Part shown: positions 1 to 40,600 of the stretch, one piece after another | Layout: every line of letters begins with the position of its first letter | Position numbering within the stretch: the first letter of the stretch is position 1 | Virus record (IMG/VR): IMGVR_UViG_3300030419_004842 | Location: 1-40,600 of that record | Length of the DNA stretch: 40,600 nucleotides | Origin: a virus | Reading direction: 5' to 3' (one strand) | Made by a program: the position numbers and the translations under genes | The notes under the pieces: generated by a model | Told to the model about the DNA's origin: nothing | Database searches by the model: none | The model's input: the letters and a program-made list of their open reading frames with translations, nothing else

Positions 1-51
1 CGCCTGCAAAGTATGGCAAATATTTTGACAAATTTATCCAGAAGGAGATAA
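1..51 (+). CDS. Possible C-terminal end of an upstream gene (partial)
   Basis: An open frame from the window edge ends at TAA (49-51) and would encode the tail of an upstream protein ending in three arginines. Its last codons contain the Shine-Dalgarno sequence of the next gene, the same arrangement seen at 7189-7199. The other possibility is that the frame of the next gene (54-479) is also open to the left edge, so that gene could begin upstream. About 17 codons are visible, too few for a function. Confidence 0.3.
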   Translation, partial: RLQSMANILTNLSRRR

Positions 52-56
52 GCGTG
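41..56 (+). promoter_or_regulatory. Ribosome binding site and GTG start
   Basis: The sequence AGAAGGAGATA lies six bases before the GTG at 54 and decides that start. The same spacing and nearly the same context recur before the proposed ATC start at 7202, which makes this site a useful internal reference. Confidence 0.7.
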
Positions 57-479
57 GACAAGATAGAAGAAGCCAAAAAATTATTAAAGACAGCAATAGA
101 AACCGATGACGCAGAACTTGTGTCTTTAGCCAACAAAATATTACAGCAGGCAGACAAGAAAACAGAATCCGAACCACCTGACCAAGCCGTGGGGAGAAAC
201 GTTAGTACCGAAGACTTCGTTGCCCCCATCACAAAGCCAGACAAAATGCCTACCCACAAGGGGTCGCCCGTTAACGACGTGAGTAATAGAGTTAATCAAT
301 TTGTGGATGATGGCTCCGAAGCCAAGGACGTATTAACTCCTGACTTTCAGCCCGTTGAACGTCGCCGCCCATCAGTCAAGAAAGTAGATCAGGTCTGCGG
401 ACGATGTAATAAACAGTATTCAGTTCACCCCACACATGTTCGAGAGTTCTTCACCTGCGACAAATGTCTAAAAAAATAA
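54..479 (+). CDS. Small protein with C-terminal zinc ribbon
   Basis: Hypothetical protein of 141 residues. The N-terminal 30 residues look like a charged amphipathic helix (KIEEAKKLLK), the middle is polar and probably disordered, and the C-terminal 30 residues carry two CxxC pairs (CGRC and CDKC about 20 residues apart), which should form a zinc ribbon. It starts at GTG behind a strong Shine-Dalgarno sequence. Its 3' end overlaps the helicase gene by 16 bases, so the two are translationally coupled. A role alongside the helicase (loader or adaptor) is a guess from position only; I do not recognise the family. Confidence 0.7.
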   Translation: MDKIEEAKKLLKTAIETDDAELVSLANKILQQADKKTESEPPDQAVGRNVSTEDFVAPITKPDKMPTHKGSPVNDVSNRVNQFVDDGSEAKDVLTPDFQPVERRRPSVKKVDQVCGRCNKQYSVHPTHVREFFTCDKCLKK

Positions 480-1939
480 ATAAAAAACTGGAAGACTTAG
501 CTGCGGAAAGAGCCGTGTTATCGGCCCTTTGCCAGTATGGCTTAGATGCTTTTCTAGAGGTTGACTTCATTGACGGTGATCATTTTACCGACACGATGAA
601 TCAGCTTTTATTCCACTGTATACATAAGTCAATCTCAGAAAACACTAAGGTGGAACTATCTTCTATACTATCTGCTGCAAACGACTTGGGTGTATACGAT
701 CAGATTAACACAAAAGAGGAAATAGGCTTTCTTAGGTCTCTCTTTAATTTTCCCATCCACAAGGAAAATGTTGGCTCGCACGCAGCAAAAATAGCAAAGC
801 TTAAATTAGCGAGAGACTTAAAAAAGACACTCAAAGCCTGTGAGAAGGATCTTGATTCGGTTACTGGTGACGAAGACATCATGGACCTAGTGGCAAAGAT
901 TGAAGAGCCACTTTTAGATGCCACTGGTGACATATATCAAAACTCCAGCAATAAAACAGAACTTCTTGGAGACGGTATCGACGAATATGTTCAGCATCTC
1001 ACAGAAAACGTGTCTGATTTTGCTGGCATCCCAAGTGGATTCTCTCGGTTTGATATGGCTATTGGCGGAGGGCTCCGGAGGAAGTGCGTAGACCTAGTTG
1101 CCGCCAGACCAAAGGTTGGTAAATCTATGTTTGGTGATGCCGTGGCGATGCATGTTAGCTCCAACCTTAATATTCCGGTACTTGTCTTGGACACAGAAAT
1201 GTCTAAAGAAGATCATTACAACCGTATCCTTGCCAGCATTGCGGGCGTAGAGATCAACAAAATTGCAACCGGAAAATTTTCTGAAAACGAAATAGACAAG
1301 GAAAAGGTTAATAACGCAAAGCTTAAAATGAAAGAGGTGCCATACCATTACATTAGTATAGCCGGGCAATCGTTTGAGGCCATACTTAGCATGATGCGCA
1401 AATGGATTTATCAGCATGTGGGATTTGATGAGAATGGCGCTACAAGAGACTGCCTTATCGTCTACGACTATTTGAAGCTAATGGGCTCTGAGGGGATCAG
1501 TTCTTCAATGCAGGAATATCAGGTTCTTGGGTTTCAGATCACCAAGCTTCACAACTTCATGGTTAAATATGATGTTCCGTGCTTGGCGTTTGTTCAATTA
1601 AACAGAGATGGTATTACTAGAGAATCAACTGACGTGGTATCCGGTTCAGATAGACTAATTTGGTTGTGTACTAGCTTTTCTATATTCAAAATGAAGTCCG
1701 ACGAAGAAATGGCCGACGACAACGCAGAGAACGGAAACAGGAAACTTGTGCCTGTTGTGGCTAGACACGGCGAGGGTCTCGATGACGGCGACTACGTAAG
1801 CATGAAAATGTTTGGCAAATATGGCAGAATAGAGGAAGGACTTACCAGAAATGAAATTCACCAAAATGCGAGATCTAGAGCGGAAGGGTTTGAAATAGAT
1901 GAAGACATTGAGTCAGAATCAAATATCCAAGATCTGTGA
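464..1939 (+). CDS. dnaB: Replicative DNA helicase, DnaB family
   Basis: Replicative helicase of 491 residues that should unwind DNA at the phage fork and work with the primase encoded next. Residues about 10-100 match the DnaB N-terminal helical domain (LEDLAAERAVLSAL). The RecA-like core follows, with Walker A PKVGKS at about 216-221, Walker B LIVYDYLKLM at about 330-340, and a DnaB-type segment near 375 (FVQLNRDG). The length is normal for phage DnaB. The ATG start lies inside the preceding gene, and the 3' end overlaps the primase gene by 41 bases. The family is clear; the oligomeric form and the loader are not visible. Confidence 0.93.
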   Translation: MSKKINKKLEDLAAERAVLSALCQYGLDAFLEVDFIDGDHFTDTMNQLLFHCIHKSISENTKVELSSILSAANDLGVYDQINTKEEIGFLRSLFNFPIHKENVGSHAAKIAKLKLARDLKKTLKACEKDLDSVTGDEDIMDLVAKIEEPLLDATGDIYQNSSNKTELLGDGIDEYVQHLTENVSDFAGIPSGFSRFDMAIGGGLRRKCVDLVAARPKVGKSMFGDAVAMHVSSNLNIPVLVLDTEMSKEDHYNRILASIAGVEINKIATGKFSENEIDKEKVNNAKLKMKEVPYHYISIAGQSFEAILSMMRKWIYQHVGFDENGATRDCLIVYDYLKLMGSEGISSSMQEYQVLGFQITKLHNFMVKYDVPCLAFVQLNRDGITRESTDVVSGSDRLIWLCTSFSIFKMKSDEEMADDNAENGNRKLVPVVARHGEGLDDGDYVSMKMFGKYGRIEEGLTRNEIHQNARSRAEGFEIDEDIESESNIQDL

Positions 1940-2936
1940 AAGCCTATTTGAAGACTTGCCGAAATTATTGGATGCGTTTGGTGTTGAATACATAGAGTAT
2001 CCAAATAGATATTCATTTGCGTGTCCTGTGCATGGTGGAGACAACCCAGAGGGATGTAGTATTTTTACTGATGGAACATCATCAAAGGGAAACTGGCAAT
2101 GCTGGACACACCACTGTGAAGAAGAATACACCAACAACCTATTTGGATTCGTTCGTGGAATGGTGTCTGAACAAAGGTCAAAAAAAATATCACTAAATGA
2201 AACCGCAGCGTTCTGCACCCAGTTTCTCGACACCACTTTGGATAAATTAGATGTTCCAGTATCTAAACCGAATCAAGACTTAAAAATTTTAGAAATATTT
2301 AAAAGATGTATACACAGAGAGCATTCGGGAATATCGAGAGATGAGATTAGATCTAAGATAAACATTCCCTCCAAGTACTATATTGACAGAGGTTTTAAGC
2401 CAGAAACACTAGATGCATTTGACGTAGGTTTGTGTGAGGAGAAATACAAACCTATGTCTGGAAGAGTTGTTGTGCCGATATATGACGAAAACTATAGCTA
2501 TGTGGGGTGTGTGGGTAGAGGTATTTCCCCAGAAATGAAACCAAAATGGCTACATAGTAGTGGGTTTAAAAAGAATGTGCTGTATGGGCTAAACATAGCA
2601 TATAAGTATATACAAGAAAAACAGTCTGTGGTACTGGTTGAAGGGCAGGGGGATGTCTGGAGAATGCACGAAGCTGGCTGTAAAAATTGTGTTGGTATAT
2701 TTGGCTCAAGCATAAATGATGAACAATTGTTGCTCCTTGAACAAAGCGGAGCCATGAATCTAATAATATTGACTGACTCGGACGATGCTGGTAACAAGGC
2801 ATACCTACAAATAATGAAAAAATGTGGAAGAAGATTTAATTATTATAGGCCGGAAATTTCAACCAAGGACGTGGGAGAAATGACCATCGAACAATTACAC
2901 ACTGAACTCTTTCCCCAAATAGAAGGAATGATATAA
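1899..2936 (+). CDS. DNA primase (CHC2-like zinc finger plus Toprim)
   Basis: Primase-like protein of 345 residues. The N-terminal zinc-binding region has CPVH at about residue 42 and a CWTHHC segment near 70, like CHC2-type DnaG zinc fingers. The Toprim domain has the conserved glutamate in VLVEGQGD (about 247-254) and the DSDDAG acidic motif near 293. It is shorter than bacterial DnaG and lacks the C-terminal helicase-binding domain, which is common in phages. It overlaps the helicase gene upstream, and its TAA overlaps the next ATG (TAATG). It should make RNA primers for the polymerase encoded downstream. Confidence 0.88.
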   Translation: MKTLSQNQISKICESLFEDLPKLLDAFGVEYIEYPNRYSFACPVHGGDNPEGCSIFTDGTSSKGNWQCWTHHCEEEYTNNLFGFVRGMVSEQRSKKISLNETAAFCTQFLDTTLDKLDVPVSKPNQDLKILEIFKRCIHREHSGISRDEIRSKINIPSKYYIDRGFKPETLDAFDVGLCEEKYKPMSGRVVVPIYDENYSYVGCVGRGISPEMKPKWLHSSGFKKNVLYGLNIAYKYIQEKQSVVLVEGQGDVWRMHEAGCKNCVGIFGSSINDEQLLLLEQSGAMNLIILTDSDDAGNKAYLQIMKKCGRRFNYYRPEISTKDVGEMTIEQLHTELFPQIEGMI

Positions 2937-3880
2937 TGAATAGTAAAATTCTTGCATTCGCTGGCCACAAACAGGCCGGTAAAACCGCGTGCTCAAATTT
3001 TATACACGGCTACCAGCTCCGAGCGCAGGGTGTTATAAATACATTTAACATAACTACTAAGGGTGAGCTTATTGTAGATACAGTTATAACTAATCCGGAT
3101 GGGACGGAAGAGCGAGCACATGCGGCTCTAGATGTAAGCAGAAATGATGAAGAATTTGCCGCGTGGGCAATGTACAACATGTGGCCATACGTGAAAAAAT
3201 ATTCTTTTGCTGCTCCGCTGAAGGAAATTGCTACAACCCTATTTGGCCTTAAGTCTGAACAGGTGTACGGCACAGAGATACAAAAAAACACTAAAACATG
3301 GTTCAAGTGGGAAGACATGCCGGGAGTTATTACAGACAAGGCAGCAACAAAGCATAAAGATATTCAGGCGGCAATCGAAGAAGGAAGAATCCAGTATCAT
3401 AAGCCGGGCAAAATGACTGCTAGAGAATTTTTACAGTTTTTTGGTACTGATATATGTCGCAACATCTTTCCGGACATCTGGCAAGAGAGACTGATAAACA
3501 GTATAGCCGCAGAAGGGCCACTGGTGGCAATTATTGACGATTGCAGATTTCCAAACGAAATAGAGGCAATTCAGGCAGCTGGTGGAAAAGTGGTACGTCT
3601 TACTCGAAGTCCACACAAAGATGGGCACGCAAGCGAAACTGCTATAGATGGTTACAAGAATTTTGATGCAACGATTGACAATGCGAAACTTTCCATGCAT
3701 GAAACTAATGTGGAAATAATCACGCTGTTGGGTGAGTGGGGCTGGCTAGGAGAGTCGGTTAAGCCGCCGGAGCTGAAGCCGAGGACCCCAGAACCCGAAC
3801 AGCCGAAACACCCACTACAATCGAGCGATGAGCCCGAATTAGTGGGCGGCATACACACCATAAAAAAGGAATCCGAATGA
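2936..3880 (+). CDS. Deoxynucleoside monophosphate kinase (T4 gp1-like)
   Basis: P-loop kinase of 314 residues resembling phage dNMP kinases of the T4 gp1 type, which phosphorylate dNMPs, including modified ones, to dNDPs. Walker A is GHKQAGKT at residues 9-16. The family segment TAREFLQFFGTD is near 160, and VAIIDDCRFPNEIEAI near 196-211 is the typical second conserved block. The last 40 residues form a proline-rich extension absent from T4 gp1, with no evident function. ATGA overlap with the next gene indicates coupling. It probably supplies precursors for replication. Confidence 0.8.
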   Translation: MNSKILAFAGHKQAGKTACSNFIHGYQLRAQGVINTFNITTKGELIVDTVITNPDGTEERAHAALDVSRNDEEFAAWAMYNMWPYVKKYSFAAPLKEIATTLFGLKSEQVYGTEIQKNTKTWFKWEDMPGVITDKAATKHKDIQAAIEEGRIQYHKPGKMTAREFLQFFGTDICRNIFPDIWQERLINSIAAEGPLVAIIDDCRFPNEIEAIQAAGGKVVRLTRSPHKDGHASETAIDGYKNFDATIDNAKLSMHETNVEIITLLGEWGWLGESVKPPELKPRTPEPEQPKHPLQSSDEPELVGGIHTIKKESE

Positions 3881-4899
3881 TAGTTACATATATACGTAGC
3901 TCTTCTTACAACAATTACGATTACTGCCAGATGCAATACTTTATAACGTATGTTCTGGGACATAGATCTATATCAGGCAAGAAAGCACAATTGGGAACGA
4001 TTGTTCATAAGGTAATGGAGTGTCTGGCGGCCTGCAAGAAGGAGCTACAAGAAACAAATAAAAAAATAGGGCTCTCGATAACAGACGATGCTCTTGGTGA
4101 AATAAAGTTTACGGCAAAAAAACTATACACTAAGAAGTTTGTCAAGGATTTGCTTGACTCAAGTTACCAATATTATACCGAGAGCTGTACGCATAGCTAC
4201 ACCGGAGCCGATTTAAGGTTTTGCAAAAAGTCCGTTGATGACGCCCTCTCCTATAACGATGGGCAATTTGACCCTCGCAACAGAAATGTGGTGGCATCAG
4301 AGCCACAATTTGATATTCCAATTGAGGAAGACTGGGCAAAATATGAATACACAATGCCAAATGGAGAAAAGGTTACGGGCCAGTTAGCTATCAAGGGAAC
4401 TATAGATCTGGTGACGGAAATAGATGATGGAGTAATCGAAGTAATAGACTGGAAAACGGGAAGAAGGCTGAATTGGGCCACGGGAGAAGAAAAAACTTAC
4501 GAAAAATTACTTGAAGATCCACAACTCTTATTGTATAATTATGCAATATCCAAGATGTTTCCAGAATACGAACAGGCAATTATGTCGATATTCTATATTA
4601 GGGACGGTGGTCCATTCAGTATGTGTTTCGATAAGGCCGATCAAACAAAGTTCTTAGGTATGCTGGAAAAGAGATTCAAGCAGATAAAAAGAAATGATTC
4701 TCCAATGCCTATTTCAAGAAATAGATCCCACTTCAAGTGTACAAAGCTGTGCCATTTCTATAAAAACAATTGGCCCGGAACAAATATGTCTATGTGTGAA
4801 CATGTAGATGAGCACTTGAAGGCATGTGGAGAGCAAGAAACGATAGAAAGCTGTAGCCGAGAAGGATTTGAAATAGGATACTATGAGGCACCCGGATAA
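3877..4899 (+). CDS. PD-(D/E)XK exonuclease of RecB/Cas4 type, likely Fe-S
   Basis: Nuclease of 340 residues. The active-site block is visible: H44 in TIVHKVME, D177 in GTIDLV, and D191 and K193 in VIDWKTG. One cysteine lies near the N-terminus (C17) and three near the C-terminus (C288, C292, C307). That one-plus-three layout matches the 4Fe-4S latch of AddB, Cas4 and RecB-like nucleases. It sits in the replication operon between the dNMP kinase and another nuclease-like gene, so a role in recombination or end processing is likely. The family is confident; the iron-sulfur cluster is inferred from spacing only. Confidence 0.82.
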   Translation: MIVTYIRSSSYNNYDYCQMQYFITYVLGHRSISGKKAQLGTIVHKVMECLAACKKELQETNKKIGLSITDDALGEIKFTAKKLYTKKFVKDLLDSSYQYYTESCTHSYTGADLRFCKKSVDDALSYNDGQFDPRNRNVVASEPQFDIPIEEDWAKYEYTMPNGEKVTGQLAIKGTIDLVTEIDDGVIEVIDWKTGRRLNWATGEEKTYEKLLEDPQLLLYNYAISKMFPEYEQAIMSIFYIRDGGPFSMCFDKADQTKFLGMLEKRFKQIKRNDSPMPISRNRSHFKCTKLCHFYKNNWPGTNMSMCEHVDEHLKACGEQETIESCSREGFEIGYYEAPG

Positions 4900-5378
4900 T
4901 GATTGAAATAAAGATAACAGAAGAAATGAAGAAGCGGGCTTGGAGCAAGGCTCGCAGCATGGGAGAAATTAACAATTCGATCACAAAAGGCGGCGGTAAC
5001 ATTGCTGGTTTTTTGGGTGAAGAAATCGCTAATAAGATTATTAAAGGTGATATCAATAACACATATGATTATGATATAATTAAAAATGGTGTTACATACG
5101 ATGTTAAAACAAAAAGATGTACTAGCGAACCCAAAGAATATTACGAGTGTTCCGTCGCCGCTTTTAACACTAGGCAAAAATGCGATCATTATGTTTTCGT
5201 TAGGGTGGAAAACGTAAAGGGAAAATGGGGGCGTGCGTGGATACTGGGCTCCTATGAAAAAGATAAGTACTTCAAGGACGCTAGATTTTTGAAAAAGGGA
5301 CAGATCGACGGAAACAACAACTTTAGGGTAAAAGCAGATTGTTATAATATCGCTATTAAGGACCTGAAAGACGTATGA
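4899..5378 (+). CDS. Small PD-(D/E)XK-like nuclease candidate
   Basis: Protein of 159 residues with a possible restriction-endonuclease fold: GFLGEE (E41/E42), then YDYDI (D59), then YDVKTK (D68, K70), which reads as E...D...DxK. The motif is followed by beta-rich sequence, as in small phage or Holliday-type nucleases. It lies between the RecB-like nuclease and the polymerase, with overlaps on both sides (TAATG and ATGA). A recombination or junction nuclease is plausible, but I cannot assign a family by eye. Confidence 0.5.
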   Translation: MIEIKITEEMKKRAWSKARSMGEINNSITKGGGNIAGFLGEEIANKIIKGDINNTYDYDIIKNGVTYDVKTKRCTSEPKEYYECSVAAFNTRQKCDHYVFVRVENVKGKWGRAWILGSYEKDKYFKDARFLKKGQIDGNNNFRVKADCYNIAIKDLKDV

Positions 5379-6970
5379 GCTGGATACCAATAAACTGCAA
5401 GACGCACTTTAGTTTGCTTCAAGCGTTCTCTAAGTGCGAAAAATTGGCTCAAAAGTGTAAAGAGTATGGATATGGAGCGTGCGTCATATCCGACATGAAT
5501 ACTGTTTCTGGGGCTGTAAACTTCCATCAGGCATGTCGTAAGCACGGCATTAAGCCCCTGTTGGGATGTGATTTCGGGGACTACATTCTCATAGCGAAAA
5601 ACAAAGATGGGTGGCTAGATCTAATTAAAATTGTATCACAGCACGATCTGGAGATACTCAAAAATGGAGCCAGTCAAGGCAATCTTATTTGCGTCACCAG
5701 AGACATGCAGCCCGGATATAAAAAACTATTTGGCCCTAATTACTTTTGCTACAATTACGACACCCACAAAGTATATTATGTGACACAAGACGAAGCCGAA
5801 GCCCATCGTGTTATTTTATGTTCTGGAATGAAAACAACATTACCTAAAGCAAGGGCCAAACTCAAGAAAGGCGAAGAAATTGGACATCAAGAGTTTTTTG
5901 AATCGGATGGTTTTTATCTTCCGTCTCCCAAAGAAGTTGAGGACAGCAAGAAAAACATAGATCTATTAAATAAAATAGCCGACATGTGTGAAGAATATGA
6001 AGTCACAGGAAAACCGATGCTTCCCAAATTTGAGTGTCCCGAAGGATTCAACGAGGACCAATACATAAAAGAACTATGTAGGCGTGGGTGGCGTATGAGA
6101 CTAATGGAAAAAGGTGTCGTTTCCGACCCAGAAAAAAAACAAGAGTATCTAGACAGGGTTAATCGGGAGCTTGAGGTTATTTTTAAAGCTAGTCTGTCTG
6201 GGTATTTTTTGATTGTGCAGGATATTGTAAACCACATCAAGGATCAAGGTTGGCTGGCTGGTCCCGGTCGTGGATCAGCTGCGGGATGTTTGATATCTTA
6301 TCTTTTGGGTATCACAGAAGTCGATCCTATCCGGTATGATCTTATTTTTGAAAGATTTTATAACGAAGGAAGAAACTCAGAAGATCATATTTCACTACCA
6401 GACATTGATGTAGATGTTCCGGCGGAGCATCGTGACGAGATCATAGAATACATCAAGCAAAAATATAATCCCGACAACGTGTCACAAATGATTACATTTG
6501 GTAGACTTCAGGGACGAGCAGCACTAAAAGAAGTACTAAGGATTAACGACGCTGTGTCATTCGCTGAAATGAATGAGATAACTAAGTGTATTCCAAATGA
6601 AGCAGACATATCTGACCAATTGGAGGTTATGGAAGATAGGTCTATAATCAAATGGACACTGATGAATGAGCCGGAAGAACTAAAAGAATGGTGTATTATG
6701 GATGAGGAAGGCGGCTTGGATGGATCGCTGGCTTCACTGTTTGATCAAGCCATTAAAATTGAAGGCACTAATAAGTCGCAGGGCAAACATGCGGCTGGTG
6801 TAATTATAGCCAAAGAAAGACTCAAGGATATATGTCCGATGACGCTGGATAGAAGCGGACAAACTATAGCCGCCTTTGAAATGAACGATCTGGAAAATCA
6901 AGGACATGTTAAATTTGACATTCTAGGAATAGATTTATTAAGCAAGATAATGGATATAACAAATGAATAA
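5375..6970 (+). CDS. dnaE: DNA polymerase III alpha, N-terminal half (PHP and palm)
   Basis: First half of a bacterial-type replicative polymerase (531 residues). The PHP domain covers about 1-110 but has lost its metal ligands: the usual HxH is replaced in NCKTHFS and the TDHGN motif reads SDMNT. The palm is intact, with GPGRGSAAG, EVDPIRYDLIFERF, the catalytic aspartates in PDIDVD (343-347) and the third aspartate at 515 in KFDILG. The protein ends 16 residues later, where family members continue without a break; the rest is encoded at 7895-9451. No intein-like sequence is seen at the end. The next gene starts inside its stop region (ATGAATAA). Confidence 0.9.
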   Translation: MSWIPINCKTHFSLLQAFSKCEKLAQKCKEYGYGACVISDMNTVSGAVNFHQACRKHGIKPLLGCDFGDYILIAKNKDGWLDLIKIVSQHDLEILKNGASQGNLICVTRDMQPGYKKLFGPNYFCYNYDTHKVYYVTQDEAEAHRVILCSGMKTTLPKARAKLKKGEEIGHQEFFESDGFYLPSPKEVEDSKKNIDLLNKIADMCEEYEVTGKPMLPKFECPEGFNEDQYIKELCRRGWRMRLMEKGVVSDPEKKQEYLDRVNRELEVIFKASLSGYFLIVQDIVNHIKDQGWLAGPGRGSAAGCLISYLLGITEVDPIRYDLIFERFYNEGRNSEDHISLPDIDVDVPAEHRDEIIEYIKQKYNPDNVSQMITFGRLQGRAALKEVLRINDAVSFAEMNEITKCIPNEADISDQLEVMEDRSIIKWTLMNEPEELKEWCIMDEEGGLDGSLASLFDQAIKIEGTNKSQGKHAAGVIIAKERLKDICPMTLDRSGQTIAAFEMNDLENQGHVKFDILGIDLLSKIMDITNE

Positions 6971-7199
6971 ACTTAAGACGAACGCCCAGCGAGGCGACTA
7001 CAAGTCCGTAATATTTTCCGGCTGCTCAATTGAGTGCAACGGTGTCTCAATATGCAATCTTAGAGATCATAACACTAGTAGCACAGGAAATGGGGGGTCT
7101 AGATATCAGGTATGGTCAGATAGGTACAGGTGTTATGATATGTTCCATAACATAGACGATGCCGTAGACAAGTTTCTTGAGTTAAAGCAAAGGAGATAA
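6963..7199 (+). CDS. 78-residue protein between the polymerase halves
   Basis: Unknown protein of 78 residues. A glycine- and serine-rich middle is followed by aromatic beta-like sequence (RYQVWSDRYRCYD) and a C-terminal helix (IDDAVDKFLELKQ), consistent with a small beta-beta-alpha domain. There are four cysteines but no CxxC pairs. The start overlaps the stop of the polymerase N-half, and its last codons contain the ribosome binding site for the exonuclease. Position suggests co-expression with the polymerase subunits; whether it bridges the two halves is untested. Confidence 0.6.
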   Translation: MNKLKTNAQRGDYKSVIFSGCSIECNGVSICNLRDHNTSSTGNGGSRYQVWSDRYRCYDMFHNIDDAVDKFLELKQRR

Positions 7200-7204
7200 T
7201 CATC
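7189..7204 (+). promoter_or_regulatory. Shine-Dalgarno and probable ATC start of the exonuclease
   Basis: AAAGGAG (7189-7195) is followed after six bases by ATC at 7202. In the exonuclease frame the only open codons after the in-frame TGA at 7178-7180 are GTT, AAA, GCA, AAG, GAG, ATA, ATC and ATC, so no ATG, GTG or TTG precedes the first catalytic motif. The spacing equals that of the GTG start at 54. ATC at 7202 is the best candidate; ATC at 7199 and ATA at 7196 are closer to the Shine-Dalgarno sequence than is usual. Confidence 0.5.
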
Positions 7205-7894
7205 AATTATCGCGATATTATAGTTTTCGACTTTGAGACGGGTGGCGCTAATCCACACACCTGTCAACCAACCCAAATTGCCGCCGTTGCCATACACGCC
7301 AGAAAGCTAGAGATTCAGCCGGGCGGAACTTTCAACAGCGAGATCAGACCCATTATAGATGATGACAAGGCTATCGAGGCAGGTGTTGCACCACTCGAAG
7401 ACAAAGCGCTAGAGATAACAAGAAAAACAAGAAAGGAACTAGCTAAGGCACCGCTTCCTAAGACAGTTTGGAACAAGTTCGCCAAATTTTGCGATAGGTA
7501 CAATTTTAAGAAGACTTCTTATTATGCGCCAATTGCCGCCGGATACAATATCAATGGATATGATATGCCAATCGTAGAACGCATGTGTCAGCAATACGGC
7601 CCTATTGACGAAAAGAAGGGATGTCAAAAGATATTTAATCCCATCTTCACCATTGATGTCATGCAACATATTTATTGTTGGTTTGAGAATAATCAAGATG
7701 TTAAAGGGTATAGTATGGATTACATGCGTGATTATTTCGGGATGAGTGACCAGAGCAAGGAAAACGCGCATGATGCACTACAAGACGTAAAAGATACCGC
7801 CAATCTTATGATAAAGTTCTTGAAGCTGCAAAGAGGACTGTTGAAAAAAGTTAAATTTGAGAAGGCTTTTGCCAAGGGCGAGGTTTACGTTTAG
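7202..7894 (+). CDS. DEDDh 3'-5' proofreading exonuclease (DnaQ-like)
   Basis: Exonuclease of about 230 residues. ExoI is VFDFETGG near residue 8-15 (D and E), ExoII is AGYNINGYD near 113-121, and ExoIII is AHDALQD with a following D near 190-200, giving the DEDDh pattern of DnaQ/epsilon. It lies between the two halves of the polymerase and should supply proofreading, since the polymerase PHP domain looks inactive. There is no canonical start; I chose ATC at 7202 from the Shine-Dalgarno spacing. An internal ATG at 7565 would delete ExoI and is rejected. The TAG stop directly abuts the ATG of the polymerase C-half, in the same frame. Confidence 0.85.
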   Translation: MNYRDIIVFDFETGGANPHTCQPTQIAAVAIHARKLEIQPGGTFNSEIRPIIDDDKAIEAGVAPLEDKALEITRKTRKELAKAPLPKTVWNKFAKFCDRYNFKKTSYYAPIAAGYNINGYDMPIVERMCQQYGPIDEKKGCQKIFNPIFTIDVMQHIYCWFENNQDVKGYSMDYMRDYFGMSDQSKENAHDALQDVKDTANLMIKFLKLQRGLLKKVKFEKAFAKGEVYV

Positions 7895-9451
7895 ATGAAT
7901 GATTTTGATATCAATAATTTTGAAGATGATAATGTTTGGGATTTAATTTGTGATGGTCAAACTAAAGGGGTATTTCAGCTAGAATCCCAGTTGGGCAGAT
8001 CTTGGGCCAAAAAGGTCCAGCCACGCAATATCAATGATTTAGCTGCATTAATATCCCTCATTCGTCCCGGTTGCCTAAGAGCTGTGACGGATGGCAAGTC
8101 CATGACACAACACTATTGCGACAGAAAAGCCAACAAAGATCCTGTCACTTATCCAGACGATTCTCTTGCGAATATTTTGTCTGAGACATACGGCGTTCTT
8201 GTTTACCAAGAGCAGTCTATGATGATAGCTCAAAAATTGGCTGGGTTTGACCTCAAGGAAGCCGACGATCTTCGAAAAGCCATCGGCAAAAAGAAAGCCA
8301 ACCTAATGGAAAAGGTGAAGGGAGCATTTCTCAAGGGAGCTGAGAAAGAGGGGGTTGTCACTAAAGAGGTTGCAGAGGAAATTTTTTCTTGGATCGAAAA
8401 GTCCAATAGATACGCATTTAATAAGTCACACGCAGTGTCATATGCAATCAATGCTTACTGGAGCGCGTATTGCAAACGATATAGGACCGTGCGATTCTAT
8501 GTGTCTTACTTAAACCATTCTGATCGGAAACCTGATTCCCAGAAAGAATTGAAAGAGCTTATTGTAGATGCCAAGCTTTCAGATATTGAGGTTTATCCGC
8601 CCAGACTTCAGCACCTTTACACAGACTTTTGCGCAAAGGACCAAAGAATATATTTTGGAATGAGGCACATTAAACATGTGGGAGAAAAAGAGTGCCAAAA
8701 AATAGAAGACATATGTAATGAAAAAGACATTTCGTCCTATGCGTGGATGGACATATTAACACGAGTCATACATAAAACAAGGCTAAACAAAAGAGCGGCT
8801 ATCGCTCTCATATCCGTAGGGGCGTTTAATGGCGCAAACAACACCATGGATCGAGAGCAAATGTTGTATGAATTTGATAGCTGGAAGGGCTTAACCGCCA
8901 GAGAGCAAGAATATATTGTTAATGCGCGAGATAGCTATGATAAAGATACCACTCTTTCGGAATGTATTGGAGACATGATCAATAATAGCAAGATTAACAG
9001 CCGAAGACTTACCACAGTTCTTGCCATTAAACAAATGTTGGACAAGCCTCCCCACGACCTAAAGGACAACATTCCTTTAATAGCGCAAAACGAGGAGAAG
9101 TACATGGGGTGTGCACTTACTTGCAGCAGAACAGATGCTATTAATATAAATTTTTCAAGTTCTTTGTGTCGAGATATTATAAAAGGGGCGATAACTGGTA
9201 AGACAAATGTTGTTGCTCAAGTTAGTTCTGTAAGGGAGTATAGGACCAAACGCGGTAAAAATCCGGGCCAATTAATGGCCTTCTTGTGCATTGAAGATAG
9301 CAGCGGATCATTAGATTCAGTGACAATCTTTCCAGAATCTTATGGAAAATACAGGGACTTGCTAATAGAGGGCAATACTGTTTTGATGGCTGGAGAAATT
9401 TCTAAAAAAGAAAACACTTCATTGATAATAAATAAAGTTTCGCAAATTTGA
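7895..9451 (+). CDS. dnaE: DNA polymerase III alpha, C-terminal half
   Basis: Second half of the polymerase (518 residues). It begins just before TKGVFQLES, the point at which the N-half stops in family alignments. It carries LIRPGC, YGVLVYQEQ, the ADDLRKAIGKKK block and YAFNKSHAVSYA, which form the fingers and nucleotide-binding region. A helix-hairpin-helix-type region and an OB fold follow near 430-518 (VVAQVSSVREYRTKRGK onward). The C-terminal tau-binding domain of bacterial DnaE is missing. It has no catalytic aspartate of its own, so it must pair with the product of 5375-6970. The ATG follows the exonuclease TAG with no gap. Confidence 0.9.
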   Translation: MNDFDINNFEDDNVWDLICDGQTKGVFQLESQLGRSWAKKVQPRNINDLAALISLIRPGCLRAVTDGKSMTQHYCDRKANKDPVTYPDDSLANILSETYGVLVYQEQSMMIAQKLAGFDLKEADDLRKAIGKKKANLMEKVKGAFLKGAEKEGVVTKEVAEEIFSWIEKSNRYAFNKSHAVSYAINAYWSAYCKRYRTVRFYVSYLNHSDRKPDSQKELKELIVDAKLSDIEVYPPRLQHLYTDFCAKDQRIYFGMRHIKHVGEKECQKIEDICNEKDISSYAWMDILTRVIHKTRLNKRAAIALISVGAFNGANNTMDREQMLYEFDSWKGLTAREQEYIVNARDSYDKDTTLSECIGDMINNSKINSRRLTTVLAIKQMLDKPPHDLKDNIPLIAQNEEKYMGCALTCSRTDAININFSSSLCRDIIKGAITGKTNVVAQVSSVREYRTKRGKNPGQLMAFLCIEDSSGSLDSVTIFPESYGKYRDLLIEGNTVLMAGEISKKENTSLIINKVSQI

Positions 9452-9461
9452 AAGGGTGTAG

Positions 9462-9770
9462 ATGAATAGATGTCATTTTTTAGGGAGGTTGACTGAAGAT
9501 CCCGAAGTCTATGATGCGCAAGGCACGCAAGTAGTACAATTCATCTTGGAGATTGAAGAGTATAGAAAAGACAAGCACGGCTCCAAAAAAAGGCGTGTAG
9601 ACCTATTGGACTTTGAAGCGTGGGACTCAGCGGCTCACGCAATAAGAAAATACGCTAGAATAGGGGACATCATGGCTGTTGAAGCAATAGCCAGAAGGGA
9701 CAGAGATGACTTCATAACCTTTAGGGTTACTACATTCAAGATTTTGCCACAGGATGATTTTGACGAATAA
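9462..9770 (+). CDS. ssb: Single-stranded DNA-binding protein
   Basis: OB-fold SSB of 102 residues. It begins NRCHFLGRLTEDPEV, the typical first strand of SSB proteins, and continues through VDLLDFEAWDSAAHAIRKY. The C-terminal tip is acidic (DDFDE), like the protein-interaction tail of bacterial SSB but without the final phenylalanine. It is shorter than E. coli SSB because the flexible linker is nearly absent. It starts behind AAAGGG, ten bases after the polymerase gene, and its TAA overlaps the first glycosyltransferase ATG, so the replication operon runs directly into the glycan island. Confidence 0.85.
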   Translation: MNRCHFLGRLTEDPEVYDAQGTQVVQFILEIEEYRKDKHGSKKRRVDLLDFEAWDSAAHAIRKYARIGDIMAVEAIARRDRDDFITFRVTTFKILPQDDFDE

Positions 9771-11410
9771 TGAAAAATAAAAAAGTTTTGTTTTGCTCGG
9801 AGGCTTCGTGGCTAACAACTGGCTACTCTGTGTACACAGGGGAGGTTCTATCGAGACTGAATCAAGTGGATGGCCTTGAAGTCGCGGAACTTGCGTGCTA
9901 CGCTGGGCCCAACGACCCACACCTAGAATCAGTACCTTGGAAAGTCTATCCTAATAAGCCCGACCCCAGTCATCCACAGTTGGCTCTCTATAACAACAGC
10001 CCCAGTTCGCAGTTTGGCGAATTTTCTTTTAATCAGGTGTTACTTGATTTTCAGCCCGATATTGTCATGGATATACGTGACTGGTGGATGATGGAGTATC
10101 AGCAACGGTCACCATTCCGTGATTTTTTTCACTGGGCGATCATGCCCACGGTAGACGCTGAGCCACAAGACGTACAATGGATAAACACTTATTCATCTGC
10201 CGATGCTGTGTTTGCCTACTCTGAGTTTGGTCGCGATACCATGTTGAGCCAATCCGATAATCTTAAGTTTATTGATTTGGCTCCACCCGCAGCTAGTAAT
10301 AGCTTTTTTCCAGTGTTGGACAAGGCACAACATAAGTTGAAAATGGGCATAGACCCAGAGACCATGATTGTTGGCACCGTCATGCGCAACCAAAGAAGAA
10401 AGTTATACCCAGACCTTTTTGAATCCTTTAGAGAGTTCTTAGATCGCACCCAAGACCCTAATGTATTTCTTTATTGCCACACGTATTATCCCGACATTGG
10501 ATGGGATCTCCCCACCCTAATGGATAAATTCAATATTGCGAACAGGGTGCTATTTACATATAAATGCAAGCAGTGTGGCGAAATTTCTCCAGACTTCTTT
10601 CAGGACGCTGTTCAGCTTTGTCCGTCATGCGGAACCATGACAAAACAATTGACGGGAATCGCCAATTCCATAAGCGAACAAGAATTGAGCAAAATATATA
10701 ACCTGTTTGATATCTATGTACAGTACGCTAACAGCGAGGGCTTTGGAATGCCACAGCTAGAAGCGGCATACTGTGGCCTTCCCTTAATTTCAACCTATTA
10801 TTCCGCAATGCAATCCGTTGTCGATAATTTGGGGGCGGTTGGCATTAAGCCGCTTGCATATTCAGTAGAATGTGAAACGGGATGTAAGCGTGCGATTCCA
10901 GATAATGCGGCCTTCGTGGATTCTCTGGTGGAGATGCATGAAAACAAGGACAAGCTACCCCAACTTGGCAATAATATCAACCAACGGGCTAGGGATACAT
11001 ATACGTGGGACAAAACCGCCGATGTGTGGTTATCGCACATCAACTCAGTAGAGCCGAAAGATCCGCGACAAACTTGGTTTTCGCCGCCTAAAATTTTTCA
11101 ACCAGCGCAACAATTGCCTCAAGGTGGCAGCATGATTGATAAAGTCAATTTCATTTTTACCAATATGTTACATAAACCTGAATGGCTTGGTGGCTATCTA
11201 TGGAAAAGGGTTCTGCGAGATTGTACATTCGGCTACAGGTGTGAAAACTTAAACAAAGATTTTTATTTTAGTGAGTCGCATGTCCAATCTTATACATCCA
11301 ATCAGCCATTCTCCATCAATGAAGCAGCTCAAGAAATGATCCATTTTAGAAATCAAATTAATCAATGGGAACAACAGCGCTCCCAGATGATTGGAGGAAC
11401 TTCGCAATGA
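9770..11410 (+). CDS. GT4-type glycosyltransferase with zinc-ribbon insert
   Basis: Glycosyltransferase of 546 residues with a GT-B fold. The N-terminal domain opens with VLFCSEAS and TTGYSVYTGEVL, and the C-terminal domain has the family EGFGMPQLEAAYCGLPLI block near 323-340. Between them, around 265-287, a CxxC...CxxC zinc ribbon (CKQCG and CPSCG) is inserted, which is unusual for GT4 enzymes. About 120 residues after the catalytic domain are of unknown function. It is first in the glycan island and coupled to SSB (TAATG). Donor and acceptor are unknown. Confidence 0.82.
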   Translation: MKNKKVLFCSEASWLTTGYSVYTGEVLSRLNQVDGLEVAELACYAGPNDPHLESVPWKVYPNKPDPSHPQLALYNNSPSSQFGEFSFNQVLLDFQPDIVMDIRDWWMMEYQQRSPFRDFFHWAIMPTVDAEPQDVQWINTYSSADAVFAYSEFGRDTMLSQSDNLKFIDLAPPAASNSFFPVLDKAQHKLKMGIDPETMIVGTVMRNQRRKLYPDLFESFREFLDRTQDPNVFLYCHTYYPDIGWDLPTLMDKFNIANRVLFTYKCKQCGEISPDFFQDAVQLCPSCGTMTKQLTGIANSISEQELSKIYNLFDIYVQYANSEGFGMPQLEAAYCGLPLISTYYSAMQSVVDNLGAVGIKPLAYSVECETGCKRAIPDNAAFVDSLVEMHENKDKLPQLGNNINQRARDTYTWDKTADVWLSHINSVEPKDPRQTWFSPPKIFQPAQQLPQGGSMIDKVNFIFTNMLHKPEWLGGYLWKRVLRDCTFGYRCENLNKDFYFSESHVQSYTSNQPFSINEAAQEMIHFRNQINQWEQQRSQMIGGTSQ

Positions 11411-12417
11411 TTAGCTTTATTATTCAGGGCCCAACACACGGTGCGCCAGAATTCGATTCTGACTACGGAAAAATAGCAAGTATGCACGCAATGTCAAAAT
11501 GGACTGGGCAATCCGTAGTGCAAACTGACTATACTTTTACATCACAGGACAGCATTGACTCATTAAGAAAATGGTATCCGGGTTGCGAGATTATAATCTC
11601 CTGTTCCACGGGTGACGCTGACGACCTGAAGGATGTGGATCAGTTGTTTTACTATGGGCAGGATGTAGAATCAGGGCTTAACAAGCAAATACTTACCAGT
11701 CAAGCGGTTAAGCACGCCACATACGACATAGTGTGCAAAATACGTAGCGACATGATTGCGGGAAGCAATGACTTGTTATGGTACGTCCGCAATGAGTTAG
11801 AGTCCAGACAGCGATACAAGAGAAACGAAAAATATGCCATGTTCAAAAGGTTTGTTTTTGTCCTTAATTACTTTTCTTACGTGGGGCTATTGTATCATCC
11901 ATCTGATTGGATGTTCTTAGGACTTAAGGAGGATGTGCAAAGCATATTTGACATTCCACTAGACTCCTCCGAAGATTCGGGGTGGGCAGTGGGGCCAGAA
12001 CAATATATGTGTCTTCGGTGTATGGAGAATAACGGTTTTGAAAAATATATAGACTATGAGTGGGTAACCAAGAAGGCCAGCTCGACTGACACACAGGGCC
12101 GGTCGAAAGACGTGGCTAAAAACAATATTGCCCACGATAAAGTGGAATACGCAAAGCATGACTGGTGGAATGTTTTTTATAATAATTTTTACGTTCTAAA
12201 CACGGGATGGTATCCACGCAAATTAACGGCCAAGCAAAAAGAAGTAATAAGTAACATGGAATCCCAGATGAATGCTCAACAATGGTATCATGGTCCGGGT
12301 CAATCCGGCCTCATGTGTCAGAAATACCCCCATAGAGTTGGCAGTAGTAATGTGGACATAATAAATCATATCGAGTGGGCGAAAGAGCACTGGAAACGAG
12401 TGGGGGGCGGGGAATAA
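11407..12417 (+). CDS. WavE-like lipopolysaccharide glycosyltransferase
   Basis: Protein of about 336 residues resembling WavE, a core-lipopolysaccharide synthesis protein. It begins ISFIIQGPTHG, has SLRKWYPGCEIIISCS near 55-70, then NKQILTSQAVKHA and the KIRSDM acidic motif near 115, in the order known for WavE. I place the start at ATG 11407, behind GGAGGAAC and overlapping the previous TGA; an upstream in-frame start at 11365 would lie deep in the preceding gene. It probably transfers a sugar to an envelope-type glycan. Confidence 0.7.
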   Translation: MISFIIQGPTHGAPEFDSDYGKIASMHAMSKWTGQSVVQTDYTFTSQDSIDSLRKWYPGCEIIISCSTGDADDLKDVDQLFYYGQDVESGLNKQILTSQAVKHATYDIVCKIRSDMIAGSNDLLWYVRNELESRQRYKRNEKYAMFKRFVFVLNYFSYVGLLYHPSDWMFLGLKEDVQSIFDIPLDSSEDSGWAVGPEQYMCLRCMENNGFEKYIDYEWVTKKASSTDTQGRSKDVAKNNIAHDKVEYAKHDWWNVFYNNFYVLNTGWYPRKLTAKQKEVISNMESQMNAQQWYHGPGQSGLMCQKYPHRVGSSNVDIINHIEWAKEHWKRVGGGE

Positions 12418-12419
12418 AG

Positions 12420-13064
12420 ATGAAAGATTTTGAATATGCCTATAGCCTTTTAGAGGCACGCGCTTGTGAACCACGATCAGATCTAAGAGATCCCTTGCTT
12501 CAAGAGATCTTATCATCTTTTGGCAGTGAGTCGATCAGTATTTTTCAGGTGGGGGCCATAGAGTCACTTGATGCTGGTTTTCGAGTTGGTTCTGGGTGGA
12601 GCGATGTCATATTTGGGGAACATATAAAAAAACATGGCGGACAAATAACAGTGGTCGATATTGACCTAGACCATCTAGCGCATTCAGTATTGATGGCTAG
12701 TGGCTTAGGTTATAAAATACAGCCCATATACGGAGACGCGGTGGACTATATTAAGGAAGGCCATGACTTATATTATTTAGATGGCGCCGATGAAACACAA
12801 GACACGAAGATTGGTGGAAATAAACAGACGCTAGAGCAATTTAAAAAAATAGAACATACCAAATCTGTAGTTATGGTTGACGATGCAAAAACAAAAGCGG
12901 TGGAGCTAATCGAACACCTAAATGAAAAAGAGATTGCATTTACCACACATGAAATAAAGATGCCCCACTTGGCCAAGTTGTTGCATAATTTAGATACGCC
13001 TCCCTCGAAGAACGCACCCATAATTACCACTATGATAATCATTGACATGAGAGAAAATTCATGA
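12420..13064 (+). CDS. Class I SAM-dependent methyltransferase-like protein
   Basis: Protein of about 214 residues. The Rossmann-like SAM region includes IFQVGAIES (motif I position, degenerate glycine pattern), TVVDIDLDH (acidic loop) and DLYYLDGADE. A similar layout occurs in small sugar or class I methyltransferases of surface-polysaccharide clusters. The start at 12420 follows a purine-rich GGGGCGGGG stretch two bases after the upstream stop; an in-frame ATG at 12375 would lie inside the preceding gene. It overlaps the next gene by four bases. The substrate is unknown, and the weak motif I leaves some doubt. Confidence 0.55.
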   Translation: MKDFEYAYSLLEARACEPRSDLRDPLLQEILSSFGSESISIFQVGAIESLDAGFRVGSGWSDVIFGEHIKKHGGQITVVDIDLDHLAHSVLMASGLGYKIQPIYGDAVDYIKEGHDLYYLDGADETQDTKIGGNKQTLEQFKKIEHTKSVVMVDDAKTKAVELIEHLNEKEIAFTTHEIKMPHLAKLLHNLDTPPSKNAPIITTMIIIDMRENS

Positions 13065-14146
13065 AAGTACTATATATCGGCAACTATAGAGATGGAACGG
13101 GCTGGGGCAACGCCTGCCTTAATAATATCTTAGCCATGGATTCTGTGGGCATTGACGTGGTTCCACGGGCCATCTCGTTTGAAGAATCCACTCAAGATTA
13201 TCCAGACAGAATCAAGGAACTAGAGTTGCAGTCTAATGAGGACTGTGACATCTGCATACAACACACGCTACCACATCTGTATTCATACGACGCCAACTAT
13301 AAAAACATAGCATTTCTAGAGACGGAATCTAGCCACTTTAAAGATACTGGATGGCAGGACTACATTAATATTATGGATGAATTATGGGTGCCATGTGAAC
13401 AGAACAAGAAAGCAGCGGAGTCTAGCGGTGTAATAAATCCCATTCATGTAATACCGCACTCCTTAAACATTTCCGAATATAACACAATACCGCAAGGCAA
13501 CAAAGTACAAGAACTACAAAACACGTTTAATTTTATATTCGTGGGCGAATTTATAGAAAGAAAAAACCTACAGGCTCTTCTGAAGGCTTTTCATATGGAA
13601 TTTGAGCTATACGAGCCAGTAAATCTAATGATTAAAACGTCTGGAGCAACTTTGGATGCGGTACAGGGCTTTTGTGATCACGTAAAAAAGGGACTCAAGT
13701 TGCGACAAGCCTATAAGAGTGAAATTGTAGTTTGCGGTAAACTGGATCGCAAAGACTACTTATCAGTATTTGATCAGTGTCACTCTTTTGTGATGCCGTC
13801 TCGCGGAGAAGCGTTTTGCATACCGGCCCTTGAGGCAATGGCAATTGGAATTCCTGTAATACACACAAAGAACACTGGCATGGATGACTTCTGTTTTGGT
13901 AATGCTGTTTCGTCCATCAGCTCTCCGTGCTTTGGTTCCGTTCAGTCGTTGCCAAACTTAGATACAGCCAAGAGCGACTGGGAAGAAATTAATATCAGGG
14001 AGCTGTGTGCTGCGATGAGGGCATCCTACTCCAAATGGAATTCAGGGGAGGCCGAACAGGAAAGTGCGGCTGCACGAAAAGCGGCCCAAAGTTACGACCA
14101 TAAAACTGTAGGACAAAAAATTAAGGAGTTATTGCGTGACTGCTAA
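13061..14146 (+). CDS. GT4-type glycosyltransferase
   Basis: GT-B glycosyltransferase of 361 residues. The N-terminal domain starts VLYIGNYRDGTGWGNA, FIFVGEFIERKNL near 160 opens the C-terminal donor-binding domain, and the E-x7-E signature is in SRGEAFCIPALEAMAIGIPVI near 246-266. The length is normal for the family. It overlaps both neighbours (ATGA upstream; GTG of the next gene inside its 3' end). It probably adds one sugar in the glycan built by this cluster; specificity cannot be read from sequence. Confidence 0.85.
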   Translation: MKVLYIGNYRDGTGWGNACLNNILAMDSVGIDVVPRAISFEESTQDYPDRIKELELQSNEDCDICIQHTLPHLYSYDANYKNIAFLETESSHFKDTGWQDYINIMDELWVPCEQNKKAAESSGVINPIHVIPHSLNISEYNTIPQGNKVQELQNTFNFIFVGEFIERKNLQALLKAFHMEFELYEPVNLMIKTSGATLDAVQGFCDHVKKGLKLRQAYKSEIVVCGKLDRKDYLSVFDQCHSFVMPSRGEAFCIPALEAMAIGIPVIHTKNTGMDDFCFGNAVSSISSPCFGSVQSLPNLDTAKSDWEEINIRELCAAMRASYSKWNSGEAEQESAAARKAAQSYDHKTVGQKIKELLRDC

Positions 14147-15164
14147 TGCGACACCAAGGGCCATCCGGTCTCTCATGAGAAAGATTTCCAGAGACAGGAA
14201 ACTAAATATACTCACATTTGCCACCCACGAAAGATATGAGGAAAATCTTTGCAAAACCGGGCATGAGTTTTATTCTCTCAATATAGGCAAACAATGGGAT
14301 GAGACATATGCGCCGGTGCCACATAACTACCACATTATTAATCAGTTGCCACATTATATAGATTTTGATTTGGTGCTTGCTCACACTAACGATGAGCGTT
14401 TACATGTTGCGCACAGCCATCTATCCAGAACAGCAAACTCTTCTTATAATAGAATGACAATACCTATCTTAAGACATACTCACACACTGCCGGATATCAG
14501 GTATGATACCAGACAACAAATACAGTCTTTACATGACAATTTTGTAGATCATAGCTCCTTCATATCAAACTACAGCAGATCGGCATGGGGTTTTGATTCC
14601 AAGACGGCAAGCGTTGTTGAGCACGGAATAGATACTGATTTTTGGAGGCCAGATCCACAAATCACAAAAAACAATGTTTGTCTATCGGTGGTAAACGATT
14701 GGCCCAACAGGGACTGGTGTTGTGGATTCAAGCTATGGCAAGAAACAAGCCACGGTTTACCGGTAGCGGTGGTGGGCAAATGTCCCGGTTTCTCTGAGCC
14801 CGCACAGTCAACAGCACATTTACGGCAGATATACCAATCTTCTAGGATTTTTTACAACACCTCATTGCACTCACCGGTTCCTACCGCTTTAATGGAGGCA
14901 ATGGCGTGTGGGTGTGCTATAGTTTCTACTGCTACCTGCATGATTCCGGAAATTATTCAGCACGGGGAAAATGGCCTTATATCCAATGACCCAGAAGAGC
15001 TGCGACAATTTTTAGAGATGCTGCTAAAAGACGAGAAAGCTGCCATAAAAATGGGCCAAAACGCAGCCAAGACTATAAAAACTAAGTATAGTATCTCAAA
15101 CTTTGTTGACGGGTGGAATGAGTTATTGTATACTACAATTGAGAACTACAAGGAGTCACAATGA
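14136..15164 (+). CDS. GT4-type glycosyltransferase
   Basis: Glycosyltransferase of 342 residues with GT1/GT4 features: an N-terminal acceptor domain with LVLAHTND, a VEHGIDTDFWRPD linker near 167, and the donor site HSPVPTALMEAMACGCAIVST near 245-265, followed by the usual ENGLI block. The GTG start is fixed by AAGGAG seven bases upstream and overlaps the previous gene by 11 bases. The N-terminus is basic (about 20 residues) and could bind membrane phospholipid, though no hydrophobic segment is present. The sugar is not known. Confidence 0.83.
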   Translation: MTANATPRAIRSLMRKISRDRKLNILTFATHERYEENLCKTGHEFYSLNIGKQWDETYAPVPHNYHIINQLPHYIDFDLVLAHTNDERLHVAHSHLSRTANSSYNRMTIPILRHTHTLPDIRYDTRQQIQSLHDNFVDHSSFISNYSRSAWGFDSKTASVVEHGIDTDFWRPDPQITKNNVCLSVVNDWPNRDWCCGFKLWQETSHGLPVAVVGKCPGFSEPAQSTAHLRQIYQSSRIFYNTSLHSPVPTALMEAMACGCAIVSTATCMIPEIIQHGENGLISNDPEELRQFLEMLLKDEKAAIKMGQNAAKTIKTKYSISNFVDGWNELLYTTIENYKESQ

Positions 15165-15583
15165 ACATATATCTATCTCCAAACGAACCAGTAGATAAAT
15201 CATATCAGTGGGTGCAAAACATTGCCACATTAGGTGGCCTTGTTTCAGATAGCGAGGCGAGAACAATCATCTGTGACATGTTTTTAGCGCAGTTCACGTA
15301 TGGCGAAATACCGCAAGTATTGGCGCACCTTTATAAAAAAATGAGAACGGGATGCGAGCTGACCATAATAGAGCCAGATTTAAATTTTATTTCTAGATAC
15401 GTACTAAAAAATGGCATCAATCAGGAATACCTATCCCAAACTGTTTTTGCGGGAGGGGCCCTTAAAAGTATTCCAGACATGGAGACAGTTATTGCAGGAC
15501 TACCCGCAAATATGCAGATTGTGCATAGAGGATTCGATGAGGAGTCTTGTAAGTCACTACTTAAAATTAGAAGGAGCGCGTGA
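15161..15583 (+). CDS. Short methyltransferase-like protein
   Basis: Protein of 140 residues resembling the second half of small SAM methyltransferases found in sugar clusters: ARTIICDMFLAQFTYGEIPQ followed by YKKMRTGCELTIIEPD, the place where such proteins have the late Rossmann strands. No glycine-rich SAM motif is visible, so it could be a truncated, non-catalytic or partner protein. ATGA overlap upstream and a coupled start downstream place it in the operon. The assignment is tentative. Confidence 0.45.
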   Translation: MNIYLSPNEPVDKSYQWVQNIATLGGLVSDSEARTIICDMFLAQFTYGEIPQVLAHLYKKMRTGCELTIIEPDLNFISRYVLKNGINQEYLSQTVFAGGALKSIPDMETVIAGLPANMQIVHRGFDEESCKSLLKIRRSA

Positions 15584-16392
15584 TCATTATGAGTGTGGAT
15601 AGGGCACAAACCATATGCAAGAACTGCGTCTTTGCAGTTAAAAAAAATGTAGGCTCCTCCCACGAGCAGAGCGGGTGTCTCATGGATAGAGCTAGAAAAC
15701 TGGGAGTTGCAGAAGTAGCAGATGGCGACTATGTGCTTAAGCGATATTGCAATACATTTAGGCCGCAGGAATGGCTAGAGACACTATCAGCCGAACAACA
15801 AATGAACGCGAGTCAAGTAGTGTTAGATGAGGTTGCAATACGCATGGGCTTTATTGTGCGACTAGATCCTACACCAGATGCCATTAGTCAGCTAAGAATA
15901 ACGCTAGAAGACATAGCGAATCAGGAAGACCACGCTCCGGCATACGTGGTTGTCATAACACCAAAGGTGGAATACAACGAAGAAATTTGGGATCTTTTTC
16001 TTGAGTTCTTTGGGGATCGTAAGGGCGTCAAATTTCATATTACGCAAACACAGCAAGATACATTTGACGTAGACGCGGCCTTTGAGCACGCTCAAAATGG
16101 ATGGATGTATCTAACGACAACTGGCGAACGAGTAATGAGAAACCTGATGGCCAAAGTTAATAAATTGGTCAATGTGGACATGAAGCAACTAATGGTGGTC
16201 AGGCCATATAAGGACATGAATGGCTTTATGTTTCCTGCGTACTTGTTTAAGTTCCTCAACGGCAATAAGCCCAAGGTATACGGAGACGAGACAGTGGACG
16301 CGGGATCATTTATAGAAAAAATAGAAACAGCGGCTAAGGATAGCTCTCCAGAGCTGTTTATTGATTGGAGCGAATTTAAAAATGAAACCTAA
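15580..16392 (+). CDS. Cys4-motif protein of the glycan cluster
   Basis: Protein of 267-270 residues with an N-terminal four-cysteine module (CKNC, then a cysteine about 16 residues on in SGCLMD, then RYCNTFRP) that could bind zinc or Fe-S. The remaining 200 residues are alpha/beta and resemble a glycosyltransferase A fold without an obvious DxD (VVVITPKVEYNEE, MYLTTTGERVM). I do not recognise a named family. The start is either GTG 15580, only three bases from AAGGAG, or ATG 15589, twelve bases away. It overlaps the upstream gene and the following GT2 gene. Confidence 0.6.
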   Translation: MIIMSVDRAQTICKNCVFAVKKNVGSSHEQSGCLMDRARKLGVAEVADGDYVLKRYCNTFRPQEWLETLSAEQQMNASQVVLDEVAIRMGFIVRLDPTPDAISQLRITLEDIANQEDHAPAYVVVITPKVEYNEEIWDLFLEFFGDRKGVKFHITQTQQDTFDVDAAFEHAQNGWMYLTTTGERVMRNLMAKVNKLVNVDMKQLMVVRPYKDMNGFMFPAYLFKFLNGNKPKVYGDETVDAGSFIEKIETAAKDSSPELFIDWSEFKNET

Positions 16393-17161
16393 AGTTGCCA
16401 TAATTATCACAAATTATAACTACGGCAAATATATCATGGCTGCCGTAGATAGTATTTTAAACCAAACATATGGTGGTGAGATTCGCGTATATGTGGTTGA
16501 CGATGGTTCGTCGGACAATTCTTGGGACTTATTGTCCGAAATTACTGATCCAGTAGAGTCATTTGCGCACATAGATCGCCCCCACTATAGTGGTCCCATG
16601 GATGTCAGACATCGGGGTGGGGTGTATGCATATAGAATCAAAAACTCTGGGGCCAGCACCGGAAGAAATGTTGCCATTTACGCCGCATGGGAGTGGGCAG
16701 ATATTTTTGGGGTGCTGGATTCAGATGATGAATATTATCCAGAGAAAGTGGAAAAGCTGGTAGCAAAGCTAGTGGAATATCCCGAAGTTGGCGTTGCGTA
16801 TGCCGACTATAAAAACGTCAACCCCATATTTGGTAAGAGAGAATTTAAGACATCTTATAGTGCGCAAACCCTAATGCAGCGATGCATTGTCCATAGTAAC
16901 TCGCTCATCAAAAAAGAATACTTAGAACAAGTCATTCTACCTAACGGAGAGATATTTGATAGCAGGCTGCATGGCCCCGGAAGCCAAGAGTTTATAGGAT
17001 GCACAGAAGACTACGACCTTTGGATACGTTTATCTAAGGTGTGCGTCATGACACATGTTCCAGAATGTTTAGCGACGGCCAACATAACCGGACAAAATCA
17101 ATCGTCCAAAATGACTGCGGAAATATTTAATGAGCACGCTAAAATCTTAGGATCTAGATAG
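16382..17161 (+). CDS. GT2-family glycosyltransferase
   Basis: GT-A glycosyltransferase of about 259 residues. It begins VAIIITNYNYGKYI with VYVVDDGSSDNS near 35-50, and the DxD-type motif is in GVLDSDDEYYPEK near 115-125, followed by ITGQNQSSK near the C-terminus. The start at ATG 16382 keeps the conserved N-terminus; an upstream TTG at 16361 is in frame but lies inside the previous gene. The gene ends in TAG, and the next gene is in the same frame 12 bases on. It probably transfers a nucleotide-activated sugar; identity unknown. Confidence 0.88.
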   Translation: MKPKVAIIITNYNYGKYIMAAVDSILNQTYGGEIRVYVVDDGSSDNSWDLLSEITDPVESFAHIDRPHYSGPMDVRHRGGVYAYRIKNSGASTGRNVAIYAAWEWADIFGVLDSDDEYYPEKVEKLVAKLVEYPEVGVAYADYKNVNPIFGKREFKTSYSAQTLMQRCIVHSNSLIKKEYLEQVILPNGEIFDSRLHGPGSQEFIGCTEDYDLWIRLSKVCVMTHVPECLATANITGQNQSSKMTAEIFNEHAKILGSR

Positions 17162-17173
17162 GAACGCTTTAAG

Positions 17174-17884
17174 ATGCCCAGATTTGTAACCAAAATTACA
17201 AAAGACACGCAAACATATGTTGAGCAAGACATAGCAATCGCTATATTGAGCGCTGGCGCTGGCTCACGTATAAAATCTTACGAGCCGAGAAGCCTATTGC
17301 GGATAGGCAACAAGTCCTTGATAGAGCACCAAATATCGACTATACGTGAGTGCTTCGAATCGCCTGAAGTAATCAGTGTGGTTGGGTATGACTGCGAGAG
17401 AGTAATCAAAAAGATTAAAAACAAAACGAGAATTGTAGAGAATCAGCTGCATGATCAGAGCAACGCATCGGAGAGTATGCGGCTTGCGTTTCACAATACG
17501 CCTAGAAAGAATTTCATGTTTTTTCATGGCGACCTATATTTCAACAAAGAAACGTTGCAAAATCTAGATTACAAAAAGTCATTCATAATTATTGACACCA
17601 GTGGTCAAATAGCCGACAAAGAAGTTGGCGTCACCATAAACGACAACAAGGCCAGCATACTGTCATATGGGCTTCCGGTTAAATGGGCACAAATAGTTTA
17701 TGTGACCGGCAAGGAGCACCGAATATTAAGAAACATCTTTCAAAGATACACACCATCAGATAAAAAGCTTCTATCGTTTGAGATAGTCAATAGAATGATA
17801 TCTATGGGTGCCCAGTTTAACTGCTATGAGCCAGACAAAATGTCTATAGTGGAGATAGACAGAATAAAGGATTTAAGACAATGA
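17174..17884 (+). CDS. Sugar-1-phosphate nucleotidyltransferase-like protein
   Basis: Protein of 236 residues with the nucleotidyltransferase signature LSAGAGSRI near 28-36, followed by PRSLLRIGNKSLIEHQI, and a metal-site aspartate in FFHGDLYF near 118. This is the GlmU/RmlA/MobA-type fold that makes NDP-sugars from sugar phosphates. The usual KP pair after the loop is replaced by RS, so activity or substrate may differ. A second such domain is fused to a phosphatase at 32964-34355. Its last bases overlap the next gene (ATGA). Confidence 0.75.
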   Translation: MPRFVTKITKDTQTYVEQDIAIAILSAGAGSRIKSYEPRSLLRIGNKSLIEHQISTIRECFESPEVISVVGYDCERVIKKIKNKTRIVENQLHDQSNASESMRLAFHNTPRKNFMFFHGDLYFNKETLQNLDYKKSFIIIDTSGQIADKEVGVTINDNKASILSYGLPVKWAQIVYVTGKEHRILRNIFQRYTPSDKKLLSFEIVNRMISMGAQFNCYEPDKMSIVEIDRIKDLRQ

Positions 17885-18921
17885 AAATAATGATTTGTAG
17901 TGATGGAACCAACGCCCACCTATACCAACGGACGGCGTGGCTCAACGCATTTAACTCAGTGGGAGCGCAGGCAGTGTTGTGGGACAAAAACACCATCGCC
18001 GCTTTTGATGCATTTGATCAATTTGAACCTGATATCTTTTTAGGGCAATCTTACCATTTAGATTCGTCCACCCTGAAATGTATCTATGAAAGACCACACA
18101 TGAAAGTGGGACTACGTGCCGGAGACTGGGGAGACCACGAAGAAGAAGTAGATAAAGAGAAATACAATATCCTTTTTTGCTCCAAAAAAGAAAAAGACAT
18201 CCTTAAGCGACTGAAAGAAGAAACCGGCAAGCCAGACTTTGTGCATATCCATTATGATGATGAGGCTATAAAGGTTACTCACAATCATTTTGAGTCCATT
18301 GGCATAAAACCAATATCGCTAATGATGTGTGCGGACACGTTTGCATATCGTGACGGCAGGCTTGATCCCAAGCTAGAATGTGATATCGGTTTTGTGGGTG
18401 GATATTGGCCATATAAGGGCCAAGTTATTGATTCGTATTTAATGCCATTGCTAGAAGATGTGACCAAATACAAGGCAAAAATCTTTGGAAACCAGCCGTG
18501 GCCCGCAAATCAATATTGCGGCTTAATAGCGGACGAAGATGTAAAAAATCTTTTTGTATCTGCCAAGGTGTGTCCAAATCTTAGTGAGCCACACGCACAA
18601 AAGTTTGGTTTTGATGTAAACGAGAGAATTTTTAAGATTCTTTATGCAGGGGGTTTCTGTATCTCCGATAATGTAGCATCATATAAAATGTTTGGAGATG
18701 GCGTCGTTCTTGCTGACTCCCCAACAGACTTCAGGGACAAGATTGATTACTATCTCAAGGAGCCCGGAAAACGCATAAGTACGGCTTTAAAAGGATATAG
18801 ATACGTTTCGGAAAATCACACAGGCTTCCACAGAATATCGCAAATCTTGCAAGGAGTGGGTCTTGATGAGGCATCATCAAATGTATTGAAAGCCATTCAA
18901 GAAACAGAATTAACGCAATGA
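17881..18921 (+). CDS. CgeB-like glycosyltransferase
   Basis: Protein of 346 residues similar to the CgeB/spore-maturation-type GT-B glycosyltransferases. The diagnostic C-terminal block is present: VNERIFKILYAGGFCISDN near 245-263, then LADSPTDFRDKIDYYL and a histidine- and threonine-containing SENHTGFHRI. The N-terminal domain is short, with VGLRAGDWGDH near 80. It should add a sugar to a glycan; in this family donors vary. It is coupled to the preceding nucleotidyltransferase gene and followed 17 bases later by the fucose synthase gene. Confidence 0.75.
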   Translation: MKIMICSDGTNAHLYQRTAWLNAFNSVGAQAVLWDKNTIAAFDAFDQFEPDIFLGQSYHLDSSTLKCIYERPHMKVGLRAGDWGDHEEEVDKEKYNILFCSKKEKDILKRLKEETGKPDFVHIHYDDEAIKVTHNHFESIGIKPISLMMCADTFAYRDGRLDPKLECDIGFVGGYWPYKGQVIDSYLMPLLEDVTKYKAKIFGNQPWPANQYCGLIADEDVKNLFVSAKVCPNLSEPHAQKFGFDVNERIFKILYAGGFCISDNVASYKMFGDGVVLADSPTDFRDKIDYYLKEPGKRISTALKGYRYVSENHTGFHRISQILQGVGLDEASSNVLKAIQETELTQ

Positions 18922-18938
18922 ACATAAGGAACCACTAA

Positions 18939-19904
18939 ATGGTTAAAAAGGTTTTAGTTACAGGCGCTGGCGGTTTTTTGGGCAAATCGGTCTGTAGCCA
19001 TATTAAAAAACTGCACGATAGATATCAATTGATTGCACTACGAGGAAAGGGTGAGTGGGATCTCACTAAGCAGAAACATGTTGACTATCTGTTGCAGGAG
19101 TTTGAGCCTGACATTGTGGTACATCTGGCGGCCACATGTGGGGGAATTGGTATCAATAAAGAAAATCCCGGCCTCTTTATGTACGATAATCTATCAATGG
19201 GCATGAACCTTATTGAGTCCTGTAGAAAGTACGGCAAATTGGATAAATTCATCATGGTGGGAACCGTGTGCGCTTATCCCAAATTCACACCGGTGCCCTT
19301 TAAGGAAGATGACATTTGGAACGGCTACCCAGAGGAAACAAATGCTCCCTATGGCATCGCTAAAAAAACTCTCATGGAGTTATTAATAGCATATGAAAAA
19401 CAATACGATTTTAGCTGCACAAACTTAATTCCGGTCAATATGTATGGCCCCAATGATAACTTCAATCCTAATAGCAGCCATGTAATACCAGCCCTAATCC
19501 TAAAGTTCGCCAAAGCCATTAGGGACGGACACGCTGACGTAGAGCTATGGGGAACCGGGAAAGCTAGTCGAGAATTCTTATATGTGGACGATTGTGCTCG
19601 CGCCATTTGTATCTCGTTGGACGCCGACACTACTGCTCACCCAATCAACATTGGAACTTGCAGTGAGATAACGATCAAAGAATTGGCACACACGCTTGGT
19701 AAAATCATGGGATATGAAGGTCAAGTAGTATTTAACTCTGACTACCCAGACGGGCAGCCCAGAAGATGTTTAGATGTAAGCAGGGCTCATAAGGTATTGA
19801 ATTTTAAAGCCCAAACAAAGCTGTATGAAGGATTAAAGGAAACAGTAAGCTGGTTCTATAAAAATGAAGGAAAATTCATTGATTACTTCAATCATATTCA
19901 GTAA
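18939..19904 (+). CDS. fcl: GDP-L-fucose synthase
   Basis: Short-chain dehydrogenase/reductase of 321 residues matching GDP-4-keto-6-deoxy-mannose epimerase-reductase, which makes GDP-L-fucose with NADPH. It has the TGAGGFLG nucleotide loop at 9-16, HLAATCGGIG, VGTVCAYPK (the family serine is threonine here), the catalytic tyrosine and lysine in YGIAKK and the SHVIPAL segment. The partner GDP-mannose 4,6-dehydratase is not in the window, so GDP-mannose-derived substrate must come from the host or from a gene elsewhere. AAGGAACC precedes the ATG. Confidence 0.87.
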   Translation: MVKKVLVTGAGGFLGKSVCSHIKKLHDRYQLIALRGKGEWDLTKQKHVDYLLQEFEPDIVVHLAATCGGIGINKENPGLFMYDNLSMGMNLIESCRKYGKLDKFIMVGTVCAYPKFTPVPFKEDDIWNGYPEETNAPYGIAKKTLMELLIAYEKQYDFSCTNLIPVNMYGPNDNFNPNSSHVIPALILKFAKAIRDGHADVELWGTGKASREFLYVDDCARAICISLDADTTAHPINIGTCSEITIKELAHTLGKIMGYEGQVVFNSDYPDGQPRRCLDVSRAHKVLNFKAQTKLYEGLKETVSWFYKNEGKFIDYFNHIQ

Positions 19905-20721
19905 AAACAGACCCCTACAATTGGACCTATGTCTTAGTAGTGTCAATCGTAACTTTTCTGATTCCACGCAGAATATTGTCATTCACAATAATTCAAGTGA
20001 ATTTAGTGAAGCTCATGGACTACTAGAATCCGAGCATCCCAATGTAGCGTTTTGGCCACAAAGCGATTCATTATTTAAGGATGTTTTGATTGCCGTTGAG
20101 TCGTCAGAAAATGACTACATTTGCTTTTTTACAGACGATGACATAGTTTACTCACCATTTGCTTGTGTTGATTATAGTTTTTTAGAAGACCCCACTATTA
20201 GCTGTCTGTCATTAAGAATGGGCGAAAATATTACGGAAAGATCGCACGGCGGCGAAGTCGGCTTAGATGTTTGCAAAAAGCGGTTCTGGATAAGCAATGA
20301 AATGATGGCTTGGCCTAAAACTTTTCACGGATACGGATCTTACTGGTCATACGATTTGTCTGTGGATGGCCACATATTCAGAAAAAGGGACATATGTCAA
20401 ATGATGGATGAGTTGTGTTATCTAGAGGCAAGATACCAATGGAACCAAACGCCCAATGAGCTGGAAGCTTCTCTACAAAGATTTTGGACTTTAGCCCCCA
20501 ACCTAATTGTTTCTCCACCCCAGAGCGTTGTGGTAAATAGTCCCAACAATCGAGTGCAACAAAGCCACGCACACAACCGGTCTGGTGATCTACATGATTA
20601 CGACGAAAACTATTTGCTGGGCAAGTACATGGCCGGAAACAGAATTAATATTGACTATTTAAACTTTAATGATATCAAGTGTCCACATACTGAAATAAAC
20701 ATTATGGAGGGGCTTGGATGA
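19864..20721 (+). CDS. GT2-like glycosyltransferase
   Basis: Protein of 285 residues with a glycosyltransferase A start (TSIIFSKNRPLQLDLCL) and the acidic metal motif FFTDDDIVYS near 92-101. The middle has long tryptophan- and tyrosine-rich segments (WPKTFHGYGSYWSYD) of unknown role. It overlaps the fucose synthase gene by 41 bases if ATG 19864 is used; a TTG at 19879 is an alternative that shortens the overlap. It ends on the ATG of the FkbM gene. Possibly a fucosyl- or related transferase given its position, which is inference. Confidence 0.72.
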   Translation: MKENSLITSIIFSKNRPLQLDLCLSSVNRNFSDSTQNIVIHNNSSEFSEAHGLLESEHPNVAFWPQSDSLFKDVLIAVESSENDYICFFTDDDIVYSPFACVDYSFLEDPTISCLSLRMGENITERSHGGEVGLDVCKKRFWISNEMMAWPKTFHGYGSYWSYDLSVDGHIFRKRDICQMMDELCYLEARYQWNQTPNELEASLQRFWTLAPNLIVSPPQSVVVNSPNNRVQQSHAHNRSGDLHDYDENYLLGKYMAGNRINIDYLNFNDIKCPHTEINIMEGLG

Positions 20722-21359
20722 TATTTGATCTAAACGCTGTTCAAGATGTAAGCGGGACCAAGATTACGGGCTCAATTCACATAGGCGCATTCGTGGGAGA
20801 AGAGCTTGAGCAATACAGGGGCTTGGGGCTCTTTAATACCATGCTCTTTGAGCCGCAGAAGAAGCTATACGACATAGTTCGCCAGAGATGTATTCTCAAC
20901 GAAGTAGTGTTCAATGTGGCTCTTGGCTCCCGGCGACAAACAGTTGAAATGTTTATCTCAGACAGGGCTGGTGGCGTAGATCAGGGTGCTGGTGCTTCCA
21001 GCTCAATACTAGAACCCAAGAAGCATCTCTCTGAGCATCCCGAAGTAACGTTTCCAGAAAAAGAAGTTGTCGAGGTTCATCGTTTTGATGATTTTGCCAA
21101 GGGGCTGAACTTAGAACTCGCCAATTATAACTTACTCAATATTGATGTACAGGGATATGAGCTAGAGGTACTATTGGGGGCTGAGAAACTATTGCCCCAG
21201 ATAGAAATGATTATAGCTGAAGTCAACAGAGATGAGATGTATGCCGGATGCCCCATGATAGAAGACATAGATAGCTTTCTTACAGAGCACGGTTTTAAAA
21301 GAGAGCACACAAGCTGGCAATCACCCAGCTGGGGTGATGCGCTATATATCAAGAAATAA
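20718..21359 (+). CDS. FkbM-family methyltransferase
   Basis: SAM-dependent methyltransferase of 213 residues. Family marks are SIHIGAFVGEEL near 19-30, FEPQKKLYD near 43, VALGSR near 66, LLNIDVQGYELEVL near 139-152 and AEVNRDEMY near 167. FkbM enzymes O-methylate sugars or polyketides and are common in polysaccharide clusters, so O-methylation of a sugar hydroxyl is the likely role. The ATGA overlap with the upstream transferase points to a shared substrate. The length is normal. Confidence 0.88.
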   Translation: MIFDLNAVQDVSGTKITGSIHIGAFVGEELEQYRGLGLFNTMLFEPQKKLYDIVRQRCILNEVVFNVALGSRRQTVEMFISDRAGGVDQGAGASSSILEPKKHLSEHPEVTFPEKEVVEVHRFDDFAKGLNLELANYNLLNIDVQGYELEVLLGAEKLLPQIEMIIAEVNRDEMYAGCPMIEDIDSFLTEHGFKREHTSWQSPSWGDALYIKK

Positions 21360-21368
21360 GGAGATCGT

Positions 21369-22148
21369 ATGGTTCCGGTGCCACAATTTAATAAAATATT
21401 TCACTACAGTAACATTAGTATCGTTACGGGAACTCTTAATAGAGTAGAGTACTTGAGAGACCTGCTGCACAATACCGTATATGCCGACGAAAGAATTGAG
21501 CTTGTTCTAGTAGACGGCGGAAGCACAGATGGAACAATTGAAATGCTGGAAGACTTAAGTCATCCTCGTGTCAAACTTATTCAGCACGGACAGCGTAGCT
21601 CCTATCCACATTACATGAATCTTGGCATACAAAACGCATCCCACGAATTAGTGTGTCAGTGGAACGACGACGTGCTCTTAGTAAACAACTGGGATGAAGT
21701 GTTTGACGAAATAAGCGACGAATATGACGCATATCTATTTAACTGGAAAACAGGAGCCGCAAAAGACATCGACGATGAAGCATGGCTTAAGTGTGATCAC
21801 ATAAGAGACAATGGTTGGATTATTATAAACAATGCGGACCATGAATACCCACAATCCACCGGCGAACAATACGGTGAGGTGGTTATGAATTACGGCATCT
21901 ATAAAAAAAGCGTGTTTAGGCAACATGGATTGTACCATCCGGCATATAGATATTATTGTGCCGATGGAGAGATGGCCATGAGGGCTTATTATGGTGGGTG
22001 TAAATTTAAATCACTAAATAATATCAAGGTATGTGTGTTGCCCGCCGAAAAAAGAGCCATCATGGATGACCAAGACGTACATAGGTACAACATCGCGTGT
22101 CCGCGATATGTGCGGGGAGAATTTCAGAAAGGGTTTGAGTTACTATGA
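21369..22148 (+). CDS. GT2-family glycosyltransferase
   Basis: Protein of 259 residues beginning with a GT2 pattern: SIVTGTLNRVEYL, VLVDGGSTDGTIE near 45-60, and the acidic motif QWNDDVLLVNNWDEVF near 98-113. The C-terminal half has a WxxxD-rich region typical of donor or acceptor binding in this family. It starts at ATG behind AAGGAG and its stop overlaps the following gene by four bases. The substrate is unknown. Confidence 0.82.
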   Translation: MVPVPQFNKIFHYSNISIVTGTLNRVEYLRDLLHNTVYADERIELVLVDGGSTDGTIEMLEDLSHPRVKLIQHGQRSSYPHYMNLGIQNASHELVCQWNDDVLLVNNWDEVFDEISDEYDAYLFNWKTGAAKDIDDEAWLKCDHIRDNGWIIINNADHEYPQSTGEQYGEVVMNYGIYKKSVFRQHGLYHPAYRYYCADGEMAMRAYYGGCKFKSLNNIKVCVLPAEKRAIMDDQDVHRYNIACPRYVRGEFQKGFELL

Positions 22149-22858
22149 GAAAGTTAATAGCATTTACGCTGTATGGAGATGACCCCAAATATGTGGTGGG
22201 AATGTATAAGAATCTAGAACTACAGAAAACATTTTACCCAGACTGGGAGATGATTATATATCATGACAATAGCTTAACGTCAGAAGTTATTGATCGGTTA
22301 AGTCAATATGGGGCAACTTTGAGAAATGTAGACGGATGTGGCATATACGCGGCGGGATGGCGATTCATGGCTAACAACGAGGACAACGTAGAAAGGTTTA
22401 TTGTTCGAGATGCAGATTCTAGGCTTAGCCAGCGCGAAGCGGACGCCGTACAGGATTGGGAAAAAAGTGGTAAAATTTTACACATAATGAGAGATCATCC
22501 CCATCACGGATATCCAGTATTGGGTGGCATGTGGGGAATGGTGACCGATCCCAGTATGGACATAAAACAAATGTGCTTGGATTATCAGGGCTGGAAGGCG
22601 ACTAGTGTAACTGACAGGGAAAACTGGTCTATGAAAGATATGGATTTTTTAAGAGATGTTATATATCGCACATTGGGGCGTAGTGAATATTCAAAAATAC
22701 ATGCAGCCAGAGACTACATGGACAAGGTTGCGTGGAACAATGAGCCATGGGCCGAAGACTTTCCAAGCCCACGAAACGAGGACAAAAACTTTGTGGGAGA
22801 GATTTTCTCAATTAAAGACGGCATTGAAACAAGAGATTATCAGTACAAGGAACTATAA
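22145..22858 (+). CDS. Glycosyltransferase-like protein, paralog of 38177-38920
   Basis: Protein of 237 residues starting LIAFTLYGDDPKYVVG, with YPDWEMIIYHD near 30-40 and FIVRDADSR near 81-89, the probable DxD metal site. A HPHHGYPVLGGMWG block near 117-130 is shared with the minus-strand gene at 38177-38920, showing the two are paralogs. The family appears as uncharacterised glycosyltransferases of the GT-A type. Overlaps on both sides (ATGA upstream, TAATG downstream). Confidence 0.7.
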   Translation: MRKLIAFTLYGDDPKYVVGMYKNLELQKTFYPDWEMIIYHDNSLTSEVIDRLSQYGATLRNVDGCGIYAAGWRFMANNEDNVERFIVRDADSRLSQREADAVQDWEKSGKILHIMRDHPHHGYPVLGGMWGMVTDPSMDIKQMCLDYQGWKATSVTDRENWSMKDMDFLRDVIYRTLGRSEYSKIHAARDYMDKVAWNNEPWAEDFPSPRNEDKNFVGEIFSIKDGIETRDYQYKEL

Positions 22859-23298
22859 TGCTACTAATAGCACATAGGGGAAATATTTTTGGCCCCAATC
22901 CAGAGATGGAAAACACCCCAGAATACATAGAGAAAGCCATATCCAAGGGATTTGATGTGGAGATAGACGTTAGATATTGGGATGATAAAATATTGTTGGG
23001 TCACGACAACGGCGAAATCGAGATTCCGGCAAAATGGATAGAAGGCTACGCTGATAAATTATGGATTCACTGTAAAAACTTACAGGCATTACGTTATTTT
23101 AATGATACGGAATTTAACTATTTTTGGCATCAAGAAGATGACTTTACACTAACAAGCCAAAATATTATTTGGACATATCCACGACAAAACGTAACAGATA
23201 AAAGCGTAATAGTTTGCCAGACAGTCCAAGAGTATAACGACTACGCCAGCAGCAATGCCCTTGGCGTGTGTTCGGATTATGTGGGAACACATAGATAG
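22858..23298 (+). CDS. Short GDPD-like phosphodiesterase
   Basis: Protein of 146 residues with the start of the glycerophosphodiester phosphodiesterase barrel: IAHRGN at 4-9, ENTPEYIEKAI near 20, FDVEIDVRYWDDKILLGHD near 33-51 with the E, D and second H of the family. Normal GDPD enzymes are about 240-300 residues; this one keeps only the first part of the barrel, ending near VGTHR. It could be a minimal variant, an inactive remnant or a phosphodiester-binding domain. It sits before a sugar-isomerase-like cupin. Confidence 0.72.
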   Translation: MLLIAHRGNIFGPNPEMENTPEYIEKAISKGFDVEIDVRYWDDKILLGHDNGEIEIPAKWIEGYADKLWIHCKNLQALRYFNDTEFNYFWHQEDDFTLTSQNIIWTYPRQNVTDKSVIVCQTVQEYNDYASSNALGVCSDYVGTHR

Positions 23299-23311
23299 AA
23301 AGGAGAGCGGT

Positions 23312-23731
23312 ATGAAGTTTGTAAGCAAGAGTTGGGGATATGAGTTGTGGATTGAAAACAATAAAGATTACTGTGGCAAACATCTTCATGTGATGCCCGA
23401 TCATTGGTGCTCATTTCATTATCATAAAAACAAAAAAGAAACCTTTTACGTTATAAGTGGCGAATTGTTATTGGCGCACGCCCCCTATTCGGACGACCTT
23501 GCCAAGAACCTTCGAGAGAAGCCTAACCCTAGATACGACTGGGAGTCTAACTATAAACGCAAGTCGTGTTTCTATCACAGGTTTAAAACAGAGGTCCTCA
23601 AAAAGGGCGATAGCCTTACTATTGAGCCATATATACTACACACGTTTACAAGCAATACATCTGCTCCCTGTGATTTTGTAGAGATATCTACCTTTCATGA
23701 GGACTCAGATTCCATTAGAGTTTGGAGCTAA
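23312..23731 (+). CDS. Cupin, sugar isomerase-like
   Basis: Single-domain cupin of 139 residues. Motif 1 is HWCSFHYHKNKKETFYVISGE near 31-52, with histidines and a glutamate for metal, and motif 2 is the IEPYILHTF segment near 103. It resembles phosphomannose or lyxose-isomerase-type cupins that work on sugar phosphates. The start at ATG 23312 is set by AAGGAG just upstream; longer in-frame starts would overlap the previous gene. It could supply a ketose/aldose interconversion for the donor pool. Confidence 0.75.
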   Translation: MKFVSKSWGYELWIENNKDYCGKHLHVMPDHWCSFHYHKNKKETFYVISGELLLAHAPYSDDLAKNLREKPNPRYDWESNYKRKSCFYHRFKTEVLKKGDSLTIEPYILHTFTSNTSAPCDFVEISTFHEDSDSIRVWS

Positions 23732-23732
23732 T

Positions 23733-24530
23733 ATGAAAATAGACAGAGTTGTGTTTTGTTTGAATTCATCTCCCACCTATTCTCTTATGTGGGACATAGT
23801 ATCTGAGGCCTATGCAAAAAATACAGACTTCATACCAACGTTAATATTTTGCGGAACCGAAGAAGAACTACATAAGGAAGTCCAATCAGACTTTGGAGAA
23901 GTTTTTCTGCTGCCTAGATACGAAGAAGTTATTTGCAACTGGAACTTGGATTGGTCCGCACCTTGGACGGCTTTCTGGGCAATGGCAAATATGTTTCCCG
24001 ATGATGTGTGTCTATTTTCTGGAATTGATGAAATACCCATATCTGACAAATTGTGGAATAAAATATCAGAATTTCCTGACGATAAATATATTGTAGGTTT
24101 GGGGCCTACTCCATATTCGCACGATAAGTGTCACATTGCGTCGGGACACAATTGCGCAAAAGGAAAAGTGTTCAAGGACGTGCTTGAAATAGGAGACGAA
24201 CTTGAGGCAGAACTTAAAGACAAGTGGGAGAATCGTTTTAAGTTAGCCCAATATATAACCGCATGGAATATGGAGAAAAAGGGTTGGTGGGGACTAGATG
24301 AAGCTATCATTAGTAATATAATGCATGGTCATCCGAGTGTAGTTTTTTTAGATCACGGATGGGTTCAAGAAAATCTACAGGGAAGAAAAATATGCCGGGG
24401 CTCCGGGTTTAAGTATGATGTAGAAAAATTAAAATCGAAATACTATTGGACCGCACATATGCCCAGACCGTTAAGCAAGCGGAGTAATATGAAAACAGTT
24501 CAGCGACTACTAAGAGACATGGAGCCATAA
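23733..24530 (+). CDS. Putative glycosyltransferase with DEIP motif
   Basis: Protein of 265 residues. The segment DDVCLFSGIDEIPIS near 85-100 resembles the SD-x-DEIP motif of GT17-type transferases. The surroundings (VDRVVFCLNS-like start, FLDHGWVQEN, many tryptophans) fit a GT-A fold, but similarity is limited to short stretches. The ATG at 23733 directly follows the cupin TAA, behind TTGGAG; an earlier in-frame ATG lies inside the cupin gene. It is followed without a gap by the ATP-grasp gene. Confidence 0.5.
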   Translation: MKIDRVVFCLNSSPTYSLMWDIVSEAYAKNTDFIPTLIFCGTEEELHKEVQSDFGEVFLLPRYEEVICNWNLDWSAPWTAFWAMANMFPDDVCLFSGIDEIPISDKLWNKISEFPDDKYIVGLGPTPYSHDKCHIASGHNCAKGKVFKDVLEIGDELEAELKDKWENRFKLAQYITAWNMEKKGWWGLDEAIISNIMHGHPSVVFLDHGWVQENLQGRKICRGSGFKYDVEKLKSKYYWTAHMPRPLSKRSNMKTVQRLLRDMEP

Positions 24531-25622
24531 GTGAAAAACATATTGATTACCGCTGCTGGTTGTCCGGGGTTTTACTCCGTCCAGAAGGCTATAAAATCAA
24601 TAGATTTTTTATCGAGCGGCTTGATGATTCATGGATGCGACATGAATCCAAAAAGCATCGGTCTAAAATTTTGCGACAAGTATTTTATAGCTCCAAAAGG
24701 ATCATCTGAAAAATACGTATCAAAACTTTTTGAATACTGCTCTGGCAACAAGATAGACCTTATAATACCTTGCTCTGATGAAGAGCTGATACCACTCGCT
24801 AGGTCGAAACAAATTTTTGCATCCATAGGATGCAATGTATTGGCTTGTTCCGAAACTTCCCTAGAAACAATTTTAAATAAACAAAAACTCTTTGAATTTT
24901 TAAAAAGCGGTCCAGTCAAGAACCACATACCGAAATCATTTATTTGTAATAATGTTAACGATTTTAAAAGACATTACGAGAGATTGAAAGATGAGGGATG
25001 TAATGTCTGTATCAAGCCCACAATAGCCCACGGTGGACGTGGGTTTAGAGTTATATCGGATGTCCGCAAAGAAGACCTTTTCGAACAAAAGGCAAGCCAC
25101 GGAACCATGTCCTACAAGTCCTTGGTGGAAGTGCTGTCAGATGGAGGCGATACATTTCCAGACTTAATGGTAATGGAGTATATGTGTGGAACGGAATACA
25201 GCGTAGACTGCTCAAAAAACGAAAAATTTACAACGGTGCCAAGAACAAGGGAAATCATACAAGACGGAATATGCGTAGCGGGCACCACTATTGAAAACGA
25301 AAAATTGATAGATCTTTCTGAAAAAATATACAATTTGTTGGGGATAAGATACCACGCCAACATACAATATAGATATGATCATACGGGCAATCCGAAACTT
25401 CTAGAGGTGAACCCCAGATTCTCTGGAACCATGGAGCACTGTCGTGGTGCGGGTGTGAACTTTGCAGAAATAGCAATTAGAGAGTCTTTTGGTCTCCCGG
25501 CAGTTGATTACAGTATAAAATGGCAAACACGTATGACTAGAGTATGGCAGGAAGTATTCTCATACGAGCACGGTAGCAGGAATAGCGACAATGAAAACAA
25601 ACTTTACCATAGGTCACTATAA
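24531..25622 (+). CDS. ATP-grasp ligase (CarB-like)
   Basis: ATP-grasp protein of 363 residues. The pre-ATP-grasp Rossmann part starts ILITAAGCPGFYSVQKAI and includes DLIIPCSDEELIPLA near 80. The ATP-grasp core has CIKPTIAHGGRGFRVI near 160-175, VMEYMCGTEYSVDC near 213 and the metal-binding LLEVNPRFSGTMEH near 285-298. Such carbamoyl-phosphate-synthase-like ligases in sugar clusters join carboxylates to amino or hydroxyl groups. GTG start at 24531 abutting the previous TAA. The substrate is unknown; a role in acylating an amino sugar is inferred from the neighbours. Confidence 0.82.
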   Translation: MKNILITAAGCPGFYSVQKAIKSIDFLSSGLMIHGCDMNPKSIGLKFCDKYFIAPKGSSEKYVSKLFEYCSGNKIDLIIPCSDEELIPLARSKQIFASIGCNVLACSETSLETILNKQKLFEFLKSGPVKNHIPKSFICNNVNDFKRHYERLKDEGCNVCIKPTIAHGGRGFRVISDVRKEDLFEQKASHGTMSYKSLVEVLSDGGDTFPDLMVMEYMCGTEYSVDCSKNEKFTTVPRTREIIQDGICVAGTTIENEKLIDLSEKIYNLLGIRYHANIQYRYDHTGNPKLLEVNPRFSGTMEHCRGAGVNFAEIAIRESFGLPAVDYSIKWQTRMTRVWQEVFSYEHGSRNSDNENKLYHRSL

Positions 25623-26211
25623 GAAAACTCTTGAGTCATATATAGATTCGGGATGGGTTTTTGACGATGTTTCGCTCAGGTCTGAAAACAAGTCCATAAT
25701 CATGGTTCACGATGTGGATCATGATATACTCAATTGTATAAACTTAATAAATGCCGAAAATGAGATGGGCGTTACTGCTACTTACTTTTTAAGGCTGCAC
25801 GCAAGATCATACAATATGCTGTGTCGAAGCTCGATAAGCATAGCAAAAGAACTGTTAGAACGGGGGGCTAAAATAGGGCTACATTATGAACCCACTTTCT
25901 GTCCGTGCGAATCCAAGTACAGCCACCACATAGTTAAACAGATGGATACATTGTCAGAAGCGATAGGGTCAGAGGTTTCTTACTTTAATATACATGAGCC
26001 CGCTAGGACAAAGGTGGATCTATCTGGCTTTCTGTCCAATAAAAATAGATGCTATAACTCTTCGTTTTTCAAAGACTATAAGTATTTGTCGGACAGTAGC
26101 TGTAGATGGAGAGAAGGCTGTTTTTCAGAGCATGTAGATAGATGGGATCGTTTGTTGGTTTTAACACATCCCATGTGGTGGTACAACTCTTATCCAGACG
26201 AGAACTATTGA
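25591..26211 (+). CDS. NodB-like polysaccharide/sugar deacetylase
   Basis: Protein of 206 residues with CE4 (NodB-homology) features: MVHDVDHD near 37-44 supplies the first metal aspartates, TATYFLRLHAR near 62 the second strand, and KIGLHYEPTF near 92 the HxxE-like site. A late LTHPMWWYN segment near 190 matches the catalytic histidine strand. It may deacetylate an N-acetylamino sugar, which would free an amine for formylation or ligation by the neighbouring enzymes. It overlaps the ATP-grasp gene by 32 bases and the HAD gene by one base (TGATG). Confidence 0.72.
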   Translation: MKTNFTIGHYKKTLESYIDSGWVFDDVSLRSENKSIIMVHDVDHDILNCINLINAENEMGVTATYFLRLHARSYNMLCRSSISIAKELLERGAKIGLHYEPTFCPCESKYSHHIVKQMDTLSEAIGSEVSYFNIHEPARTKVDLSGFLSNKNRCYNSSFFKDYKYLSDSSCRWREGCFSEHVDRWDRLLVLTHPMWWYNSYPDENY

Positions 26212-26555
26212 TGGGTTTTAAGCAATCAAACAAAGGGACACCGCATGGCAAAGTGGCTTTGGTGGATATAGATGAAACTATATGTTTTTATCCCCAACAA
26301 AGAAAGTATGATTTAGCAGAACCAAATTATCAAAACATCGCAAAGATAAACAATCTGTATTATCAGGGGTGGCATATAACTTATTGGACATCTAGAGGCG
26401 CGATATCTGGCAAAGATTACACAGAGTATACCGAAAAACAGCTAAAAAAATGGGGCTGCGAGTATCATGATCTTATAACGGGAACAAGCAAAAATCCAAA
26501 ACCAGTATTTGATTTGGTTATAGACGATAAAGCAAAAACAATAGAGGACATCTGA
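26211..26555 (+). CDS. HAD-superfamily phosphatase, small
   Basis: HAD-fold protein of 114 residues. DxDxT motif in VALVDIDETICFYP near 18-30, motif II TYWTSRGA near 60-67 and motif IV in LVIDDKAKT near 104. This compact type occurs in capsule and lipopolysaccharide clusters and dephosphorylates sugar phosphates. The ATG at 26211 overlaps the previous stop. An alternative start upstream at 26142 would run inside the deacetylase gene. It is coupled to the oxidoreductase gene that follows. Confidence 0.75.
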   Translation: MGFKQSNKGTPHGKVALVDIDETICFYPQQRKYDLAEPNYQNIAKINNLYYQGWHITYWTSRGAISGKDYTEYTEKQLKKWGCEYHDLITGTSKNPKPVFDLVIDDKAKTIEDI

Positions 26556-27388
26556 TGAAGTGTTTAGTAGTAGGCTACGGAAACATGGGAAGTGTCCACG
26601 CCAAATATTTTCAAAAGAATAATATAGACTGGCGATGGTACGATCCGGAGCCTAAAGGCCCCAGCAGCAGAAGGATTTTAACCCTAGAAAAAGCGAAAGA
26701 TTTCGACAAAATATTTATCACGTCTCCAGAACACACCCATTACGAAAATTATAAGAAGATAAGAGAGGTTGGATATGATGGCTATATATTTGTTGAAAAA
26801 CCAGCCGCGTTAAATATAGACCACGTTGCTGAAATGCTGTCGGACAAAAAGGTAATGGTTGGGATGGTGGAAAGGTTTAATCCCGCTATTCAGGCCTTAA
26901 AATCTGTAATAGATAAAGATAAATTGATTAACATTGACTTTAGTAGATGCTGCGTATCCAGCAAATCATCTCAAGTTTCTATATTCGAAGACATTGGTCT
27001 TCATGATATTGATCTCTTATTTTTCTTATTGAGTCTAGATAAGGTTGAAAGCTACAAAGTATTTACAGTTGACAAGACAACCATATTCACGTCTCGTGCC
27101 CCTTTATGTAGAATGATCTGGAGCAAAGACACATTTTTTAAGGAAAGAAAGATAATAGTCAGGCAGACTGACTGCACATACGAAGTGGATCTACAAGAAC
27201 AGTCGGTAATAAAGCATTGGGAAATTAATGGGCACCATGTTTCGCAGTCTTTGTTTGTCGAAAAGTCTTCACCCATTGAAAATGAACAAAACTTCTTTTT
27301 TAAGGGCGGTGTAATAGATTGCCAAAAATCGCACAACTTGTTACTAGGGTTAATAGAGCCAAATGAAGATAGGAATTTTCGCATATAA
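26555..27388 (+). CDS. Gfo/Idh/MocA-family oxidoreductase (copy 1)
   Basis: NAD(P)-dependent sugar oxidoreductase of 277 residues. The nucleotide loop is VVGYGNMGSVH near 5-15, ITSPEHTHYENYKK near 54, and the catalytic EKP motif is in IFVEKPAALN near 77-86. The C-terminal part includes GLHDIDLLFFLL near 148. Shorter than typical members (about 340). It is followed by a formyltransferase gene, and a second oxidoreductase/formyltransferase pair occurs at 30382-31865. The sugar is unknown; oxidation to a keto sugar ahead of amination is a reasonable inference. Confidence 0.82.
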   Translation: MKCLVVGYGNMGSVHAKYFQKNNIDWRWYDPEPKGPSSRRILTLEKAKDFDKIFITSPEHTHYENYKKIREVGYDGYIFVEKPAALNIDHVAEMLSDKKVMVGMVERFNPAIQALKSVIDKDKLINIDFSRCCVSSKSSQVSIFEDIGLHDIDLLFFLLSLDKVESYKVFTVDKTTIFTSRAPLCRMIWSKDTFFKERKIIVRQTDCTYEVDLQEQSVIKHWEINGHHVSQSLFVEKSSPIENEQNFFFKGGVIDCQKSHNLLLGLIEPNEDRNFRI

Positions 27389-28064
27389 TTTCAGGCACTG
27401 GAAAACTCAGGCCGGTATTCAAAACTTGTGTATGGCTGGTTATAAGCCAGAAGTAATTTTTGCAGCCGATCCCGTGGAGTTAAAATTTTATCAATCAAAA
27501 ATACGAGTGTCTCCCAAGGACTTGTTTTTGTGGCATCCCAAAGAGCTGTGTGATTTTTATTCCATAGACTATCATGTTGTCAGACACAACTCTGAAGAAA
27601 CAGCGACTATAGTTAAGAAGGCATCGCTAGACTTGGGGATTATACTAGGAGCTAGAATATTGAAGCCGGTAGCCTTTAGGGACTTTTCAATTGGTGTGAT
27701 GAATATGCATCCGGGGATACTGCCCCAAAATAGAGGCTTAGATAACTTGAAGTGGGCCATCATTGACAAAAAACCACAGGGTGTTACCACCCACTTAATA
27801 AACGATAAAATAGACAGAGGCCAACAAATATTACAAGAAAAAATTAAAATCTATGAGGATGACACCCTCTTGGATATTCATTTAAGGCTGCAACATCTGG
27901 AGCAGAAACTCATGATAGATTCTGTGTCTGTCTTGAGCCGTTCGCCCAAACTTAAGACCATAAAAAAAGGAACTTATTATAAAAGCGTTCCGCCAGAACG
28001 CGAGGCAAAAATGATGCAAATGTTCGATGACTATAAAAGGGAATTTAAAAATGAAAAAAGTTAG
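27363..28064 (+). CDS. Formyltransferase-fold protein (sugar N-formyltransferase, copy 1)
   Basis: Protein of 233 residues with the N10-formyl-tetrahydrofolate transferase fold: LGIILGARILKP near 91-102, the catalytic NMHPGILPQNRGLDN (N114, H116) and the aspartate D151 in DKIDRGQQI. This NxH...D triad is that of methionyl-tRNA formyltransferase and the sugar N-formyltransferases. The sugar-cluster setting and the absence of a tRNA-binding C-terminal domain favour an amino-sugar substrate. It overlaps the upstream gene by 26 bases and the next by 14. Confidence 0.82.
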   Translation: MKIGIFAYNFRHWKTQAGIQNLCMAGYKPEVIFAADPVELKFYQSKIRVSPKDLFLWHPKELCDFYSIDYHVVRHNSEETATIVKKASLDLGIILGARILKPVAFRDFSIGVMNMHPGILPQNRGLDNLKWAIIDKKPQGVTTHLINDKIDRGQQILQEKIKIYEDDTLLDIHLRLQHLEQKLMIDSVSVLSRSPKLKTIKKGTYYKSVPPEREAKMMQMFDDYKREFKNEKS

Positions 28065-28770
28065 TGTTATAATACCCACATATAACAGGTTTGATTATCT
28101 GCTACGTGCAATAGAGTCTGTCAAAACCCAAACATATGGCAACATTGAGATTATCGTTGTTAATGATAGGTCTAGCGAAGAGGCATACTACAAATACGAT
28201 TTTGCTGGCATAAACGTATTGCATCTAGATAAAAACGCTGTCGAGCGACACGGTAGACCAATGCCGGGATGCTATCCCAGAAATATGGGGATCAAGATCT
28301 CCACCGGTGACTATGTTGCTTTTTTAGACGATGACGACCTATGGCTTCCTAGAAAGCTAGAACTTCAAGTAGAAGCAATGCAATCAACTGGATGTGAAAT
28401 GTCTTGTTCTGATGGATACATTGGAAACGATCCATATAACCCGAACGAAAACTATCCAATATATAATGCAGAACATTATTGGGATGCGCTAAGGGGGATA
28501 TATAGAGACAAGGGAAAGTCTCACCTCATAGAAGACGGATTTCCGGATGTATGGAATTCTGAGTTTATAAACACACACAACTGTTGCGTTACCTCTAGTG
28601 TGGTGCTGTCCAAAAGCGTAATTGAAAAAACGGGATGGTTTAATATTCTGCCGTTTTTTGAAGATTATGATTATTGGAAGAGGGCTATACAGCACACAAA
28701 CTGCGCATATGTTGAAACGCCATCCTTTTATTATGACTTGGGCCCATGCCACAACTATCACCTACACTAA
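28051..28770 (+). CDS. GT2-family glycosyltransferase, paralog of 38921-39640
   Basis: GT-A glycosyltransferase of 239 residues. Starts VSVIIPTYNRFDYLL with IIVVNDRSSEEAYY near 36-49 and the metal motif VAFLDDDDLWLPRKLE near 90-105, plus a RHGRPMPGCYPRN block near 70 between them. The same blocks occur almost unchanged in the minus-strand gene at 38921-39640, so the two are recent paralogs. The start at 28051 overlaps the formyltransferase stop. Probably adds a hexose or amino sugar; not determinable. Confidence 0.88.
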   Translation: MKKVSVIIPTYNRFDYLLRAIESVKTQTYGNIEIIVVNDRSSEEAYYKYDFAGINVLHLDKNAVERHGRPMPGCYPRNMGIKISTGDYVAFLDDDDLWLPRKLELQVEAMQSTGCEMSCSDGYIGNDPYNPNENYPIYNAEHYWDALRGIYRDKGKSHLIEDGFPDVWNSEFINTHNCCVTSSVVLSKSVIEKTGWFNILPFFEDYDYWKRAIQHTNCAYVETPSFYYDLGPCHNYHLH

Positions 28771-28780
28771 GGAATACGCA

Positions 28781-29578
28781 ATGCCTCAAGCGGTAAGAAA
28801 TATTTTTGAAGACTACGTAAAAGAAAAATACGATTTGGTGGATTGCATCGCCGTCAACAGTGGAACATCTGCACTGATAGCACCCTTGTGGTCCTTAGAT
28901 CTACAACCAGATGATGAGGTTATCACCACCCCATTTACATTTGTTGCTACGGCTAACGCCATAGTTATAGCGGGCGCAAAACCAGTTTTCGTGGACATAG
29001 ATCCAGACACCTATCTAATAGATCCAAATAAAATAGAGGAAGCGATAACCAACAAAACAAAGGCCATAATTCCGGTTCATCTGTATGGAAGAGTGTGTCA
29101 AATGGAGACCATCCTCAATATGGCAAAAAAATACTCCCTATGCGTTATTGAGGATACCGCACAGGCCTTCGGCGCTGAACAAAACGGTAAGAGTGCGGGA
29201 ATGATGGGTGACGTGGGTTGCTTCAGTTTTTATAAAACTAAAAATATATCAACGTTCGAGGGAGGCATGATTTGTGTGCCAAAACACTCTAAGCTAGACC
29301 ATAAAAAGATAAGATCAATATGCGACCAAGGGCAAGTTGGAAAATACAATCATGAGTATATTGGCTTTAACTTTAGGCTTGCGGAACCTTTGTGCTTGAT
29401 GGCTTTAGAGCAAATGAAAATACATATGACCGGAATAAAGGCTGAGCTAGGATTGAGGGGGCCAGAACAAGGCCACTATCCTCACGTTGTTTACGATCAG
29501 CCAGCATATAGCAAACTGAATTTGCTCGGAAGCTGTCCTATCGCAGAATCCGTGGCAAAAAAAATAAGGGAACAGTAA
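28781..29578 (+). CDS. Shortened DegT/DnrJ/EryC1 aminotransferase
   Basis: PLP aminotransferase-like protein of 265 residues against about 370 usual. It keeps VNSGTSAL, TTPFTFVATANAI, FVDIDPDTYLID, PVHLYGR, VIEDTAQAFGA and the PLP lysine K154 in FYKTKNIST. It lacks about 30 N-terminal residues. After ALEQMKIHM near 211 it jumps to a C-terminal block (GHYPHVVYDQPAYSKL, CPIAESVAKK), omitting about 60-70 residues present in relatives, and stops before the SLP-type end. The stop at 28770 and ATG at 28781 behind AAGGAA look normal. It may be a decayed copy or a minimal enzyme; a full-length homolog is at 31852-32967. Confidence 0.75.
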   Translation: MPQAVRNIFEDYVKEKYDLVDCIAVNSGTSALIAPLWSLDLQPDDEVITTPFTFVATANAIVIAGAKPVFVDIDPDTYLIDPNKIEEAITNKTKAIIPVHLYGRVCQMETILNMAKKYSLCVIEDTAQAFGAEQNGKSAGMMGDVGCFSFYKTKNISTFEGGMICVPKHSKLDHKKIRSICDQGQVGKYNHEYIGFNFRLAEPLCLMALEQMKIHMTGIKAELGLRGPEQGHYPHVVYDQPAYSKLNLLGSCPIAESVAKKIREQ

Positions 29579-29581
29579 AAT

Positions 29582-30385
29582 ATGGAAGACTTTCTACAGG
29601 TGAACAAGTTGGCAGAACTTCACAACGGTGATACAATCATCTTTTGTAAGACAGACAATATTCATCAAGATTTTGATAGACTATGGAGGAGAGAAAAGCC
29701 TGTCATATTTATAAGTGGAAATTCAGACTACCATGTAAACGACAAGCTTGCGGAAAACAAACCCAGATGTATAGTTAAGTGGTTCTGCCAGAATTATGTT
29801 GGACACAAAAGAGACGACATGGTGGCAATACCACTAGGTATTGAAAACTCCTTTCCCCCAAGCAGTAGACATACGGGATGGCAGCCAGCTCAATTTGCCG
29901 ATAAGTCCAAGCTGCAAATAGAATTGCTTGGCAAAAACTATTCTCAAAAACCTAGTAAATTTGCATATGTTAACTTTAGAAATTGGACCAATCGGAAACA
30001 TAGAGAGCAAGTGAAAAATGAATGCTCCCAATGGAGCCACTTCACGATGGGAGAAGAAGTAGAATTTGCGCAATTTGTTACTGATATACTAGATCATGAG
30101 TGTGTGGTGTGCGCTCAGGGCAATGATATCGGAGACAATATAAGAATTTATGAAACGCTGTATTTGAATAGAATACCAATACTTTTCAATATGTTCATGT
30201 ATCAATCCCTACACTACAATTTTCCAAATATAAAAATTACAGACCTTAACCAACTCGGAGACTTGGACTACCTTAAAGAACAAAAAGAAACGGCCTACGA
30301 AAGGGCGACAAATAATTGGAGGGAAATGCTCAATGCCTCATACTGGATAAACTTGATAAAGTCCACCGAAAGAGGATTGCTATGA
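29582..30385 (+). CDS. Exostosin-like glycosyltransferase
   Basis: Protein of 267 residues. The C-terminal segment CAQGNDIGDNIRIYETLYLNR near 178-198, followed by IPILFN, resembles the donor-binding end of exostosin/GT47-type transferases (glycine-rich loop, then R..E.L..G.IP). The N-terminal half is less clear (TIIFCKTDNIH near 19, PLGIENSF near 83). It lies four bases after the shortened aminotransferase, and its TGA overlaps the next ATG. I consider glycosyltransferase likely and the subfamily uncertain. Confidence 0.55.
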   Translation: MEDFLQVNKLAELHNGDTIIFCKTDNIHQDFDRLWRREKPVIFISGNSDYHVNDKLAENKPRCIVKWFCQNYVGHKRDDMVAIPLGIENSFPPSSRHTGWQPAQFADKSKLQIELLGKNYSQKPSKFAYVNFRNWTNRKHREQVKNECSQWSHFTMGEEVEFAQFVTDILDHECVVCAQGNDIGDNIRIYETLYLNRIPILFNMFMYQSLHYNFPNIKITDLNQLGDLDYLKEQKETAYERATNNWREMLNASYWINLIKSTERGLL

Positions 30386-31005
30386 ATGTAGTACTGCTGG
30401 GGAAGGGCCATCTAGCAATTAAGGCCGCCGAATGGATTAGGGACAACCATAATTTGGTGTGTGTTGTTCCAGACATGCCAGAACCTAAGTGGACAACCTC
30501 TTTGAAAACTTGGTCCAAAGAAAACGAAATTGTTACAGTTGAATCTGGAGACTACAACGATATAGATGAGAAAATTCAAATAGATCTAGCAATATCAATA
30601 TTCTATGGCAAAATTTTTAAAAGCGATTTTATCAACAGATGTAAAAATATTATTAATCTCCACAACGCACCGTTACCCAAGTATCGGGGCGTTAGACCTA
30701 TAAACTGGGCACTTAAAAATAATGAGAATCATCACGGCGTAACCATCCACAAAGTAGAGGAGGGTATTGATGATGGTGATATTTTGGGAAAAATAGTATA
30801 TCCAATTTATCCAGATGTAGAAGAGGTCATAGATGTCTACAACAAGGCTCTGGAGTATGGGTTTCTTTTGTTTAAGGATGTCATGTCTAAGATTGATTAC
30901 TGTCTCACAAGCGCGACCCCACAGCATACTATCGGAGAAACGCCCACCTATTATTCAAACAAAGAAAATACCCTCTTAGGAGAAAGGGGAGACTTCACAA
31001 GATGA
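30382..31005 (+). CDS. N10-formyl-THF-dependent formyltransferase (copy 2)
   Basis: Formyltransferase of 207 residues. Starts VVLLGKGHLAIKAAEWI and carries the catalytic NLHNAPLPKYRG (N92, H94) and GIDDGDILG (D130/D131), a textbook NxH...D triad. Shorter than methionyl-tRNA formyltransferase and lacking its C-terminal domain, so an amino-sugar nucleotide such as a dTDP-amino-deoxy sugar is a more likely substrate. The start at 30382 overlaps the previous stop (ATGA). It is followed by an oxidoreductase and a full-length aminotransferase, which fits a 3- or 4-amino-sugar pathway. Confidence 0.85.
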   Translation: MNVVLLGKGHLAIKAAEWIRDNHNLVCVVPDMPEPKWTTSLKTWSKENEIVTVESGDYNDIDEKIQIDLAISIFYGKIFKSDFINRCKNIINLHNAPLPKYRGVRPINWALKNNENHHGVTIHKVEEGIDDGDILGKIVYPIYPDVEEVIDVYNKALEYGFLLFKDVMSKIDYCLTSATPQHTIGETPTYYSNKENTLLGERGDFTR

Positions 31006-31865
31006 AAACAAGTCAGATGAAAATAGGTGTTATTGGGTTTGGGTACTGGGGTAAAATAATTACCAGAAACCTGAGAGAATTAGGATATACAGATATAACA
31101 ATATGCGAAAAAGCTGACATCAATTGGCATGAAGTTGGAACAAAGTACAAGCATACCAAAGACCACACAAAGCTACAGTGCGACAAGGTTTTTGTCGTGG
31201 TTCCAGTTGCAAGTCATTACGAAGTCTGTAAACACTTTCTTGAGCGAGGGGTTGATGTATTTTGTGAAAAACCACTAGACACAAATCTAGAATCCTGCCA
31301 AAAGCTTTATTCTATAGCAGATAAAAACAATTGCAGGTTATTCGTAGATTGGATTTTCATATATAACCCAGCAGTGAATAAAATAAAATGTCTAATCAAG
31401 AGCATGGGAAAACCTAAGAGCATAATCGCGAACAGAATGAATTTTGGGCCAGTCAGAAGCGATGTTGATGCGAGGTGGGATCTGGCCTCTCATGATGTTT
31501 CTATAGCCTGCCATATTTTAGACGAGACCCCATTGGAATCACAATGGCTAAATTTTAGTCGCAATAAAGCCTCCAAGCAGAATGACAGCACAGTGGGGAT
31601 TTTAAGGTTTTCTGAAACAAGCGTGCAGATAAACGCAAGCTGGTCTTACGGAATAAAAAATAGAATGTATGTTCTAGAGTTTGAGGATTCTTTTTTACAC
31701 TGGGACGACAACACATCTACCATGCTTTATGGAAGCGATATTATTCCGTGCGACAAACTATCGCCACTACATGCGTCCATAGAGACATTTATCAACGGAA
31801 ACTTTGTCCAGAAACAGCTCACTCTAGATATAACGAGGACACTTCAAAGTAATGATCAAGTTTAA
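31002..31865 (+). CDS. Gfo/Idh/MocA-family oxidoreductase (copy 2)
   Basis: Sugar oxidoreductase of 287 residues. The dinucleotide loop is IGVIGFGYWGKIITRNL, FVVVPVASHYEVCKHF near 65-80 is the second conserved block, and EKP occurs in VFCEKPLDTN near 89. The segment WDLASHDVSIACHIL near 160-175 matches the family's substrate histidine region. It forms a set with the formyltransferase before it and the aminotransferase after it (overlap of 14 bases). It may make the keto group that the aminotransferase uses. Confidence 0.83.
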   Translation: MKTSQMKIGVIGFGYWGKIITRNLRELGYTDITICEKADINWHEVGTKYKHTKDHTKLQCDKVFVVVPVASHYEVCKHFLERGVDVFCEKPLDTNLESCQKLYSIADKNNCRLFVDWIFIYNPAVNKIKCLIKSMGKPKSIIANRMNFGPVRSDVDARWDLASHDVSIACHILDETPLESQWLNFSRNKASKQNDSTVGILRFSETSVQINASWSYGIKNRMYVLEFEDSFLHWDDNTSTMLYGSDIIPCDKLSPLHASIETFINGNFVQKQLTLDITRTLQSNDQV

Positions 31866-32967
31866 CGACTTAAGCGCTCAATGGCTTGCCATAAAAGACC
31901 AAGCAATGCCAGAGATAGAAGAATTACTCGAAGCCTCACAGTTTATATTGGGGCCACAGGTCAAAAGATTTGAGGATGCTTTTGCAGAGTTTTGTTCTTG
32001 TGGTCACGGCATAGGCGTTTCTAATGGAACGGATGCAATAAAAATCGCGGCCAAAGCTCTAGAGCTTGGCGACAGCCCTAGAGTTTTTATGCCCGCTAAT
32101 ACCTTTGTGGCCACTTGGCTGGCTATAAAAGAAGCCTATCCAAACAGCCAAATAACAATGGTGGACATAAATGAAAACGGACAAATAGACACAAACAAGC
32201 TGGACCAACATATCAAAGATTATAGACACGGAGGCGGTAAAGATTGCTTGGTGGTTGCTGTACATATGTATGGGTGCTGTGACGCCATTGATGAAACATC
32301 AAACATAGCCAACAGCTACGATTGTCCAATGTTAGAGGATGCTTCTCAAGCACATGGGGCAAGGTCCCCAAAAGGAACGCTAGCTGGTTCAGTGGGGGAG
32401 ATTGCTGCCTTTTCCCTATATCCGGGCAAGAACCTTGGTGCCGCCGGAGACGCGGGAATAATAACAACTAACAATGAAAAACTTGCAGAAAAATGCCGTA
32501 TGCTCAGGAACTATGGCTCAAGGAAAAAATACATACACGAAGAGATTGGGTATAATAACAGGCTAGACTCAATACAGGCAATAATACTTTACTGGAAATT
32601 AAAGAAACTTGACGAATGGAATAAAGCCCGATCAGAAATAGCACAAAAAATAAAGTCTAAAATTAATAACAAAAATATAAAGTGGATGCTAGGAGACAAC
32701 CCAAATCAGGTATACCATATCATGCCCGTGCTACTAAATTCGGAAAATAGAAGTGTTTTTATGCAGTTTCTAGGTGACCATTCTATAGAGTGTGGCATAC
32801 ATTATCCGATTCCAATTCACAAGATGCCATTTTTTTTGGAAGACAAAAAATTGTCCAGAACCGAGGATTACGCAAGCCGGATGGTGAGCCTGCCCATTCA
32901 TCCATTTATGTGTGACACAGAAATAGACTATCTGGCAAACCATCTAAATAATTACAGGGTAAAATGA
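31852..32967 (+). CDS. DegT/DnrJ/EryC1 sugar aminotransferase, full length
   Basis: PLP-dependent NDP-keto-sugar aminotransferase of 371 residues, normal for the family. It has FNDLSAQW at the N-terminus, VSNGTDAIKIA, FMPANTFVATW, VVAVHMYG, LEDASQAHGA and the PLP lysine K193 in SLYPGKNLGAAGDAG, a form common in 3-keto-sugar aminotransferases such as FdtB and QdtB. The C-terminal IHYPIPIHKMPFF and VSLPIHPFM blocks are complete. With the neighbouring formyltransferase it suggests an N-formylated amino sugar. No dTDP-glucose dehydratase or ketoisomerase is seen in the window. Confidence 0.9.
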   Translation: MIKFNDLSAQWLAIKDQAMPEIEELLEASQFILGPQVKRFEDAFAEFCSCGHGIGVSNGTDAIKIAAKALELGDSPRVFMPANTFVATWLAIKEAYPNSQITMVDINENGQIDTNKLDQHIKDYRHGGGKDCLVVAVHMYGCCDAIDETSNIANSYDCPMLEDASQAHGARSPKGTLAGSVGEIAAFSLYPGKNLGAAGDAGIITTNNEKLAEKCRMLRNYGSRKKYIHEEIGYNNRLDSIQAIILYWKLKKLDEWNKARSEIAQKIKSKINNKNIKWMLGDNPNQVYHIMPVLLNSENRSVFMQFLGDHSIECGIHYPIPIHKMPFFLEDKKLSRTEDYASRMVSLPIHPFMCDTEIDYLANHLNNYRVK

Positions 32968-34355
32968 TTAAACTAATTATCTTTGACCTAGATGGCGTTC
33001 TTGTGGAAGCAAGAGGAATACACTACGAAGCCCTGAACAAAGCCCTAGCGAAATTTGGTGATGAATACGTTATCAACAAGGAGGAACATCTATCATCATA
33101 TGACGGACTACCAACCTCAAAAAAGCTACAAAAATTATCCGAGGAAAAGGGGCTCCCGACCTTAGTGCATCACGAGGTATGGAAAGAGAAACAAAAATGT
33201 ACCCAAGAGGTAATTCGTGATGTGGTTAAAGAGGAAGACCATCTGGCAGCAATTGCAACCCTAAGAACACTAAGCACCGATGGATATAAAATATATTGCG
33301 CTTCTAACTCCATAAGGTCTAGTGTTAAAACGATGCTGCTCCGGGCTGGCTATATGGAGTATATTGATGAATATTTCTCAAATGAAGATGTTAAAAACCC
33401 CAAGCCGCACTCTGAGATCTATTTGAAGTGTATGGCTCATGCCGGGGTTAATCCAGCAGAATGCCTGATTATTGAAGATTCACATATTGGGCGTGAAGCG
33501 GCCCAAAAATCTGGGGCTAACGTGTTAGGTGTCAGGGGTATCGAGGACGTAACTATCATAAATATTAAAGACGCCATGAGCAAAGCTATCGCAGAACAGG
33601 AACCCGTAAACCCCAAGTGGCAGGGAGGCACGATGAATGTATTGATCCCAATGGCGGGCGCTGGCTCAAGATTTGAAAAAGCAGGATACACTTTTCCAAA
33701 GCCACTTATAGACGTAAATGGCAAGCCCATGATACAGACCGTGGTTGATAATCTTAATATAGACGCTAGACATATATTTATTGTGCAAAAATACCATCAT
33801 GATAAATATAACTTACACAACATGCTATCTACTATTTCGCCCGGATGTGAGGTAGTAACCGTAGACGGCATGACAGAGGGTGCAGCGTGCACAACGCTTT
33901 TGGCTAAAGAATTCATCGACAACGATGAGCCACTACTGATGGCAAATTCAGACCAATTTATTGAATGGAACTCAAATCAATTTATGTACTCAATGATGGG
34001 TGACACAATAGATGCAGGCATGGCAACCTTTAAGGCCTCCCACCCCAAATGGAGCTACGCCAGATTAAATGATGATGGGTTTGTGTGCGAGGTAGCAGAA
34101 AAAAATCCAATCAGTGATATAGCAACCGTTGGCATATACTATTGGAGCAAGGGATCAGATTATGTCAAATACGCAGAACAGATGATTAAAAAAGACATAC
34201 GTATCAACAATGAGTTTTACGTGTGTCCCGTATTTAATGAGGCGATCTCAGGTGGGAAAAAAATTAAAATATATAATATCGAAAAAATGTGGGGCTTGGG
34301 GACGCCGGAAGACCTACAATATTACTTGAACAACTACAGGAAAACGGAGAGGTAG
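32964..34355 (+). CDS. HAD phosphatase / nucleotidyltransferase fusion
   Basis: Bifunctional protein of 463 residues. Residues 1-215 form a HAD hydrolase (FDLDGVLVEA with DxD at 8-10, CASNSIRSS near 112, KPHSEIYLK near 150, IIEDSHIG near 170). Residues about 224-463 form a sugar nucleotidyltransferase (LIPMAGAGSRFEKAG near 227, FPKPLIDVNGKPMI near 244, ANSDQFIEW near 328). The order suggests dephosphorylation and activation of sugar phosphates in one chain. An in-frame ATG at 33633 with its own Shine-Dalgarno sequence marks the domain junction, so the second domain may also be made alone. Confidence 0.85.
   Translation: MIKLIIFDLDGVLVEARGIHYEALNKALAKFGDEYVINKEEHLSSYDGLPTSKKLQKLSEEKGLPTLVHHEVWKEKQKCTQEVIRDVVKEEDHLAAIATLRTLSTDGYKIYCASNSIRSSVKTMLLRAGYMEYIDEYFSNEDVKNPKPHSEIYLKCMAHAGVNPAECLIIEDSHIGREAAQKSGANVLGVRGIEDVTIINIKDAMSKAIAEQEPVNPKWQGGTMNVLIPMAGAGSRFEKAGYTFPKPLIDVNGKPMIQTVVDNLNIDARHIFIVQKYHHDKYNLHNMLSTISPGCEVVTVDGMTEGAACTTLLAKEFIDNDEPLLMANSDQFIEWNSNQFMYSMMGDTIDAGMATFKASHPKWSYARLNDDGFVCEVAEKNPISDIATVGIYYWSKGSDYVKYAEQMIKKDIRINNEFYVCPVFNEAISGGKKIKIYNIEKMWGLGTPEDLQYYLNNYRKTER
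33623..33635 (+). promoter_or_regulatory. Internal Shine-Dalgarno and in-frame ATG at a domain junction
   Basis: GGGAGG (33623-33628) stands four bases before an in-frame ATG (33633-33635) exactly where the nucleotidyltransferase domain begins. It could start a separate 240-residue protein or be a relic of two genes that fused. Whether it is used is not shown. Confidence 0.4.
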
Positions 34356-34357
34356 GC

Positions 34358-34825
34358 ATGATTAATATTTCAGCGGTGATTGAAGATTTGGGAACTTCCC
34401 AAAAGGCTTTTTATCTGATAAAAGAATTTAATAAGATATCTAGTAATGTCAACGTATGCGCATCTGTGTTCTTTGAAAGACCGGCAATACCAGTCACAAA
34501 GCCTCTTTTTGCGTGTAGAAGTATTTCCTTTTTATCTGCCCATAACGGCACATCTATTGCAACGACAATCCAAGAAGCGGATAGACTCCTTAAATCTAAC
34601 AACAGCGCCAAGAAGTACTTATACCTTTGGGATCTGGAGTGGTTGGAGCAGCCAGTGTACTTTTCGGCGGCGTGCAGTGTGTTGAGAGACGAAAGATTGG
34701 GCATTATTGCGAGAAGTGAATCACATGCACACGCCATCACTAATTTTTGCAACAAAGAGGTGTGCGGAATTGTAGACAACTGGAACACATCACGGCTAAT
34801 GGAGGCAATACATGCGGCACTCTAA
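34358..34825 (+). CDS. Hypothetical protein of the glycan cluster
   Basis: Unrecognised protein of 155 residues. It starts INISAVIEDLGTSQKAF behind GGAGAGG, has a cysteine-containing ACRSISFLSAHNGTSI segment near 48, YLYLWDLEWLEQ near 89 and a late WNTSRLMEAIH helix. The alternation of short strands and helices suggests a Rossmann-like fold, possibly a partial GT-B domain, but no catalytic motif can be named. It sits between the HAD/nucleotidyltransferase fusion and a cytidylyltransferase, and overlaps the latter by 14 bases. Confidence 0.55.
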   Translation: MINISAVIEDLGTSQKAFYLIKEFNKISSNVNVCASVFFERPAIPVTKPLFACRSISFLSAHNGTSIATTIQEADRLLKSNNSAKKYLYLWDLEWLEQPVYFSAACSVLRDERLGIIARSESHAHAITNFCNKEVCGIVDNWNTSRLMEAIHAAL

Positions 34826-35231
34826 AGGAAGAGTGGGATTTTTGGCGGGATGTTTTGATCTGATACATCCGGGTTACATAAAAATGTTTGAAGACGCCAA
34901 GACTGTTTGCGACCATCTGATCGTCGGCCTTCAGATAGACCCAACTATCGACAGACCAGACCTACACAAAGAAAAGCCGATTCATACATTAGAAGAAAGA
35001 AAAATTGTTCTCTCTGCAATCAAGTTTGTAGATCAGATAGAGACATACAGCACCGAAGATGAACTATATGAATTATTGAAAAATATTAACGTCGATGTCA
35101 GGATACTGGGGACTGACTACACTGACAAACCGTATACGGGCGACAGCTTAGATATTCCAATACATTTTCACAAAAGGGATCATTCTTGGTCCACCACCAA
35201 CCTTAGAAACAAAATTAGGAACATCGCATGA
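34812..35231 (+). CDS. Cytidylyltransferase (TagD/RfaE-like)
   Basis: Nucleotidyltransferase of 139 residues in the HxGH superfamily. The first motif is GCFDLIHPGYIKM near 13-25, where the last histidine is tyrosine, and the second is the STTNLRNK segment near 127, equivalent to ISSTxxR. It also has TLEERKIVLSAIKFVD near 60. Relatives make CDP-glycerol or ADP-heptose-type donors from sugar or polyol phosphates. The length suits a one-domain enzyme. GGAGG precedes the ATG, and the 3' end overlaps the epimerase start. The exact nucleotide is unknown. Confidence 0.8.
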   Translation: MRHSKGRVGFLAGCFDLIHPGYIKMFEDAKTVCDHLIVGLQIDPTIDRPDLHKEKPIHTLEERKIVLSAIKFVDQIETYSTEDELYELLKNINVDVRILGTDYTDKPYTGDSLDIPIHFHKRDHSWSTTNLRNKIRNIA

Positions 35232-36130
35232 AAGTATTGGTCACTGGGGGAGCTGGGTTTATAGGTAGCCATTTAGTGGATTCTCTTGTTAACAAGGGAA
35301 ATCACGTTATCTGCCTAGATGACGAATCAGCTCAGTCTAACGAAAAGTTTTATTGGAATCCAAAGTGTATAAAGGTTGTAGAAAGTATATGTAATTATGA
35401 AAAAATACTACCTTGGTTTCGTGATGTTGATGCAGTATTCCATCTTGCCGCCGAATCCAGAATACAGCCAGCTATAGAAAATCCCACCAGAGCAGCAATG
35501 GTAAATGCAACAGGAACGTGCAACGTGCTACAGGCCTCCAGAGAATGTGGTGTTGAAAAAGTAATTTACTCTTCTACGTCATCGGCATATGGACTGAAAA
35601 ACCCCATACCAAATTCGGAAGACATGCCAAATGATTGCTTAAATCCTTACTCTGTGACGAAAGTGGCTGGGGAAGAATTGTGCAAAATGTACAACAATCT
35701 GTTTGGGCTCAAAACAGTAATCTTTCGATATTTTAATGTCTACGGAGAAAGACAGCCAGTAAAGGGGCAATATGCCCCGGTTGTTGGTATCTTCCAAAGA
35801 CAGGTTGCGGCTGGCGAGCCGATGACTATTGTGGGGGATGGATTACAAAGAAGAGATTTCACCCACGTTTCTGATGTCGTTAGCGCAAACATATCAGCAT
35901 CCATATCTACCAACGATAATATTTTTGGAGAAACATTTAATGTTGGCAGTGGTGAAAATATTAATATGTTAGAACTGGCCGACATGGTTGATAAGAATGC
36001 ACCAAGGATTCATATTGCTCCCAGAGAAGGGGAGTCTGAAGTGACTTTGGCCAATATAGATAAAATTAAACAATTCTTGGGCTGGGTTCCACAGACAAGA
36101 ATACAAGACTGGCTCACAACGGAGGGTTAA
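35228..36130 (+). CDS. NAD-dependent epimerase/dehydratase
   Basis: Extended short-chain dehydrogenase of 300 residues. VTGGAGFIGSHLVD near 4-17 binds NAD, FHLAAESRIQPA near 75 is a substrate loop, SSTSSAYG near 113 holds the catalytic serine or threonine, and NPYSVTKVAGE near 139 the tyrosine-lysine pair, followed by FRYFNVYGERQ. This layout is that of UDP-glucose or UDP-GlcNAc 4-epimerases and related dehydratases. It is the last gene of the island before an endonuclease gene. Substrate assignment is not possible from sequence alone. Confidence 0.87.
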   Translation: MKVLVTGGAGFIGSHLVDSLVNKGNHVICLDDESAQSNEKFYWNPKCIKVVESICNYEKILPWFRDVDAVFHLAAESRIQPAIENPTRAAMVNATGTCNVLQASRECGVEKVIYSSTSSAYGLKNPIPNSEDMPNDCLNPYSVTKVAGEELCKMYNNLFGLKTVIFRYFNVYGERQPVKGQYAPVVGIFQRQVAAGEPMTIVGDGLQRRDFTHVSDVVSANISASISTNDNIFGETFNVGSGENINMLELADMVDKNAPRIHIAPREGESEVTLANIDKIKQFLGWVPQTRIQDWLTTEG

Positions 36131-36133
36131 AAT

Positions 36134-36910
36134 ATGAAAATTGACGAAGCATATGTAATAAAGCAATATGAGAATCAACATAGCACGTATTCGATTGCTA
36201 AAGAATTAAATACCTATCCTAAAAAGATAGAACGAATACTTAAAAAAAATGGATACACATTAAGAAGCAGATCGGAGGCACAATCTCTAGCATTAAGCTC
36301 AGGGCGTGGAAAACACCCAACCAAGGGAATTCCTAGAACAGAAGAACAAAAAATGAAAATCAGCAAGTCCAATGAGGCGAACTGGAAAAACATGTCCGCC
36401 AAAGACCGGAAAAAGTTCTCAAAGGGAGCAAAAGAAAGATGGGAAAAAATACCTCCGGAAAAAAAACGACAAATGCTTGAAAGCGCTGGACGAGCCCTTC
36501 GGCTCACCGCAATAGAAGGCTCCAAGGCGGAAAAATCCCTAAAAAATAGCTTGACAAAAGCCGGATACAATGTTATACTGCACAAAAAGGATCTAATTGA
36601 GGGAAATTTTGAAATTGATTTGTTTCTTCCTGAAATAAACACGATAATAGAGATAGACGGACCACAGCACTTTCTGCCAATATTTGGGGAGAAGAGGTTG
36701 CAGGACGTTATCAAATTTGACAGCATCAAAAATGGATTACTTACTTCAAAGGGGTACTGTGTCATACGTGTGAAGTACCTATGTAAACATTTATCACAAA
36801 GCGTAGAACGAAAACTATGGAGCTTGGTATCTAAGGAGGTGGAAAAAGTTAGGAAAAAGTTTCCACCGAAACACAAAAGATTTATTGAATTGGAGATAAG
36901 CAATGACTAA
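36134..36910 (+). CDS. Free-standing homing endonuclease-like protein
   Basis: Protein of 258 residues. An N-terminal helix-turn-helix (8-45, IAKELNTYPKKIERIL) is followed by a NUMOD3-like basic element (GKHPTKGIPRTEEQKMKIS, about 59-77) and another basic repeat. The C-terminal nuclease (128-225) is Vsr/EDxHD-like, with E133, D162 in FEIDLFLP, EIDGPQH (E173, D175, H179), then D196 and VIRV. This domain order is that of mobile DNA endonucleases such as I-Bth0305I. It lies between intact genes, three bases after the epimerase stop and behind GGAGG, so it is free-standing. Alternative: a DUF559-type phage nuclease. Confidence 0.72.
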   Translation: MKIDEAYVIKQYENQHSTYSIAKELNTYPKKIERILKKNGYTLRSRSEAQSLALSSGRGKHPTKGIPRTEEQKMKISKSNEANWKNMSAKDRKKFSKGAKERWEKIPPEKKRQMLESAGRALRLTAIEGSKAEKSLKNSLTKAGYNVILHKKDLIEGNFEIDLFLPEINTIIEIDGPQHFLPIFGEKRLQDVIKFDSIKNGLLTSKGYCVIRVKYLCKHLSQSVERKLWSLVSKEVEKVRKKFPPKHKRFIELEISND

Positions 36911-37679
36911 GGACTTGGAAATGGACCTGTTCGACGCAGAAAGCATCGAAAGCGAAACAAAGGACATGAAGGACACTAAGGAACCGGAGCTTACAATGCC
37001 AGCATATGGCTCTAAGGAATGGAGCGATTATGTTATGAGTAAGTTTGAGCCTCATGAATTAATTGATGGCAATCCGGTGTGTGCAGGGCTTAGGCGCGTC
37101 ACAGAAGACGTGCTAGGATCTATCGTGAGCAGTAGGCCATCTCAAGTATGGCCATCTACTGACGTTAACGGGCCGGGAAGAGCCACTGTCATATTCGAGG
37201 TGGTTATTAATTGGATGGACTCCGGAGAATTTAGGACTTTCGCAGAGGTGGCAGATGTTTGGCACGGAAATACCGACGACCTTTTCTGTGCGCACCCTGT
37301 GGCTACAGCAAGCACCAGAGCAGAAGGAAGAGCCCTAAGAAAAGCTCTTAAGGTCAAATGCTTGGCTGCTGAAGAACTAGCCAAAAAAGATATTGTCTCA
37401 ATTGTGAGACAGTCCGTTGACCAAAACGTAGGCGTAAGCGGTGAATGGAAAGAGGAATCAAACATTAGTCTGCCTCAAGTAAATTTCATTGACGGAAAAT
37501 GTAAACAATTAGATATCCATGTGCTTAATTTTATTAACGCCGGATCTGAGAATTATTCCTCTATAAACGACGTAAGCAAAAAAACGGCGTCCAAAATGTT
37601 GGCCACGCTAAATGAGTACCAAACTAAAACCAAAAATATCCCAGAAAAGATAAAGGGATATGATTCAAACTGGAGGTAA
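36903..37679 (+). CDS. Candidate single-strand-annealing recombinase
   Basis: Protein of 258 residues, tentatively a phage annealing protein. The central part (about 50-155) has GLRRVTEDVLG, a beta-rich ATVIFEVVINW segment and the conserved-looking STRAEGRALRKALKVK near 137-152. That last element is a feature of several Rad52/ERF-type phage recombinases. The N-terminal 30 residues are acidic and the C-terminal 90 contain a helical tail. It overlaps the endonuclease gene by eight bases and precedes a zinc-ribbon gene. The assignment is uncertain. Confidence 0.4.
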   Translation: MTKDLEMDLFDAESIESETKDMKDTKEPELTMPAYGSKEWSDYVMSKFEPHELIDGNPVCAGLRRVTEDVLGSIVSSRPSQVWPSTDVNGPGRATVIFEVVINWMDSGEFRTFAEVADVWHGNTDDLFCAHPVATASTRAEGRALRKALKVKCLAAEELAKKDIVSIVRQSVDQNVGVSGEWKEESNISLPQVNFIDGKCKQLDIHVLNFINAGSENYSSINDVSKKTASKMLATLNEYQTKTKNIPEKIKGYDSNWR

Positions 37680-37681
37680 AA

Positions 37682-38011
37682 ATGAAAGCTAGCAAAACAA
37701 TCGGAAACATAACCATAGAACTCGAAGGCGAAACACAAAAAGACCTGTTTAAGCAGCTTTCTCATTTCGAAGAGGTGTTTGGAGAAAGTGAATGTGGAAA
37801 ATGCGGGTCGGAAAACTTACGACATGTCGTCAGGGAGAATGACGGTAATGAGTTTTATGAACTTAGGTGTAGTGACTGTGGTGCCAGACTGGCGTTTGGC
37901 GCCCATAAAAAGGGTGGCGGATTATTCCCGCGACGTAAATCTCAAGACGGGGAATGGCTGACAGATAAAGGTTGGCAAAAATGGAACCCAAAAACAAAGT
38001 CTTTAGAGTAA
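37682..38011 (+). CDS. Zinc-ribbon protein
   Basis: Protein of 109 residues with two CxxC pairs (CGKC near 38-41 and CSDC near 63-66) that form a zinc ribbon, followed by a basic, glycine-rich LFPRRK segment and a C-terminal WLTDKGWQKW element. Small zinc-ribbon proteins of this kind follow recombination genes in phages and may bind single-stranded DNA. It starts two bases after the annealing-protein candidate, behind GGAGG. The exact role is unknown. Confidence 0.65.
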   Translation: MKASKTIGNITIELEGETQKDLFKQLSHFEEVFGESECGKCGSENLRHVVRENDGNEFYELRCSDCGARLAFGAHKKGGGLFPRRKSQDGEWLTDKGWQKWNPKTKSLE

Positions 38012-38014
38012 AAC

Positions 38015-38173
38015 ATGAAAATCAATCACTCAAGCCTTTGTGTGTTTTTTGCTCTGACTAATTTTTATTTTTTCTGCGTGCTCGATAGTATGCTCAGTCT
38101 TTGGATTGCGATACTGATGATCGTGTGTGCTAAGATAAACATATGTCTTGAGCAAAACGGAGACGGATTCTAG
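38015..38173 (+). CDS. 52-residue two-helix membrane protein
   Basis: Short gene between the zinc-ribbon stop and the strand switch. The product of 52 residues has hydrophobic stretches at about 8-22 (LCVFFALTNFYFFCV) and 26-44 (MLSLWIAILMIVCAK), joined by a short turn, then an acidic and polar tail. It could be a small inner-membrane protein such as a holin-like or accessory protein. No strong Shine-Dalgarno sequence is obvious in the three-base gap, so translation would depend on coupling to the upstream gene. Its stop is three bases from the end of the convergent gene. Confidence 0.45.
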   Translation: MKINHSSLCVFFALTNFYFFCVLDSMLSLWIAILMIVCAKINICLEQNGDGF

Positions 38174-38176
38174 ACT

Positions 38177-38920
38177 TTATCTCGTGAATCCCTTCCATGC
38201 AGAAACGGCAAAAGCATAGTCACCTATAAATCTTGAGTGCCTAATGGGAGGATGTGGAGGAAATGGCTCTCCTTGTCTGCCATGAGTATACATGCTATGG
38301 GCAGCAATGGGAAACACTTTTTCCTCTAGAAAGTCTTGGTCTGAAAACCTGTAAAAAGGTTTTCGTCTTGTCCACTCTCTAACCATGTTCTCCATCGTAT
38401 CTGGAAGAGAATACTGCTCTCCCTCAATGGTATTATTACATCCCCACATGCCAGCACCCATTGCGAATGAATCATGATGTGGGTGATCATGTGTTCTATG
38501 CCATTTTAGTTTTTCTTCCTTTATGGTTTTTTCTTCCCACCGTGATTGCCATTCAGGTGTACCAAAGGCTGCCCACAGGCCGCTTACAGCAGATGGCGGT
38601 ATACGTAAGCCATTAAGCCACTGTTCCACAGACAGGGCCTCTTTTTCATTAACAACAGAATCTGCGTCTCTAACAATACATACGTCGGCATCATCCACAG
38701 CCAAAAACCTCCAGAGGGTTTTCCCCTCTGTCCAGTCATCCATGCGAATAACTTCTGCGCCAAGATACTCTAATTGTTTGCATACCATATCTTCATCGGT
38801 AGTGTAGAACCTGCACTTCCAGTCTGGATATACTCTTTTGGCCTCAATGACATTAACCACGGCACCCACCTGAAAGTTTGGTTTATTGCCATATAGTGAA
38901 AAGCTGATTATTTTTTTCAT
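38177..38920 (-). CDS. Glycosyltransferase-like protein, paralog of 22145-22858
   Basis: Protein of 247 residues on the minus strand. It starts IISFSLYGNKPNFQVG, has YPDWKCRFYT near 30-40, CIVRDADSVV near 81-90 as a probable DxD site, and HDHPHHDSFAMGAGMWG near 143-159. The same blocks occur in the plus-strand protein at 22145-22858, so the genes are paralogs. It is the last gene of the minus-strand block; its start follows directly after the stop of the GT2 gene at 38921. Donor and acceptor unknown. Confidence 0.72.
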   Translation of the reverse strand: MKKIISFSLYGNKPNFQVGAVVNVIEAKRVYPDWKCRFYTTDEDMVCKQLEYLGAEVIRMDDWTEGKTLWRFLAVDDADVCIVRDADSVVNEKEALSVEQWLNGLRIPPSAVSGLWAAFGTPEWQSRWEEKTIKEEKLKWHRTHDHPHHDSFAMGAGMWGCNNTIEGEQYSLPDTMENMVREWTRRKPFYRFSDQDFLEEKVFPIAAHSMYTHGRQGEPFPPHPPIRHSRFIGDYAFAVSAWKGFTR

Positions 38921-39640
38921 TTAATAATTTTTTCCATCTCCATGCCCAGCATCTATATAAACCAAAGGCTCTTTAAGAGCAACGCAATTACTATGTTCTA
39001 TTATCTTTCTCCAATAGGCCGTGTCTTCTGCGCGTCTCTTGATAGGAAAATATCCAGCTTTTTCTATTAGACTTTTATGCATCACAATCGAAGAACCTCC
39101 GCACGTACAATTCCAAGCATATATTTCATCGGGGCCCCATATATTAGCCTCGTTCTCGTACATTTTATATAACATTGAAAGCCTGTCTCTAAATTTTCCT
39201 TTAAGTGTTCGCCAGTAGTGATCAAGATGCCATCTCTTATATTGCTTTTCCGAATCGTAGACGCCGTATCCGAATAAAGCCTCTGTACAAGATATTTTGC
39301 AATCGTGAATTTCCATTTGCGATATCTGCTTTTCCAGTTTGTTTGGCAGCCAATAATCATCGTCATCTAGGAATGCTACATAGTCACCGCTAGATATTTT
39401 CATACCTATATTTCTTGGATGGGCTCCCGGCATCGGTGATCCATGTCTTTCTATGGCTCCCTTGTCAAGATGAACAGCAGTAGCTTGCGGGAAGCTATAT
39501 TCATAGTAAGACTCTTCCGTAGAGCAATCGTTAACAATAATAATTTCAATATCTTTATATGTTTGATTTTTAACAGATTCTATGGCGTTAAGAAGGTATT
39601 TAAATCTGTTATATGTTGGTATTATTACACTAACTTTCAC
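38921..39640 (-). CDS. GT2-family glycosyltransferase, paralog of 28051-28770
   Basis: GT-A glycosyltransferase of 239 residues. VSVIIPTYNRFKYLL begins the protein, IEIIIVNDCSTEESYY follows near 31-46, RHGSPMPGAHPRN near 70 and VAFLDDDDYWLPNKLE near 90-105. The order and wording of these blocks match the plus-strand copy at 28051 closely. It starts at GTG (39640) behind AGGAG on the minus strand. The C-terminal thirds of the two copies differ more, which may mean different acceptors. Confidence 0.87.
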   Translation of the reverse strand: MKVSVIIPTYNRFKYLLNAIESVKNQTYKDIEIIIVNDCSTEESYYEYSFPQATAVHLDKGAIERHGSPMPGAHPRNIGMKISSGDYVAFLDDDDYWLPNKLEKQISQMEIHDCKISCTEALFGYGVYDSEKQYKRWHLDHYWRTLKGKFRDRLSMLYKMYENEANIWGPDEIYAWNCTCGGSSIVMHKSLIEKAGYFPIKRRAEDTAYWRKIIEHSNCVALKEPLVYIDAGHGDGKNY

Positions 39641-39670
39641 ACCAGACTCCTACATTTTTTCATAGTTCTA

Positions 39671-40507
39671 TTACTTTAAGCATTTTTCTAAGGCCCAAGC
39701 CCAGTGGCCCTGATTATCCACCTCTCGCTCTATCGCCCTATCTATTCCCTCTTGTCCTCGAAGCTCTCCATGACTTGGCTCATTAAACTTATACATAACA
39801 TTCGAATGACTGTACTGTATTTTATCTGTGGGAAATGTGCTCATATAAATATCTGGACCACCTAATCTATGTTGGCGTTTATATGTTCTATATTCAGATA
39901 GATGGAGGTGTTTAATCTTAATGATTTTAGAGGGATTTAAAAGCCTTAGCCCACTAATTGTAGCGAGATAGGCAATCATACCATCACATCCCGGTCGCCC
40001 CATATAAAAGCCGCCTTTCTCAATCATTTTTGTTGGAAGAAGCGGTTTAAAAATCCAAGCGTCTTGGGAGTTCTTTCTTACCCTGACTGGCTCTTTAAAT
40101 TTTAGTGAGTTGTCTTTCATAACATCCCACCTTGTGAGGCAAATAAAGTGGCCGTCTAGGTCGAAGTCTGGAGCATTTTCTATTTCATCCAAGCTTTCAT
40201 CAAATGAGATATCATTGTTGCACAAGACACAAGTCTTACCCTCTAGATGGGCATTGGCATACTCAAAGAAATCAGAATATGTGCTTCGCTGAGACACAGC
40301 GTGTATCTTAATTTTGTCAAAATGATCTTGGCTCAATACGCGATTAAGGCTGTCTATGTGCTGCAAATTTAAAGAAGACGGCTCCACAAACAATATAATC
40401 TCGTGTATTTGTGACATCCTGCAATTAATCTCAATGCTTTTAAGTATTTCTTCTGTTCTTTTTGAGTATGAAGACGTAAAATATTCCGTGAGTACGGTAA
40501 TACCCAT
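39671..40507 (-). CDS. Putative glycosyltransferase
   Basis: Protein of 278 residues. It begins ITVLTEYFTSSYSKRTEEIL and has CVLCNNDISFDESL near 93-106, which may be the acidic metal motif of a GT-A fold, plus FICLTRWDV near 121. The C-terminal part is rich in histidine and arginine (KHLHLSEYRTYKRQHRLGG near 199-217). Similar proteins occur in phage and environmental glycan clusters without known activity. The start at 40507 is supported by AGGAG eight bases upstream (40516-40520). It is separated from the next minus-strand gene by 30 bases. Confidence 0.6.
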   Translation of the reverse strand: MGITVLTEYFTSSYSKRTEEILKSIEINCRMSQIHEIILFVEPSSLNLQHIDSLNRVLSQDHFDKIKIHAVSQRSTYSDFFEYANAHLEGKTCVLCNNDISFDESLDEIENAPDFDLDGHFICLTRWDVMKDNSLKFKEPVRVRKNSQDAWIFKPLLPTKMIEKGGFYMGRPGCDGMIAYLATISGLRLLNPSKIIKIKHLHLSEYRTYKRQHRLGGPDIYMSTFPTDKIQYSHSNVMYKFNEPSHGELRGQEGIDRAIEREVDNQGHWAWALEKCLK

Positions 40508-40544
40508 ATGTAGTGCTCCTGTCCCGTGATCGTCACTAAGGGGG

Positions 40545-40600
40545 CTAGTTCCAATTCGGCCAGAATAGGTGGCCTACCACCACCCCCAAAACAAAAGCCA
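40545..40600 (-). CDS. Possible C-terminal end of a minus-strand gene (partial)
   Basis: On the minus strand an open frame enters from the right edge and stops at TAG (40545-40547), 37 bases before the putative glycosyltransferase start. The 17 visible residues are hydrophobic (FVLGVVVGHLFWPNWN), as in the membrane anchor of a small protein. The reading is short, so this is only a suggestion. Confidence 0.25.
   Translation of the reverse strand, partial: AFVLGVVVGHLFWPNWN

What the first reader, a model, noticed from the sequence alone, without database searches (positions are those of the whole stretch)
5375..9451. Replicative DNA polymerase III alpha split into two genes around a proofreading exonuclease
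Seen: the polymerase stops 16 residues after the third catalytic aspartate (KFDILG) and resumes at 7895 just before TKGVFQLES, with two other genes between. Known: bacterial DnaE/PolC is normally one chain and known natural DnaE splits use split inteins at another site; no intein motif is seen here. Inference: two chains assemble non-covalently, and the exonuclease between them may keep subunits in balance.
Basis: partly seen in the sequence, partly recalled or inferred. Interest (0 to 1): 0.78.

Follow-up and report, generated by a model that had tools for sequence, protein, structure and literature searches.

The report
Phage DNA polymerase split in two
A large, so far uncultured group of bacterial viruses makes its only detected DNA-copying enzyme as two separate proteins, cut between the catalytic palm and the fingers, with the gene for the proofreading enzyme placed between the two halves; the cut is real and ancient, and one virus lineage appears to have joined the halves again.

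Summary
DnaE (Pol III alpha) is encoded as N (5375-6970: PHP + palm, all three catalytic aspartates) and C (7895-9451: fingers, HhH, OB), separated by a 78-aa ORF and a DEDDh exonuclease. It is not an error: among 84 distinct viral clusters, 83 carry the same break with the exonuclease between the halves. N, EXO and C are under strong purifying selection. The halves map to consecutive parts of E. coli/Taq alpha with only linker between, and both fold confidently onto the same PDB chains. There is no intein or intron at the junction. Eighteen large contigs carry one palm and one finger domain each and no detectable PolA, PolB or beta clamp, so the two-piece enzyme is probably the replicase. The split clade is supported 100/100 against single-chain DnaEs. 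One lineage (L058/L062), nested inside it, has the halves in one reading frame with the exonuclease upstream, most simply a re-fusion. Best mechanism: two chains assemble non-covalently, co-expressed with the proofreading subunit from one operon. Known split phage polymerases (T4-like 43A/43B, split PolA, jumbo-phage minimal Pol III, split-intein DnaE) differ in family, break site or mechanism. Non-covalent assembly and activity are untested.

The parts
5375..6970 (+). DnaE-N: PHP-like domain (degenerate metal motif) + palm with all three catalytic Asp (PDIDVD, KFDILG); no fingers
   Evidence: Pfam PF07733 2.2e-72, PF02811 1.2e-16; maps to E. coli alpha residues about 9-563; AlphaFold pLDDT 91.9; Foldseek to 2hnh/2hpi/4iqj
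6963..7199 (+). S78: 78-aa protein of unknown function, conserved between N and EXO in about 36 of 84 clusters; ATG overlaps the N stop
   Evidence: No Pfam/PHROG match; aligned across relatives; dN/dS 0.12 against L003
7190..7195 (+). Shine-Dalgarno-like AAGGAG for EXO
   Evidence: Sequence; same motif before ATC/ATT starts in several relatives
7202..7894 (+). EXO: DEDDh (DnaQ-type) 3'-5' exonuclease, probable ATC start at 7202; D10, E12, D121, H190, D195 invariant
   Evidence: Pfam RNase_T, phrog_192; alignment A6; start codon census
7895..9451 (+). DnaE-C: fingers (PF17657), HhH (PF14579), OB fold; ATG directly after the EXO stop
9462..9770 (+). SSB, next gene of the replication module
   Evidence: Pfam SSB 1.3e-10
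464..1939 (+). DnaB-type helicase of the same module
   Evidence: PF03796 3.8e-23, phrog_19
1899..2936 (+). Primase (Toprim/DnaG-type)
   Evidence: phrog_47 2.7e-42; Toprim

Best explanation
The phage makes its replicative C-family polymerase as two chains cut at the palm/fingers boundary. DnaE-N brings the PHP platform and the catalytic palm; DnaE-C brings the fingers, the HhH and the OB fold. The chains assemble non-covalently into one alpha subunit, proofread in trans by the DEDDh exonuclease made from the gene between them. The order N - (S78) - EXO - C, with overlapping or abutting genes, keeps all pieces on one message and near-stoichiometric. The split most likely arose once, in the ancestor of a large uncultured phage clade, when an exonuclease-bearing segment entered a non-conserved linker of a single-chain dnaE. 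One lineage later moved that segment upstream and restored one reading frame. Shown: the break, its conservation, its domain position, purifying selection, no alternative polymerase found, and the tree. Inferred: non-covalent assembly, activity, EXO binding, how the split arose, stoichiometric control.
For: 83 of 84 clusters are split with EXO between the halves. The split clade separates 100/100 from fused phage and bacterial DnaEs. Halves map to E. coli 6-563 and 591-889, Taq 11-626 and 644-948, with nothing but linker missing. Both AlphaFold models are confident (91.9, 90.9) and hit the same PDB chains. dN/dS is 0.02-0.06 for N, EXO and C. One palm and one finger domain, no PolA, PolB or beta clamp, in 18 contigs of 61-244 kb. 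In L058/L062 the halves sit in one ORF whose linker aligns end to end with the split termini: a Rosetta-stone fusion. L062 is nested in the split clade (98/97; AU p = 0.0035 against placing it outside). EXO stop to C start is 10 nt or less, or overlapping, in 62 of 83 clusters. EXO catalytic residues are invariant. The window's module has helicase, primase, kinase, nuclease, DnaE-N, EXO, DnaE-C and SSB in a row.
Against: No biochemical or proteomic data: assembly, activity and EXO contact are untested, and no complex model could be run. The large contigs may be incomplete, so another polymerase outside them is not excluded. The re-fused lineage rests on one virus (two contigs, 100% identical over 14.4 kb); with C-half columns alone the AU test does not reject its placement outside (p = 0.24). 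The function of S78 is unknown. A phage-host hybrid (host epsilon, host clamp) cannot be ruled out from sequence alone.
Confidence: 0.83

Rival explanations
1. The halves are joined after translation by a trans-splicing intein, as in cyanobacterial DnaE, so one chain forms after all.
For: Relatives L052, L054, L058/L062 and L061 carry split inteins in DnaE with a free-standing endonuclease between IntN and IntC, so protein splicing probably occurs in this clade.
Against: Those inteins are at FNK|SHAVSYA inside the C half, not at the palm/fingers break. At the break N has only 16 residues after KFD, and C starts directly with FDINNF and runs into the fingers; no intein motif is seen in the window or in any of the relatives whose junction was read.
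Confidence: 0.03
2. Assembly error, frameshift or pseudogene: one dnaE gene broken by sequencing or decay.
For: Phage genes are often broken in draft metagenomes.
Against: Same break in 83 of 84 clusters at down to about 40% identity, from many assemblies; strong purifying selection; overlapping starts and stops.
Confidence: 0.01
3. A self-splicing intron removes 6971-7894 from the mRNA and restores one frame.
For: Group I introns do interrupt phage polymerase genes.
Against: No Rfam intron in the window or at the junction even at relaxed threshold. The spacer is conserved protein-coding sequence; its length varies from about 0.7 to several kb and other genes insert on either side of EXO.
Confidence: 0.01
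4. The break began as a fractured gene: a homing endonuclease (with or without a split intein) originally opened dnaE here, and the EXO segment later replaced it. Same two-chain product, different origin.
For: Endonuclease VII-like HNH genes sit between EXO and C in L005, L036 and probably L010; split inteins with an endonuclease occur elsewhere in the same gene; homing endonucleases are known to split phage genes (PMC2988022).
Against: EXO, not an endonuclease, is the constant element between the halves; the junction is a variable linker, not a conserved motif typical of intein or homing sites; the endonucleases are scattered and look like later arrivals.
Confidence: 0.25
5. The L062 single chain was never split, so the clade holds two or more independent splits rather than one split and one re-fusion.
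For: C-half columns alone do not reject L062 outside the split clade (AU p = 0.24).
Against: Concatenated AU test p = 0.0035, N-half p = 0.036; L062 shares S78 and EXO with the split members, EXO directly upstream.
Confidence: 0.1

Closest known systems
Split 'minimal' DNA polymerase III alpha of T4-like jumbo phages (Iyer et al. 2021, PMC7824862)
   Same: C-family polymerase in two proteins of a phage, thought to reconstitute one enzyme
   Different: There: a minimal core, two distant genes, beside a PolB, cut between the NTP-binding part and the Mg2+/template-binding part (in PHROG terms families end or begin at window residues about 336-341, my mapping). Here: full-length domains, genes in one operon around the exonuclease, no PolB detected, cut after the third Asp at palm/fingers.
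Genes-in-pieces in T4-like phages: 43A/43B PolB of Aeromonas phages, Aeh1 nrdA split by mobE, T4 gene 60 split by mobA (PMC2988022)
   Same: Essential replication gene cut into two polypeptides that must reassemble without splicing; Aeh1 RNR reported functional there
   Different: Other protein families; the intervening sequence is a homing endonuclease or untranslated spacer, in few phages; here the spacer encodes a proofreading-type exonuclease and the state is clade-wide.
Split family A polymerase of OM43 phages MEP401/402 (PMC10580990)
   Same: Replicative phage polymerase in two ORFs with a small unknown ORF between, in a lineage
   Different: PolA family, exonuclease domain in the first ORF; the authors considered an intron possible.
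Split-intein DnaE of cyanobacteria and 'fractured genes' with split inteins (Dassa et al. 2009, cited in PMC3229294; content from memory)
   Same: DnaE in separate genes; relatives L052/L054/L058/L061 look like this kind at FNK|SHAVSYA
   Different: Chains are ligated by the intein; the junction studied here has none and lies at another site.
PolC and alpha-epsilon pairs of cellular replicases
   Same: Alpha plus DEDDh proofreading exonuclease
   Different: Alpha is one chain in cells; PolC carries the exonuclease inside its chain (from general knowledge).

Membership tests
C-family DNA polymerase (DnaE / Pol III alpha) | Pol III alpha palm with GPGRGS and the Asp triad PDxDxD ... KFDxLG | tested here: met
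   PF07733 2.2e-72; catalytic Asp invariant in a 45-row alignment
C-family DNA polymerase (DnaE / Pol III alpha) | Fingers, HhH and OB domains | tested here: met
   PF17657 4.6e-46 and PF14579 4.9e-12 in the C chain; OB match 8.7e-4, below Pfam's cut-off, but a C-terminal strand-rich domain is seen in the model and its top partial fold matches are OB proteins
C-family DNA polymerase (DnaE / Pol III alpha) | All domains in one chain (usual state) | tested here: not met
   Two ORFs in 83 of 84 clusters
DEDDh (DnaQ/epsilon-type) 3'-5' exonuclease | D-E (ExoI), D (ExoII), H and D (ExoIII) | tested here: met
   D10, E12, D121, H190, D195 invariant in 23 rows
DEDDh (DnaQ/epsilon-type) 3'-5' exonuclease | Physical association with alpha | not testable with these tools
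   No complex prediction available
Split-intein (fractured) DnaE | IntN after N, IntC before C, trans-splicing | tested here: not met
   No intein sequence at this junction; present only at another site in some relatives
Genes-in-pieces (non-spliced split phage gene) | Two co-oriented ORFs replacing one, no splicing element, both under selection | tested here: met
Genes-in-pieces (non-spliced split phage gene) | Two polypeptides assemble into active enzyme | not testable with these tools
   Needs biochemistry
Jumbo-phage minimal split Pol III | Break upstream of the catalytic Asp pair, minimal core, companion PolB | tested here: not met
   Break after third Asp; PHP, HhH and OB kept; no PolB in 18 contigs

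The most novel reading that the evidence does not exclude
A whole, deep, uncultured phage clade replicates with an obligate two-chain family C replicase cut between palm and fingers, in which the proofreading exonuclease gene has stayed between the halves since the split; the clade holds both the two-chain state and a natural re-fusion, a ready-made experiment on why a replicase should or should not be one chain.
Probability: 0.7. Interest if true: 0.72.

Novelty: new variant of a known kind. Interest (0 to 1): 0.64.

Why it matters
The replicative polymerase of bacteria is treated as a single indivisible chain. A large phage group runs with it cut at the palm/fingers hinge, the moving part of the catalytic cycle, without splicing. 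That gives a natural split site for two-part Pol III enzymes, a test of whether fingers closure can be driven from a separate chain, and a case where gene order (proofreader between the two halves) may encode stoichiometry. It also matters for annotation: the pieces are easily mis-called as broken genes, and no isolate with this arrangement turned up among the best INPHARED matches.

Tried and rejected
Swapping of halves between lineages (L051 group placed differently in N and C trees): AU test does not support it (p = 0.61). Provirus or host context: the genome-contig scan returned only DnaEs at about 30% identity from bacterial genomes. Isolated phages: three N-half queries and one C-half query against INPHARED gave listed hits of at most about 35% identity; of six inspected, five were fused and one (L133) is broken within the N part. 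S78 has no Pfam or PHROG match. Promoter scan at chance level, terminator scan slightly above it, neither informative. A -1 frameshift from S78 into EXO was considered instead of an ATC start; by eye there is no canonical slippery heptamer at the S78 end, and relatives have ATG plus SD at the same place. Papers: no description of this palm/fingers split found in nine searches, several of them aimed at side questions; the library covers open-licence papers only.

Full report
OBSERVATION. The window (40.6 kb of a 61,278-base IMG/VR virus record) carries a replication module on the + strand: DnaB-type helicase 464-1939, primase 1899-2936, dNMP kinase-like 2936-3880, PD-(D/E)XK nuclease 3877-4899, a 159-aa ORF, DnaE-N 5375-6970, S78 6963-7199, EXO 7202-7894, DnaE-C 7895-9451, SSB 9462-9770. 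DnaE-N has PHP and palm and stops 16 residues after D515 of KFDILG; DnaE-C starts about 22 residues before TKGVFQLES.

POSITION OF THE BREAK. By sequence, N aligns with E. coli alpha from about residue 6 to 563 and Taq 11-626; C aligns with E. coli 591-889 and Taq 644-948 plus a weak OB match at 1048-1114. So the cut is between palm and fingers, in a linker, with nothing essential lost. AlphaFold models of each half are confident (mean pLDDT 91.9 and 90.9) and Foldseek puts both on the same Pol III alpha chains (2hpi, 3e0d, 4iqj, 7pu7, 2hnh). N alone has the catalytic aspartates but no fingers; C alone the reverse.

NOT AN ARTEFACT. Three scans of viral contigs, mapped, gave 84 viral clusters at 85% N identity for which both halves were found: 83 are split, all with EXO between N and C, and 36 of the 84 have a recognisable S78; one is fused. 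Stops and starts fall at the homologous linker in the loci read individually. Against the close relative L003, dN/dS is 0.05 (N), 0.02 (EXO), 0.04 (C), 0.12 (S78); against others dS is often saturated. Rfam finds no intron in the window or at the junction.

SOLE POLYMERASE FOUND. In 18 contigs of 61-244 kb there is one palm match and one finger match each (G017 has two finger matches because an in-frame intein interrupts that domain), no PolB, no PolA and no beta clamp; control genomes ring as expected. Contigs may be incomplete.

HISTORY. The split clade separates from fused phage and bacterial DnaEs with 100/100 on a long branch. The one fused member (L058/L059/L062/L063, two contigs with 100% identical 14.4-kb stretches) has S78-EXO directly upstream of a DnaE whose linker KFDILGVDILSKIDKIAKYANIDLDNWEDVETWRLLCEGDTRGVFQLE aligns end to end with the termini of the split halves. 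It is nested in the split clade: 98/97 support, AU test against placing it outside p = 0.0035 concatenated, 0.036 for N alone, 0.24 for C alone. Simplest reading: one split, one re-fusion with the exonuclease segment moved out. In the fused phage outgroups read here no EXO homologue was detected within the stretch fetched.

MECHANISM. EXO has all DEDDh residues invariant; DnaE-N's PHP motif is degenerate by eye (KTHFS in place of HxHxxxS), so a trans-acting proofreader makes sense. EXO stop and C start overlap or lie within 10 nt in 62 of 83 clusters, and S78's ATG overlaps the N stop in the window: this fits translational coupling of the pieces. Other genes are inserted next to EXO in several relatives (methyltransferase-like and endonuclease VII-like; others of unassigned function), yet EXO never leaves the space between the halves except in the fused lineage. 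I infer non-covalent assembly of N and C plus EXO; this is not shown.

INTEINS NEARBY. L052, L054, L058/L062 and L061 have a split intein at FNK|SHAVSYA in the C half, with a free-standing endonuclease ORF (DUF559 match for L052) between IntN and IntC, so L052, L054 and L061 encode DnaE in three pieces. L081 and L078 have an in-frame intein at RPG|C. The palm/fingers break has no intein.

COMPARISON. Split Pol III alpha is known in T4-like jumbo phages (PMC7824862) but as a minimal core from distant genes beside a PolB, cut elsewhere. Genes-in-pieces are known in T4-like phages (PMC2988022) and a split PolA in OM43 phages (PMC10580990). I found no paper on this arrangement, and no isolate with it among the INPHARED top hits. 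Hence 'new variant of a known kind'.

Noticed in passing
window 7190-7204; L003, L004, L046, L054, L143, L145, L150, L166: The proofreading exonuclease has no ATG/GTG/TTG start; ATC or ATT stands where relatives have ATG, often behind a good Shine-Dalgarno, in about six lineages (16 loci). Possible AUU/AUC-limited expression as in infC (from memory).
   Followed up: partly
L052, L054, L058/L062, L061: Split intein at FNK|SHAVSYA in DnaE (three residues from the cyanobacterial site, from memory) with a free-standing endonuclease ORF between IntN and IntC.
   Followed up: partly
L081 8451-9300; L078 8500-9420: In-frame intein with HNH endonuclease at RPG|C in the fingers domain.
   Followed up: partly
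L116 5250-5750: N half interrupted between FERFYSDGRN and SLPDIDIDVP, near where PHROG pieces phrog_7513/13169 end and 12219 begins; phrog_13169 also weakly matches the IntN at its C-terminus, hinting that that known break may involve a split intein.
   Followed up: partly
window 6963-7199: S78: conserved small protein of unknown function between DnaE-N and EXO, candidate extra subunit.
   Followed up: partly
L005, L036, L010 between EXO and C: Endonuclease VII-like HNH gene exactly between EXO and DnaE-C (Pfam in L005 and L036; L010 by eye).
   Followed up: partly
L133 (Bacillus phage vB_BpsS-140) 3004-6617: DnaE broken by a frame change within the N part and not listed in the record's feature table.
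   Followed up: no
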